A model generated the notes under the pieces. That model saw only the letters and a list, made by a program, of their open reading frames with translations. It had not been told where the DNA came from and did not search any database. The position numbers and the translations under genes are program-made. From Zygnema cylindricum (Eukaryota; Streptophyta; Zygnematophyceae; Zygnematales; Zygnemataceae), in assembly GCA_037447655.1 (NCBI GenBank), contig JBBHKE010003166.1, positions 133,635 through 197,634 on the forward strand: a stretch of DNA of 64,000 nt, read 5' to 3'. Of this stretch, positions 1 through 64,000 are shown in pieces (positions within the stretch are counted from its first letter, which is position 1; the number at the start of each line of letters is the position of its first letter).

Positions 1-1690
1 GGGAAGTCTTGGATTCCTCCGCACGGTCTCTTCAGCTCCTTTGTCCATGGAGGCTGGTTATGGCTCCTCTTCCTCTCTCTTTAGAGTGTGTAGAAATATG
101 AGGGGATTCTCAGATATCTCCTCCATCTTTGATCTCCCTTGATCTGCAATCACGTTTTCATTAATGTCCCTTCTAGGAAGATCTAAGGCCTCCTCACTCT
201 TGGACTCAAAACTAATTCTGATTTTCTTAGTGTATTTGAAGGGATCAAAATACTTCCCTTCATCTATAACAATTGGATGCTTTACCAAAATGATATCTTG
301 TTTAGCTAAGTCATAGACTATTTATCCCTCGACATCCTCATCATATCTCATAAAACATCTCGGTTTCCCTTTAGCATCTAGTTTCTAGTTTTTCTTATCT
401 TTGTGAAGACTGTAAACTTGACTACCGAATACGTTCAACTCAGAAATATTCAGTTTCTTTCCAACCCATCTCTCACAAGGGGTCATTCCTTTAACAACTG
501 TAATGAGGACTCTTTTCTTAATGTAGTTAACACAGTTCATGGCTTCTGCCCAAAATATTTTTCCTATTTTTTTATCTGCCAACATACTCACACACTATAT
601 CCCAAAGTCCGGTTCAACCTTTCAGCTACCCGATTTTGTTATGGATTATTCGATAGAGTTTTCTGATGTTGAACTCCCTCATCTCTCAAGTATTGCGTAA
701 ACTGGTTAGATACTCTCCCCCATTATCACTCCTTATTCGCTTAATGGGGGTTCCGTGCAACTTCTCACTCTAGGCTTTGTATTCTTTGAAGTACTTTGGT
801 GTTTCAGACTTTGGTTTTAAGAAGTACACTCTAGAAAATCTAGCCCAATCATTAGTAATTGTCAGCGTATACCTCTTCCCCCCAACAGAAGGTACTCTTG
901 CTAGTCCCTAGATATATGTGTGTACCATATCTAGTACTTTATCACCAATATACTAAGCAGTTTTGGGAAAGGGGAGTCTGTGAGCTTTACCTTGGGCACA
1001 CCCACTACAATCATCCATCATTTCATTATCCCCAACTGAATGCCTTCTACTACACCCAACTTCTTTATTTCCCTCAGCCTATGAAAATGCACATACCCTA
1101 ACCGCTTATGCCAGATTATCAAGCTCGGGACACCACCATAGTAAGCACTCTTCTTTTCATTACTCAAGTTAGGCCTAAACATTCCTTGGCTACCCTTATC
1201 TGCTATAAAGTAGACTTCATCTCTGTACTTAGCTTTAAAGACTCCCTTTCTAGTGAAGGTATCAAAATCCTTGTCATCTAATACTGATGTAGACACAAGA
1301 TTTTTACTCAGCTGAAGAATGTAGAGTACATTTTAGAAGGTGAGTATAAAAGTCTTACCCTCCCCTAAAACTTTCAGATCTACCGAGCCAACTAGATTTG
1401 TGGTAACTTCTCTCCCATCCCCATTCTCTATTTCTACAGTAAGGATCTTTTTTAGCTTAGTGAATTGGTAGTGTCATAGCACATATGCATGGATGCCCCT
1501 GAATTGATAATCCATCCCTCCTCTGGAGCTTCCCGAATGGCTCCACGAGCACACTTTTGTTTCCAAGGAATCTCCTTCTCCTCCAAAATCTCGTCGAGGA
1601 GAAGCTCTCCATCCTCCTCCATTAAAGAATCATCCTTTTCATTCTCTTCTTTCACTTCGTGACCATAAGTGTCTTCTTCTTCCCTTCAGA
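1..1690 (-). pseudogene. F1 copia pol fragment: protease, integrase, linker
   Basis: Minus-strand remains of a Ty1/copia polyprotein, read from about 1690 down to the window edge. The aspartic protease motif near 1477-1517 reads NSGAS where copia enzymes have D(S/T)GAS, so the catalytic Asp is lost. Below it lies the integrase zinc region (WHKRLGYVHF, then a frameshifted CSGCAQGKAH near 970-1010). The integrase C-terminal part is open at 385-591 and the integrase-RT linker at 58-288. Several frameshifts and stops break it. RT and RNase H must lie left of the window. The closest relatives here are F2, F3 and F4. Confidence 0.85.
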
Positions 1691-2630
1691 AGAACCACCT
1701 CCACGGCTTTCTTGGAGCCTCAGCTCACACAGCTTGATGGAATCAGCTATGAAGTGTCGTGGCTTTTTACAGAAATGGCAAAGACCCTTTGGAGGCCTAG
1801 GTTCTCCAGATTGGTCGCCTTTGAAGATCATGTACAGCATTTTTGGATCCTTCCTCCACCGGTCTTTTAGGCAGCTAGAGCTTGAAGGCTCTTTCATCCT
1901 TTACAGATCTTGATGGTGTTCTCGTGCACGAGTATCATTTGGACCAGAATGTTTGATTTCTAATGACTATCATCCATTTGTTGCACTCGGTACAATATGT
2001 TTTCATACTCCTCACGCAACTTGATGATGAGGGTGTTAACTTTCATCTTTATTGTGCCTGTCCATCTGGCACATTCCATCTCCATGTACAGAGAAAAGTG
2101 ATCATTACAGTAATCTAACATCTTCCCTCCTTTGTAAGTATAACTCGTCAACCTTTGCTCAGCTAGTTGGAGCTCCTGAATGGTACCAGCTCTATAAATC
2201 TCCACTAGAGTCATCCACAACTCCTCGGCCTTGAAGATGTGAAGATGAGAGGTCGCCAAAGCTTCAGTTAGGTGCCTTAAAATGAAATGCTAGGCAGTCA
2301 TGTTGGTGCACTACACCATTTGAATATCATTTTCCTCATTCTTTATGGCCACCGCTTTTAGTGCCGTGGCGATTGGAGTGAGAGGTATCTCCTTTCCTTT
2401 CCCCTTTTCGAACACATTGGTATCTTCATCATCTTTCTCCTCCGTTGATGCAGATGCTCTTGTAGAACATCTCACTTCTCCAAACCCGGGTGGAGTTCCC
2501 TGAGATGGACGTTTCACTTGTCCATAATATTACCCCGGTATCGTTTTTCACACAATGCCCCTATTATCCTTCTAAGTACATGAACCCAGATCCGTTGAAT
2601 TTAGGCACCCTAGAGGGTGGGCTCATAACA
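1691..2630 (-). pseudogene. F1 copia gag
   Basis: Degenerate minus-strand Gag. It opens at the primer-binding site with VMSPPSRVPKFNG, the family N-terminus shared with N4, F3 and F4. The UBN2/retrotran_gag-like helical region is open at 1960-2259 (AEELWMTLVEIYRAGTIQE). The zinc knuckle (CHFCKKPRHFIADS) has lost its last Cys. Stops and frameshifts separate these blocks, so no particle-forming protein is expected. It joins the protease region directly, as in a single gag-pol frame. Confidence 0.85.
2616..2630 (-). other. F1 primer-binding site
   Basis: The minus strand reads TGTTATGAGCCCACC directly after the LTR. This is a two-mismatch version of GGTTATGGGCCCACC, the complement of the initiator tRNA-Met anticodon arm. 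It also encodes the start of Gag. Confidence 0.7.
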
Positions 2631-2800
2631 TGCAAGTTTGTGTCCCCCATTTGGACTGCAAAATTCAAGAAGTCTCTAGGTAGTTTTTCACTAACCCACT
2701 TTCAACTAGAACAACTGCTACCATTGAAGACAAATAAACAATCTGATTGCATCCCTATGTAGTTTGGACTCCTTTGAGTCCACAACAAAGAAAATCATTG
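2631..2800 (-). repeat. F1 5' LTR, U5-side part
   Basis: First segment of the F1 5' LTR, cut off from the rest (6951-7785) by N1. It aligns to the F2 LTR from 12205 and the H1 LTR from 41455, which share the block around ctaacccactttcaacta. The left boundary TG is set by the adjoining primer-binding site. Confidence 0.8.
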
Positions 2801-3900
2801 TGAAATTCTATGGGCACCATTGCCCACATAATTCAGAACCAAAAGAAGCTAATCTAGATAGTGCTGACTCCAAATTGATATAAACCCAAATATATGATCC
2901 CTTGACAATAAGAACTCCAATACACCTTCACCCCTGTGAAGAGAAGACCTGACCTTCTGTGTGCTCAGTTCCACCACAGAATGCAAAGCTTGAATATGTG
3001 TTTTAGACAATATTCCCCACTTTGACTTTCCCACTGAATAAGTGCCACCCTGGCACGCAAAGACTTTGACTAACTACACCCCTGTGTAGCTTGGATTCCC
3101 CTGTGTCCGCAGCAAAAAGAATCAGTGAATGTGCTCACCCGAGCATTAAGTTATGGCTGGTCAAAGATGACCTTTATAGTTACAAGCTCTCTTAGAGAGA
3201 GGTACCGAAATATCTCTAAGTCTTAGTTTGCCTACTCATGACTACCTACTACTAAACCCTAGTCCAATAGGAACACTATATAGTACAAGAAGGTATGATG
3301 GGCGATGTACTTATTGTACGGCCATTGTACAACATGGTCTACAAGGTGACATGTGCCAAATCGGGAGCCATGGTTCCTCCTCACATTTTCTCCGGTGTCA
3401 AATAATGTGGCGCCACGTGGCACCGCGTGACGCTATCCCCAAAGGCCGCCGAAAGCTTATTGCTGGTGGCGGCTGTAATGGTGGTCGTCCGATCAATTGT
3501 ATTTATACGACTTCGATTCGCTTCCATGCATCAATTGATTAATGCGCGTTTTCGTTAGTCTGCTGCGAATTAGTCCTTTGAATCAATAGGTAAATATGCG
3601 TGAAACATCTCACGTGTATCGTTTCGATAGTAACCTAATGGATAAGGCGTTGGTCTATTTAGTAGCCTACAGACCCCGGTTCAAATCCGGCCGGCAGCAG
3701 TTTTTTGCTAAAACTAGTAAAATACTCTCTAATTCCAACTGCCTCCTTCTAAATGATGCGGCAACCATGGCGTGCCTTTGGTCCTCTCTTTCTCTCTCTT
3801 TACATTCTAACTAAAATATAGAAGTGAACTATTAGTCACCTCTTTTCAACACTCTATTAATTTTTCCAATACAGACCTAGAAAATACATAAATTTCAACA
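2801..3900 (-). repeat. N1 3' LTR
   Basis: LTR of 1100 bp running on the plus strand from tgaaattc to tttcaaca. It is the direct repeat of 5854-6950 and homologous to the N2 LTR 16328-17428. It contains a CACGTG at 3414-3419 and a tRNA-like module on the opposite strand to the element. Confidence 0.92.
3624..3706 (+). other. tRNA-like module antisense to N1 (3' LTR)
   Basis: Resembles a tRNA-Arg gene. The A-box/D-arm part is CCTAATGGATAAGGCG. A 5-bp anticodon-type stem GGTCT/AGACC closes a 14-nt loop. A perfect B box GGTTCAAATCC lies at 3678-3688, and a T6 run at 3701-3706 fits a Pol III terminator. The acceptor stem does not pair, so this is not a working tRNA gene. Confidence 0.75.
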
Positions 3901-3917
3901 CTCCCCTTATTTTCTAG
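3901..3917 (-). other. N1 polypurine tract
   Basis: On the minus strand this is ctagaaaataaggggag abutting the 3' LTR, the plus-strand primer site for reverse transcription. The same motif precedes the N2, N3 and N4 3' LTRs. Confidence 0.8.
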
Positions 3918-3939
3918 TCTACCTTCTTTTCAACTCCCA

Positions 3940-5966
3940 CTAAACACAAACTTTCTTTTTCTTTTTCTTCTTTCTTTTCTCCTCATTAAACTCTAAGTGA
4001 ATACCCTTGTATTTAAAGAAGTGTATTAGATGAACCGAAATAAAAATTACATCACAAATTTTATTTTGCATGCCATTTTTCATAAATCCGAGAAAATACT
4101 TTATCCACCTCATTTCTTTTCCATCCACACTAAATCCAATTTCCCTCTTGCAATTTAAACAACCAGCCCCATCTCCAATCTGCAACACACACCCAGATGC
4201 TAACCCTCTTACAGGCACACCTTCATAAATGTCATCACTCCCATTAGTGATGTCAAACCCATTACCCCCCAAACTTTCCCGAAAAACAAGTGTCCCCACT
4301 AAGTTCCTCATAAGTTCTACATCTTCCGTACTCATATTTTTATCCATGATACTCACCTTATTTTCTGAACTTTCCTCACTCTCTCCCATGGAATTCTTTC
4401 CGTTATCACTTTCTATTTTTATCCCCAATAAATATTTCTCCTCCCCTAAACCTTTCATTAAAAATTCCTCTTATCCCCTGTTTTTTAAAACTCCCTCTAT
4501 ATTTACTTCTCCCCTTTCCTCGAAAGTCGTTGAAGTCTCCCTTTCCGACCAATTTTCTGTTTCCAAAAATCTATTAAATTATCCTCAATTTATTTATCTT
4601 TCCCTTTTTCAATTATAGATTCTAGAGCTGACTTTCTATACTCCTTGACATCCACATCATGTCTAACTCCTTTAAGTACCTCCCTTCCCTTTACTTCCTT
4701 TATACCTCCAAAAGCACATTGTTGCTTTCGTGTAATTTCTGTGTACTTCTCTCTCTTCTCCATTCTACCGATGTGAAGAAGCTCCAATATTTCTTCATCC
4801 TCTTTCTCCCCTTCCCCTTTTTCCTCCTCTTTCACATTCCAACTTCTAAGCTCTTCCAAAAAAGGGCATTCCTCCATATAATGACCCGGTTCCCTACAAA
4901 AGAAGCAAACGCCCTTTTTCAAAGCTCCCCTTTCTTTTCCTCTCCCTCTCTTTCCACCAAAGTTTTGATAAGGTTTACCTTCGTCTTTCTTCCTCTCATC
5001 ACACTTCCGCTCGTCACCGCCGTTCCTCTCATCACGCTTCCGCCAATCACCACCAGTTGTAAATGCATTCACTCTGTCACATCCCCTACGCAGCTCCAAA
5101 GAGCTTTCCCTCATAAGAATTATCCCCATGGTAAACCTCCAAGTCCATGAGGAGCCATCCATTGCATGCCTACGACAAATGATGTTTTCGTACTTATCTG
5201 GGAGTTTCATGAGTAGTGTATTAATCTTTCTCTCCTCAGATTCTAAATATCCCGCACTAGCAAGCTCAACATATAACGGAGCAATATCATAACAAAACTA
5301 TATCATGTTACCGCCTTTAAAAACATAGGCCTCTATTTCATGTTTTACTAACTGCTGCCTGTGAATAGTCTTACTCTTATAAATCTGCCTTAGTGTTTCT
5401 CATATTTCCAAAGACTTGGTAAGATTTAAAAGAGTGATAGCTATGGACTTAGACACATATCTAAGTATAAGATGTTTTGCTATACGGCTTTTATACTCAC
5501 AAATATTACTATCATTTTTTTCAGTTTTAGTTATAACCCCTCTAAGTGGAGCTGTGGCGAAGAGCATAGCTCCCATCACCATAATGGTCCCTTCATCTTT
5601 CTCCCCTATATCCCCATCCACGGAAAGGTTTTTCCTTTCACCTTCAATTGTATCTGAACTCCAGTTAATATTCTGGGCTGCCTCAGATGGTTCTCCATAG
5701 TAAGCTCCTCCAAAGCCAGGTGGCGGACATCTCACTTGTCCCGAAACAATTCCCCATAAGTGCTTCTCGAAAAGAAATCCCTCCATTGTAAAATCCCAAT
5801 AAGTGAAGTATGTTCCATCTAGCATAGGCACCCTAGATGGTGGGCCCATAACCTGAAATTTTATGGGCTCATTGCCCACAGAATTTGCAGATCCAAAAGA
5901 AGCTAATCTAGATAGTGCTGACTCCAAGTTGATATAAAACAAAATGAATGATCCTTTGATAATCAA
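3940..5966 (-). pseudogene. N1 Gag-type protein with pol remnant
   Basis: Broken copy of the 620-residue protein that is intact in N4. The blocks are 5966-5400 (VMGPPSRVPMLDG N-terminus, gag core), 5210-4590 (basic region and zinc knuckle CFFCREPGHYMEEC, CX2CX4HX4C) and 4458-3940 (C-terminal part). The last block contains GEEKYLLGIKIES, which matches the end of copia RT (LGEAKYILGIQVE), and VGTLVF...GDGAGC...CDVIFIS, which follows the RNase H pattern (VGSLIY...GDGACC...CDNQAAI) without the catalytic residues. It ends in a Lys-rich tail. The reading frame runs upstream into the 5' LTR. Confidence 0.85.
5839..5853 (-). other. N1 primer-binding site
   Basis: The minus strand reads GGTTATGGGCCCACC, an exact 15-nt complement of the initiator tRNA-Met anticodon arm. 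It directly follows the LTR and is in frame as V-M-G-P of Gag. Confidence 0.85.
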
Positions 5967-6950
5967 AAACCCAATACAACTTCACCCCTGTAAAGATAAG
6001 ACCTTGTGTGTGCTCAGTTCCACCACAGAATGCAAAGCTTGAATATGTGTTTTGGACAATATTCCCCACTTTGAATTTCCCACTGAATAAGTGCCACCCT
6101 GACACGCAAAAACCTCTAACCGACTACACCATTGTGTAGCTTAGACTCCCCTGAGTGTGTATCAAAAAGAATCACTGAATTTGCTCACCCGAGCATTAAG
6201 TTATGGCTGGTCAAAGATGACCTTTATAGTTACAAGCTCAATTAGAGAGAGGTACCGAAATATCACTAAGTCTTAGTCTTCCTACTCATGAAAACCTACT
6301 ACTAAACCAATTTCCAATAGGAACACTTTAAAGTACAAGACGGTACAATGGGCGATGTACTTATTGTACGGATATTGTACGACATGGTCTACAAGGTGAC
6401 ACTTGTCAAGTCGGGAGCCATGGTTCCTCCTCCCATCTTCTCGGGTGTCAAATAATGTGGCGCCACGTGGCACCGCGTTACGCTATCCCCAAAGGCCCCC
6501 GAAAGCTTTTTGCGGGTGGCGGCTGTAATGGTGGCCGCTTGATGAATTGTATTTATACGGCTTCGATTTGCTTCCATGCATCAATTGATTAATACGCGTT
6601 TTCTTTAGTGTGCTGCGAATTTGTCCTTTGAATCAATAGTTAAATATGCGTAAAGCGTCTCACGTGTATCGTTTCGATAGTAACTTAATGGATAAGGCGT
6701 TGATGTATTTAGTAGCATATAGACCCCGGTTCAAATCCGGCCAGCGGCACTATTTTGATAAAACTAATAAAATACTTTCTAATTCTTTCTGCCTTCTTCT
6801 ACATGATGCGGCAACCATAGCGTGCCTTTGGTCCTCTCTTTCTCTCTCTTTACATTCTAACTAAAATATAGAAGTAAACTATTAGTCACCTCTTTTCAAC
6901 ACTCTGTTTATATTTCCAATACAGACCTAAATTATTCATAAATTTCAACA
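5854..6950 (-). repeat. N1 5' LTR
   Basis: LTR of 1097 bp, direct repeat of 2801-3900. A TATA-like TATAAAG lies on the minus strand at about 6222-6228. The Gag frame is open through its U5 end. Confidence 0.92.
6674..6756 (+). other. tRNA-like module antisense to N1 (5' LTR)
   Basis: Second copy of the Arg-like module: A-box region TAACTTAATGGATAAGGCG at 6681, B box GGTTCAAATCC at 6728-6738 and TTTT at 6753-6756. Confidence 0.72.
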
Positions 6951-7785
6951 CATTGAAAACGCCCAACCATGCGATTAATTATCAAATGGCAAAGCTGCCA
7001 ATATTTATACAACTTGTTGGGAGAGAGGTGGCTACCTCCTCAATCCTCTAAGTCCTAAACCCCTCTCACAACCCTTATCTTATGATGTACGAACGAATTA
7101 GAAGACTGTACAATATAGAAAGGTACTAGGGCGGATGTACTTTCTGTACAGCCTGTGTACGACATGGCCATGGAGTGGACGTCTATCTCCTCCAAACTTG
7201 TCATCCCGCTCGCGGGATTCTTGCATTCCAATGATATCTTGCCACGTGTCGACAGGTCATGTCACATCTATAAAACAGCCAAGGCGGCTATTCTAGGATC
7301 TCGGCGATGATGAGGGCCGTCGGATCTAAACTCGCTTTTGATGCTAGTTGCTCAAAATGATAAATGTCCAGTACATTTGTTTCGTGCGTACTAAAAATCA
7401 ACTAGTTTATATGTTTTCAAATTATTATTCCGTTAATCGAATTGATGATCTAGCTAATGTTTAAATAACTATCAATCCCTATGTATCGTAACAAACTACT
7501 TCGACAGACCAGTAAGAGCTGACGGCTACACCTTGCCCTGCTAGTCGGAGGTTTGAGTCCTACCGGACTCAACCTTTTTGTTGAGAGTGAATTAGTACAC
7601 TTTTTAGTCCTGCCTATGGGGCTCTGGTAGCCATGGCTCCACCGCCATCTCTCTCCTTTAGTGACTACAACAAGTATGGGGGCTAGAGAGAGAAGGTGGA
7701 GACAGGTTGCCAGCGTTTTTTCTTTTAGCCTTTCTAATCAATTAAGACCTAGAAAATATCTCTCATAAATCTTGTGATTTCAACA
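6951..7785 (-). repeat. F1 5' LTR, U3-side part
   Basis: Continuation of 2631-2800 after removal of N1, giving a LTR of about 1.0 kb that ends in tttcaaca. It has a TATA-like element near 7000 (minus strand), a run of GTAC motifs around 7087-7160 and a CACGTG near 7240. The right flank is Gy1 RT, so F1 inserted into Gy1. Confidence 0.85.
7500..7579 (+). other. tRNA-like module antisense to F1
   Basis: An A-box-like stretch (agtaagagctgacggctac), a B box GGTTTGAGTCC at 7550-7560 and T5 at 7575-7579. The T-run sits between the arms of a small hairpin (actcaac/gttgag). Confidence 0.68.
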
Positions 7786-8232
7786 ATTCGTTCTTCATGT
7801 CTAGAGTAGAGTGGATTGTTACACCTGTAAGAGAGTTGGATATATCTTTAGGAGTTAGCATCGGATAACGGTCGAAGATGTTGGCCGTGTTCATCATGCA
7901 ATAATCTATACACATCCAAAAATCTTTAGTTTTCCTAGATGAGTCTTTCTTCGGACGGAGGACTGACAGAGAAGCGAACCCATGTAGTCTTTTAATTTCG
8001 TGAACCAACCCGGCTTTCACCAAAGTTTGGACTTTAGTGTGATGATTTCCTTCTCCTTGAAACTGAGAGGATAGTGCTTCTGCCCAACCGTAGCCGTCTC
8101 CTTGATCTTATCGATTAGAAAAGGGGTTCCTTTGTAGATGTCCACAACTTTTTTTGACCAGTAGAACACCAGCTTGTTTCTGGACAATAATTCGGAGAGC
8201 CTAGGCTTTTTGTGAGGGTCCAACTGCTCCAT
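7786..8232 (-). pseudogene. Gy1 reverse transcriptase, N-terminal part
   Basis: Two overlapping minus-strand frames (8232-8017, 8023-7786) make the first third of a gypsy RT. The motifs are VHEIKRLHGFASLSVLRPKKD, WMCIDYCMMN (family: CVDYRxLN), DRYPML and STLDMKNE (family: FSxLDxxxGY). The sequence stops at 7786 where the F1 LTR begins, so the YxDD active-site region is missing. One frameshift joins the two parts. Confidence 0.88.
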
Positions 8233-8559
8233 CTATTTTCCCCAGTTCAACAGCCTTCGAAGCTTCTAGTGGTCTTCCCCAAAGGTTCATGTCAAAATCC
8301 AATTCTACTTGTGGATTTACCTCTACCACTCCGTCTAGGACACTCGTGCTGACGAATTTCCCCTAAGATGCTGCCCTCTAAACCTCTACATCCCCCCATT
8401 GGAAGACCCAGCGGTTGTGAAATGTGATTTTTTCTCCTTTCTCTCCCCTCCTCAAGCTTCAAGGTTGCCGTCAATGCTAACAACTAAGAAGCTTGAAGGT
8501 AAATAGCTTTTGATTCTGGGGAGTTGGGACTTGTTTAGGCGAGTGCATACTTTAGAACC
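8233..8559 (-). other. Gy1 spacer between DNMT and RT
   Basis: About 330 bp with a short minus-strand frame (8292-8483) that I do not recognise. It probably encoded the linker between the methyltransferase and RT. No conserved motif is visible. Confidence 0.5.
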
Positions 8560-9545
8560 CACGTGATTGTATTTAGATCCATACTTTGCCCTATGAGGCT
8601 GCACCTTTGGAGGTCTAAATACTTAGTACAGCCGTGGTGTCATTTTAAAATCCCATTGCTTGTTCGTGTTCGGCGATTGTTGGTGTTGTTTAGATTCTTG
8701 CTTTGCTGTCAAAGATCATTCCTTCCGCTCCTTTTTGATATGCATGGCTGTGAGGGAAAGAAACCAATGTGGGAAGTGCCTTTTGTGGGGATAGTGGGTT
8801 GTTGCACCAAAAGTATGGATAGGTGTCGTGTTTTGTTACTAGGGTAGCCATCCTTCCTTCAACAAAGTATTTGTTGCACAGAATTTTGGGGGTTTGGTAT
8901 TTGTTTTTGTAACAATTTCTGGAGGACCATAAGCGAGAGAATATTGGTCCAATATGCTATAATTCGATGCGGTCGTGATTCCATTTGTGTTAAATCGATA
9001 ACTATGAGGGCTCTTAGAATCAGGGTCATCTTATTCCAGAAGTCAGCAACCAATTTCCTACGATATCCTCCAAGGTGTACATTCTCAAAAACGTACCCCA
9101 CTGGTGTGTTTTGGAGTCTTTGTATCCATGATATGAAATGGACCATTATAAAAAATGTTTTACTCCTACGGATCTGATGTCCTTTTCCATGTCGTGCAAA
9201 GAAGCATCGCTGACAAGGCCATCCTGCCACCACAGGATCTACTCTTCCCAAACTGGCCATATGAGGTGTGATGATGTTATCAACATTCTGGGGGAGACTC
9301 AGGTGAGCCTGGTATATTGCAAACATAGGAAGCTATTGAGGATATTGGTGGTGAAGTTGTTGAAGGCGGTGTTCACTTACTACCCTTGCTTTTGGTGATA
9401 TTTCCACGGCTACATATGATTCCACTTGCTAATCTGCTTTCTGAACGACTTCCAAATTAGAAGTGATTCTATAAAATAGTGATAAAATTCAAAGTCGTGA
9501 ATCGAAAAACTATTAATGACACCACTTCTATATTTAATTTCTTCT
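8560..9545 (-). pseudogene. Cytosine-5 DNA methyltransferase domain inside Gy1
   Basis: Degenerate minus-strand C5-MTase domain of about 330 codons. Motifs in order: YVAVEIS (9397-9417, motif II region, in frame with the following block apart from one stop); GWPCQ (9210-9224, motif IV with the catalytic Cys), preceded by GRVDPVVA and followed by ARHGKGHQ; GYVFENV (9078-9098, motif VI ENV); ESRPHRIIAYWTN (8941-8981, motif VIII, closer to the AHRxRxxWxN form of DNMT3/DRM-type enzymes than to the QTRxR form); then, after a frameshift, LPTLVSFPHSHAY (about 8740-8780), EHEQAMGF (about 8650-8675, like motif IX/X ExERAMGF) and MDLNTITW (8560-8582). The longest open block is 8859-9326. Motif I is only weakly visible near 9500. 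The family methylates cytosine in DNA; this copy is inactivated. Confidence 0.83.
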
Positions 9546-9785
9546 TGTGAGACTTAGTTTTTGAAACAATTGACTGGAGGTGTGAACTTGTCTCCTTTAG
9601 TCATGAAGCTAAAAAGGTCTGTTCCACTCCCCGCCAGAGTTTCGCCACCTGTAAAATCTGTCATTATATTCCTCTTCCCATCTCTTGGAAATAGGGAATT
9701 GCTAGATCTCCTTCGCTATATCTATAGAGCTAGCAAATAGTTCTTTCGGAGAAGAGGTAGCATATATTGGATAACAACGAGACAC
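9546..9785 (-). other. Gy1 spacer between protease and DNMT
   Basis: About 240 bp without a recognisable domain and with stops in the frames checked. It probably held the N-terminal part of the methyltransferase region or a linker. Confidence 0.4.
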
Positions 9786-10223
9786 CTAGACATTGGTCTT
9801 CCCCCTGTTTAATAAATCCAAAGGAACCACCACTTTGGTTCCTTTAGGATTTTCAGAGTCGCGAACGGTAGATTGTTCATTCCACACGCTTAGCCCCATA
9901 TTTAGCCGAGTCCATCTGGCCATTCCAACCAGAATTTCAAATTGAGTCCCTTCAACAACTAAGAATGGGAGCTCAATTTTCACCCGTTGGCCTGCGTCAT
10001 CTGAGAATTCAATTTCCATGGCCTTGATAACTCCATGGAGTAGTTGACTGCCGTTGCTTACCATGCTTAGGTAGATGTTGTTTTGGTAGATTTTAGGTCG
10101 GAGTTCTTCGGGCATTTTCTTTAAAGCGGAAGTGGTGATGAGGTTAAGGAGCGTTCCAGTGTCGACCACGATGTCTTGGTATCCTCTGTACCTGTTTAGT
10201 CTGAAGTTCCCAATTCGGTTCAC
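9786..10223 (-). pseudogene. Gy1 retroviral-type aspartic protease
   Basis: Open minus-strand stretch of 145 codons with the protease active-site motif VVDTGTLLNLI (family: xxDTGAxxSxI), then a core with LPFLVVEGTQFEILVGMARWTRLNM (family pattern: FLVVxxxxxxxILGxxWL). Its order before DNMT and RT supports a gypsy pol. It processed the polyprotein in the ancestor; upstream continuity to gag is broken. Confidence 0.78.
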
Positions 10224-11169
10224 TATAAGTTACACGGATACGGCATTGTAGTCCCTATCCACCAAAGGGGTTTTCGAATCTGTAGACATAAAGATTGTTG
10301 TCGGTGTAGTAGCATGGGCGACTCTCTCTTTTCTAGAGTATATTTCTTTTCCCAATGCTTGAATGAGGATTTCTTTGAGCATATTGTGGGAGGAGGCCAG
10401 AGTTTTGACGTGTGTGAGAGCTTAGGGTATGAGGTGCCAAACTAGCATGAGAGCATGCTTTAAAAAAGGAAGTTGAGCTATAGTTGAAGACGTGGGGGAA
10501 TTGTGTTCTTGCTGATCCTACTCCTTTTCTTCCTTTTCGTCAATTTTGAAGCTTGAATCCGATACGCATGGTGTCAAGAGAGTTTCATCGTCCGGGTGTT
10601 CTACCATGTAATTCACAATCTAGTCTTGATTGCTCAGATTTTCTCTTTCGAAGGACTCCTTCTCCTGCTGTTGTTTCTCACTCTGGAATTTTCGAAATCG
10701 GGAGGGAGTTTAGGTTTGGTAGGAAGAGATGGCGGGTGAGTTGATGTGATCTCCAGACCGACGTTGTTGTTTTTGATCTTTACCTGGGGAGTGAATGAAA
10801 GAGGTCCGCTGACCTTTCGGTTGTCATAACTTTGACCCATTTTGTGCTTGCCATTTCTTTGCTCGGAGGTAGAATTTCAGAGTTGTCGTCTGCTATATCC
10901 CACCCAAACATTCCAAGCTCCGGACAGGAAAGTTCGTCCATGGTGGGCATTTGGGGGTTCTAAATCCCAACCCATTAAGTCATCATCGTTAGCACCATCT
11001 GTGCATTAAAGTTCAAGCTCTGCAAGCTTTTGTAACAACTCCTATTTCTATTTCTTGAATCTTTGTGCTGCACTGAGAGGTGTAGCCCGAGATGAAGATC
11101 CAAAGAGCATAGCCTCCGATAAAGCAGCCATTGTGGCTAGTGCGGCCATTACGGCCAGCTCTTGACTCT
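10224..11169 (-). other. Gy1 gag-protease connecting region
   Basis: Nearly 950 bp between the protease and the zinc-knuckle block. Short minus-strand frames (for example 10634-10840) show no recognisable domain and are probably decayed polyprotein. I see no RNA gene or separate element here. Confidence 0.4.
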
Positions 11170-12204
11170 TGTGTTAGATATTGATCTCCGGTGTAAACTT
11201 TGTCGGAGTAACCGGGGCTCGTTTTGGTTCCTCTTGGGAAGGCAAACCTCTGCGACCCCAAAGGTAAAGAAGTTGAAGTGGGAGCGGGTTTATGGTAGTT
11301 TCTCCTTCTCTAGTGAATAGAGCAAACTGCATCATTTCCTTAAAGACCAAATTCTTTTGAAAGCACTTCCCTTCCTTATGCCCCACAAAACCACAAGCTT
11401 TGCATTATGAGCCTTACGGTGGTATATTTGCTCTTCATCTCATTGGATGTTTGGTTGTCATCAAACTTGGGAAGTTTAATTTGTCATAATTGAGTTTGGG
11501 ACATTTTAGATGTTTCGCCCCGGGGAGTTCGATAGTATGTGTCCTTGGTCACTGAAGTTTTCTTATCCCTGGTTTCTCCTTTGAGCCGTTCTTGCTGCCT
11601 TCGAGTCCCTTCAGCCTTTTCTTTTTCCCATTCCTTAAGTTTTAGAGCTAGTTCTGGATTAAGCTTCAGGGTGCATTGCTTCCACCTATGACAAGTTTGT
11701 TGAAAATTTTGGCAATCATAAAAGAAAACTCGTTCGTCAGCCTTCATTGCTGGTTCAGACCTGTTGTCAATTACATGTTTCCCATTAAACTTCTATAAAG
11801 CTTGAATTTGTGTCTTTTCCTCTTCATTCAAGGAGGTCTCACCATCATACTGTGCAAAATTTGCACAGGACTTGCGTGTCACATGGCCTCACTGTGGATG
11901 AAGTGGTTGTATAACTTCATAACAACCAACGAAATATCTTTGGCAAGGGATTAATGTCTTAAATTTCTTGTCCGACTGTCCGACAATCCAATTATCTACA
12001 AAAGTTTACTTTGTCTGCCAAAATGAATTACAGACAGTGATGAAAATGGTTGCCATGGTCGGAGGGTCAATAGTCAACAGCTTTGTTTTGTGACAGAGGC
12101 TAGAAAGTTTATTGAAAAGAGTCTTTGGGGTTTCGTTCTTCAAACACTAGAATTTAGTGAATTCCTTGATGGCGGACTCGTTTCTCTCTGTGTATAAGAG
12201 TCTC
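11170..12204 (-). pseudogene. Gy1 gag-like region with CCHC knuckle
   Basis: Decayed Gag. The start (near 12170-11890) reads in broken frames like a retrotransposon gag core: ETPKTLFNKLSSLCHKTKLL, then DPPTMATIFI and FWQTK. A charged block at 11484-11747 follows. A complete zinc knuckle CKACGFVGHKEGKC (CX2CX4HX4C) is encoded at 11363-11404. The right end is cut by the F2 LTR, so the N-terminus and the Gy1 LTR are missing. Confidence 0.62.
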
Positions 12205-13202
12205 TACAATTCTGTGTCCCCAATTTGACCACAATTGAGTAAGCTTCCAGGTATTTTTTCACTAACCCACTTTCAACTAGAACAACTACCACCCAAACAA
12301 GCAAATAGACATTGTGATTTCACCTTTATGCAGTGTGGACTCCAGTGAGTCCACAGCAAAAAGTATCACCGAAAACACCCAACCAAGCGATTAGTTACCA
12401 ACTGGCAAAGAAACCTATATTTATACAAGCTTGCTGGGAGAGAGGCGGCTACCTCCTCAATCCTCTAAGTCATAAAGCCCTCTCACAACCCTTATCTACT
12501 GATGTACAAACCAATCAAAAGAGTGTAGAGTACAGAAAGGTACTAAGGCCGATGTACTTTCTGAACAGCTTCTGTACGACAAAGCCATGGAGTGGACGTT
12601 TGTCTTCTTCAGACTAGTCCTTATGCTACCTGGGATTCCAGCTTCCCAAATATATCTCGCCACGTATTGCCAGGTCATGTCACGTTTGAAAATCGCCAAA
12701 TTTGCTATTCTGGGATCTCGGCGATTATACGGGCCGTCTGATCCAAACTGGCTTTTAATGCTCGCCGTTAAAAAAAAATGTCTAGTTCATTTGTTTCGTG
12801 CGTACTATAAAATCCAACTGGTTTTTATGTCTTACAATTATAATTTTGTTAATTGAATTAATCCTCTAGTTATTGTTTAAATAGCAATCACACCCTATAT
12901 ATCCTAACGGACTACTATGACAGACTCTTAAGGACAGACTACTACGCCTCACCTTGCCAATCTAAGGTTTGAGTCCTACCAGACTCAACCTTTTTGGTTG
13001 AGAGTGACTTAGGTCACTCTTTAGCCCTACCTAACGAGCTAAAGCAACCATGGCTCCACAAACCTCTCTCTCAATGAGTGACTACAACGTGTATAGGGGT
13101 TAGAGAGAGAAGGTGGAGGCACGTTGTCTGTGCTTTTTCTTTTAGCTAATTTAACTAATTAAGACCTAGAATATAACTCCCCTAAATCTAGTGATTTGAA
13201 CA
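12205..13202 (-). repeat. F2 3' LTR
   Basis: LTR of 998 bp homologous to the F1 5' LTR and the H1 LTR, ending in gatttgaaca. The left terminus has TA in place of TG. TATA-like atttatacaag lies near 12418 (minus strand), with GTAC motifs around 12500-12580. Confidence 0.82.
12911..12995 (+). other. tRNA-like module antisense to F2
   Basis: B box GGTTTGAGTCC at 12966-12976, T5 at 12991-12995, then a hairpin arm ggttgag. The A-box region is more decayed than in F1. Confidence 0.62.
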
Positions 13203-13459
13203 GTCCCTTTATTATCTAGTCTAACTTCAGTTTCTCTATTAAACAACAATTTTTTTTTCAGTTTTTTTAGCTTGGGAGAGGGCACAGGTTTCGTCATGAT
13301 ATCAGCCATCATTTCCCCATCACCCCTGTACACTAGATTCACAATTTTATTTTCTACCTTTTCCCTCACAAAACTAAACCTTATATCCATATGCTTAGCC
13401 TTGAAATGATGTTTACGATTAGCTGCAATTACAATTGCAGCCTGGTTATCACAAAACAC
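13203..13459 (-). pseudogene. F2 RNase H C-terminal end
   Basis: Minus-strand end of a copia RNase H: FCDNQAAIVIAANRKHHFKAKHMDIRFSFVREKV, then ADIMTKPVPSPKL, the standard C-terminus of the family. It is cut at 13459/13460 by the B1 LTR inside the CDNQ motif. Confidence 0.9.
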
Positions 13460-14437
13460 TGTTGGTTTTTGAAAGATTAAGTTTCAACAAATTTAAAAGA
13501 CAGCGGGAAAATATATGCATAGGGACACGCGTCATCACTTAAAGCACAGTGAAATTTTTAATATTACCGACACCAGCATTGGAACAGCGCAGCTGCGACG
13601 AATATAGAACAAACGCAGCAGCGGTTTTTTTTTATATGGTGCGTACGGACGAACGTAGCCTGCTACGCAACGCGACAACGCAACCACGTATATCTTGGTA
13701 CAAGACAACGCAGTTTCTAAGCAACAAGACAAATGCCGTTGCCGCTATTTTTGGTATCCGACAATGTAGTTCCTACAAAGCTGTAGATATTGGAATGTGA
13801 TCTGGAATTGGACTGCACTGCTACGGTTGAACATAATCGAGTCAACGGACGAGAATCACAAATTACTTTCTGATTGATGTTTGTACAACAACTGAGTGAA
13901 CATATCCAGACAAACGTAACTAGCCGGCGGTTTCTGTACAACCACTTAGTACAAATTCTCATTAATATTTATTGTACAATGGTAAATTAGTTTTAGCGTG
14001 ATTAGGATTAATTAGATCTCAGTGGTAGTTTTGTGTTTTGGATTTATCTCTTAAGAACACCTATGTCGGTCGTACAACATTATATAATAGGAAAACTAAA
14101 AGTAGATACTCACTAAGAGTATAAGAGTTAGGACTTAGAATGTTTTTTGAATCCAGACTTCCAGACTGTGTAATCTGCAGACTTTTCTTGGGAAAGTTTT
14201 GAGTTGCATATCTTGGTTTATATTGGATCAATTGAGCTAAAACATTGGGAGTTGTCAAACTTTGTGATACACTATATTGTGGTATAGTTTGAAGCGGTTT
14301 TGACCTTTTTGTCAACCTTATTGAGCTATAAAAGGCAACTGTCTGATAGGATTCTTGGTAAGCTTCTGTGGTGAATTATGTCTACTTTTACTACTCCTGG
14401 TGATGGCTCCACGTGCCCTAGTGGTCGTAGAACAATA
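13460..14437 (+). repeat. B1 5' LTR
   Basis: LTR of 978 bp beginning TGTTGGTTTTTG and ending aacaata (CA to TA). It holds cagcgcagctgcg blocks and a gtgcgtacggacgaacg block like the B2 LTRs. The family start codon for Gag lies inside it at 14378-14380, but a frameshift follows. Confidence 0.82.
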
Positions 14438-14452
14438 GGTTATGGGCCTATC
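14438..14452 (+). other. B1 primer-binding site
   Basis: GGTTATGGGCCTATC: the first 11 bases match the half-tRNA-type site of the N elements. Confidence 0.65.
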
Positions 14453-15300
14453 ATCAAGAATTCATATATTTGCAAGGAAAAATACGCTTATTAGGCTGAT
14501 ATGGTGGAGACACACTTCGAAAATGTAAACCTTTTGGATATTTTGGATGGCTCACTAAGAGAAACGGATCCGTCTTGGTCAAAGAAAAAATCGCAAACTC
14601 GATCACTATTGAAATTTTGTATATCAGAAGAATTGGTTATGTCACAGATAAAAATGAAAAAGGCTATCGATGTTTGGAAATCTCTAAAGTGTTATTTTGA
14701 AAATGCTAATGTTCAGGAAGAACTATTTATATCTGGACAAATTTGGGACTACAAATACACGAGTTGCAAAATGACACAATATTGTAACAAATTTCGGATA
14801 CTAATAGATTCTCATGCTTGTGCAGGTGGATCTTTTCCACAGTTTCAGCAGGTTGCCTTGCCGATTAGAGGTCGTCGTACGACTATGAAAGCAGTGTCTG
14901 ATAGGCTGAAACAAAAAGATAAAGCTAGCTGGACACTACACTTAGCTATTAATTTGATATTTAAAGAGGAAGCATATTCTAAAATTCTCAATGGTGAAAA
15001 ACAAGTAGAGGCATTCAACACAAAATTTGACTAAAAAACTCAGTTTAATCAGCAGAGAAATCAGATTAATCACAATCAAAATCAGTTTAGACAGTTTAAT
15101 CCAAGAGGAAATAGACAACCTTCGGTGCTTGTTTTTGATGTAATGAAAAAGGTCATAGATATAACTTCTATCCTAAGCTTAAGAAAACTAATGAAATAGG
15201 TATGTATAGGCTTAGATGGCAATAGAGCCAATTTCATCAAGGCTTCACGAGATCATCACAAAAAAGAAATGCACTCTTCTTGACGTCTTCATCTCATCAA
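14438..15300 (+). pseudogene. B1 copia gag
   Basis: Family-B Gag with an open block at 14501-15034 (MVETHFENVNLLDILDGSL, then the DKASWTLHLAINL region). A Gln/Asn-rich tail follows after a stop (FNQQRNQINHNQNQ type). The zinc knuckle at 15121-15185 is damaged: a frameshift splits CFxCNEKGHRYNFxP. It corresponds block for block with the B2 gag at 33054-31701. Confidence 0.85.
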
Positions 15301-16327
15301 GACGAGTCTCTTTCACTCTCTAACATAGAGGATGAAGATCTATTTGCTATGGAGGCAGCAATGGAGGGCGCGAAAGACAATGGATGGATAATGGACATGG
15401 GAGCGTCCTCCGACATGTGCTAGAACAAGGCAGTTTTTAAAAATCTGAAATCAACACAGGAGAAATATATCTACTATGCATGTGGAAGGAATGTGCAAAC
15501 ACGGGCTGTAGGTGATGTCTCCTTGCTAGTTGATGTAGAAGGCAAGGCAGTTGAGAGAAATCTTCACAATGTTCTCTATGTACCGGATTTTAGGACAAAA
15601 ATGTTTTCCTCTTCTTTAGTAGAGAGTAAAGGATTTGAAGTCAAAGTGAAACATGGCAGGCAAGTTATTAGCAAAAATGGAAAAATTACAGTTACAAGAA
15701 CTAGAGATGCCAGCAAAATGTATCGCATGGATATGCCCGATAATAAAAAAAATGATGTTTTGTATTCGGGTGCATTATCCTCAGATGAGTTGTGGCATAA
15801 AATTGTGGTCCGTGGAACAATGAAAGTATGAAAGATGTCAAAGCCGGCAAAATGAAGCAGTCACTCACAATCACCACCTAAAACGTGTGGATGCTATGCA
15901 TAGGAAAATACACAAATACCGTTTCAAGAGTCCGAACATACAACTCTACAAAACTTTTGCAACTTATTCATTCTGATTTTTTTGGCCCTGCAAAGATACC
16001 ATCTGCCGGGGGGATGAAATATATGGTTACATTTACATATGATTTTAGAAGGTTTACTAAGGTCTACTTCATGAAAGCTAAGAGTGAAGTCTTCACTCAT
16101 TTTCAACACTACAAAGCGTGGTCGGAGAAACTACATGGTTTGCCAATTTTGGAACTCAGATCGGATAATGGCGGGGAATATACGTCAAAAGAGTTTGAAA
16201 ACTTCTTACTCAAAGAAGGTATAAGTCACAAATTAACTGTTCCATATTCTCCAAAACAAAATGGGGTCTCAAATAAACTAAATAGAACTATTACGGAGAG
16301 CTATTGGTCCATGCTGGCGAATAAAGA
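15301..16327 (+). pseudogene. B1 protease and integrase
   Basis: The protease motif reads MDMGASSDMC (family DTGAS). The pre-integrase region (15493-15831) has DELWHKI with the zinc finger mostly lost by frameshift. The integrase core is open at 15885-16388: HSDFFGP, LRSDNGGEYTSKEF and PKQNGVSNKLNRT, where the catalytic Glu of the EQNG motif is Lys. The frame then runs into the N2 LTR at 16328. Confidence 0.85.
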
Positions 16328-17428
16328 TGTAAAATTCTATGGGCTCCATTGCCCACAGAATTTGCAGATCCAAAAGAAGCTAATGTAGATAGTGTCGACT
16401 CCAAGTTGATATAGATCCAAATGAATGATCCCTTGACAATCAAGAACCACAATACAACTTCACCCCTATAAAGAGAAGACCTTTTGTGTGCTTAGTTCCA
16501 CCACAGAATGCAAAGCTTGAATATGTGTTTAGGACAATATTCCCCACTTTGACTTTCTCACTGAATAAGTGCCATCCTGGCACGCAAAAACCTCTGACCG
16601 ACTACACACCTGTTTAGCCTAGACTCCCTTGAGTCCGCAGCAAAAAAAATCACTGAATTTGCTTACCCAAGCATTAAGTTATGGCTGGTCAAAGATGATC
16701 TTTAGAGTTACAAGCTCTCTTAGAGAGAGTAACCGAAATATCACTAAGTCTTAGTCTGCCTACTTACGAATACCTATTACTAAACCCTAGGCCAATAGGA
16801 ACACTATATAGTACAAGAAGGTACGATGGGCGATGTACTTATTGTACAGCCATTGTACAACATGGTCTACAAGGTGACATGTGCGAAATCGAGAGCAATG
16901 GTTCCTCCTCCCATCTTCTCCAGTGTCAAATAAAATGACGCCACGTGGCACCACGTGACGCTATCCCCAAAGGCCGCCGAAAGCTTATTGCGGGTGGCAG
17001 CTGTAATGGTGGCCGTCCGATCAGTTGTATTTATACAGCTTCGATTCGCTTCCATGCATCAATTGATTAATGCGCGTTTTCGTTTGTCAGCTACGAATTA
17101 GTCCTTTGAATCAATACGTAAATATGCGTGAAAAGTTCCACGTGTATCGTTTCGATAGTGACTTCATGGATAAGATGTTGGTATATTTAGTAGCCTACAG
17201 ACCCCGGTTCAAATTCGGCCAGCGGTAGTATTTTGCTAAAACTAGTAAAATACTTTCTAATTCATTTTTCCTCCTTCTAAATGATGCGGCAACCATGGCG
17301 TGCCTTTGGTCCTGTCTTTCTCTCTCTTTACATTCTAACTAAAATTTAGAAGTGAACTATTAGTCACCTCTTTTCAATACTCTATTTATTTTTCCATTAC
17401 AGACCTAGAAAATACATAAATTTCAACA
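16328..17428 (-). repeat. N2 3' LTR
   Basis: LTR of 1101 bp, close to both N1 LTRs (shared gggctccattgcccacag at one end and aaatacataaatttcaaca at the other). It begins inside B1 integrase. Confidence 0.88.
17153..17234 (+). other. tRNA-like module antisense to N2
   Basis: Arg-like copy with one change in the B box (GGTTCAAATTC at 17206-17216) and TTTT at 17231-17234. Confidence 0.65.
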
Positions 17429-18735
17429 CTCCCCTTATTTTCTAGTCTACTTTCTTTTCAACTCCCACTAAACACAAACTTTTTTTCTTCTTTTTCTTTT
17501 TCTTCTTTCTTTTCTCCTCATAAAACTCTAAGTGGATACCTTTGTATTTAAAGAAGTGTATTAAATGAACCGAAATAATAATTACATCACACATTTTATT
17601 TTGCATGCCATTTTTCATAAATCCGAGAAAATATTTTATCCACCTCATTTCTTTTCCATCCACACTAAATCCAATTTCCTTCTTGCAATTGAAATAGCCA
17701 GCCCCGTCTCCAATCTGGAACACACACCCAGATGTTAACCCTTTTACAAGCACACATTCATAAATGCCATCACTCCCATTTGTGATGTCAAATCCATTAC
17801 CCCCCGAATTTTCCCAAAAAACAAGTGTTCCCACTAAGTTCCTCATAAGATCTAAGTCTTCTGTACTCATTCTTTTATCCATGATACTAACCCCATTTTC
17901 TGAACTTTCCTCACTCTCTCCCATGGAATTCTTTCCGCTATCACTTTCTATTTTTTATTCCCAATAAATATTTCTCCTCCCCTAAACCTTTCATTAAAAA
18001 TTCCTCTTCTCCCTTATCTTTTAAAACCCCCTCTAGATTTACTTCTCCCCTTTCTTCGAAATCTGTTGAAATCTCCCTTTCCAACCAGTTTTTTGTTTCC
18101 AAAGAATCTAAAGAATTATCCTCAATATTTTGAACTCCCTTAAGTATCTCCTATCTCTTTACTTCCCTTATACCTTTAAAAGCACAATGTTGCTTTCATG
18201 GATTTTTTGTGTGCTTTTGTCCCTTCCCCATACTTCCGTTGCGGAGAAGCTCCAACTTATCTTCATGTCTTTCTCCTCTTCCCTTTCTTCCTCCTTTTTC
18301 ACATTCTAACTTCTAAGTTCTTCCAAACAAGGACACTTCTCCAAAGAAGCAAACACCCTTATTCAAAGCTCCCTTTTCTATTCCTCTCCCTCTCTTTCCA
18401 CCAAAGTTCTGATAAGGTTTACCTTCATCTTTCTTCCTCTCATCACACTTCTGCTCGTCACCGCCGTTCCTCTCATCTCGCTTCCGCCAATCACCACCAA
18501 TTGTAAATGCATTGACTCTGTCACATCCCCTACATAGCTCCAAAGTGCTTTCCCTCATAAGAATTATCCCCATGGTAAAGCTCCAAGTCCATTAGGAGCC
18601 ATCTTTTGCGTGCATACGACAAATGATGTTTTCGTACTTATCTGGGAGTTTCATGAGTAGTGTATTAATCTTCCTCCCCTCAGATTCTACATATCCCGCA
18701 CTAGCAAGCTCATCATATAACTTAACAATATCATC
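17429..18735 (-). pseudogene. N2 Gag-type protein, C-terminal part
   Basis: The blocks are 18573-18313 (basic region before the knuckle; the knuckle itself is deleted after CFFGEVS) and 17924-17442 (pol-remnant C-terminus with VGTLVFWENSG, GDGAGYFNCKKE and CDVIIIS, then a Lys-rich tail). The same C-terminal remnant is present in N1, N3 and N4, so it is a family feature and not a one-off. Confidence 0.82.
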
Positions 18736-21506
18736 AAAGCGGTCTTGATATCCATCTGGTGAATTTCCATGTCTTCCGTTGCAGCTAGGCTAAGGAGAAT
18801 CCTTACAGATGGGAACCGAACCCCTGGGGCAAAAGTCTCCTCATATTCTATCCCCTCTTTTTGGGTGAACCTCTATGTTACCAGCCGAGCCTTATATCTC
18901 TCAATTGTATTATAAAGGTTCAGTTTCAATTTAAATACCCATTTGCACCCGATAGGTTTTCTATCTAGAGGACAGTCCACCAGCTCCCAAGTATTAGCTC
19001 CCATGATAAAAGCCGTCTCATCATTCTTGGCTCTCACCCATAGGTCTTTCTCTAGACTGTCCATTGCGTATGAGTATGATTGAGGCTCATCTAGGTGAAA
19101 AAGCTTCGTTACCTTGTAAGCAACTTGTTTTTCTTGGTCTTTTGCTGATCCTTCGTCCTCCCTCAAAGTAAGAAGTTGGAATGGAGGGAAGTCTTGGATT
19201 ACTCCGCACGGTCTCTTCTGCTCCCCTATCCATGGAGGTCGGTTATGGCTCCTCTTCCTCTCTCTCTCTTTAGAGTGTGTAGAAATATGAGGGGATTCTT
19301 AGATATCTCCTCCATCTTTGATCTTCCCTGAATCTGAAATCACGTTTTCATTAGTGTCCCTTTTGGGAAGATCTAAGTCCTCCTCACTCTCGCACTCAAA
19401 ACTAATTCTGATTTTCTTAGTGTATTTGAAGGAATCAAAAGATTTCCCTTCATCCATGACAACTAGATTTTTTACCAGAATGATATCTTGTTGAGCTTAG
19501 TCATAGACTATATATCCCTCGACATCCCCATCATATCTCAAAAAATATCTCGGTTTCCCTTTAGCGTCTAGTTTCCAGTTTTTCTTATCTGTGTCAAGAC
19601 TATAAAGTTGACAACTCAATACTTTGAAGTGAGAAATATTCGGTTTCTTTCTAACCCATCTCGCATAAGGGGTCCTTCCTTTAACAGCTATAGTGAGGAC
19701 TCTATTATTAATGTTGTAAGCAGAGGTCATGGCTTCTACCCAAAATCTTCTTCCTATTTTCTTATCTACCAACATACTACACACACTATCTCCCAAAGTC
19801 CGGTTCAACCTTTCAGCTACCCCGTTTTGTTCTTGATTATTCGGCACAATTTTCTGATGTTGAACTCCCTCATCTCTCAATTATTCCTCAAACTTGTTAG
19901 AGGTGTACTCTCCCCCATTATCACTCCTTTTTCGCTTAATCGGGGTTCCGTGCAACTTCTCACTCCAGACTTTGTATTCTTTGAAGTACATTGGTGTTTC
20001 ACACTTTGTTTTTAAGAAGTAGACTCTAGAATATCTGGACCAAACATTAGTAATTGTCAAAAAATACCTCTTCCCCCCAACCGAAGGTACTTTTGCTGGT
20101 TTGTAGATATCTCTGTGGAACAGATCTAGTACGTTATCACTTCTATACGTGGTAGTTTTGGGAAAGGGGAGTTTGTGAGCCTTCCCTTGGGCACACCCGG
20201 TAAAATCATCCATCATTTCATTATTCCCAAACTGAATACCTTCTACTATACCCAACTTCTTCATTTCCCTCAACCTATCAAAATGCACATGCCCAAACTG
20301 CTTATGCCAGCAATTTTCTTTTCACTACTCATGTTAAGCTTAAACATTCCCTTATTTCTTGTGAAGTAAATTTCATCTCCATACTTAGTTATAAAGACTT
20401 CCTTTCTAGTGAAGGTATCAAAATCCTTGTCATCCCATACAAAATTAGACACAAGATTTTTATTCAGATGAGGAATCTAAAGCACATCTTAGAAGGTGAG
20501 AATAGAAGACTTAGCCTCCACTAAGACTTTCAGATCTACCGAGCCCACTAGATCTGTGGTAACTACTCTCCCATCTCCATACTCTATTTCTACATTAGGG
20601 ATCTTACTTAGCTTAATGAAGAGGTGCCTGTCACGACACATTTGCATGGATACACCTGAGTCGATGATCCATCCCTCTTATGGAGCTTCCCGAATGGCTC
20701 TAAGGGCACACTTCTGTTTCCGAGGAATATCTTTCTCCTCTAGATTCTCATCAAGAAGGAGCTCCCCATCCTCCTTCTCAGAAGACTCATCCTCCTCGGC
20801 CTCTCCTTACACTCATGTGACAAAAAGTGTTTTTTTATTCTCTCCAAAAGTACCCCCTCCACGGTTTTCTTGGAGCCTCAGCTCCGATATCTTGATGCAA
20901 TCAATTGTGAAGTGTCTCGGCTTTCTTTAGAAATGTTAAAGACACTTTGGAGCCCTCGGTTATCCTGATTGGTCCTTCTCCCCTTCGAAGTTGTTCTACG
21001 GCTTCTTCGGATCCTTCCTCCAATGATCCGCTCTTGCAGCTAGAGCTTGAACGCTCTTTCCTCCTCTACAGATCTCAATAGTGTTCTGTTGCTTGTGTAT
21101 CTTTCGAACCATGGTGTTCCACTTCCATGAACTATCAGCCTTGCACTCGGTACACCATATTTTCATACTCATTAGGCAACTTCATGATGAGGGTGTTAAC
21201 TTTAATCTTCATTGAGCCTATCAATCCGGCACATTCCATCTCCATGTACAGACAAGAGAGATCATTGCAGTAGTCTAACATCTTCCTTTCTTTGTAAGTA
21301 CAACTGATCAGCCTTTGCTCAACCAACTGGAGCTCTTGAATGGTACCAACTCTATAGATCTCCACTAAAGTCATCCACAGCTCCTTGGCCTTAAAGATAT
21401 TAAGATGGGAGGTTTCCAAGGCTAGAGTAAGGTGCCTCAAAATGAAATGCCTGGCTTTCATGTTGGTGTACTCACACATTTGAATATCACTATCCTCAGT
21501 CTGAGA
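18736..21506 (-). pseudogene. F2 copia RT start, integrase, protease, gag
   Basis: Read from 21506 down. Gag core 21479-21135 (FKAKELWMTLVEIYRVGTIQ). Zinc-knuckle and acidic region around 20760-21000, decayed. Protease near 20640-20680 (DSGVSMQMC-like). Pre-integrase 20452-20270. Integrase 20288-19497 with CAQGKAHKLPFPK, HRDIYKPAK, RSDNGGEYTS and NQEQNGVAERLNRTL, whose D, D and E residues are visible in the pieces. Linker about 19500-19170. RT N-terminus 19166-18736 (CPLDRKPIGCKWVFKLKLNL, then the MEIHQMDIKTA motif), where the sequence switches to N2 gag. Several frameshifts. Confidence 0.87.
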
Positions 21507-21860
21507 CTAAACTAAATTCACACTGACAACTAACAACATAATCTAGAGGCACATCCGGAAGGTTACGTGGCAACCCACAATGTACCTCCCACGAGGGCTA
21601 GTGGAAAATGGTTCTATATAACTGAAGGGCAATCTTGGAGACGGAATAACTTGGTCTTTTGGCCTCTGTTGGGCACAAAATAAAGTGCATTCCGTTCAGT
21701 TTGAAGAATACAAGAATCTTGTCCGGTTGGGTGCACTCCTTAAACTGTACTCAGATGATCATACAGGTGGAATAAGGGGTTGGAAATCCTTAGTGGTATA
21801 AAAGTGTGCCGGAAAAGCACACGAGCTTGACAAAGTTTACGAAGCAGAGACTTCACCCAG
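21507..21860. other. Unassigned 350-bp segment
   Basis: Lies between the lost 5' end of F2 gag and C1 RNase H. It matches none of the LTRs or coding blocks that I recognise here. A TATA-like gtataaaa occurs near 21800. It may be a remnant of the C1 3' region, a foreign LTR piece or host DNA. No ORF of note. Confidence 0.4.
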
Positions 21861-22110
21861 ACTAATTCTTCTACACCAGAGCAAGAGGCCAAATACTCAG
21901 CCTCCATTGTGGACTGAGCAATAACCTTTTTTTTTTAAGTTCCATAGTAGCAAGCACCGTCACCCACATACAATCCATATTAAGAAGTACATCTCCTCAT
22001 AGAAGCATCCCCATAATTGGCATCACTCCAAGTGGTGATGTTAATATTGTCCCCACCCAATATAACCATAGACCTCTTCTACCTATGAGATATCTATAGA
22101 CTCTCTTAGG
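21861..22110 (-). pseudogene. C1 RNase H, C-terminal piece
   Basis: Minus-strand RNase H of copia type: a decayed ITTWSDA region, then TMEAEYLASCSGVEELVWVKSLL. Homology fades below about 21860. The last five bases (22106-22110, ttagg) are one copy of the B2 target duplication. Confidence 0.8.
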
Positions 22111-22955
22111 TGTTGTTGTACGACCACCGGTGCCGGTGGAGGAGCAGCCGTAGTAGTAAAAAAAGACATGATACACTCTTTGAAGCTATCAAAACAGCTA
22201 TTTTCACGTGCTCACCAAATCTCATAAAAGCATCCAAACTTCACAAAACTCTTTCAGAATATATAGTAGTATAAACAATGACAACTCCCAAAGTTTCAGC
22301 ACAATTGACCTGACAACACTCAAGATATAATACTCAGAAGTTTCCGAATAACTGTCTGCAGTTTACTACTTGGAAGTCTGGATACATAAAATGTTCTACG
22401 TCCTAAGTCTTATACTCTTCACTTAGTTGTCCCACTACATAGTGTTGTACCGCCGATTCAAATGTTTTAAGAGGATACGTCTAAAAGAACTAAACTGCCA
22501 CTAAGGTCTAAGTGCTCGTACTCACGCTAAAGATAATATATCACTGTACACTCAATATGACTGAGAATCTTATACAGGTGTTTTGATCAAATACTTGTCG
22601 CCTGTTCTTAGTGAATCTAATCTGTTGACTTGATTCATATCAACTGAAATAGCCCAGTCCAATTCCTGATTACATTCAAACATCCATAGCTTTCTAGCAG
22701 CTGCGTTTGTCACATACAAAAGTTAACCGCAGCTGCGTTTGTCCTGTTGCATCGCAGGCTCCGTTCTTCCGTACGGACTATATCAAAATTACCGCAGCTG
22801 CGTTTGTTTCATCTTCGTCGCAGCAGCGCTGTTCCAATGTGTGTGTCGGTACCATTAAAATTTTCACAGTGCTTCAAGTGAAGACGCGTGTCCCTATAAA
22901 TCTATTTCTCGCTGTCAAATTAATTTGTTTGATACTTAAGCTTTTCAAACCAACA
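22111..22955 (-). repeat. B2 3' LTR
   Basis: LTR of 845 bp, direct repeat of 32996-33850, with the inverted CCAACA end at 22950-22955. It contains cgcagctgcgtttgtc blocks and ccgtacggac. Confidence 0.92.
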
Positions 22956-23361
22956 CTCCCCTAAAGCTTTAGACTCAGTGTATCAGTGCAGCTGCAATGT
23001 GGCACTTAGTGCATCATCGCAGTATAGCAGCGCAGCCATAGCAACCCAGCTTGGTAACATAGCAGCGCACCTATAGTAGCCCAACATGGCAGTATCGTAA
23101 TGGAGCTAATCACCTATTCACCCGATCATACTGCATTCATACAAGAGTTCGACTTAGGAGTAGGAAGAGCTTAAGTAAGCATATGAACTATCATTGTTGC
23201 ATCTGGCAGATAGCATAGTTTAATCACCCGAGAAACTATTTTTTTCCTTACAAAGTGTAATCGTACATCCATGTGCTTACTCTTGAAGTGGTGACTTGGG
23301 TTAGAGGAAATGGCTAGGGCAGCCTGGTCTTGTGGCCCAACCTGCATGTATCTTAGTTCTT
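22956..23361 (-). pseudogene. B2 RNase H C-terminal end
   Basis: Minus-strand continuation of B2 RNase H on the far side of B3: QELRYMQVGPQDQAALAISSNPSHHFKSKHMDVRLHFVRKK, then CYLPDATMIVHMLT. The family CDNQAAI motif is reduced to QDQAAL. Between 22956 and 23170 lie the stop region and a stretch of short agcagcgcag-type repeats before the polypurine tract. Confidence 0.88.
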
Positions 23362-23366
23362 GCAAC

Positions 23367-24075
23367 TGTTGTCTTTTTGGATAGCTTTCAGTCTCAGAGC
23401 AGCGCAGCTTAGCTGCTATACAGACAAAGCAGCGTAGCTGCTATACAATAGAGCAGCGCAGCTGCTATACAGCAGAGCAGCTGCTATACAGCAGAGCAGC
23501 GCAGCAGCGAAGCTCCAACACAGACAAGACAAGTCAACCACAATTATATTTCATATTGTCCGTACGGACAACGCAACGTCTGAAATTCTTAATGTGATTC
23601 TGTACACGATAGAGCAATTGCGATGTTTACGATTCTAGTTAGCTTACTGATAGCTTAGTGGTAGCTTAGTGATAGCTCAATGGTAGCTTGACAGATTAGT
23701 GGTACCTAAGTGGTTTGATGTACCTCTCAAGTACACTTGTGTTGCCAGTTCAACACAAGTGTAAGACTTAGGACTCATAACATATAATGTATCCAGAACT
23801 CCAAGTAGTAAAACTGCAGACAGTTTTTGGGAAACTTCTGAGTATTAAATCTTGAGTGTTTTCGGGTCAATTGTGTTATAACTCTGGGAGATATCAGGGT
23901 TTATGCTACTCTATATTCTGTTATTGTTTTGTGAGGTTTGGATGCTTGTATAAGAATTGGTGAGCACTTAAGAACAGCTGTTTGGTAGGATTCTTGATAG
24001 CTTTTGAGAGTGTATCATGTCTACTTCTACTACTACTGCTGCTCCTCCACCTGCACCGGTGGTTGTAAAATAGCA
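23367..24075 (+). repeat. B3 5' LTR
   Basis: LTR of 709 bp from TGTTGTC to tagca. It is shorter than its 3' partner mainly because of copy-number differences in the gcagcgcagctgctatacag repeats at about 23395-23515. Confidence 0.92.
23395..23515 (+). repeat. Tandem repeat in the B3 5' LTR
   Basis: Imperfect units of about 15-22 bp built on agcagcgcagctgctatacag, each with a CAGCTG palindrome, repeated about six times. The same array is longer in the 3' LTR. Confidence 0.8.
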
Positions 24076-24760
24076 GGTTATGGGCTTGTCATCAAGAATT
24101 CCTATCTTTTCCGGGGATAAATATGTTTACTGGGCGGATATGGTGGAAACACATATTGAAAATGTCAATCTTTTGGATATATTGGATGGTTCGCTGGATG
24201 AATCTGATCCGTCATGGTCTAAGAAAAATACGCAAGCTCGTTCTATTCTGAAATTTTGTATATCTGAGGAATTAGCTATGTCTCGGATAAAGATTAAAAG
24301 AGCAACAGATATCTGGAAATCTCTTAAAAGTGATTATGCAAAGGTCAATGTCCAAGAAGACCTTCTATTAGCTAGAAAAATTTGGGATTAATAGTACACT
24401 GGTGGTACAATGGCTGAATATTCTAACAAATTTTGTATCCTTGTAGATGCACATGCTTGTGCAGGTGGGGTGTTTTCTTCTTTTCAACAGGCGACATTGC
24501 TCATAAGGGGTATCCCTCGTAGTATGAAAGGAGAATCTCACATGCTCAAACAAAAAGATAAAGCTAGCTGGACTTTACAGTTAGACATCAATATTTTACT
24601 AGTGGAGGAATTTACATCTAATATTCTCAATGTTGAGCAAGTAGAGGCTTTTAATTCAGATTTTGAGAGAAAAGGTGAGTTTAATCAGAGTTCAGACATT
24701 TTAATCAAGGTGGAAATAGACAATCCAACAATGCATGCTTTTATTGTAGTGAGATAGGTC
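24017..24760 (+). pseudogene. B3 copia gag
   Basis: The Gag start codon ATG 24017-24019 lies inside the 5' LTR (MSTSTTTAAPPPAPVVV). An in-frame TAG then precedes QVMGLSSRIPIFSG, which is encoded across the primer-binding site. The core is open at 24080-24391, with stops at KIWD, then continues at 24410-24757 (MAEYSNKFCILVDAHACAGG). The zinc knuckle after 24740 is frameshifted. About 250 codons in total, as in B2. Confidence 0.88.
24076..24090 (+). other. B3 primer-binding site
   Basis: GGTTATGGGCTTGTC directly after the LTR. The first 10 bases match the complement of the initiator tRNA-Met anticodon arm; it is also Gag codons for V-M-G-L. Confidence 0.65.
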
Positions 24761-25185
24761 ATGGATACAAATTTTGTCCTAAGCTTTAAAAAGCTAACGA
24801 TACTGGTTTATATCGGCTGGGATGGCAACAAAGCCAGTATAACAAAGGCTAAACGGGGGCTACACCTCGTGGAAATGCACTATTTTCGGCTTCTTCGTCT
24901 CTCCAAGACGAGACTTTGACGGTATCTACGGAGGACGATACGGATCTATTCGCTATGGCAGCTGCAATGGAGGGTGTCAAGGACCCCGGATGGATAATGG
25001 ATACAGGAGCGTCAGCCCACATGTGCTGGAACAAGGCCATCTTCAAAAATTTGAAAGCAACGCCGGAGAAAAATATTTATTATGCTTGTGGAATGAGTGT
25101 CCAAACTCGTGCTCTGGGTGATGTGTCCTTACTAGTTGATGTAGAAGGATAAACAATTGAAAGGACTCTTCACAGTGTCTTATTT
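24761..25185 (+). pseudogene. B3 protease
   Basis: Aspartic protease region with an intact active site WIMDTGASAHMCW in the block 24916-25152. It is separated by one TAA at about 25150 from the integrase frame that follows. The usual polyprotein-processing role is inferred from the family. Confidence 0.87.
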
Positions 25186-26409
25186 GTGCCTGACTTTAAG
25201 AAAAATCTGTTTTCTACGGCGTTGGTACAGAGCAAAGGCTATGAGGTTAATTTGAAAAATGGTCGGCAAGTTGTTAGCAAAAATGACAAGATTGCGGTTA
25301 CAGGTACTAGAGATAGTAGCAAGATATATCGCATGGATATGGCTAATACAAAAGAGAATGACGTTTTGTACTCTGGTGTTTTGCACTCAGATGAGTTGTG
25401 GCATAAAAGATTAGGCCATGTAAATTATGATAGTTTGAGGAAAATGGTCATTGCTGGAAAAAAAGAGGGTGTACCAATCATAGATGGGCCGATCAAAACT
25501 TGCGATGGTTGCGCTTTAGGCAAAATCCACAGATTGCCATTTCCTAAGGAGTTTGAGCATCGGTCAACGAAACTTTTACAACAAATTCATTTGGATGTCT
25601 TTGGTCCGACAAAGGTTCCATCTGCCGGAGGGATGAAATACATGGTCACCTTCACAGATGATTTCTCCAGGTTTACAAAAGTTTACTTCATGAAGGAGAA
25701 GAGTGAAGTGTTTGGTCACTTCAAACACTATAAAGCATGGGCTGAAAAACTTCATAATTCATCTATTCTACAACTCAGATCGGACAATGGTGGTGAATAT
25801 ACATCGAAAGAATTTGAAACCTTTTTACTCGAGGAAGGCAATAGTCATCTATTGACTGTTCCATATTCACTGGAACAAAATGGGGTGTCGGAAAGACTGA
25901 ATAGAACTCTCACGGAAAGCTCTAGGTCTATGCTCGCAGATAAAAATGTGGATCCGAAATTCTGGGCTGAGGCTCTAAATTGTGCAGTTTATATTAAAAA
26001 TAGGATAGGATCAAGATCGATAGAAACAACTCCTTACAAAAACTGGACAGGTAGCAAACCAGATGTTAGCCATTTCAAAGTCTTTGGTAGTCAATGCTTT
26101 ATATTGGATACGTCTACAGATAGATGGAAAATGGAACCGAAGAAATTACCGGGTATTGTGTTAGGATATGATGATCACTCAAAAGGTTATAGAGTCTTTG
26201 TGTTTGAAAGGCAAAAAATAGTTGTAGCTAGGAGCATCATTGTTAAGGATGAACTAAACTCCATAGATTTCTTTCAAATGACAAAACAACAAATGCAACA
26301 AAAAGTACAGGAGTATGTCATCTTAGATTGCATGCAGGAAATTGTCCTGCAGATTCCACAAACTCCGGTAATGACTCCGGAGTCAGATTCTCTCCAAGTT
26401 CCTCACTAA
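25186..26409 (+). CDS. B3 integrase (largest open block)
   Basis: Open stretch of 407 codons spanning the gag_pre-integrase zinc finger and the whole integrase core. Visible features are the HHCC finger WHKRLGHVNYDSL...CDGCALGK and the catalytic D, D and E in HLDVFGP, LRSDNGGEYTS and LEQNGVSERLN, with the copia FGSQCFILD and LPGIVLGYDDHSKGYRVF C-terminal motifs. It inserts retrotransposon cDNA into host DNA in the family. In vivo it would be part of a polyprotein, so this is a domain and not an independent gene; the stop just upstream breaks the link to protease. Confidence 0.88.
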   Translation: MPDFKKNLFSTALVQSKGYEVNLKNGRQVVSKNDKIAVTGTRDSSKIYRMDMANTKENDVLYSGVLHSDELWHKRLGHVNYDSLRKMVIAGKKEGVPIIDGPIKTCDGCALGKIHRLPFPKEFEHRSTKLLQQIHLDVFGPTKVPSAGGMKYMVTFTDDFSRFTKVYFMKEKSEVFGHFKHYKAWAEKLHNSSILQLRSDNGGEYTSKEFETFLLEEGNSHLLTVPYSLEQNGVSERLNRTLTESSRSMLADKNVDPKFWAEALNCAVYIKNRIGSRSIETTPYKNWTGSKPDVSHFKVFGSQCFILDTSTDRWKMEPKKLPGIVLGYDDHSKGYRVFVFERQKIVVARSIIVKDELNSIDFFQMTKQQMQQKVQEYVILDCMQEIVLQIPQTPVMTPESDSLQVPH

Positions 26410-26700
26410 CTTCAGGTCCAGACGGACCAAGAGCAATCAATACACATGGAGCGCAACCAGCGCAATCACGAACACACGGATCGCAACCAGCGCAATCAGC
26501 AAGACACAGATCGCAACCAGCACAATCAGCGCAATCATCCCAATGTGCGACATCCGACGATCTCAGCCTCAGAATTTCCGGAGGAAGAAGGTCAAGTAGC
26601 CGTTTGCAAGCAAGCTCTCACTTTGCCTACTCGGCAGTCTCAAGGGAGCCATTGACCATCCAAGAGGCCTTCTCATCACCAGAGCGAAATCACTAGATTG
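26410..26700 (+). pseudogene. B3 integrase-RT linker with Gln/Asn repeats
   Basis: Low-complexity linker with a repeated unit of about 30 bp coding RNQRNQ..TD. A frameshift makes it run in a second frame (MERNQRNHEHTDRNQRNQ), then NVRHPTISASEFPEEE, before decaying. The B2 counterpart (30770-30396) keeps one frame. Confidence 0.8.
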
Positions 26701-27480
26701 AGGCTGCAACGACAAAATGAAGTCAAACATGGGAGCTCGTGGACCTTCCTCCAGACCGAAAAGCGATCGGCAGCAAATGGGTATTCATGGTGAAGTTAAA
26801 TCCCGATAACACCATTGAACGCTATAAGGCAAGACTTTTGGCGAAGGGGTACAATCAAAAGGAAGGAATCGATTTTGAAGAAACATTTTCTCCGGTTTTA
26901 AGATTTTCAACAGTTAGGATTTTGCTATCCCTAGCTGCTATAAAAGATATGGAAATTCATCAGATGGATGTAAAAACGACCTTTTTGCATGGAGAACTAG
27001 AAGAGACCATTTTAATGCAACAGCCTGAAAAGTATGTGGAACCAGGAAAAGAGAACTTAGTATGGAAGGTGATAAAATCTTTGTACGGCCTAAAACAGGC
27101 CCCAGACAATGGAATATAAAGCTTGATGAATTCTTAACTAGTCAAGGATTTCAAAAGATAAGTTTTGATCACTCTGTCAACGTTCTAAAGGGTGAAAATG
27201 GGATAGTGTATATAGCAGTATATGTAGATGATTTGCTATTAATTAGCAAATCAATGGCTGAAATGAACAAAATCAACTCTGCTCTAAACTCACGGTTCGA
27301 GATGAAAGACCTCGGTGAGGCAAAATATATTTTGGGTATCCAGGTAGAGAGGGACAAAAATAAGAAAATAATAAAATTGACTCAAAAAGTGGCTATTGGA
27401 AACATGTTAGATGAGTATGGAATGCGGGGGGCAAAAGGATGTTTAACTACAATAGAGTTTAGGTAGAAGTTAGAGGGAGA
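26701..27480 (+). pseudogene. B3 reverse transcriptase
   Basis: Copia RT in two frames, 26739-27119 and 27062-27466. Motifs: KAIGSKWVFMVKLNPDNTIERYKARL, MEIHQMDVKTTFLHGELEE, KSLYGLKQAP, then the intact active site YVDD at 27221-27232 and FEMKDLGEAKYILGIQVERD. The frameshift lies at QAPxQWN. The catalytic Asp pair is kept. Confidence 0.9.
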
Positions 27481-28205
27481 AGAGACAAATCAAGGTGTCA
27501 TTATTACCGAGTATCTAGAGTCAGGGGAGAATAATCATATGAGAATAATACCTTATAGACAGATAGTGGGAAGCTTAATATATTTCATGAACTGTACCCG
27601 TCTTGACATTGCTGCATCAGTCGGGGTACTGAGCAAGAGTCTAGAAAATCTGAGAAAATGTGATCATGATGCAGCAAAGAGAGTCTTAAGATATTTGGCA
27701 GGAACTAAAGATCTCAAACTCACTCTAGGCGGAGGAGAAGTCAAGCTGCAAACATGGATTGATGCAAGCTATGGCGACATGCCAAGCCAGAAATCCACCA
27801 CGAGATTCTTTCTACAAATTGAGAAAGGTACTTGCTGTTGGAGCAGCAAACTTCAAAAGGTTATTGCACAGTCGACAATGGAGTCAGAATATATGGCAGC
27901 AAGCTCGGCCCTCAAAGAACTCTTATGGGTAAAATCCATGTTACAAGAACTAGGATACATGCAAGTTGGTCCACAGGTGATCTGGTGTGATACCAGGCTG
28001 TCATTGCCATTGCTTCTAACCCGAGTCATCACTTCAAAAGCAAACGCATGGATGTACGATTACACTTTGTAAGAGAAAAGGTGTTCTCTAGAGTGATTAA
28101 ATTATGTTATTTGCCAGATGCAAAAAGGTTTGTTGATATGCTCACTAAAGCCCTTCCTGCTCCTAAGCTAAAGTATTGTAGGGACACAGTGGGATTAAGT
28201 GAATA
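27481..28205 (+). pseudogene. B3 RNase H
   Basis: Open block 27539-28072: IPYRQIVGSLIYFMNCTRLDIAA, QTWIDASYGD, QSTMESEYMAASSALKELLWVKSML. Family catalytic acidic positions (D in WIDAS, E in ESEYMA) are present. A one-base deletion at WCD(N) shifts the frame so that the QAAIAIASNPSHHFKSK region is read out of frame; the true end is near ALPAPKLKYC at about 28170. Confidence 0.88.
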
Positions 28206-28366
28206 GTTGAATTGCTGCACTGCTTTACTGCCACTCTGCGATAATTCCACCATTGTGAGGTAGTGGGACTGGGTGACTTTCTAATTGCTATATTGATATG
28301 CTGGGATACTGCGCTAGTTTATCACCGCAGCTGCGCCGGGATAATTTGTCTAAAGTTTTAGGGGAG

Positions 28367-29130
28367 TGTTGTCTTTTTGGAAAGCTTTCAGTCTCAATGC
28401 AGCGCAGCTGCTTTACAGACAAAGCAGCGCAGCTGCTATACAGACAGAGCAACGCAGCTGCTACACAACAGAGCAGCGCAGTTGCTATACAACAGAGCAA
28501 CTGCTATACAGTAGAGCAGCTGCTATACAGCAGAGCAGCGCAGCAGCAGAGCAGGGCAGCAGCGAAGCTGCAACACAGACAGGACAAGGCAACCACGATT
28601 ATATTTGATATTGTCCGTACGGACAACGCAACATCTGATATTCTTAATGTGATTCTGTACAGGATAGAGCAACTGCGATAGATACGATTCTACTTAGCTT
28701 AGTGATAGCTCAATGGTAGCTTAGTGATAGCTCAATGGTAGCTTGACAGATTAGTGGTACCTTGGTGGTTTGATGTACCTCTGAAGTACACTGGTGTTGC
28801 CAGTTCAACACAAGTATAAGACTTAGGACTCATAACATATTATGTATCCAGACTTCCAAGTAGTAAAACTGCATAGAGTTTTTGGGAAACTTCTGAGTAT
28901 TATATCTTGTGTGTTTTCAGGTCAATTATGATATAACTTTGGGAGTTATCATTGTTTATGCTACTCTATATTTTGATAAATTTTTGTGAGGTTTGGATGC
29001 TTGTATAAGAATTGGTGAGCACTTAAGAACAGCTGTTTGGTAGGATTCTTGATAGCTTCAGAGAGTGTATCATGTCTACTTCTACTACTACTGTTGCTCC
29101 TCCACCTGCACCGATGGTTGTAGAACAACA
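28367..29130 (+). repeat. B3 3' LTR
   Basis: LTR of 764 bp from TGTTGTC to acaaca, with the expanded agcagcgcagctgctatacag array at about 28398-28570. Confidence 0.93.
28398..28570 (+). repeat. Tandem repeat in the B3 3' LTR
   Basis: Imperfect repeats on agcagcgcagctgctatacag, about eight units, more than in the 5' LTR. Unit lengths vary and there are no distinct spacers. Confidence 0.8.
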
Positions 29131-29135
29131 GCAAC

Positions 29136-30390
29136 ATGGATTTTACCCATAAGACTTCTTTGAGGGCCGATCTTCCTACCATATATTCTGACTCCATTGT
29201 CGACTGTGCTGTAACCTTTTGGAGTTTGGTGCTCCAGCAGCACGTTCCGTTCCTAATCTACAAAACAAATCACGTGGTGGATTTCCGGCTTGGCATGTCG
29301 CCATAGCTTGCATCACTCCACGTTTGCAGCTTCACTTCTCCTCCGCCTAGTATGAGTTTGAGGTCTTTTGTCCCTGCCATATATCTTAAGACTCTCTTTG
29401 CTGCATCAAAATTAGATTTTCATGGACTCTCTAGACTCCTGCTCAGTACCATGACTGCTACAGCAATGTCAGGAAGGGTACAGTTCATGAAATTTAATAA
29501 TTTTCCCACTATCTGTCTGTAAGGTATTTGTGTCATAGAATCATTCTCCTGTGACTCTGAATACATACATAAATGACACCTGGTTTTGTCTCTTCTCCCT
29601 CTAACTTCTGCCGATATTCCATTGGAGTTAGACATCCTTTTGCACCCTGCATTCCATACTCATCTAACATGTTCCAATAGCCTCTTTTTGGGTTAATTTT
29701 ATTACTTTCTTATTTTTGTCCTTTTCTACCTGAATACCCAAGATGTATTTTGCCTCATCGAGATCTTTCATCTCAAATCATGAGTTTAAAGCAGTTTTGA
29801 TTTTGTTGATTTCAGCCATTGATTTGCTGATTAATTAAAAATCATGTACATACACTGCTATATACACTATCCCATTTTCACCTTTTAGAACGTAGATAGA
29901 GTGATCAGAACTTATCCTTTGAAATCCTAGTCTAGTCAAGAATTCATCAAGCTTCAGATTCCATTGCATAGGGGCCTGTTTCAATCCATATAGAGATTTT
30001 CGCAATTTGCATACTAAGTGCTCTTTTCCTGGTTCTGCATACTTTTCGGGCTGCTTCATGTAAAGTGTCTCTTCTAGTTCTTCCTGAAAAAAATATTGTC
30101 TATACATCGATCTGATGTATTTCCATATCCTCTATAGCAGCTAAGGACAACAAAATCATAATTGTCGGAAATCTAACAACCGGAGAGAACTTTTCTTCAA
30201 AATCGATTACTTCTTTTTAAATTATAACCCTTTGTCACAAGTCTAGCCTTATATCGTTCAATGGTGTTATCGAGATTTAACTTCACCTTGAATACCAATT
30301 TGTTGGCGATCGCCTTTCGGTCTGGAGGAAGTTCCACAAGCTCCCATGTTTGGGCCTCCATGATCAACTTCAATTTCGTCGTTTGCTGCC
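29136..30390 (-). pseudogene. B2 RT and RNase H N-part
   Basis: From 30390 down: RT start (VELPPDRKAIANKLVFKVKLNL-like), a decayed middle, then 30107-29835 (LEETLYMKQPEKYAEPGK, KSLYGLKQAPMQWN). The active-site motif reads YVHD at 29841-29852, so the first catalytic Asp is His. RNase H follows (IPYRQIVGKLLNFMNC near 29540, MESEYMVGRSALKEVLWVKSML at 29197), cut at 29135 by B3. Confidence 0.88.
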
Positions 30391-31700
30391 TCGATCTAAT
30401 GATTTCGCTTTGGTGATGAGAAGGCCTCTTGGATGGTCAAGGGCTCCCCTGAGGCTGCCGAGTACGCAAAATGAGAGCTTGCTTGCAGACGGTTGCTGGA
30501 TCTTCTTCCCCCCGGAAATTCTGAAGCTGAGATCGTTGGATGGGGCACATTGCGCTGATTGCGCTGGTTGCGATCAATGTGTAGTTGATTGCGCTGATTG
30601 CTATCCGTGTGAATTGACTGTTGTTCGGTCGGTTGGGACTGACCTTGTTGAGGAATTTGGAGAGAGTCTGAATCTGGAGTCACCATCGAATAATGCTGCA
30701 CCTGCGGGACAGGTTCTTGCATGCAATCTAAAATACCATACTCCAGTACTTTTTGCTGCTTTTGTTGCATGTCATTTGAAATAAATCTATGGAGTCTAGT
30801 TCATCTTTGACAATGATATTCCTTGCTACAACTATTTTTCTGCCTCTCAAACACAAAGAATTTGTAACCTTTTGAGTGATCATCATATCCAAACAAAATA
30901 CCTGGTAGTCCCTTCGATTCCATTTTCCATCTGTCCGTAGAAGTATCTAAGATAAAGCATTTACTACCAAAGACTTTGAAATGGCTAACATCTGGTTTGC
31001 TACTTGTCTAGATCTTTTAAGGAGTAGAGTCTACCGGTCTTGATCCTATCCTATTCTTAATATAAAATGCATAATTTAGAGCCTCAGCCCTGAAGTTCGG
31101 ATCCACATTTTTATCTGCGAGCATCGACCTCGAGCTCTCCATGAGAGTTCCATTTAATCTTTCTGACACTCCATTTTGTTCCGGTGAATATGAAACAATC
31201 AATAGTTGACTTATGCCTTTCTCGAGTAAAAATGTTTCAAATTCTTTCGAAGTATATTCACCACCATTGTCCGATCTGAGCTGTAAAATAGATAATTTAT
31301 GAAGCTTTTCAGCCCATGATTTCTAGTGTTTGACGTGACCAAACACCTCACGCTTCTCCTTCATGAAAAAAACTTTTGTATACTTGGAGAAATCATCGGT
31401 GAACGTGACCATTTATTTCATTCCCCTGGCAGATGGAACCTTCCCAGGACCAAAAATATCCGCATGAATTTGTTGTAAAAGTTTTGTGGACCGATGCTCA
31501 GTCTCTTTAGGAAACGGTAGTCTGTGGATTTTGCCCAAAGCGCAGCCATCACATGTTTTGACCGACAGATCTATGATTGAGACACCCTCTAGTTTTCCAC
31601 CAATGACCATTTTTCTCAAGCTATCATAGTTGACATGGCCAAATCTTTTATGCCACAACTCATCCAAATGCAAAACACTGGAGTAAAGAACATCATTCTC
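30391..31700 (-). pseudogene. B2 integrase and linker
   Basis: 31673-31413 carries the HHCC finger (WHKRFGHVNYDSL...CDGCALGK) and HADIFGPGK with the first catalytic Asp. A frameshifted middle holds RSDNGGEYTSKEFE near 31260. 31202-31017 has SPEQNGVSERLNGTL with the Glu. The linker 30770-30396 keeps its frame with SNQRNQLHIDRNQRNQ repeats, then HPTISASEFPGGRRSS. Confidence 0.88.
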
Positions 31701-33054
31701 CTAGGTATTAGCCATATCCATTCGGTACATCTTGCTATTATCTCTAGTACGTGTAACTGCGACTTTGCCATTTTTGCTAACAACCTGCCTAACATTTTTC
31801 AAATTAACCTCAAAGCCCTTACTCTCTACCAATGACGTAGAAAACAAGTTTTTCCTAAAGTCAGGTACAAATAAGACATTTTGAAGAGTTCTTTTAGTTG
31901 CTTTGCCCTCCACATCCACTAGCAAAGACACATCACCCACAACACAAGTCTGAACACTCATTCCATAGGCATAAAAAATATTTTTCTCTGGCGTTGCTCT
32001 CAGATTTTTGAAGATGGCTTTGTGAAAACACATGTGGGCTAACGCTCCCGTGTCCATTATCCATCCAGGGTCATTGGCGCCTTCCATCGCTGCCGCCATA
32101 GCGAATAGATCCGTTTCACTTTCCTCAGAAAATGTCAAGATCTCATCCTTGAGCGATGAAGCCGGTAAAAATAGTGCATTTCCACGAGGTGTAGACCACG
32201 TGAAGTTTTTGTAAAATTGACTTTGTTGCCATCCCGGCCTGTATAAACTTGTATCATTAGCTTTTTTAAGCTTAGGACAAAATCTATATCCATGACCTTT
32301 CTCACTACAATAAAAACATGCATTGTTGATTTGTTTATTCCCATCGTGATTAAACTGTTTAAACTGAATAGACTGATTTCTTTGCTGATTAAACTGTCCT
32401 TTCTTTTCAAAATCTGAATTAAAAGCCTCTAACTGCTCAGCATTGAGATTACTAGATGTAGATTCCTTTTCTATTAAAATATTGATGGTTAATTGTAAAG
32501 TCCAGCTAGCATTATCTTTCGGTTTGAGCATATCAGATGATCCTTTCTTACTACAAGGGAGACCCCTCATGAGCAACGCAGCGTGTTGAAACTGAGGAAA
32601 CTCCCCAACTGCACAAACAATTGCATCTATAAGGATGTGAAACTTATTAGAATATTCAGCCATTGTGCCGCCAGTGTACCTAAAGTCCCAAATTTTCCAG
32701 CTAATAATAGTTCTTCCTGACATTAGCTTTTTCATAATCATTATTAAGAGATTTCCATATATCAATTGCCTTTTTCATTTTTATCCTTGACATAGCTAAG
32801 TCCTCATATATACAAAATTTCAGAATGGAACGAGCTTGCGTATTTTTCTTAGACCATGACGGATCAAATTCATCCAGAGAACCATCCATTATGTCCAAGA
32901 GATTGACATTCTCAAAATGTATCTCCACCATATCTGCCCAGTAAACATACTTTTCACCGGAAAAGATAGGAATTCTTGATGACATGCCCATAACCTGTTG
33001 CTTTACGACCACCGGTGCAGGTGGAGGAGCAGCCGTAGTAATAGAAGTAGACAT
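31701..33054 (-). pseudogene. B2 gag and protease
   Basis: Gag starts at the ATG ending at 33054, inside the 5' LTR (MSTSITTAAPPPAPVVVKQ), and crosses the primer-binding site as QVMGMSSRIPIFSG. Frame 33054-32701 then shifts to 32765-31701, a 354-codon open block holding the rest of Gag, a complete zinc knuckle CFYCSEKGHGYRFC, and the protease motif MDTGALAHMC. This is the best-preserved family-B gag in the window; one frameshift near 32740 breaks it. Confidence 0.9.
32981..32995 (-). other. B2 primer-binding site
   Basis: The minus strand reads GGTTATGGGCATGTC; its first 10 bases match the half-tRNA-type site. Confidence 0.65.
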
Positions 33055-33850
33055 GATACACTTTTAGAAGCTATCAAGAATTCATCAAACTGTTGTTTTC
33101 ACGTGCTCACCAAATCTCATAAAAACTTCCAAACTTCACAAAACTCTATTAGAATATAGAGTACTATAAACATTGACAACTCCCAAAGTTTCAACGCATT
33201 TGACTTGACAACACTCAAGATATAATACTCAGAAGTTTCCCAAAAACTTTTTGCAGTTTACTACTTGGAAGTCTGGATACATAAAATGTTCTACGTCCTA
33301 AGTCTTATACTCTTCACTCAGTTGTCCCACTACATAGTGCTGTACCGCCGATTCAAATAATCTAAGAGGATACGTCTAAAAGAACTAAACTGCCACCAAG
33401 GTCTAAGTGCTCGTACTCACGCTAAAGCTAATATATCACTATACACTCAGTATGACTGACAATCTTATACATGTGTTTTGATCAAATACTTGTCGCTTGT
33501 TCTTAGTGAATCTCGTCCGTTGACTTGATTCATATCAACCGCAATAGCGCAGTCCAATTCTTGATTACTTTCAAATATCCTCAGCTTCGTAGCAGCTGCG
33601 TTTGTCACATACAAAAGTAAACCGCAGCTGCGTTTGTCTTGTTGCGTCGCAGGCTGCGTTCGTCCGTACGGACTATATCAAAATTACCGGAGCTGTGTTT
33701 GTTTCATCTGCGTCGCAGCTGCGCTGTTCCTATGTTGGTGTCGGTACCATTCATATTTTCACAGTGCTTCAAGTGAAGATGCGTGTCCCTATAAATCTAT
33801 TTCCCGCTGTCAAATAAATTTGTTTGAGACTTAAGCTTTTCAAACCAACA
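32996..33850 (-). repeat. B2 5' LTR
   Basis: LTR of 855 bp, direct repeat of 22111-22955, followed by the ttagg duplication. Confidence 0.92.
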
Positions 33851-33855
33851 TTAGG

Positions 33856-34424
33856 TGCCTCCCAATCTTTATTAGTGGGAGACATTCAGACTCCTACGTC
33901 TAACTCCTATAGCTGCATCAATATCCAGCCGAGTACATTTCATAAAATAGTTTAGGTTGCCCACTACTTGTCTATAAAGAATGGTCTCTATGATTTTCTT
34001 CTCTTCAGGGCCTATCTCATCATCCAAGATTATAACTACTTCTACACTCCACTCACTTCACATCTTTAGGTGTTTTGTAGTTGTCCAACTATTGGCCTTG
34101 TCGATTTGAAATCTTTCCAGCAAGTTCATAATGGCCTTCTTATGAGTGAGTATGATTATCTTTCTATCTTTATCTCTCTCTCGACTTGAATTTCTAATGT
34201 GTAACTTGCCTCTCCCATTTCCTTCAACTAAAATCTCCCCTTTAGAGCTGTTTTTAGTTTATCAATTTTGTCCATAAATTTACTTAAAACAAGCAAATCA
34301 TCAACATAAATTGCAATAAAATTAATACCTTCCTCGTCCTCAAACAAGTAAATAGAATGATTTGAACTGATCCTTATATATCCCAAACTTGTAAGAAACT
34401 CATCAAGTTAATTGTTCCATTGTT
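33856..34424 (-). pseudogene. C1 RT C-terminus and RNase H start
   Basis: Minus-strand copia RT: NNxLDEFLTSLGYIRISSNHSIYLFEDE, then an intact YVDD active site near 34300 (IAIYVDDLLVLSK). A decayed RNase H start follows and is cut by B2. Positions 34420-34424 (ttgtt) are one copy of the D1 target duplication. Confidence 0.85.
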
Positions 34425-36207
34425 TGTGCGTTTTGGAAACCTTTAGTCCTCTCTATATCTCGTGTGTGAGAAAGAGATTATAGACTTGGTCGGTTTTGTG
34501 TAAAGACTGAGTTCACGTAGACAAGATATGGTGTGGTATGTAACTCCATAGGGAGTTCACTAATTCTATACACTCCATGTACAGGTGTCGGTCCGTGGGG
34601 AAGTCAAGCTTGTTTGAGTTGGTTGACAAAGTACACATTTACTCCAGGGACCAAATTTACACGTCGAGGCTCATCTTCGGCGATAAATGAACGCGCGGAC
34701 GGCGAACAGAGTTGGCCGTCATTTTTGGAAGAGAAATATTGACCGAGCTCTCATATCAGCATACGAACTTTGATGACGTACTTCAGCAGCGGTTAGGGTT
34801 AAGGATTGATGTAAATACTGGTACGGTAGTGTTGTTTTGAAAAGTCAATTTCGTGCGTAACTGCTAATTGGATTTAATATGGAGGTTTGAATAGATTCAC
34901 GAATTGGGGGAGCAAACGGATTGATAATTAAAGTTAAGTATAAGACTCATTGGGTGGTGTGAACAAGCAATGACAAATGGACGGCGGATCGCGAAGCGAT
35001 CCGATGTAAAATAAACGGAATGTTGAAATATGCGCCGCCGATACGGAGCACCTGCGACACAGTTAAGTCAACGCAGTTGCGGCTATTTTTATGATCCGTA
35101 CGGAAAGCGCAGCCAGCGCAGCTAGCGCAAATACGGATTATATGAATAGGATATATTTCAAGTAATGATGATTAAACGATAGTGGTAGCTTAGTGGTTGC
35201 TTAGTGGTAGCTTAGTTTCTGACATACGAAGAGTACGGTGTAAATATTTTGTACAACAGAGGTTTGTCCTTTTGACTAATTAGGTTATTAGAGTAGATAC
35301 AGTACGGCTGTTATGCCTCCATACTCTGAGTATAACTTGCAGGACTTAGATTATTTTATGTATCGCAATCAAGTTAATCAAAGTAATGGCAAACTGTTTT
35401 CTGCATCTTTGACCTGTTGGTGTGATCACTCTGATTGGTGCTTTCATGTGAAACTTTGTGGAGTTATTCTATGATATATAATCTATATGTTTGTGAAGTT
35501 TCATTGTATTCCAGTATATCTGTAAGATTCTGTGAACAGTCTAAGTGGTTAGTTTGTGAAGTTGTCAACTAATTTTGGGAAACTCTTGAGCTTATATCTT
35601 CTAGATGCCTTGGTGGATTTGGCTGTAACTTTGGGTGTTTACAGTGTAAATGATATAATACACATTGGTTTAGTTTGAGATCATTTTGTTTATTGTGGAT
35701 TAATCTGTGTCGTCTGAAACACAGCTGTTTTTGAGGTAGTATGTGGGTGTTTCCGTGAGTAATCCATGGCTGAAATAAGCTATGGACAACAGGTAGAAGG
35801 CGGGGATTAGTTTGATTAGTGTTTAACTGTACCAGCTGACCACGGTATTTTTGGTACGGTGTAGATCAGCTGTATGTTCACTTTGTATTTGTAAGACTTA
35901 GAATATTTTGGAGTTAAGAATTCTTTGTATGGAAAAATGCGAAGCAGTTTTTGTGTGTTTTTTAATTGCCTGATCATTATAGTATTTTGGCAGAAGCTTG
36001 TGAAATTCTGCATGTGGTTTTTTGTTAAACCTTTTATATTGTGGAAAATTTAGAGACCTAGTGTGATTCTGGTTTGCTTCGGGCTTCATTGTGAAGTCAA
36101 TGTTTTTGTGGTTTCCGTGAGAGTTTCCTCTTTTGTAATCTGAATACTATGGCAACTGCTGGTGCTACTTCTTCTTCCTCTGAGTCACCAGTAGCCTAAA
36201 ACCAACA
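34425..36207 (+). repeat. D1 5' LTR, interrupted by S1
   Basis: Segments 34425-34829 and 35797-36207 align to the 3' LTR (40321-41136). The extra 967 bp are S1 plus one duplication. The terminus is TGTGCG, against TGTTGG in the 3' LTR. The Gag start codon is at 36149-36151, inside the LTR. Confidence 0.9.
34830..35791 (+). mobile_element. S1, solo LTR
   Basis: A 962-bp TG...CA unit (TGTTGTTTTG to ggacaaca) flanked by ggtag at 34825-34829 and 35792-35796. It shares motifs with family-B LTRs (tccgtacggaaagcgcag, tagtggtagcttagtgg) but no full copy is present here. No coding capacity. A solo LTR left by LTR-LTR recombination is the simplest reading. Confidence 0.85.
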
Positions 36208-36950
36208 CGTCACGAGCCCACCCTCACGGATCGTGTTGTTTAATGGCCAAAAATATCTATATTTGGCGGATTTGACTAAGTCTTACCTTAAGCAAGTGAG
36301 ATTGTATGATGTGATTTCTGGTGTTCTTCCGGATACGGATCGAGATTTTGAGAAGAAAAATGAGGATGCATTGCATGTTCTTAAATTACTCTTGTTCAAA
36401 GACCTGAACATGACATATATCAATATCTCTAAAGCATCTGACATATGGAAGGCTTTGCGGGAGTCTTATGTCCTAGCTAGTGAGCAGAATAAGGTTATAA
36501 TTGCTGAGAAAATTTGAGAATATGAGATAATATAAGTATACCAAGGGTGATATGAATACCTATTGAAATGGCTTAAAGCTTTTGTTGTAGGAAAATGTAT
36601 TTTTTAGGGAGAATTTTCTTCCCTATCATCAAGCTATGATTCTAATGAGAAGGCTTCCTACCTAATATAAAGGAGCCGCGAAACAATTGAAAAGGTTAGA
36701 GAAGGCTAGATGGAATATTGCTATAGCTAACGCTTACATTCTATAGGAAGAGGCAACTCACATAGCATTGAAAGGTGGAAAATCAGCGGTAGCTTACAAT
36801 GCTTAGACATATAGGCCAGCTGGATTTTTTGGAAATAAAAACTTCACCCTTAATCCTAATTATAGGCAATACGATAGGTGTGTCTAATGCTTCGGTCAAG
36901 GTCATGTTTTTCGTCTGTTCTCGGCATTTATAAAAGCATGTGAAACATGA
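36149..36950 (+). pseudogene. D1 copia gag
   Basis: Starts in the LTR (MATAGATSSSSESPVA, then a TAA) and crosses the primer-binding site as QHVTSPPSRIVLFNG. Open block 36233-36517 (LADLTKSYLKQVRLYDVISG). After several stops a zinc knuckle survives as C-x-stop-CFGQGHVFRLF near 36880-36920, with the last Cys replaced by Phe. Confidence 0.83.
36208..36222 (+). other. D1 primer-binding site (diverged)
   Basis: CGTCACGAGCCCACC at the position of GGTTATGGGCCCACC in the other elements, with 11 of 15 bases shared. Either a decayed half-tRNA site or one for a different primer. Confidence 0.45.
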
Positions 36951-38310
36951 GTTTATCGTGCAGGATGGAAGGTGCGATCGGATGAATCACCTTCAAATGG
37001 GCATGCGTCAAAACTTTTGGCGAAAAATGCGATATTCCTTGCATTCGACAAGACACCACAAGATGAACCGTTGGGGGGAAAAGAGGATGTGGTCAGTTTT
37101 CTGCAATCGGAGGACAATGAGTTCTTTGCCCTTGCGAAAGATCGCATGGAGGGGCCTCAAGAGAATGGATGGATTATGGACTCCGGTTGCGCTTGCCACA
37201 TGTGCGGCAACCGGGCTTACTTCAAAACCCTTACTCCGAGTACGACTCGTTGAATTTATTATACGGATGACACCGGTCTGGAGGCTACGGCAAAGAGAAG
37301 TGTGGAGTAAGCATGTGACGTCAATGGTGAGATTGTAAAAAGAACCTTACATGATGTTCTCTATATTTCCAAATTAAAGAAAAAAATGTTTTCCACTTAG
37401 GTGGCTGAAATGAATAGATTTTAAATTTTGCAAAGGAATAGGAAAAAGGTAGTAAGCAAAGATGGGAGAGTAGCCGAGGCCCAAACCTGTTGTACCAGAC
37501 GGAATTGGCTAATGAAATTGACTTTGCATACTTCAGTGTCTTTTCGGAAAATGTTTTGTGGCATAAGAGGCTCAGCCATGTTCATCATGGGAAACTTGAT
37601 AAAATGGTGAAACAAAATATGATATATTGTGTAAAGTTAGGACCAAAAGAGTCTCATGTATGTGATGGTTGTGCTTAAGGGAAGCTTCACAAGCTACCCC
37701 TACCTTAGACCGCGGATAACCGGGCCACGGATTTGCTGCAAATTATTCGGATGTGTGGGGACCGTCAAAATTCCCTTCCCTAAGTGGCAGCCGGTTTCTA
37801 GTTACCTTTACGGGTGACTTCTTGCGGTATAGCAAAGTTTACTTTATGAAGGAGAAGATTTAAGTGTTCACTCACTTCAAGCATTTCCGGACATGGGCGG
37901 AAAAGCTTCACGGGAAGCCGATCTCTCTCTTCGGTCTGACAACGGGGGAGAGTATATTTCGAATGCATTCTCGGATTATTTAAGGGAACACGGCATCCCT
38001 CGTCAATTTACAGTTCTATATACTTCGAATCCAAACGGAGTATCCGAAAAACTTAATCGGACTTTAAGGAAGAGTGGAAAATCTATGATGTTGGATAAAC
38101 GAATAGATTTTAATTTTTGGGGTGGGGCTTTCTCTGGTGCATTTTATATAAGGAATAGAATAGAAACAAAGGCGGTAAAAAGGAAGACACCCTATGAAAT
38201 GTGGACCGGAAAAAAACCAAATGTAAGTCACTTCCAGGTTTTTAGTAGCAAATGTTTTATTTTGGATAATCATCCTATTTCTAAGCTTCAACCATAATCT
38301 GTTCCGGTAA
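36951..38310 (+). pseudogene. D1 protease and integrase
   Basis: The protease motif WIMDSGCACHMC is in the block 36972-37253 with its catalytic Asp kept. The integrase finger near 37550-37680 reads WHKRLSHVHHGKL...CDGCA then a stop. The core 37893-38297 holds LRSDNGGEYISNAF, SNPNGVSEKLNRTL (the catalytic Glu position is Pro-Asn in this copy), ARFWGGAF-like and TPYEMWTGKKPNVSHFQVF. The region 37680-37890 is frameshifted. Confidence 0.85.
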
Positions 38311-38780
38311 ATTTTATGGGTTATGATGATGAGTCAGTAGGCCATAGCGTTTACAATCCAAATAGGAAAACACTTCAGGTTGCTAGGAATATTCAGGTTA
38401 AGGAAGAAAGTCAATCGGTTGATGTTTTTGGCATGACAGATTTTGAGAAAAATGCCAAAAATCAAGAATATGTGATTTTTGAAAATGTTCCTCTTTCCTC
38501 TTTCACAAGTTTTTCCTCTAATCCTACTCCGGTAATTCCGATTATTCAACGTGTACAGCAAGCTCATCCTCCTCCTCCACCTCCTTCTCCTCCTCCTCCT
38601 CCTTGACGGCAACGTACGGATACAACAGTTCAAGCCTCAGATTTTCCGAGGGGAAGATGACAAAGCAGCAGGCTGCGAGGTGAACCAGTGGAACATGCTC
38701 TATTATTTGCCACCAGAATGGAGCCGATCACCATACAAGAAGCTTTTTCAGCCCCGGAAAAGGATCAACAGATCTCCGCG
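38311..38780 (+). pseudogene. D1 integrase-RT linker with Pro tract
   Basis: Open block 38316-38606 (MGYDDESVGHSVYNPNRK). It ends in a CCT/CTC microsatellite at 38564-38605 that encodes a Pro/Ser tract before a stop; the frame is lost afterwards. The linker is normally variable in copia elements. Confidence 0.8.
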
Positions 38781-40262
38781 GCGAATGATGAAATGCGATC
38801 GATAATGGAAGCTAAAACTTAGGAGCTTGTGGAGCTTCCGTCGGATCAAAAGGCCATCGATTGTAAGTGGGTCTTCAAAGTTAAGCTAAATCCGAATAAT
38901 TCTATTGAAAGGTATAAGGCTATGCTTATTTAAAAGGGATATAGTCAGAATGAGGGAATTGACTATGAGGAGACTCTCTCTCTGGCTGTCCGGTTTCGAA
39001 CTGTTAAAATTCTTTTGTCTTTAGCAGCCATTGAGGATATAGAATTACATCCAATGGATGGTAAAACAACTTTCTTGCATTAAAATTTAGAGCAAGTGAT
39101 CAATATGAAGCAACTTTAAATGTATACAGAGACCGAAAAAGAAAATCTGGTTTGTAAAGTGTTAAAATCTTTGTACGGTCTGAAGCAAGCTCCACGTTAG
39201 TAGAATTTGAAACTAGATGAGTTTCTAACTGGTCTCGGTTTCGTAAGGATTAGTTCAAATCACTCAGTCTATGTAATGGAAGGGGAAGATGGGACTATTT
39301 ACATTGCTGTGTATGTAGATGATTTACTGCAACTGAGTAAGTCATTAAATGAGATTAACAGAATAAAGGCAGCCTTGAATTCGAGATTTGAGATGAAAGA
39401 TTTAGGGGAAGCAAAATATATTTTCGGGATTCATGTAGAAAGGGATAGAGATAGGAGAATAATCTATCTAACACAACGGGAAGCGATTGGGAATTTGCTT
39501 GAGAAGTTTGGCATGGCAGAGGCAAAGGGAAGTGCCACTCCCATGGAACTGAAGCACAAGGTGGAAGGCATGGAGACCGAGGGTGGAGTCATTTTTTGTC
39601 ACACCATGGAATCAGAGGAGGCAAATTCTATGGTTGCCATTCCAAATCGTCAAATTGTTAACAGTCTAATCTACTTCATGAACAACACACGCCTGGACAT
39701 TGCGGCAGCAGTTGGTGCTCTAAGCCGGAGTTTGGAAAATCCAAGGAGATCGGATTGGGAGGCAGCAAAGAGGGTCCTTCAGTATCTTGCAAAGACATTG
39801 AATCTACCACTTGCACTCGGTGAAGAAGAGGTAGAGATTCAGACTTGGAGCGATGCGAGCTACGAAGACAGGTCAAGCCGCCGCTCCTCCACCGAATTCA
39901 TTCTGAAAATCGGAAGTGGAACATTTTGTTGGAGTAGCAAGCTTTAGAAAGTCAAATCTCAGTCTACAATGGAGGCTGAATACATGGCACCCAGCTCAAC
40001 TGTCAAAGAGCTACTTTGGGTAAAGTTTCTTTTTGAAAAACTTCACTCTATGCAATATATAACCAAAAGAGTGTGGTGTGACAACCAAGCAGCTATAGCG
40101 ATTGCATCTAACCCAAGTCAATACTTCAAAAGCAATCACATTGATATCAAGTTGCATATTGTAAGCGAGATGGTGGTGAACATAATTTTAAAACTCAGTT
40201 GTTTGCAGGATGAGATGATGGTAGCAGATATGTTGACTAAGCCTTACCTGCACCTAAGTTGA
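38781..40262 (+). pseudogene. D1 reverse transcriptase and RNase H
   Basis: The RT start is broken by stops (xELVELPSDQKAIDCKWVFKVKLNPNN). From 39207 the frame is open for 246 codons: LDEFLTGLGFVRISSNHSVYVM, intact YVDD at 39312-39323, FEMKDLGEAKYIFGIHVERD, VNSLIYFMNNTRLDIAAAV and QTWSDASYEDR. After a TAG at Gln, 39969-40262 gives MEAEYMAPSSTVKELLWVK, VWCDNQAAIAIASNPSQYF and ADMLTKP. The polypurine tract (gtttaggggag) ends at 40320. Confidence 0.9.
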
Positions 40263-40320
40263 AGTTTTGTAAAGAGGCATGTGTTCTTATTGGTTGAGAG
40301 ATTCTAAAGGTTTAGGGGAG

Positions 40321-41136
40321 TGTTGGTTTTGAAAACCTTTAGTCCTCTCTATATTTCGTGTGTGAGAAAGAGATTCTAGACTTGGTCTGTTTTGTGTACA
40401 AACTAAGTTGACGTAGACAAGATTTGGTATGGTATGTAAATCCAAAGGGAGTTCACAGATTGGGTAAACTCCGTGTACACATGTCGGTCCGTGGGGAAGT
40501 CAAGCTTGTTTGAGTTGGTTGACAAAGTACAGATTTACTTGAGGAACTAAATTTACACGTGGAGGTTCATCTTTGGTGGTGAATGAATATGCGGACAACG
40601 GTCAGAGTTGGCTGTAATTTTTGGAAGAGAACTATTTACCGAGCCGTCATTTTAGCAGACGAACTTTGACTGCATACTTTAGCGGCGGCTAGGGTTAAGG
40701 ATAGATGTAAATACTTGTACGGTAGACGGCGCGGATTATCTTGATTAGTGATTAAGTGTATCGGCAAACCACGGTAATTGAGGTATGGTTTGGATCAGCT
40801 GTAGGTTCACTTTGTATTTGTAGGACTTAAAATATTTTGGAGTTAGGAATTCATTGTATGGAAAATTGCGAAGCAGTTTTTGTGTGTTTTTGAATTACAA
40901 GACCATTGTGATATTTTGGCAGAAGATTATGAGATTGTGCATGTGGTTTTTTTGTTATATCTTATATATTGTGGCAAATTTGCAAACCTAGTGTTTGTCT
41001 TGTTTGTTGGTGCTTCATTGTGAAGTCGGTCATTATGTGGTTTCCATGAGAGTTTGCTCTTTTGTAATCAGAATACTATGGCAAGAGCAGGTGCTTATTC
41101 TTCTTCCTCTTAGTCACCAATTGCCTCAAATAACTA
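40321..41136 (+). repeat. D1 3' LTR
   Basis: LTR of 816 bp beginning TGTTGGTTTTG and ending taacta (CAACA decayed). It matches the 5' LTR on both sides of the S1 site. Confidence 0.9.
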
Positions 41137-41141
41137 TTGTT

Positions 41142-41454
41142 GAGGCGCCTATTTTAGGCTATATCGAGATTTGATTAAAAGGCATACCTTTCTTTGTTCA
41201 CCTTATTCCACAAAACCTTCGGGTTGCCGCATGACGATCTCCTCTTCTAACTTTTTATGAAGGAAGGATTTCTTAATGTCCATTAGGTCCACCTCCATGT
41301 CTTTTGTAGCCGCCAAACTGAGAAGAATTTGGAAAGAGGGAATTTCGACAACCAAGGCGAAGGTTTCCTCGTATTCAATTCATTCTTTCTAAGAAAATCC
41401 TTTGGCAACTCACCGCGCCTTTTATTGCTCAATGTTGTTATCAAGATTCAACTT
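41142..41454 (-). pseudogene. C1 reverse transcriptase, N-terminal piece
   Basis: The minus strand reads KLNLDNNIEQ, ARRVAKGFS, IEYEETFALVVEIPSFQILLSLAATKDMEVDLMDIKKSFLHKKLEEEIVMRQPEGFVE, then IKSRYSLK. It stops at D1 and resumes at 34419 with the QWNN motif. Copia RT fingers/palm; cut on the right by H1. Confidence 0.87.
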
Positions 41455-41746
41455 TGCAATTTTGTATCCCCTATTCCAGTACAGAATACATGAAGTGTAT
41501 AGATAGCTTTTGATTAGCTCACTTCAATTTGGAACATTGCTACTTTAGAAGACAAATAAGTAATCTGACTGCACCCCTGTGCAGTGTGGAATCTCCTGAT
41601 TCCAAAGAAAAAAAAATCACAGAAAACGGCAAACCAGCCTATTAATTATCAACAGGCAAAAACGCCAAAAAATATACAAACTTGTGAGGAGAGAGGCGGC
41701 AACTCCTCAATCCTCTAAGTCCTTAACCCCACTCAAAAATTCTATC
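41455..41746 (-). repeat. H1 LTR, left part
   Basis: Homologous to the start of the F1 and F2 LTRs (tgtatccccta, then gaagacaaataagtaatctgactgc and gaggagagaggcggcaactcc). It is interrupted by F3; the ctatc at 41742-41746 is one copy of the F3 duplication. It continues at 63396. Confidence 0.82.
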
Positions 41747-42758
41747 CGTTGAAATTATTAGATTTATATGGTATTTTATAGGTCTTTATAGTTCGTTACA
41801 AATAGGAAAAGCAAAAGGTAGACAGCCTACCTCCACCTCCTCTCTCTCTACCCACCATACTTGTTGTAGTCACATAGGGATAAAGAGGGTGGTTGAGCCA
41901 TGGTTGTCTTAGCTCAGCAGGCAAAACTAAAGAGTGACTTATATCACTCTCAACAAAAGGTTGAGTCCGGGAAGACTCGAACCTCTGATCGGTAGAGCGC
42001 AGCGTAGCTGTTAGCTCTAACCAGTCTGTTGCAAAAGTGCGTTAGGATACTTTAGGTTTGATAATTATTTAAAAAGTGTTAAAACCAGAAATTCGATTAA
42101 TGGAATGACGAACAAAAAGACATAGAACGAAGCGTTATATAGTAAGAACATTATCGCGAAAAAAACAAATGAATCGGACATTTGTTTCGACGGCTGTCAA
42201 TTAATCTCGGATCTAATCCGACGGCGTATATCACTGCCGAGATCGCAAAATGGTCACTTTAGCGTTTATGGACGTGGAATGACGTGGCACCATGAGGAGG
42301 GATGAAATTTGGTTGCACGAATTCCGAGGAACTTAAGGACGAGTTAAAAGTGGACACGCGTCTACTCAATGGCCTTGCTATACACACGCCGTACATAAAG
42401 TTCATCGGCCGTAATACCTTTCTGTACCCTACATTCATTTGGTTGGTTCGTACGTCAGTAGATAGGGGTTCTGAGAGGGGTTTAAGACTTAAAGATTTTG
42501 GTAGGTAGTGACCTCTCTCCCTTTCAGAGTTTGCATAAACTTGGTATCTTTGCCACCTTATAATTTTTAATCGGCTGGTTAGCCGTTTTCAATGATTTTT
42601 TTTGCTACAGACTCAGAGAAGTGCAGCCTACAAAAGGGTGCAGTCAAACAGTCAATTTGCATTCTTGGGCAGTAATGGTTGAAGCTTGAAATGAGTAAGT
42701 TAAAAACTATCTAGAGGCTTTCTGAATTATATAGTCCAATAGAGGACATAGAATTACA
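41747..42758 (+). repeat. F3 5' LTR
   Basis: LTR of 1012 bp starting cgttgaaattattag (TG decayed to CG) and ending gaattaca. Direct repeat of 62382-63395. It carries GTAC motifs near 42391-42453 and TATA-like sequence upstream of the U5 end. Confidence 0.9.
41955..42030 (-). other. tRNA-like module antisense to F3 (5' LTR)
   Basis: On the minus strand: A-box-like ctggttagagctaacag (42008-42024), B box GGTTCGAGTCT (41973-41983) and TTTT at 41955-41958. Confidence 0.68.
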
Positions 42759-42773
42759 GGTAATGGGCCCACC
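42759..42773 (+). other. F3 primer-binding site
   Basis: GGTAATGGGCCCACC, one mismatch from the half-tRNA complement, directly after the LTR. Confidence 0.8.
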
Positions 42774-43360
42774 CTCTAGGGTGCCCACCTTCAATGGTTT
42801 TGGGTTCATCTATTGGGAAGCCATGATGATGGGGGCTTTGTGCGAAAAACGATACTGGGAATCATCAGGGGACAAGTGAAACATCCACCTTCGGGAATTC
42901 CACCAGGATATATATGATTAAGGTTTTCTACAGCAACGACTAGTTCAGCAGAGGAGGCAGATGATGGGGACACCAGTGTGACAAAAAAAGGGAAAGGGAA
43001 GGAGACACCCCTCACTCTTATATCCACGGCACCGGGAGCGATGACCATAAAGACCTTGGAAAATGATACTCAAATGTGGGAAGACGTTAACATGGCTGCC
43101 AAAAACCTCACTCTAAGGCACCTCACTCAAGCTTTGGCCACCCCTCATCTTCACATTTACAAGGCCGAGGAGTTGTGGGTGAGTATGGTGGAGATCTATA
43201 GAGCTGGAACAGTTGGCAGAACAAAAGCTAGCGAGTTCCACTTACAATGGAGGAAATATGTTATATTATTGTAATGATCTTTCTTGTTTGTATATGGAGA
43301 TGCAACATGCCTGGTGGACAGGTACAATGAAGATGAAAGTAAACACTCTCATCATGAAGT
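42759..43360 (+). pseudogene. F3 gag, first part
   Basis: VMGPPSRVPTFNGFGFIYWEAMM from the primer-binding site, frameshifted, then the block 42978-43274 (FHIYKAEELWVSMVEIYRAG). It ends at VNTLIMK where N3 is inserted; LPDEL resumes at 47564. Confidence 0.87.
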
Positions 43361-44510
43361 TGAAACTCTGAGACCTCCATTCGCCTCAGAGTAGGCAGAT
43401 CCAAAAAGAAGCTAATCTAGGTAGTGCCGACTCTAACTTGATATAAACCCAAATGACTGACCCCTTGACAGTCAGAACTCCAATACAGATTCACCCTTGT
43501 GAAATAACACTTTCTGTGTGCTCCGTTCCACCACAGAGTGCACCCACTTTGACTTTCCTTTAGAAATTCAGCCACCCTGGCACACAAAAACTCTGATCGA
43601 CTACCCCATTGTGTAGCTTAGACTCCCCCGAGTCCGCAGCAAAAAGAATCACTGAAAATGGTCAAGTAAATTGACAGTTATGGTTGGCCAAAGTTTGCAA
43701 TTTATTTAAGGTGCACTCTGAGGAGGCAGCTATCTACCCAAAATTTTCTAAGTTCTATTTCCCCTCTAAAATTCTATCTATTGAAGTACGGCATCAATCA
43801 AATTACTGTGTCGTACAGAAAAGTACAGTTGCCGGTGTACTTTCTGTACGGACATTGTACAACATGGCCAAAATGTCGACACATGTCAAAACAGAATTTG
43901 TTCCCGTAATCTCCGGAGTTCCCGTAATCCAAAGTTATCTCGCCACATGTCTTCTGACGTGGCAAAGACCGTAAAATGCCAAAAGTACTTCTTTCCTGAT
44001 CGTGGTGCCTATCGCGGCCGTCCGATCAAAACCGGCTATAATCTTTACCGCTGAAATTCGACGTGCGGTATTTGTTTCGCTATCGAAACAAATGCGCGGT
44101 ATTCGTTGCGTACCCGTACCGTACTCCGTACTAAATTAAACGGTTTCTATGTACTAAGAATCTATTTCCCGTTAAACAATTTAATCTACGGTTGACAATT
44201 TATATAGTTATCAAACCCAATGTAATGTAACTCTTGTTCTAGACTTAACGGTTAAAGGTGACGGCTACGCCGACTTGGCGGACGGCAGGTTCGAGGATCA
44301 ATTCGTGGGTCCGTCAAGTACATTTTGGTAAATCTACCTAATTCACTTCCTGTCTTCTCTAAAGAGTTTAGGTAGCCATGGCTCTAGCTCCCTTTCCAGC
44401 CTTCAGTGACTACAACAAGTGTGGGGGCTTGGAGAAGGGGAGTTAGAGGTAGACCGCCTCAACTCTTTTTCTATCCTAATACAGACCTAGAAAATACTCA
44501 AATATCAACA
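43361..44510 (-). repeat. N3 3' LTR
   Basis: LTR of 1150 bp starting tgaaactctgagacctcc, the inverse of the N4 LTR end, and ending aatatcaaca. Confidence 0.9.
44241..44336 (+). other. tRNA-like module antisense to N3 (3' LTR)
   Basis: A-box-like taacggttaaaggtgacgg (44246), B box GGTTCGAGGAT (44288-44298, decayed at the 3' end) and TTTT at 44333-44336. Confidence 0.6.
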
Positions 44511-46375
44511 CTCCCCTTATTTTCTAGTCTATTTTCCTTTCAACTTCCACAAACAAGTAAACAAACACCCCCTCCCCTTTTTCCTTTTCATTTTCTTTTT
44601 TCATTTTCCTTTCATAAAACTTAAGTATTTAACACAGTGCATTAAATGAACTGATATAACAATTGCATCACACTTTTTATTAAACATGCCACTTTTCATA
44701 AATTCGAGCAAAGATTTTATCTACATCATCACTTTTTCATCCACACACAAACTGATTTCCCTCTTGCGATCCAAATAGCCAGCCCCATCTCCAATATGCA
44801 ACATACACCCAGATGCTAACCCTTTTACAGGCACACCTTCGTAAATACTATCACTCCCTTTAGCGATGTCAAACCCATTACCCGCAGAAATTGAGTTTTC
44901 CTCACTCTCTCCCATGGATTTTTTTCCACTCTCTTTCTAAATTTATTCCCAATAAGTATTTCTCCTCCCCTAAACCTTTCATTAAATATTCCTCTTCTCC
45001 CTTATCTTTAAAAACCCCTTCTAGTTTCACTTCTCCCCTTTCCTCGGAATCCATTGAGGTCTCCCTTTTCGACCACTTTTCTAATTCCAAAATACCTATA
45101 AAATTATCCTCATTAATTTCATCTTTCCCGTTTTCACTTATGGATCCTAGATCTGACTTTCTCATTTCTAAGTCATACACTTTACACTCCTCGACATCCT
45201 CAAGTACCTCCTCTCTCTTTACTTCCCTTATACCTCCAAAAGCACACTGTTGCCTTCGTGCAATTTCTCTGTACTTTTCTCCCTTCCCCATTCTACCATT
45301 GTGAAGATGCTCCAATTTTTTTTCAAATTCTTCCTCCTCTTCCTCTTCCTCCTCCTCATCCACATTCCAACTTCTAAGTTTTTTCAATCAAGGGCATTCC
45401 TCCATTTTATTACCCGGTTCGCTACAAAAGAAGCAAACCCTATTTTTCAAAGCTCTCGTGTCTTTTCCTCTCCCTCTTTTTCCACCAAAGTTCAGATAAG
45501 GTTTACCTTTGTCTTTCTTCCTCTCATCACGCTTCCGCTCGTCACCACCATTCCTCTCATCACGCTTCCGCCAATCACCACCAGCTGTAAATGCATTCAC
45601 CCTGTCACTTCCCCTAGGAAGCTCCAAAGTGCTTTCCCTCACAAGAACTATCCCCATGGTAAAGCTCCAAGTCCATAAGGAACCATGAAGTGCCTCCATA
45701 CGACAAATGATGTTTTCGTACTCATCTGGGAGTTTCATAAGTAGTGTATTAATCTTACTCTCCTCAGATTCTACATATCCCGCACTAGCTAGCTCAACAT
45801 ATTACGCAGCAATATCATTGCAAAACAATATCAAGCTACGGCCTTTATAAACATAGGCCTCTATTTCATGTTTTACTAATTGCTGCCTCTGAATAGTCTC
45901 ACTCTTATAAATCTTAATTAGTGCTTCCCATATCTCTGAATACTTGGTTAGACTTAAAAGAGTGATAGCTATCGACTTAGACACATATCTAAATATGAGA
46001 TGTTTTGCTACAAAGTTTTTGTATTCCCATATTTTTCTGTCATTTTCTTCAGTTTTAATCCCTACAAGTGGTACCATAGCTGAGAGCCTAGCTCCCCTCA
46101 CCATAGATGTCCTTTTTTCCTTCTCCCCTATTTATCCATCCACATAAAGGTATTTCCCTTCACCTTCCGTTACATCTGAAATCCTGTTGATATTCTGGGC
46201 AGCCTCAGATGATTCTCCATAGTAAGCTCCTCCAAAGCCAGGTGGCGGACATCTCACTTGTCCCACAGCAATTCCCCATAAGTGCTTCTGGAAAAGCAAT
46301 CCCTCCATTTAAAACGCCTAATAAGTGAAGCTTGTTCCATCATACATAGGCACCCTAGATGGTGGGCCCATAACC
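44511..46375 (-). pseudogene. N3 Gag-type protein
   Basis: Broken copy of the N4 protein. 46104-45802: gag core IWEYKNFVAKHLIFRYVSKSIAITLLSLTKYSE. 45738-45388: basic region and knuckle CFFCSEPGNKMEEC, in which the zinc-ligand His is Asn. 45387-44902: acidic block and GEEKYLLGINLE. 44915-44721: the shrunken RNase H-like end with GDGAGYLDRKRE. The same arrangement as N1, N2 and N4. Confidence 0.87.
46361..46375 (-). other. N3 primer-binding site
   Basis: The minus strand reads GGTTATGGGCCCACC, exact. Confidence 0.85.
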
Positions 46376-47558
46376 TCTAAATCTGAGACCTCCATTGGCC
46401 TCAGAGTAAGCAGATCCAAAAAGAAGCTAATCTAGGTAGTGCCGACTCCAACTTGATGTAAACCCAAATGACTGACCCCTTGACAGTTAGAACTCCAATA
46501 CAGATTCACCCCTCTGAAATAACACTTTCTGTTTGCTAAGTTACACCACAGAATGCAAAGTTAGAATATGAGATTTGGACACATTCACCCACTTTGACTT
46601 TCCCTTAGAAATGCAGCCATCCTGTCAAACTAAAACTCTCACGAACTACACCCCTACGTAGCGTGGACTCCCCCTAGTCTGCAGCAAAAAGATTCACTGA
46701 AAATGGTCAAGTAAATTGGTAGTTATGGCTGGCCAAAGTTTGCCATTTATACAAGGTGCACTCTGGGAGAGGCAGCTATCTACCCAAAATTTTCTAAGTC
46801 CTATTCCCCCTCTAAAACTCTATCTACTGAAGTATGGCACCAATCGAATTACTATGTCGTTAAGAAAAGTTCAGGTGTCGGTGTACTTTCTCTACGGACA
46901 TTGTACAACATGGCCAAAATGTCGACACATGTAAAAAAACTGGATTTGTTCCCGTAATCTCCGGAGATCCCGTAATCCAATGTTATCACGCCACATGTCT
47001 TCTAACGTGGGAAAGACCGTAAAACGCCAAAAGTACTTCTTTGGTGATCGTGACGCCTATCGCGGCCGTCCGATCAAAACCGGCTATAATCTTAGCCATT
47101 GAAATTCGACGCGCGGTATTTGTTTCGCTATCGAAACAAATGCGCGGTATCCGTTGCTTACCCGTACTGTACTCCGTAATAAATTAAATGGTATCTATGT
47201 ACTAAGAATCTATTTCCCGTTAAACGATTTAATCTACGTGTGACAATTTATATAGTTATCAAACCCAATGTAATGTAACACTAGTTCTAGACTTAACGGT
47301 TAAAGGTAACGGCTACGCTGACTTGGCGGACGGCAGGTTCCAGGATCAATTCTTGGGGCCCGTGAAGTACATTTTGGTAAATCTACGTAATTCACTTCCT
47401 ATCTTCCATAAAGTGTTTAGGTAGCCATGGCTCTAGTTCCCTTTCCTACCCTAGTGACTACAGAAGGTGTGGGGGCTTTGAGAAGGGGAGTTAGAGGTAG
47501 ACCACCTTAACTCTTTTTCTATCCTAATACAGACCTAGAAAATACTCAAATATCAAAA
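46376..47558 (-). repeat. N3 5' LTR
   Basis: LTR of 1183 bp, direct repeat of 43361-44510; its inner terminus is tctaaatctgag and its outer terminus tatcaaaa, both one or two changes from the N4 ends. Confidence 0.88.
47290..47375 (+). other. tRNA-like module antisense to N3 (5' LTR)
   Basis: Second N3 copy: A-box-like acttaacggttaaaggtaacgg, B box decayed to GGTTCCAGGAT (47336-47346), TTTT at 47372-47375. Confidence 0.55.
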
Positions 47559-47563
47559 GAAGT

Positions 47564-48928
47564 TACCAGACGAACTTGGTGTACCGAGTACAGGAATTGA
47601 CTAATAGTTCATGGAAGTGGAATAAACTGGTTCGGATGATACTTGTGCAGGAAAGCACCATGGAGATTAGGAGAAGAGGAAAAAGCATTCAAGCTCAAGC
47701 TGCAGGAGGAGACTGATGGGGGAAGGACCCAAAGGAACTGTACAAAGGGGAAAGAGATCAGCCTGGAGGACCAAGGCTTCCCAAGGATCTTTATCATTTT
47801 TGCAAAAAGTCGAGACACTTCATCACAGATTATGTCAAGTTGTCGGAGCTGAGGCTCTAAGAGAACCGTGGAGGGGATTGTTCCGAAGGGAAGAAAAAGG
47901 CACTTATGCTCACAAAAGTGACAAGTGAAGTCGAGGAAGTGTCGTGAGAGGAAGATGGGGAGCTTCTCTTTGACGAGAGTCTAAAGGAGAGTGAGATCCC
48001 TCAGAGACAGAAATGTGCCCTGCGAGCTATTCGGGAAGCTCCACTGGAAGGATGGATCATCCACTCAAGTGCATCCATGCATATGTATCGTGATAAGGAC
48101 CTTTTCACTAAGCTAAGAAAGATCTCTACTGTAGAGATAGAGTATATGGATGGGAGAGTGGTTACCACAGATCTAGTGGGGTCACTAGATATGAAAGTCT
48201 TAGTGGAGGGTAAGACTTCTATACTCACATTCTCAAATGTACTCTACATTCCTCAGCTGAGTAAAAATCTTGTTTCTACGTCTGTTCTAGATGACAAAGA
48301 GTTTGATACCTTCATAACAAAAGGGAGTCTTTAGAGCTAAGTATGGGGATGAAGTCTACTTCACGATAGATAAGGGTAGCCAAGGCATTTTTAGGCCTAA
48401 CCTGTGTAATGAAAAGAAGAATGCTTATTATGTCGTTGTTCCAAAAATGATGATTTGGTATAAGCGGTTAGGGCATGTGCATTTTGATAGGTTGAGTGAA
48501 ATGAAGAAGCTTGGTGTAGTAGCAGGCATTCAGTTTGGTGACGATGTAATGGTTGATGATGTAGTGGAGTTGCTTCACGAAAAGCTCACAGACTCCTTTT
48601 TCCCAAAGCCGCCACATATATGGGGGAAAAGGTACTAGATCTAGTCCACACAGATATTTGGGGACCTACAAGAGTACCTTCGGTTGAAGGGAAGAGGTTT
48701 ATGTAAACAATAACTGATGACTGGTCTAGGTACTCTAGAGTCTACTTCCTAAAAACAAAGTTTGAAACACTAACTTACTTCAAAGAATATAAAGCTTGGA
48801 GTGAGAAGTTGTATGGAACACCCATTAAGAGAATAAGGAGTGATAATGGGGGAGAATATAGCTCTAACGAGTTTGAGGAATACCTGAGAGATGAGGGAGT
48901 TCAGCACCAGAAAACTGTACCATAGAGC
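47564..48928 (+). pseudogene. F3 gag end, protease and integrase start
   Basis: After N3 the Gag frame resumes (LPDEL). The knuckle is decayed (YHFCKKSRHFITDY, two Cys lost). The protease motif near 48050 reads WIIHSSASMHMY, so the catalytic Asp is lost. Open block 48077-48334 covers the region up to LSKNLVSTSVLDDKEFDTF. The integrase finger WYKRLGHVHFDRL is at 48447-48638, then DLVHTDIWGPTRVPS, RSDNGGEYSSNEFEEYL and QHQKTVP in short frames up to S2. Confidence 0.87.
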
Positions 48929-49378
48929 TGTCAGGTTTTTTGTGAAACGGCGTCTCAGTTCTGTTGAGCACCGTAATATATTATTTAGTTAGCGTGTGAT
49001 TTGTGTGGCGTGGCGTGATTAGTTAGTTATAGTTTTGGTTTATCTTGTTTGGTTTGTACGACGAATTTTTTTTTGTACGGCGGTATGTTGTTTCGTACAG
49101 TACCTCGTATTTTATGTTGTTTCGGTAGTACTTTGTAGTGATTAGTTCGCGTGCGTACTTTTGTACGTCGCGCGATTTATTTGTACCTTGTAGTACTTGT
49201 CTGTTTCGTGAGAGAGAGTATTTAGGACTTAGTCGTTTGAGGGAAAACTATCTTTTGTAAGAGGGGAAATATTCCGGTGAAATATATTGTCTTTTACTAG
49301 AGTGATCTCTTTTTGCTATCTTTTGCTTCCGCACTACATCTTGTCTTCCTTCTATCTTTGTGTGTATCGATCCTATCA
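48929..49378 (+). mobile_element. S2, solo LTR of a separate family
   Basis: A 450-bp TG...CA unit (TGTCAGGTTT to cgatcctatca) with flanks agagc (48924-48928) and agaac (49379-49383), one mismatch. Removing it rejoins F3 integrase at TVPxNQEQNGVA. It has several gtacg motifs (for example near 49055-49100) but resembles none of the other LTRs here. Orientation is inferred only from TG/CA. Confidence 0.75.
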
Positions 49379-50999
49379 AGAACCAGGAACAAAATGGGGT
49401 AGCAAAAAGATTGAAGCAAACACTAAGAGATAGTGTATGTAGTATGTTGGTTGACAAGCAAATAAGAAAGAGATTTTGGGTAGAAGCCATGAACTGTGCC
49501 AACTACATTAAGAGTAGAGTTCTTACCTCAACCGTAAATTGAATGACACCTTATGAGACATGGGTTGGAAGGAAACCATATATCTCACACCTTAAAGTAT
49601 TCGGTAGCCTAGTTTACAGTCTTGATACGGATAAGAAAAACTGGAAACTAGATACTAAGGGCAAACCTCGATACTTTGTAGGATATGATGAGGATGTCAA
49701 CGGATATAGATTCTATGGCTTGGCAAAGCAAGATATTATTCTGGTCAAACACCTAGTTGTCATGGATGAAGGAGAGTCATTTGACCATTTCAAATATACC
49801 AAAATGATAAAATCCAATTTGAGGCTGAAAGTGAGGAGAGTCATGTCTTTCGCTAAAACGATATGAGTGAAACAATGATTGCAGATTCAAGTTAGATCCA
49901 AGATACAAGATCTACTGGACACCTCACATATTCCTATGGACTTCGAGGAGACAGAAAAGATGAAACTGGAAACTACTTTCATGAATAGGGGAGCAGATGA
50001 GAAATTTAGGAGAAATCCGAGACTTACTTCCATTCCAGCTTCAGAGTTTGAGGGAGGGAGAAGGAGCAGCAAAAGGATTCAGGAAAAACAGGCTCCTCAT
50101 AAGGTAACTAAGCTATCTCATCCTGATGAGCCTCAATCATACTTAAAGGCAGTGAATAGCCCAAAAAAAGATTTATGGATTAGAGCGATAAATGATGAGA
50201 TGGCTTCTATCATGGAAGCAAATACTTGGGAACTAGCGAATTGTCCTCCAGACATAAAACCTATTGGTTGTAAATGGGTAATTAAACCAAAACTGAACCT
50301 AAATAATACCATTGAGATATATAAAGCTCGTTTGGTAGCAAAGGGGTTCACCCAAAAAGACAGGATTAACTGTGAAAAGAAATTTGTTCCAGTTGTTCGG
50401 TTCCCATCAATAAGGATTCTCCTCAGTCTAGCAACAGTGGAAGACCTGGAAATTCATCAGATGAATATTAGGACAGCATTTCTCAATGGCAAGTTAGAGG
50501 AAGAAATCTTCATGCGGCAACCAAAGGGATTCGTGGAGAATAGGGAAGAGAGCAAAATTTGCAGGTTCATAAAGTCCTTATATGGACTTAAGCAGACTCC
50601 CCAACAGTGGAATAAGAAACTAGACGTGTTTCTCACAGTTCTGGGATATATCCGGATCAGCTCTAATCATTCTATCTATATGTTTGAGGATGAGAATGGT
50701 GTGATTTTTATTGCAATTTATGTTCATGATCTGTTGGTGTTAAGTAAGTCTTTAGAAAAGATCAATAAATTAAAGAAATATCTTAGAAGCACATTTGACA
50801 TGAAGGATTTAGGAGAGCAAATATACATTTTGGGGATCGAAATGGAGAGAGATAGGGGGAATATGATTATTAAATTTACTCAGAAAAACACAATAGGTAA
50901 TATGCTTGAGAAATTCCAGATGGAAAATGCTAACAGTTGTACCACTCTCATGGACTTGAAAAAAGTAAGTGATGGAAGGTGATCAGATGAGTCCAAAGG
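49379..50999 (+). pseudogene. F3 integrase end, linker and reverse transcriptase
   Basis: Integrase C-terminus 49379-49866 (NQEQNGVAKRLKQTL, FWVEAMNCANYIKSRVLTS, TPYETWVGRKPYISHLKVFGS). Linker and RT are one 367-codon open block, 49879-50982, with KPIGCKWVIKPKLNL, LEIHQMNIRTAFLNGKLEE, KSLYGLKQTPQQWN, and the active site as YVHD at 50719-50730 in place of YVDD. FDMKDLGEQIYILGIEMERD follows. The His in the active site implies no polymerase activity even though the frame is open. Confidence 0.9.
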
Positions 51000-51078
51000 A
51001 GAGAGTTTATGCAGTCTATCCCTTATAGATAGGTCGTACGAAGATTTATCTATTTTATGAAGTGTACCAAGCCGAACA
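51000..51078 (+). pseudogene. F3 RNase H, first fragment
   Basis: MQSIPYR-stop-VVRRFIYFMKCTKPN, the start of the connection/RNase H region, cut by F4. The last five bases (gaaca) are one copy of the F4 flank. Confidence 0.82.
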
Positions 51079-52126
51079 TGTAGAAATTGATGGTCAGTTT
51101 TTTAATTATTTTCTAGGTATAAATAGAAATATAGAAAGAAGCTGAGGCAATCTATCTCTAACTTCTCTCTCCAATTCTCACACTTCTAGCAGTCACTGAG
51201 AAATTGGAGAGGAAGCTATAGTCATGGCTTCCTACGCTATCCAGAGGTTTACAGGAAATACATTAGTTTATTTACTAAAAGGATATATGTTGTACCTAGG
51301 ATTTTATCCTGGTACTTGCTGGACTGAAAACAGCCAGTAGCCGGTATCCTTATCCGTTAAGTCCAGAACTAGTGTTACGTACTGTGGTTTGATAATTATT
51401 TTAATATTTTCACTTAGGATAATTCATTTACCTTAAACTATTTACGAATACACAGATCAAATAATGTAAAAGTACGGATTACGGTATGTTTACGAAAGGA
51501 GTACCGCGCATTTGTTTCTTTAACGAAACAAATACTGCGCATGTATTTATGACGCCTTCGATTGAAATTTGCATTCAATCAAACAGCCGAGAAGAAAGTC
51601 GAGATCGCGGAAGAGATTCTCGGCAGTTTATAGTCATTGCCACATCAGATGACACGTGGCAAAATTACATTGGATCGCGGTATCTCCGGGGCTTACGGCA
51701 CCGAATCCGGATATCACATGTGTTAACTTTTAGGCCATGTCGTACAATGTCCGTACAGAAAGTATATCGATAGTTGTACTTTTGTGTACGGAAGAGCAAT
51801 ATGATTGGTTTCTGTACTTCAGTAGATAGAGTGTGTGAGAGAGATAGGACTTAGAAGAATTAGTAGATAAGACCCTCTCTCCTAGAGAGCTTCTTTACAA
51901 AAAGTCAACTTTGACCCTCCATAACTTACTGCTCATGGGAGCAAATTCATAGATTCTTTTTGCAATCGACTAAGGGGAGTTTTACCTTCACATGGGTAAA
52001 GGTATAAAAAGTTTTTGTGTGTCAGGGTGGTTGTTGTTCTTGCTGAAACACAAAAGGGTCAGGGTAATCCTAGAGGCTTCTTGGAAGCTGTCCATTCTGA
52101 GGACTTATGGAGGTCTCAGAGTTTCA
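51079..52126 (+). repeat. F4 5' LTR
   Basis: LTR of 1048 bp from TGTAGAAATTGATGG to gagtttca. It has CACGTG near 51653 and GTAC motifs near 51738-51790. The Gag start codon is 52107-52109, inside the LTR. Confidence 0.92.
51277..51370 (-). other. tRNA-like module antisense to F4 (5' LTR)
   Basis: Minus strand: acttaacggataaggataccggctac, B box GGATAAAATCC (51299-51309) within a T-arm-like hairpin, TTTT at 51277-51280. Confidence 0.62.
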
Positions 52127-53060
52127 GGTTATGGGGCCACCATCTAGGGTACCAATCTTTAATGGAACTAGCTTCATATATTTGGAAAGTACGATAATAT
52201 GAGCTCTATGCGAAAAAAGGTTTTGGGGGATAGTGAGTAGACGAGTGGGGCATCCATCAAGTCTTGGAATTCCTCCACGGTTTGGAGGAAGTAGATTCAG
52301 AAAGAAAACAAATCCACCTTCAACAGAGTAGACAAAAGAAGGAGAGGTGGTGGACAAAGGAGAGGAGAAGGAGTCGATCACACCAATAGCAGTTTGTTCG
52401 GTATTGAAGTCACCTATTCCGAGGAACGAGGAGAATGATTTTGAAACCTAGTACTTCAACAATATGGCTGCAAAACACTTCATCCTACGCCATCTTACTC
52501 AAGGACTTGCTTGTTCTCATTTGTAGGTAGAAAGAGCATCCGATCTTTGGATGGCTCTCATAGAGATGTACCGAAGTGGTACGATTCAGCAACAACAGTT
52601 GGGTGGTCAGAAAGTTAAGGAGTATGTATACAAAGGGGGGAAGATGTTGGATTTTTGCAATCAGCTTGCTACACTCTTCATGGAGCTAGAGAGTGCGGGA
52701 AAAGATTTTAGTGAAAAAGAAAAGGTTAACTGTTTACTAATGAAGTTACCAGATGAGTTCGAGAACATAGTCAACCGTGTGCAGGACTTGTAGGACTCAA
52801 GGTGGATATTGAACTCTGTGGTAGGGATGATTCTCGTTCGGGAGAATATGATTGAGATTCGAAGGGGAGGAAAGAGTGGGCAAGCCTTCGCAACTGCGAC
52901 CAATTGGAGGAACAAGGATTCCCGAAAACCGGTCGCAAACTATGGGGGTAGGGAGCAAAAAAATGAGACCGACGAGTTCGGACCAAGGTCTCCCAAAGGT
53001 TGATATCATTTTTGTAAGAAACCGGGGCACTATATGGCAAAGTACACTAAGCTAGCTGAG
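52107..53060 (+). pseudogene. F4 copia gag
   Basis: MEVSEFQVMGPPSRVPIFNG starts in the LTR and crosses the primer-binding site. Frameshifts follow. The core is open at 52551-52793 (MALIEMYRSGTIQQQQLGGQKVKEYVYKGGKMLDFCNQLATL, VNCLLMKLPDEFENIVNRVQ). The zinc knuckle near 53000-53045 is YHFCKKPGHYMAKY, with the first and last Cys both Tyr. Confidence 0.87.
52127..52141 (+). other. F4 primer-binding site
   Basis: GGTTATGGGGCCACC, one mismatch from the half-tRNA complement. Confidence 0.8.
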
Positions 53061-53462
53061 CTTTGGTTATAATAAGGCAGAACGGTGGTACCCCGAGAGG
53101 AAAGAAAAAGGCCCTTGTGACACAGGTACATGAGGCAAAATTCGAAGACGAGGACGATGAGCTCCTTTTGGAAGAGGAGTTGGAGGGGAAAAACGAGGTC
53201 TAAATACACGAATGCAGAAATGTGCTTACAGTCGATTGAAAGGTGAAGCACGCTGGATTATAGATTCAGGTGCATCTATGCACATGTGTAAGAGAAGGCA
53301 CCTGTTCACTAAGATAAGAAAGATTCCCACCGTAGAGATAGAGTATAAGGATGGGAGGATAGTCACCACTTCTCTTGTAGGATCGGTAGATCTGAAAGTG
53401 TTAGTAGAAGGAAAGACATCCATAGTAACATTCTCCAATGTATTGTTTATTCCGGAGCTGAA
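53061..53462 (+). pseudogene. F4 protease
   Basis: An acidic stretch, then an intact aspartic protease motif WIIDSGASMHMCK near 53255-53295, and LVGSVDLKVLVEGKTSIVTFSNVLFIPELN. N4 is inserted at the final codons; the frame continues as NKNLISTSVLDDKG at 57698. Positions 53458-53462 (ctgaa) are the N4 duplication. Confidence 0.9.
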
Positions 53463-53659
53463 TGTTGGAATTCAAGTATTTTCTAGGTCTAGAGATTGCA
53501 AAATAAAAAGCAAAATAGTAGATATTGACAGCCTGCCTCTAACTCCTCCTCAAGTCCCCACACTTGTCGCAGTCACTGAAGACTGGAGAAGGAGTTAGCC
53601 ATGGCTGCCTGTGCTGTCTAGAAGGAGACAGACAGTTGTTTTATAGGGGGTTTTTCTCT

Positions 53660-53748
53660 AAAAGGTAGTTTTGACAGGGCCAGGATTTGATCCTGGTACC
53701 TGCCACTTGTCTCAACCGCAACAGCCGGTAGTCTTAACCACATAGTCT
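53660..53748 (-). other. tRNA-like module antisense to N4 (5' LTR)
   Basis: The minus strand reads tgtggttaagactaccgg (A-box-like), then a clean T-arm CCAGG-ATCAAAT-CCTGG (53680-53696), CCCTGTC where the acceptor 3' strand would be, and TTTT at 53660-53663. Acceptor pairing is about 4 of 7. Confidence 0.75.
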
Positions 53749-54036
53749 AAATTACATTAGGTATTACGGGGTATGATGTTTATTTAAACAGTTACAATAA
53801 TACTAATTCATTTAACTAGAACTATATGCATAGAGCATAGAAACAGTTATGTAAAGTACGACGTACGGTACAACTACGAAATAAATACCGCGCAGTTTGT
53901 TTGACGCCGGAAAGAATACCGCGCAGGTATTTATGACGGCCACGATTGAAACCCAAAATTGATCGGACGGCCGCGAAGGATGCCGAGATCGCGGCGTACG
54001 ATTTTGGCGGTTTGCGATCACCGCCACATTGCGTGA

Positions 54037-54042
54037 CACGTG
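54037..54042. promoter_or_regulatory. G-box in N4 U3 (first)
   Basis: CACGTG in the context gacacgtggtaac, an ABRE-like G-box bound by bZIP/bHLH factors in plants. About 240 bp upstream of the TATA box. Confidence 0.55.
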
Positions 54043-54100
54043 GTAACACTACGTTGGATTGCGGCAACTCCGGAGATTACGGGAACAAATCCGGATATGA

Positions 54101-54106
54101 CACGTG
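54101..54106. promoter_or_regulatory. G-box in N4 U3 (second)
   Basis: CACGTG in gacacgtgtcgac, itself part of a longer palindrome gacacgtgtc. Confidence 0.55.
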
Positions 54107-54125
54107 TCGACTTTTTGGCCATGTC

Positions 54126-54199
54126 GTACAATGGCCGTACAGAGAGTACACCGGCACCTGTACTTTCTGTACGACACAGTAATTTGATTGGTGCCGTAC
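54126..54199. promoter_or_regulatory. GTAC cluster in N4 U3
   Basis: Six GTAC tetramers in 74 bp (54126, 54137, 54146, 54160, 54169, 54196), upstream of the TATA box. GTAC is the core bound by SBP-domain factors (SPL7/CRR1) in green plants; function here is inferred. Confidence 0.5.
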
Positions 54200-54279
54200 T
54201 TCAGTAGATAGAGTTTTAGAGAGGGAATAGGACTTAGATAAATTTTGGATAGGCACTGCCTCTCCCAGAGAGCACCCTG

Positions 54280-54286
54280 TATAAAT
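54280..54286 (+). promoter_or_regulatory. TATA box of N4 5' LTR
   Basis: TATAAAT in ccctgtataaatggc. It would place the RNA start about 30 bp downstream, near 54315. The matching box in the 3' LTR is 57322-57328. Confidence 0.65.
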
Positions 54287-54635
54287 GGCAAACTTTGGGA
54301 AGCCATAACTATCAATTTACTTGACCATTTTCAGTGATTCTTTTTGCTGCGGACTCAGGGGAGTCCAGGCTACACAGGGGTGTAGTCGGTCAGAGTTTTT
54401 GTCTGCCAGGGTGGCTGTATTTCTAAGGGAAAGTCAAAGTGGGTGAATGTGTCCAAATCTCATATTCTAACTTTGCATTCTGTGGTGGAACTGAGCACAC
54501 AGAAAGTGTTATTTCACAGGGGTGAATCAATATTGGGGTTCTGACTGTCAAGGGGTCAGTCACTTGGGTTTATATTAACTTGGAGTCGGCACTATCTAGA
54601 TTAGCTTCTTTTGGATCTGCATACTCTGAGGGCCA

Positions 54636-56498
54636 ATGGAGGTCTCAGAGTTTCAGGTTATGGGCCCACCATCTAGGGTGCCTATGTTCGATGGAACAGA
54701 CTTCACTTATTGGGAGTTTACAATGGCGGGATTGCTTTTTGAGAAGCACTTATGGGGAATCGTTTCGGGACAAGTGAGATGTCCGCCACCTGGCTTTGGA
54801 GGAGCTTACTATGGAGATTCATCTGAGGCTGCCCAGAATATCATCCGGAGCTCAGATGCAACGGAAGGTGAAGGGAAGAATCTTTCCGTGGATGGGGAAA
54901 TAGGGGAGAAGGAAAAAGGGACACCTATGGTGAGGGGAGCTAGGCTCTCAGCTATGGTACCACATGTAGGGATTAAAACTGAGGAAAATGACAGAAAAAT
55001 ATGGGAATACAAAAACACTATAGCAAAACATCTCATACTTAGATATGTGTGTAAGTCGATAGCTATCACTCTTTTAAGTCTAACCAAGTCTTCAGAGATA
55101 TGGGAAGTACTAATTCAGATTTATAAGAGTGAGACTATTCAGAGGCAGCAATTAGTAAAACAGGAAATAGATGCCTATGTTTATAAAGGCGGTAGCATGA
55201 TAGAGTTTTGCAATGATATTGCTGCGTTATATGTTGAGCTAGCTAGTGCGGGATGTGTAGAATCTGAGGAGGGTAAGATTAATACACTACTTATGAAACT
55301 CCCAAGTGAGTACGAAAGCATTATTTATCGTATGCAGGCAAGGGATGGCTCCTCATGGACTTGGAGCTTTACCATGGGGATAATTCTTGTGAGGGAAAGC
55401 ACTTTGGAGCTTCGAAGGGGAAAGGACAGGGTCAATGCTTTTTCAGCTGGTGGTGATTGGCGGAAGTGTGATGAGAGGAACGGTGGTGACGAGCGGAAGC
55501 GTGATGAGAGGAAGAAAGACAAAGGTAAACCTTATCGGAACTTTGGTGGAAAAAGAGGGAGAAGAAAAGACACGGGATCTTTGAAAAAAGGGGTTTGCTT
55601 CTTTTGTAGGGAACCTGGTCATTATATGGAAGAATGCCCTTGTTTGGAAAAACTTAGAAGTTGGAATGTGGATGAGGAGGAAGAAGGGGAAGAGGAGAAA
55701 GAGGATGAAGAAAAATTGGAGCTTCTTCACATCGGTAGAATGGGGAAGAGAGAAAAGTACACAGAAATTGGACGAAGGCAACAGTGTGCTTTTGGAGGTA
55801 TAAGGGAAGTAAAGAGAGAGGAGATACTTGAAGAAGTTCAAAATATTGAGGATAGTTTCATAGATATTTTGGAAACAGAAAACTGGTCGGCAAGGGAGAC
55901 TTCAACGGATTCCGAGGAAAGGGGAGAATTAATTCTAGAGGGGGTTTTAAAGGATAGGGGAGAAGAGAAATGTTTATTGGGAATAGAAAGTAATAGTGGA
56001 AAGAATTCCATGGGAGAGAGTGAGGGAAGTTCAGAAAATGGGGTAACTATCATAGATAAAAATATGAGTACGAAAGATGTAGATCTTATAAGGAACTTAG
56101 TGGGGACTAGTGTTTGTTGGGAATATTTGGGGGTGGATGGATTTGACGTCACTACTTGGTGTGATGTCTCTTGTGAAGATGTGCCTGTAAAAGGGTTATC
56201 ATCCGAGTATGTGTTGAAGGTTGGGGATGGGGCTGGTTGTTTGAATTTCAAGAGGGAAAGTGGATTTAGTGTGGATGGAAAAGGGAAGAGGTGGATAAAA
56301 TCTTCGCTCGGATTTAAGAAAAATGGGATGTTAAATAAAATGTGTGATACAATTATCATTTCAGTTCATTTAATGCACTGTGTTAAAAACTTAAGTTTTA
56401 TGAAAGGAAAAGGAAAAAGGAAAAAGAAAAGGAAAAAGGGGAGCGGATGTTTGTTTACTTATTTGTGGAAGTTAAAAGGAAGAAAGACTAGAAAATAA
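54636..56498 (+). CDS. N4 Gag-type protein, intact, with pol remnant
   Basis: 620 residues, the only full-length element ORF in the window. The start codon is in the LTR; residues 7-12 (QVMGPP) are encoded by the primer-binding site. The gag core is at about residues 120-230 (IWEYKNTIAKHLILRYV...MKLPSEYESIIYRM), then a basic DERNGGDERKRDERKK stretch, a zinc knuckle CFFCREPGHYMEEC at 321-334 and a strongly acidic block. Residues from about 440 resemble the end of RT (GEEKCLLGIES for LGEAKYILGIQVE), and about 470-590 resemble RNase H (RNLVGTSVCW, FDVTTWCDV, GDGAGC, CDTIIIS) without its catalytic set. The Lys-rich tail ends at the TAA in the polypurine tract. Likely a capsid protein packaging its own RNA. 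Confidence 0.92.
   Translation: MEVSEFQVMGPPSRVPMFDGTDFTYWEFTMAGLLFEKHLWGIVSGQVRCPPPGFGGAYYGDSSEAAQNIIRSSDATEGEGKNLSVDGEIGEKEKGTPMVRGARLSAMVPHVGIKTEENDRKIWEYKNTIAKHLILRYVCKSIAITLLSLTKSSEIWEVLIQIYKSETIQRQQLVKQEIDAYVYKGGSMIEFCNDIAALYVELASAGCVESEEGKINTLLMKLPSEYESIIYRMQARDGSSWTWSFTMGIILVRESTLELRRGKDRVNAFSAGGDWRKCDERNGGDERKRDERKKDKGKPYRNFGGKRGRRKDTGSLKKGVCFFCREPGHYMEECPCLEKLRSWNVDEEEEGEEEKEDEEKLELLHIGRMGKREKYTEIGRRQQCAFGGIREVKREEILEEVQNIEDSFIDILETENWSARETSTDSEERGELILEGVLKDRGEEKCLLGIESNSGKNSMGESEGSSENGVTIIDKNMSTKDVDLIRNLVGTSVCWEYLGVDGFDVTTWCDVSCEDVPVKGLSSEYVLKVGDGAGCLNFKRESGFSVDGKGKRWIKSSLGFKKNGMLNKMCDTIIISVHLMHCVKNLSFMKGKGKRKKKRKKGSGCLFTYLWKLKGRKTRK
54656..54670 (+). other. N4 primer-binding site
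   Basis: GGTTATGGGCCCACC (16 nt with the next A) complements GGUGGGCCCAUAACC of the initiator tRNA-Met anticodon arm, as in half-tRNA priming by Drosophila copia and yeast Ty5. It is translated as V-M-G-P. Confidence 0.87.
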
Positions 56499-56504
56499 GG
56501 GGAG
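56491..56504 (+). other. N4 polypurine tract
   Basis: gaaaataaggggag directly before the 3' LTR; it contains the TAA stop of the gag-type ORF. Confidence 0.85.
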
Positions 56505-57697
56505 TGTTGGAATTCAAGTATTTTCTAGGTCTAGAGATTGCAAAATAAAAAGCAAAATAGTAGATATTGACAGCCTGCCTCTAACTCCTCCTCAAGTCCC
56601 CACACTTGTCGCAGTCACTGAAGACTGGAGAAGGAGTTAGCCATGGCTGCCTGTGCTGTCTAGAAGGAGACAGACAGTTGTTTTATAGGGGGTTTTTCTC
56701 TAAAAGGTAGTTTTGACAGGGCCAGGATTTGATCCTGGTACCTGCCACTTGTCTCAACCGCAACAGCCGGTAGTCTTAACCACATAGTCTAAATTACATT
56801 AGGTATTACGGGGTATGATGTTTATTTAAACAGTTACAATAATACTAATTCATTTAACTAGAACTATATGCATAGAGCATAGAAACAGTTATGTAAAGTA
56901 CGACGTACGGTACAACTACGAAATAAATACCGCGCAGTTTGTTTGACGCCGGAAAGAATACCGCGCAGGTATTTATGACGGCCACGATTGAAACCCAAAA
57001 TTGATCGGACGGCCGCGAAGGATGCCGAGATCGCGGCGTACGATTTTGGCGGTTTGCGATCACCGCCACATTGCGTGACACGTGGTAACACTACGTTGGA
57101 TTGCGGCAACTCCGGAGATTACGGGAACAAATCCGGATATGACACGTGTCGACTTTTTGGCCATGTCGTACAATGGCCGTACAGAGAGTACACCGGCACC
57201 TGTACTTTCTGTACGACACAGTAATTTGATTGGTGCCGTACTTCAGTAGATAGAGTTTTAGAGAGGGAATAGGACTTAGATAAATTTTGGATAGGCACTG
57301 CCTCTCCCAGAGAGCACCCTGTATAAATGGCAAACTTTGGGAAGCCATAACTATCAATTTACTTGACCATTTTCAGTGATTCTTTTTGCTGCGGACTCAG
57401 GGGAGTCCAGGCTACACAGGGGTGTAGTCGGTCAGAGTTTTTGTCTGCCAGGGTGGCTGTATTTCTAAGGGAAAGTCAAAGTGGGTGAATGTGTCCAAAT
57501 CTCATATTCTAACTTTGCATTCTGTGGTGGAACTGAGCACACAGAAAGTGTTATTTCACAGGGGTGAATCAATATTGGGGTTCTGACTGTCAAGGGGTCA
57601 GTCACTTGGGTTTATATTAACTTGGAGTCGGCACTATCTAGATTAGCTTCTTTTGGATCTGCATACTCTGAGGGCCAATGGAGGTCTCAGAGTTTCA
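56505..57697 (+). repeat. N4 3' LTR
   Basis: Same length and, as far as read, the same sequence as 53463-54655. Followed by the ctgaa duplication. Confidence 0.96.
56702..56790 (-). other. tRNA-like module antisense to N4 (3' LTR)
   Basis: Identical copy of 53660-53748; T-arm at 56722-56738. Confidence 0.75.
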
Positions 57698-59089
57698 CTG
57701 AACAAAAACCTCATCTCTACATCTGTATTAGATGATAAGGGTTATATTACTAGCACTAGGGAAGGAGTCTTTACTGCTAGTTTTGAGGAGGATGTCTATT
57801 TCATTGCTGAGAAAGGTAGCCATGGGATGTTTAGGCTTATTTTTAGTATTAAAAAAAGAAACTTCATTATGCTGGTGTTCATGATGTTATGATGTGGCAT
57901 AAGAGGCTTGGGCATGTGAATCTAGATAAGTTAAGAGAGATGAAAGAGATGTGAGTGCTGGAATGGATTCAGTTCAGTGAGAGTGATAATATAAGTGATT
58001 GTAGTGGATGTGCTCAAGGTAAAGAACAATGATTACCCTTTCCTAAAACAGCCACCTAAAAGGGGGAAAAAATTCTAGATCTAGTACACACAGATATTTG
58101 GGGATCGGCTAAAGTTCCCTGACCAAGGGGAAGAGATTTATGATGACTATCAATGATGATTGGTCTAGCTATTCCAGGGTGTATTTTTTTAAGTCAGAAG
58201 CTGAGGATTATCTTAGACAATATAAACCATGGAGCTAAAAACTCCATGATACTCTAATCAAGAGAGTTAGGAGTTACAATGGTGGAGAGTATACTTCTAA
58301 CCAGTTTGAGGATTTTCTGAGGGAAGATGGAGTCCAACACAAAAGACAGTTCCAGAAAAAAAGCCGTAACAAAATGGGGTAGCTGAAAGGTTAAATAAAA
58401 CACTAAGTGATAGTGCTAAATGTATGTTGTCAAAAAAAATGATAGGAAAAAGGTTTTGGGTAGAAGCAATGAACTATGCTAATTACCTCAAAAATAGAGT
58501 TCTTACTTCAGCAATAAAAGATCAAACACCTTATGAGAGATGGACAAACCGGAAACGAGACATATCTCATTTAAAGGTTTTTGGAAGTCAAGTATTTTTT
58601 CTACATACAGATCGGTCAAATCGGAAGCTAGATCCTAAAGGAAAACCGGGATACTTATTAGGATATGATGAGGATGTTAAAGGATATAGAGTTTATGATC
58701 TAAAAAATGAAGATATAATCTTAATAAAACATCTAGTAGTTATAGATGAAGGAAAGTTTGTGGATCCCTTCAAATATTCAAAGTCAGTAAAAATCAGATT
58801 TGAGTCAGAAAATTCCGATGACTTTGAGCTTTCCAACTATCAAGGTTTTAGAGAAGATGACATTCTTGCAGGTACAAATCAGACTGAAAAGGACTCGGCT
58901 GCGGAAACTCCAGTGACAACTCTACCCGAAGCGGAAGATGTGGTGGAAATTGATTCGGAATCAAAGCATACGGGAGAAGCCGAGAATGTTCGAAAAACCC
59001 ACGAGAACCATCTATTCCGGCCACAGATTTTTATGGGGGAAGGAGAAGTAGCAAAAGATTGCAAGAAAAAGAGGTTAATAACAAGGTAA
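57698..59089 (+). pseudogene. F4 integrase and linker
   Basis: Continues F4 after N4: NKNLISTSVLDDKG, then WHKRLGHVNLDKLREM, CSGCAQGKE, LVHTDIWGSAKVP and RSYNGGEYTSNQFEDFL, where the second catalytic Asp is changed to Tyr, in short frames. 58424-59089 is a 221-codon open block: KRFWVEAMNYANYLKNRVLTS, TPYERWTNRKRDISHLKVFGSQVFFL, LLGYDEDVKGYRVYD and the linker to ENHLFRPQIF. Confidence 0.88.
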
Positions 59090-59930
59090 CAAAACTATCT
59101 CATCAAGATGAACCTCAGACTTATAGAGAGGCGATGACTTATCTTAGAAAAAACCGGTGGAAGACAGCCATCAATGAGGAGATGGCCTCAACTATGGGAG
59201 CCAATTATAAGAAGGTGGTGGATTGTCCACAAAACTGAAAACCAATCGGTTATAAGTGGGTTATCAAATTAAAACTGAACCCAGATAACGCAATTGAGCG
59301 CTACAAGGCTCGATTATTGGCAAAGGGATTACCTAAAAGGAGGGAATTGACTATGAGGAAACCTTTGCCCCAGTTGTCAAGTTTCCCTCCGTCCGCATAC
59401 TTCTCAGTCAAGCAGCAGCGGAAGACATGGAGGAGCACCACATGGACATCAAGACAGCCTATTTGCATGGAGAATTAGAAGAGGATATCTTCATGCATCA
59501 ACCCAAAGGGGCTGTGGAGGAAAGAGAGGAGAGTAAGGTATACCGGTTGATTAAATCTCTTTATGGTTTGAAACAGGCGCCTCGACAGTGAAATAAGAGG
59601 CTTGATGAGTTTCTTACCGGTCTAGGATATATCCAAATCAGCTCAGGTCACTCAAGCTATGTTTTTGAAGATGAGGAAGGTTTTGTATTTATTGCATTTT
59701 ATGTTGATGATGTGCTTGTTTCAAGTAAATCAATGGAAAAAATTAATAAACTGAAAACCGATTTTAAGAGGAGATTTGAAATGAAGGATATGGTGGAAGC
59801 AAAATGCATTTTGGGAATTCAAGTAGAAAGAGATCGAAAAAGAAAGATTATAAGATTGACTCAAAAGGAAGAAATAGGGAACATGCTTGAAAATTTTCAG
59901 ATGGATTAAGCTAATAGTTGTACAACTCCA
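59090..59930 (+). pseudogene. F4 reverse transcriptase
   Basis: Copia RT with KPIGYKWVIKLKLNPDNAIERYKARL, EEHHMDIKTAYLHGELEEDI and KSLYGLKQAPRQ-stop-NKRLDEFLTGLGY. The active site YVDD is intact at 59700-59711, and FEMKDMVEAKCILGIQVERD follows. Stops include TGA in place of Trp at QWN. One frameshift near 59330. Confidence 0.88.
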
Positions 59931-60708
59931 ATGGAGTTAAATAAAAGAAGTGAGGGGAGTGAGGAAGAAGGAGTCATAGTCTTAGACGAGGAATTATCTC
60001 TTGAAGAACAAAAGTTCATGCAGACTATTCCGTACAGGCAAGTAGTGGGAAGTCTAATCTATTTTATTAATTATACCTGGTCGGATTTAGCTGCAGCTGT
60101 AGGAGTACTGAGTGTAAGTCTAAATGCTCCCACTAAGAGGGATTGGGACGCATCTAAGAGAGTCCTTAGATATTTGATAGGAACTAGGGATCTATGGTTG
60201 CATTTGGGTGGGGAGAATACTGACATCACTACTTGGAGTGATGCTGGTTATGGTGATGCTCCGATGAGGAGATGCACTTCTGGATATGTATTATATGTGG
60301 GTGATGGGGCTTGCTGTTGGAGTAGCAAACAGCAAAAGGTTATTGCTCAGTCCACCATGGAGGCTGAGTATATGGCCTCTTGCTCTGCTGTAAAAGAATT
60401 GATGTGGGTCAAGTCTTTGCTTGGTGAGCTTGGTCACCTTAAGAGTGGTGTGCAAAAAATATTTTGAGATAATCAGGCAGCAATCGCTATTTCTGCCAAT
60501 CCTAAACATCATTTTAAAGCCAAACACATGGACATTAGACTCATCTTTGTTAAAGAGAAAGTAGAAGACAAAATGATCAGTTTAGAGTACCGACCAGATA
60601 GTGAGATGGTAGCAGATATGATGACCAAAATTGTGCCTTCCCCTAAGCTAGTTTTCTGCAGGGAGAAGTGGTGTCTGAAATTAAAAACTGACTAGAAAAT
60701 AAGGGCAG
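59931..60708 (+). pseudogene. F4 RNase H
   Basis: Open for 178 codons from 59931: IPYRQVVGSLIYFINYTWSDLAAAVGVLS, TDITTWSDAGYGDAPMRRCTSGYVLYVGDGACCW and QSTMEAEYMASCSAVKELMWVKSLL. It stops at IF-stop-DNQAAIAISANPKHHFKAKHMDIRL and continues to ADMMTKIVPSPKL. The polypurine tract agaaaataagggcag ends at 60708. It provides the template for recognising the pol remnant in N proteins. Confidence 0.92.
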
Positions 60709-61757
60709 TGTAGAAATTGATGGTCTGCTTTTAAGTATTTTCTAGGTCTAAATAGAAATATAGAAAGTAGGCGAGGCAGTCTATCTCTAACTTCTCTCTC
60801 TAACTCTCAAACTTGTCGCAGTAACTGAGAAATTGAAGAGGAAGCTAGAGCCATGGCTACCTAGGCTATCTAGAGGTTTACGGGAAATATATTAGTTTAT
60901 TTACTAAAAGGATATATGTTGCACCCAAAATTTGATCGTGGTACCTGCCGAACTCAAAACAGCTGGTAGCCGGTATCTCTATCCGTTAAGTCTAGAACTA
61001 GTGTTACGTACTATGTGGTTTGATAACTATTTAAATATTTCCACGTAGGATAATTCATTTAACTAAAACTTTTTTACGAGAAACTTGATCCAGTAATGTA
61101 AAAGTACGGATTACGGTATGTCTAAGAAACGAGTACCGCGCATTTGCTTTTTTAACAAAACAAATACCGCACAAGTATTTATAACGGCTCCGATTGAAAT
61201 CTTCATTCAATCAGTTGGCCGAGAAAAAAGCCGAGATTGTGGAAGAGATTCTTGGCGGTATATGGTTATCGCCACATCGGATGACACGTGGCAAAATTAT
61301 GTTGGATCGCGGTATCTCCGAGGATTACGGCACCGAATCCAGACATGACATGTGTCAACTTTTAGGCCATGTCGTACAATGTCTGTACAAAGAGTACACT
61401 GGCAGTTGTAATTTTGTGTACGCAAATGCAATATGATTGGTTCCGTACATCAGTAGATAGAGTCTGTGAGAGAGATACGACTTAAAAAAATTAGTGGATA
61501 GGACCCTCTATCCTTGAGAGCTTTGGTACAAAAGGTCAACTTTGACCCTCCATAACTTACTGCTCAGGGGAGTAAATTTAAAGATTCTTTTAGCTATCCA
61601 CTCAGGGGAGTCTTGCCTTCACAAGAGTGAAGGTAGTAAGAGTTTTTGTCTGCCAAAGTGGTTGTTGTTCTTGCTGAAATACAAAAGGGTCACGGCTATC
61701 CTAGATGCTTCTTTGAAGCTGTCTATTCTGAGGACCTATAGAGGTCTCAGAGTTTCA
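60709..61757 (+). repeat. F4 3' LTR
   Basis: LTR of 1049 bp, direct repeat of 51079-52126, followed by aaaca. Confidence 0.92.
60906..61000 (-). other. tRNA-like module antisense to F4 (3' LTR)
   Basis: Minus strand: acttaacggatagagataccggctacc, B box CGATCAAATTT (60928-60938, decayed), TTTT at 60906-60909. Confidence 0.6.
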
Positions 61758-61762
61758 AAACA

Positions 61763-62381
61763 TAGCGGCTGCAGTTGGAGTACTCAGTAGGAGTCTTAAT
61801 GATCTTAGCAAGATAGACTGGGAGGCAGCCAAGAGAATCATGAAATCTGGTGGGAACTAGAGAGTTATGGTTGCATTAGGGAGGGGATCTCACTAACATC
61901 ACTACTTGGAGTGATGCCAGTTATGGGAACGCACCGATGAGAAGATGCACTTCTGGGTATGTGTTGTATGTGGGGGAAGGTGCTTCCTCTTGGAGCAGTA
62001 AGCAACAAAAGGTGGTTTCTCAGTCTACTTTGAAGGCTGAGTACATGGCCTCTTGTTCTGCTGTGAAAGAGGTGATATGCGTGAAGTCCTTGTTGCAAGA
62101 ACTTGGGTATATGAAGAAGGGGATGCATGAAGTGTTTTTTGATAATTAAGCTGCCACTACAATCGTAGCTAATCCAAAACATTATTTCAAAGCTAAGCAT
62201 ATGGACATAAGGTTGAGTTTTGTGATTGAAATAGTTGAGAATAAGATTCTAAATCTTGTTTATAAATCAGATGAGGAAATGGTGGCTGATATAATGACAA
62301 TACCAGTGCCTTCTCCCAAGTTAAGATATTATAGAGAAAAGTGTGGACTGAAGTTATAGTTAGACTAGAAAACAACAAAAG
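61763..62381 (+). pseudogene. F3 RNase H, second fragment
   Basis: IAAAVGVLSRSLNDLSKIDWEAAKRIMKS resumes the F3 frame after F4. Block 61937-62149 gives MRRCTSGYVLYVGEGASSWSSKQQKVVSQSTLKAEYMASCSAVKEVICVKSLL, with the family Glu in EAEYMA kept as AEYMA. Then FDN-stop-AATTIVANPKHYFKAKHMDIRLSF and ADIMTIPVPSPKL follow. It ends before the F3 3' LTR. Confidence 0.9.
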
Positions 62382-63395
62382 TGTTGAAATTATTAGATTT
62401 GTATAGTATTTCCTAGGTCTAAATAGTTCGGTACAAATAGGAAAAGAAAAAGGCGGACATCCTGGCTCCACCTCCTCTCTCTCTACCCACCATACTTGTA
62501 AAGTCACAGACGGATATAGAGGGTGGTTGAGCCATAGCTGTCCTAGCTCTGCACGCAGGACTAAAGAGTGACTTATGTCACTCTCAACAAAAGGTTATGT
62601 CCGGCAGGACTCGAACCTCTCACCGGCAGAGCGCGGCGTAGCCGTTAGCTCTTACCAGTCTATCGTAGAAGTCCGTTAGGAATCGTTAAGTTTGATAATT
62701 ATTTAAATAGTGTTAATACCATGAATTTGATAAATGGAATGACGAACGAAAGAACTTAGAACCAAGTGTTATATAGTGCAAACATTATCTAGCACAAAAC
62801 AAATGAATCGGACATTTGTTTCAACTACCGACATTTAATCTCGGATCTAATCCGATAGCGTATATCACTGCCGAGATCGCAAAAGGGTCACTTTGGCGTT
62901 TATGGACATGGCATGACGTGATGCCACGCGGAGGGATGACATTTGGTCGCAGGAATTTCGAGGAACATAAAGACGAGCTAAAAGTGGACACGAGTCCACT
63001 CAATGGCCTTGCCATACACATGTCGTACAGAAAGTACATCGGCCGTAGTACCTTTTTGTACCATACATTCATTCGGTTGGTTCGTACGTCAGGAGATAGG
63101 GGTTGTGAGAGGGGTTTAGGAATTAGATATTTTGGTAGGTAGTAGTGACCTCTCTCCCTTTGATAGTTTGTATAAACTTGGTATCTTTGCCACCTTATAA
63201 TTTTTAATCGGCTAGTTGGCCGTTTTCAATGATTCATTTTGCTACGGACTTAGGGAAGTTTAGGCTACACATGGGTGCAGTCAAAGTGTCAATTCGCATT
63301 CTTGGGCAATAGTGGTTGTGGTTTGAATTGGGTTAGTTAAAAACTATCTAGAGGATTCCACAATTATACAGTCCAATAGAGGACACGCAATTGCA
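62382..63395 (+). repeat. F3 3' LTR
   Basis: LTR of 1014 bp, TGTTGAAATTATTAG to caattgca, direct repeat of 41747-42758, followed by ctatc. Confidence 0.92.
62589..62665 (-). other. tRNA-like module antisense to F3 (3' LTR)
   Basis: Minus strand: A-box-like gactggtaagagctaacgg (from about 62660), perfect B box GGTTCGAGTCC (62607-62617), TTTT at 62589-62592, then a gttgagag hairpin arm. Confidence 0.72.
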
Positions 63396-64000
63396 CTATC
63401 TATTGATGTACAAACCAATCAAAAGAGTGTATAGTATTGAAAGGTAATGTGGTCGGTGTACATTTTGTACGGTCAATGTACTACTCGGCCATTGAGTGGA
63501 CGCCTGTCTCCTCCACACTCTTCATCATGTTCTCTGGGATTTCCGCTTTCCAATGTTATTTTGCCACATGGCGCCAAATCATGTCACGCCCAAAAATCGC
63601 CAAAGTGACCATTTCGGGATCTTGGCGATGATGCGTGCCGTCGGATCGAAACTGGCTTTGAATTCCAGCATGTTTCGTGCAAGTTCGTGTTCGCACTGTA
63701 AAAAAATATGTTTCTATGTTCCTTATCCCCAATTTCGTTAATCAGATGAATGAACATTTACATGTTTAAATAGTAATCACACCACATGTACTTTAACGAA
63801 CTTTTTCGACAAGCTGACTAAAGTTGACGGCTATGCCTCGCTCTGCCGGTTAGAGGTTCGAGTCCTACCGAACTCAACATTTTTGTTAGAGGTGACTGAT
63901 GTCCCTTCTTTTGATCTGTTTAAAGAGCTAAGGCAGCCATGGCTCCAATACTCTCTTTACCTTCAATGACTACAACTAGTGTGGGGGCTAGGGAGAGAAG
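63396..64000 (-). repeat. H1 LTR, right part (runs off window)
   Basis: Continues 41455-41746 after F3 and aligns to F1 7086-7700 and F2 12490-13100 (gatgtacaaaccaatcaaaagagtgta; GTAC motifs; gccgtcggatc block). By comparison about 100 bp of LTR remain beyond the edge, and the H1 interior would lie to the right. Confidence 0.85.
63808..63884 (+). other. tRNA-like module antisense to H1
   Basis: A-box-like agctgactaaagttgacgg, perfect B box GGTTCGAGTCC (63855-63865), T5 at 63880-63884. Confidence 0.72.

Follow-up and report, generated by a model that had tools for sequence, protein, structure and literature searches.

A gypsy retrotransposon fragment with a dead DNMT3-like methyltransferase domain in the genome of Zygnema cylindricum

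The stretch of Zygnema cylindricum DNA analysed here (the window, 64,000 nucleotides) contains what we read as a dead fragment of a gypsy retrotransposon whose pol carried a DNMT3-type cytosine methyltransferase between its protease and its reverse transcriptase (RT). We put the probability of this reading at roughly 0.9, and we include in it a scheme in which such elements would methylate their own cDNA and insert it with the help of a PHD finger. Cytosine methylation is normally directed at transposons. With an abundant family of DNMT3-carrying elements, of which at least one insertion is recent, one can ask within a single genome, by comparison with DNMT-less elements, why a parasite would methylate itself. 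A histone reader encoded in the same polyprotein hints that insertion may be coupled to methylation. It also follows that a count of DNMT or PHD genes in an algal genome of this sort may in fact count transposons.

The methyltransferase domain and its gypsy surroundings

The methyltransferase domain lies on the minus strand at 8499-9534. In a frameshift-tolerant alignment, 9534-8499 matched a relative with an open frame elsewhere in this genome at 217 of 342 residues, with a score of 1009 and at the cost of six stop codons and three frameshifts, so that the window copy has no intact open reading frame for a C5 methyltransferase. The 21 controls scored far lower, with 26-40 in 12 shuffles of the stretch in 2-base blocks and 27-40 in nine other stretches of the window. 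Because of this match, its stops and frameshifts and the distance to the controls, we regard the domain as real but dead, as had been proposed in a preliminary description which noticed a degenerate C5 methyltransferase from the letters alone. All four motifs quoted there are found in the minus-strand translation, GWPCQ, FENV and SRPHRIIAYWTN directly and EHEQAMGF in another frame. The profile search suggested there gave a divided answer: the domain is recovered by frameshift-tolerant comparison with its relative, but its longest open piece (8859-9332, 157 amino acids) by itself matches Pfam DNA_methylase weakly and below the cut-off (E 0.021). The same ORF falls below the cut-off of NCBIfam dcm (E 1.7e-5), its best match in the PDB is a weak one to DNMT3B (E 0.059), and the window copy is absent from the 123 places listed by a genome-wide search with Pfam PF00145.

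The domain is embedded in a Ty3/gypsy-derived fragment (7786-12204, minus strand) that runs from the middle of gag to just inside the RT. This fragment was delimited by homology to two better-kept copies, L039 on contig C1374 and L042, and both of its edges are sharp in genome-wide junction searches. From upstream to downstream on the minus strand it incorporates a gag remnant ORF (11484-11792), which falls in a part alignable with the gag frame of L039; an ORF for a retroviral-type aspartic protease (9786-10229), matched at the DNA level by L042 and partly by L039, where the relative has its own ORF; the methyltransferase domain; and the N-terminal part of a gypsy RT with its 3' end cut off (7786-8232, the upper limit being that of the preliminary description, with an open piece at 7763-8107). 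Neither ORF is recognised by Pfam on its own: the protease ORF has no significant match (Asp_protease_2, E 0.14), the corresponding ORF of L039 likewise remains below the cut-off (E 2.1e-4), and the RT ORF has no significant match. Both were thus identified through their relatives. Specifically, 8035-7790 is 68% identical over 82 amino acids to the RT of L039, and the DNA of 10448-7785 is 66% like the copy on C1374. On these comparisons the methyltransferase (9534-8499) sits between the protease and a Ty3/gypsy RT on the same strand, which bears out the placement first described.

Immediately downstream, the RT fragment abuts a copia-type long terminal repeat that we call LTR_E (6955-7785, minus strand). 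It is a direct repeat of a second LTR_E upstream (12371-13202, minus strand), the two being 78.6-80% identical, and between the upstream LTR and the gypsy gag lies a 166-bp copia leader and gag start (12205-12370, minus strand; 78% identical to 2633-2797) that is fused straight to gag. The pair is assigned to copia because a similar leader and the start of a copia gag come after a related LTR at 41748-42594. For the same reason, and since the terminal repeats of the better-kept copies on C1344 and C1374 are different ones, we rejected the possibility that these LTRs are the gypsy element's own. DIRS-like repeats of the kind described below are absent from the window fragment. By its homologies, then, the window copy is a truncated pseudogene fragment hemmed in by copia LTRs.

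Among the 41 matches listed by a genome-wide DNA search across the RT-LTR joint, two contain it whole (the window itself and C923:229899-230089), and the other 39 match the LTR half only. These two loci resemble each other to about the same degree in their gypsy DNA (84.4%) and in their LTR (83.9%), and for this reason their joint seems to be common by descent. The corresponding search across the leader-gag joint found it whole at one of 40 listed places (37 matched the leader half only and two the gag half), and the homology at C923 ends before the position of this joint. Initially we preferred to read the window copy as a mobile copia-gypsy chimera, in which the copia interior had been swapped by template switching for a gypsy piece reaching from gag to RT. 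It would account for the two sharp joints (copia leader to gypsy gag, gypsy RT to copia LTR) and for the recurrence of one of them at C923 with similar identities in both parts, and complex LTR insertions through template switching are described for Triticeae in the accessible text of PMC1950507. It is weakened by the distances between the LTRs: the two in the window (78.6%) are further apart than the window 3' LTR is from that at C923 (83.9%), unlike a pair made in one insertion, and the leader-gag joint is intact at one listed place alone. These distances argue for an LTR that entered the gypsy RT in an ancestor and for an upstream joint that formed separately, and against a mobile element with paired LTRs. 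We consider the chimera rather unlikely, and continue with a gypsy fragment caught between copia LTRs.

Elsewhere in the window, at about 2800-6951 (minus strand), copia-type elements stand head-to-tail, apparently sharing LTRs whose copies are about 90% alike. A tRNA-like stretch, GATAGTAACCTAATGGATAAGG ... GGTTCAAATCC, lies at about 3610-3705 within the repeated LTR; ARAGORN called no tRNA anywhere in the window.

Better-kept relatives in the same genome

The genome searched comprises 352.8 Mb in 2689 contigs. With Pfam PF00145, 123 of 782 candidates were scored and all 123 exceeded the cut-off, including one probable host exon on contig C514. With the window ORF as query, the best 150 of 1202 candidates were scored, the window itself among them, and the weakest listed had an E-value of 1.1e-45. 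The two lists overlap, and copy numbers may be inflated because several pairs of contigs have identical scores (for example C633/C1042, C746/C1214, C507/C1662 and C2179/C2675), as if they were separately assembled haplotypes or recent duplicates. Judged by these matches, the same genome holds many relatives of the window element. An RT match was found within about 3.4 kb at 33 of 38 loci from the two methyltransferase searches, the window locus counted and any strand relation accepted; the five loci without one are L001, L007, L021, L033 and L034. The methyltransferase of L007, on C514, looks like a host exon of what we take to be a chromomethylase. At L043, an exon at about 1840-2100 resembles what is presumably a plant chromomethylase (GGPPCQGASGHNRFR) and is likely to belong to a host DNMT gene.

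We name three families by their best-kept copies: A by L039 (C1374), B by L040 (C1344) and C by L042, which is nearest to the window. L039 and L040 were scanned with Pfam, and at both of them DNMT, RT, RNase H, integrase and PHD follow one another in a single open frame. L039 has a 1520-amino-acid pol frame with DNA_methylase, RVT_1, RNase H, H2C2 and rve and a weak PHD match at its C-terminus (E 0.0044, below the Pfam cut-off), together with a gag frame without Pfam matches and a separate protease ORF. L040 has one frame of 2395 amino acids with the same five domains and a PHD finger (E 1.5e-9), in addition to weak matches to a CCHC knuckle and a protease; compared with solved PHD fingers, that of L040 is most like PHF12 (E 5.8e-17). 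The DNMT domain thus lies within the pol frame of both, and a gypsy-type RT, RNase H and DDE integrase occur together in one pol, of which the window copy keeps part of the RT only. The rve core was the only integrase found in the two frames, and Pfam found no tyrosine recombinase in either. The proposal that the enzyme was part of the element is supported by these frames, which run from DNMT to integrase, and by the adjacency of an RT at 33 of 38 loci. The genome, whose search for intact copies was suggested there, does hold better-kept ones. The opposite pattern, in which relatives lack the domain and a host methyltransferase gene matches it exactly, was not seen among the loci gathered through the methyltransferase searches.

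The most complete relative examined is the 10,641-bp copy on C1344, in which the order is A-gag-PR-DNMT-RT-RNaseH-IN-PHD-B-A-B, where A and B here denote repeats of 931 bp and about 243 bp. Its two A repeats are identical, which indicates at least one recent insertion. It is flanked on both sides by TTGG, probably a 4-bp target-site duplication; the flank match is known from one copy and has a chance expectation of 1 in 256. The B-A joint of C1344 reads GACA-GC-TGTC, and the same ten bases are found at the B-A joint of C1374; these are the only two occurrences among loci L001-L050, and there is none in the window. The copy on C1374 has the order A, coding region, B, about 3.7 kb of other sequence and then B-A-part of B, and no matching flanks were found at those of its ends that were examined. 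A third copy on C161, nearest to the lineage of the window, shows a single A-like and a single B-like stretch, neither of them repeated within 19.3 kb. The DIRS-like layout A-coding-B-A-B is thus complete in one of three copies examined (C1344), rearranged in C1374 and incomplete in C161.

Between families A and B, identity is 42% in the DNMT and 47% from RT to PHD, and the two parts seem to have travelled together, which suggests that both families stem from one old capture of a DNMT. Families A and C, compared between L039 and L042, are 93% identical in the RT protein and about 73% in the DNMT, so the DNMT either changes faster or was exchanged between lineages.

The enzyme, its possible role and its origin

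We propose the following way of working. The polyprotein would be made and then cut, and the RT would produce a cDNA, which the DNMT would methylate, probably at CG, before or at insertion. The methylated cDNA could then pass as host DNA or be given a chosen chromatin state, and the integrase would insert it, guided by a PHD finger that may read histone H3. Self-methylation by the element is what we infer; what was observed is the order of the domains, the split repeats, the matching flank of one copy, conserved catalytic residues and low dN/dS.

The alternative to cDNA methylation is that the DNMT travels as a passenger or decoy and is retained for some other function, for instance binding RNA or DNA in the particle. 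It would fit the silence of the Klebsormidium enzyme in yeast reported in the main text of PMC5890265, and also motif IV of family B, which in L040 (DNMT at 4286-5335) reads WECQ and not PCQ, with SECQ in the related L041. Against it, six aligned copies all share the cysteine of motif IV, the EN of motif VI and parts of motif I, and the AHR-x-R motif of DNMT3A is present in five of six element sequences, the sixth reading AFR (the window copy reads PHR-x-I at this site). The families moreover have low dN/dS, calculated with stop codons skipped: a median of 0.21 in family C (range 0.09-0.61, 55 pairs), where the 11 loci with 0-3 stops were picked from the 29 nearest that family and some few-stop loci, e.g., L025, L034 and L014, were left out; 0.25 in family A (three pairs); and 0.08 in family B (three pairs, two of them with saturated dS). 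We hold a passenger or decoy to be unlikely and favour an enzyme that would act on the element's cDNA.

The decay of CG in the window copy itself is unremarkable. CG has changed to TG or CA at four of 21 sites, as against a change to T at 29 of 184 non-CG C sites, and since both strands were counted for CG the comparison favours CG. The ratio of observed to expected CpG stands at 0.57 for the gypsy-derived DNA and at 0.60 for the window as a whole, compared with 0.67-0.93 for four better-kept copies. A slight loss of CG is possible on these figures, but there is no clear sign that old copies were heavily methylated at CG.

As to the type of enzyme, a DNMT profile built from six copies and compared with the PDB, a comparison that reaches only enzymes with solved structures, matched DNMT3A (3e-17) and DNMT3B (1.1e-14) ahead of HhaI (7.7e-7) and 4onj (5.6e-6), which is named DNA methyltransferase in the PDB and which we take to be plant DRM. 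The order of motifs is canonical and linear, with the motif I region, IV, VI, VIII and a C-terminal ERE..F block, and it is not rearranged, unlike DRM. On profile and motifs the element enzyme is DNMT3-like, lying nearer to DNMT3 than to the other C5 methyltransferases with solved structures. A tree of 20 sequences grouped the elements with DNMT3A at 0.999. This tree lacks the DNMT1, CMT and DRM that the preliminary description wanted included and has viral enzymes chosen by short peptide patterns, and so separates DNMT3 from those viral enzymes only.

Viral enzymes matter here because a phage or a bacterium, instead of a host Dnmt3, might be the source of the methyltransferase. Relatives that are 28-40% identical are encoded on 26 IMG/VR contigs matching one of two short peptide patterns, and for family B alone the best viral-contig enzyme (42.2 bits) ties with DNMT3A (42.7 bits). 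For family A alone, by contrast, DNMT3A is well ahead (55.3 against 40.5 bits), and AHR-x-R is missing from all 12 viral-contig enzymes readable at that site, a thirteenth being gapped. A bacterial source was set aside after one GTDB scan, in which 196 pattern stretches contained no relative. A phage or bacterial origin appears to us decidedly improbable beside a DNMT3-type one. That the domain belongs to a neighbouring host gene, or is a chance match of motifs unrelated to the element, has the sub-threshold Pfam score of the window ORF to recommend it and virtually no probability left, the host gene being ruled out by the open pol frames of L039 and L040 together with the 33 of 38 loci where an RT adjoins the enzyme, and chance by controls of 26-40 against 1009.

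Comparison with known elements

A Dnmt3 in the pol of a gypsy element with DIRS-like repeats has already been reported for Klebsormidium nitens. The accessible text of that study describes KnitGypsy-Dnmt3 with a Ka/Ks below 0.2 and a DIRS-type arrangement of repeats (de Mendoza et al., 2018; PMC5890265). The Zygnema elements share with it the gypsy domain set, a Dnmt3-related enzyme in the pol ORF, low dN/dS and DIRS-like repeats; this likeness is one of layout and not of sequence comparison, and in that sense the link to published charophyte elements suspected at the outset holds. They differ in forming two lineages 42% alike in the DNMT and in carrying a C-terminal PHD finger, which are the new features here, and the copy number in the present genome is high. 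PHD is not mentioned in the main text of PMC5890265, figure 4c and the supplements lying outside that scope. In the same text, no methylation by the KnitGypsy DNMT could be detected in yeast, a result its authors call inconclusive, and dinoflagellate DIRS enzymes methylated CG in yeast. The accessible parts of two further articles state that retrotransposon DNMT3s of streptophytes and dinoflagellates were reported earlier (a 2025 survey, PMC12344493) and that such elements are absent from land plants (a 2019 article, PMC6338049).

Among the dinoflagellate elements in the text of PMC5890265, SymbioDIRS-Dnmt3 and SymbioLINE-Dnmt are likewise retrotransposons bearing a DNMT, and SymbioDIRS is also of Dnmt3 type with split repeats, but they use a tyrosine recombinase or LINE machinery, whereas the elements described here have a gypsy DDE integrase. 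From the sources as far as accessible, three other groups resemble them at the reader end. Chromoviruses are gypsy elements with a histone-reader domain after the integrase, but there it is a chromodomain, in place of the PHD finger and the methyltransferase in pol found here. The Ginger1 transposase combines a PHD finger with a gypsy-like integrase but belongs to a DNA transposon (PMC2836005), and CR1-like elements have a PHD finger on a transposon protein but are non-LTR elements (cited in PMC5408684). The accessible parts of these two articles mention no methyltransferase for either, and a literature search over partly accessible sources, with subscription journals and preprints mostly outside its scope, found no report of a gypsy element that combines a DNMT with a PHD finger.

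According to the accessible text of a preprint on Zygnema cf. cylindricum SAG 698-1a_XF, a PHD 'transcription factor' family is at least nine times larger there than in sister species (PMC9915684); the string PHD is not found in the accessible main text of the published version (PMC11096116). The C-terminal PHD fingers of the L039 and L040 pol frames may explain this expansion. A wider and more tentative picture, which we think possible although the odds are against it as a whole, is that of a reader-writer retroelement in which the PHD finger on the integrase and a de novo DNMT would choose the chromatin and write 5mC on the landing copy. In it a single capture of the enzyme would predate the split of families A and B, and possibly also the divergence of Klebsormidiales and Zygnematophyceae, the palindromic B-A joint GACA-GC-TGTC would be the template for the ends used by the DDE integrase, and the PHD expansion of SAG 698-1a would consist of these transposons.

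Finally, the nearest solved relatives of the element enzyme are animal DNMT3A and DNMT3B. DNMT3 combines a PHD-like ADD reader with a methyltransferase, whereas in the elements described here reader and writer lie at opposite parts of a retroelement polyprotein.
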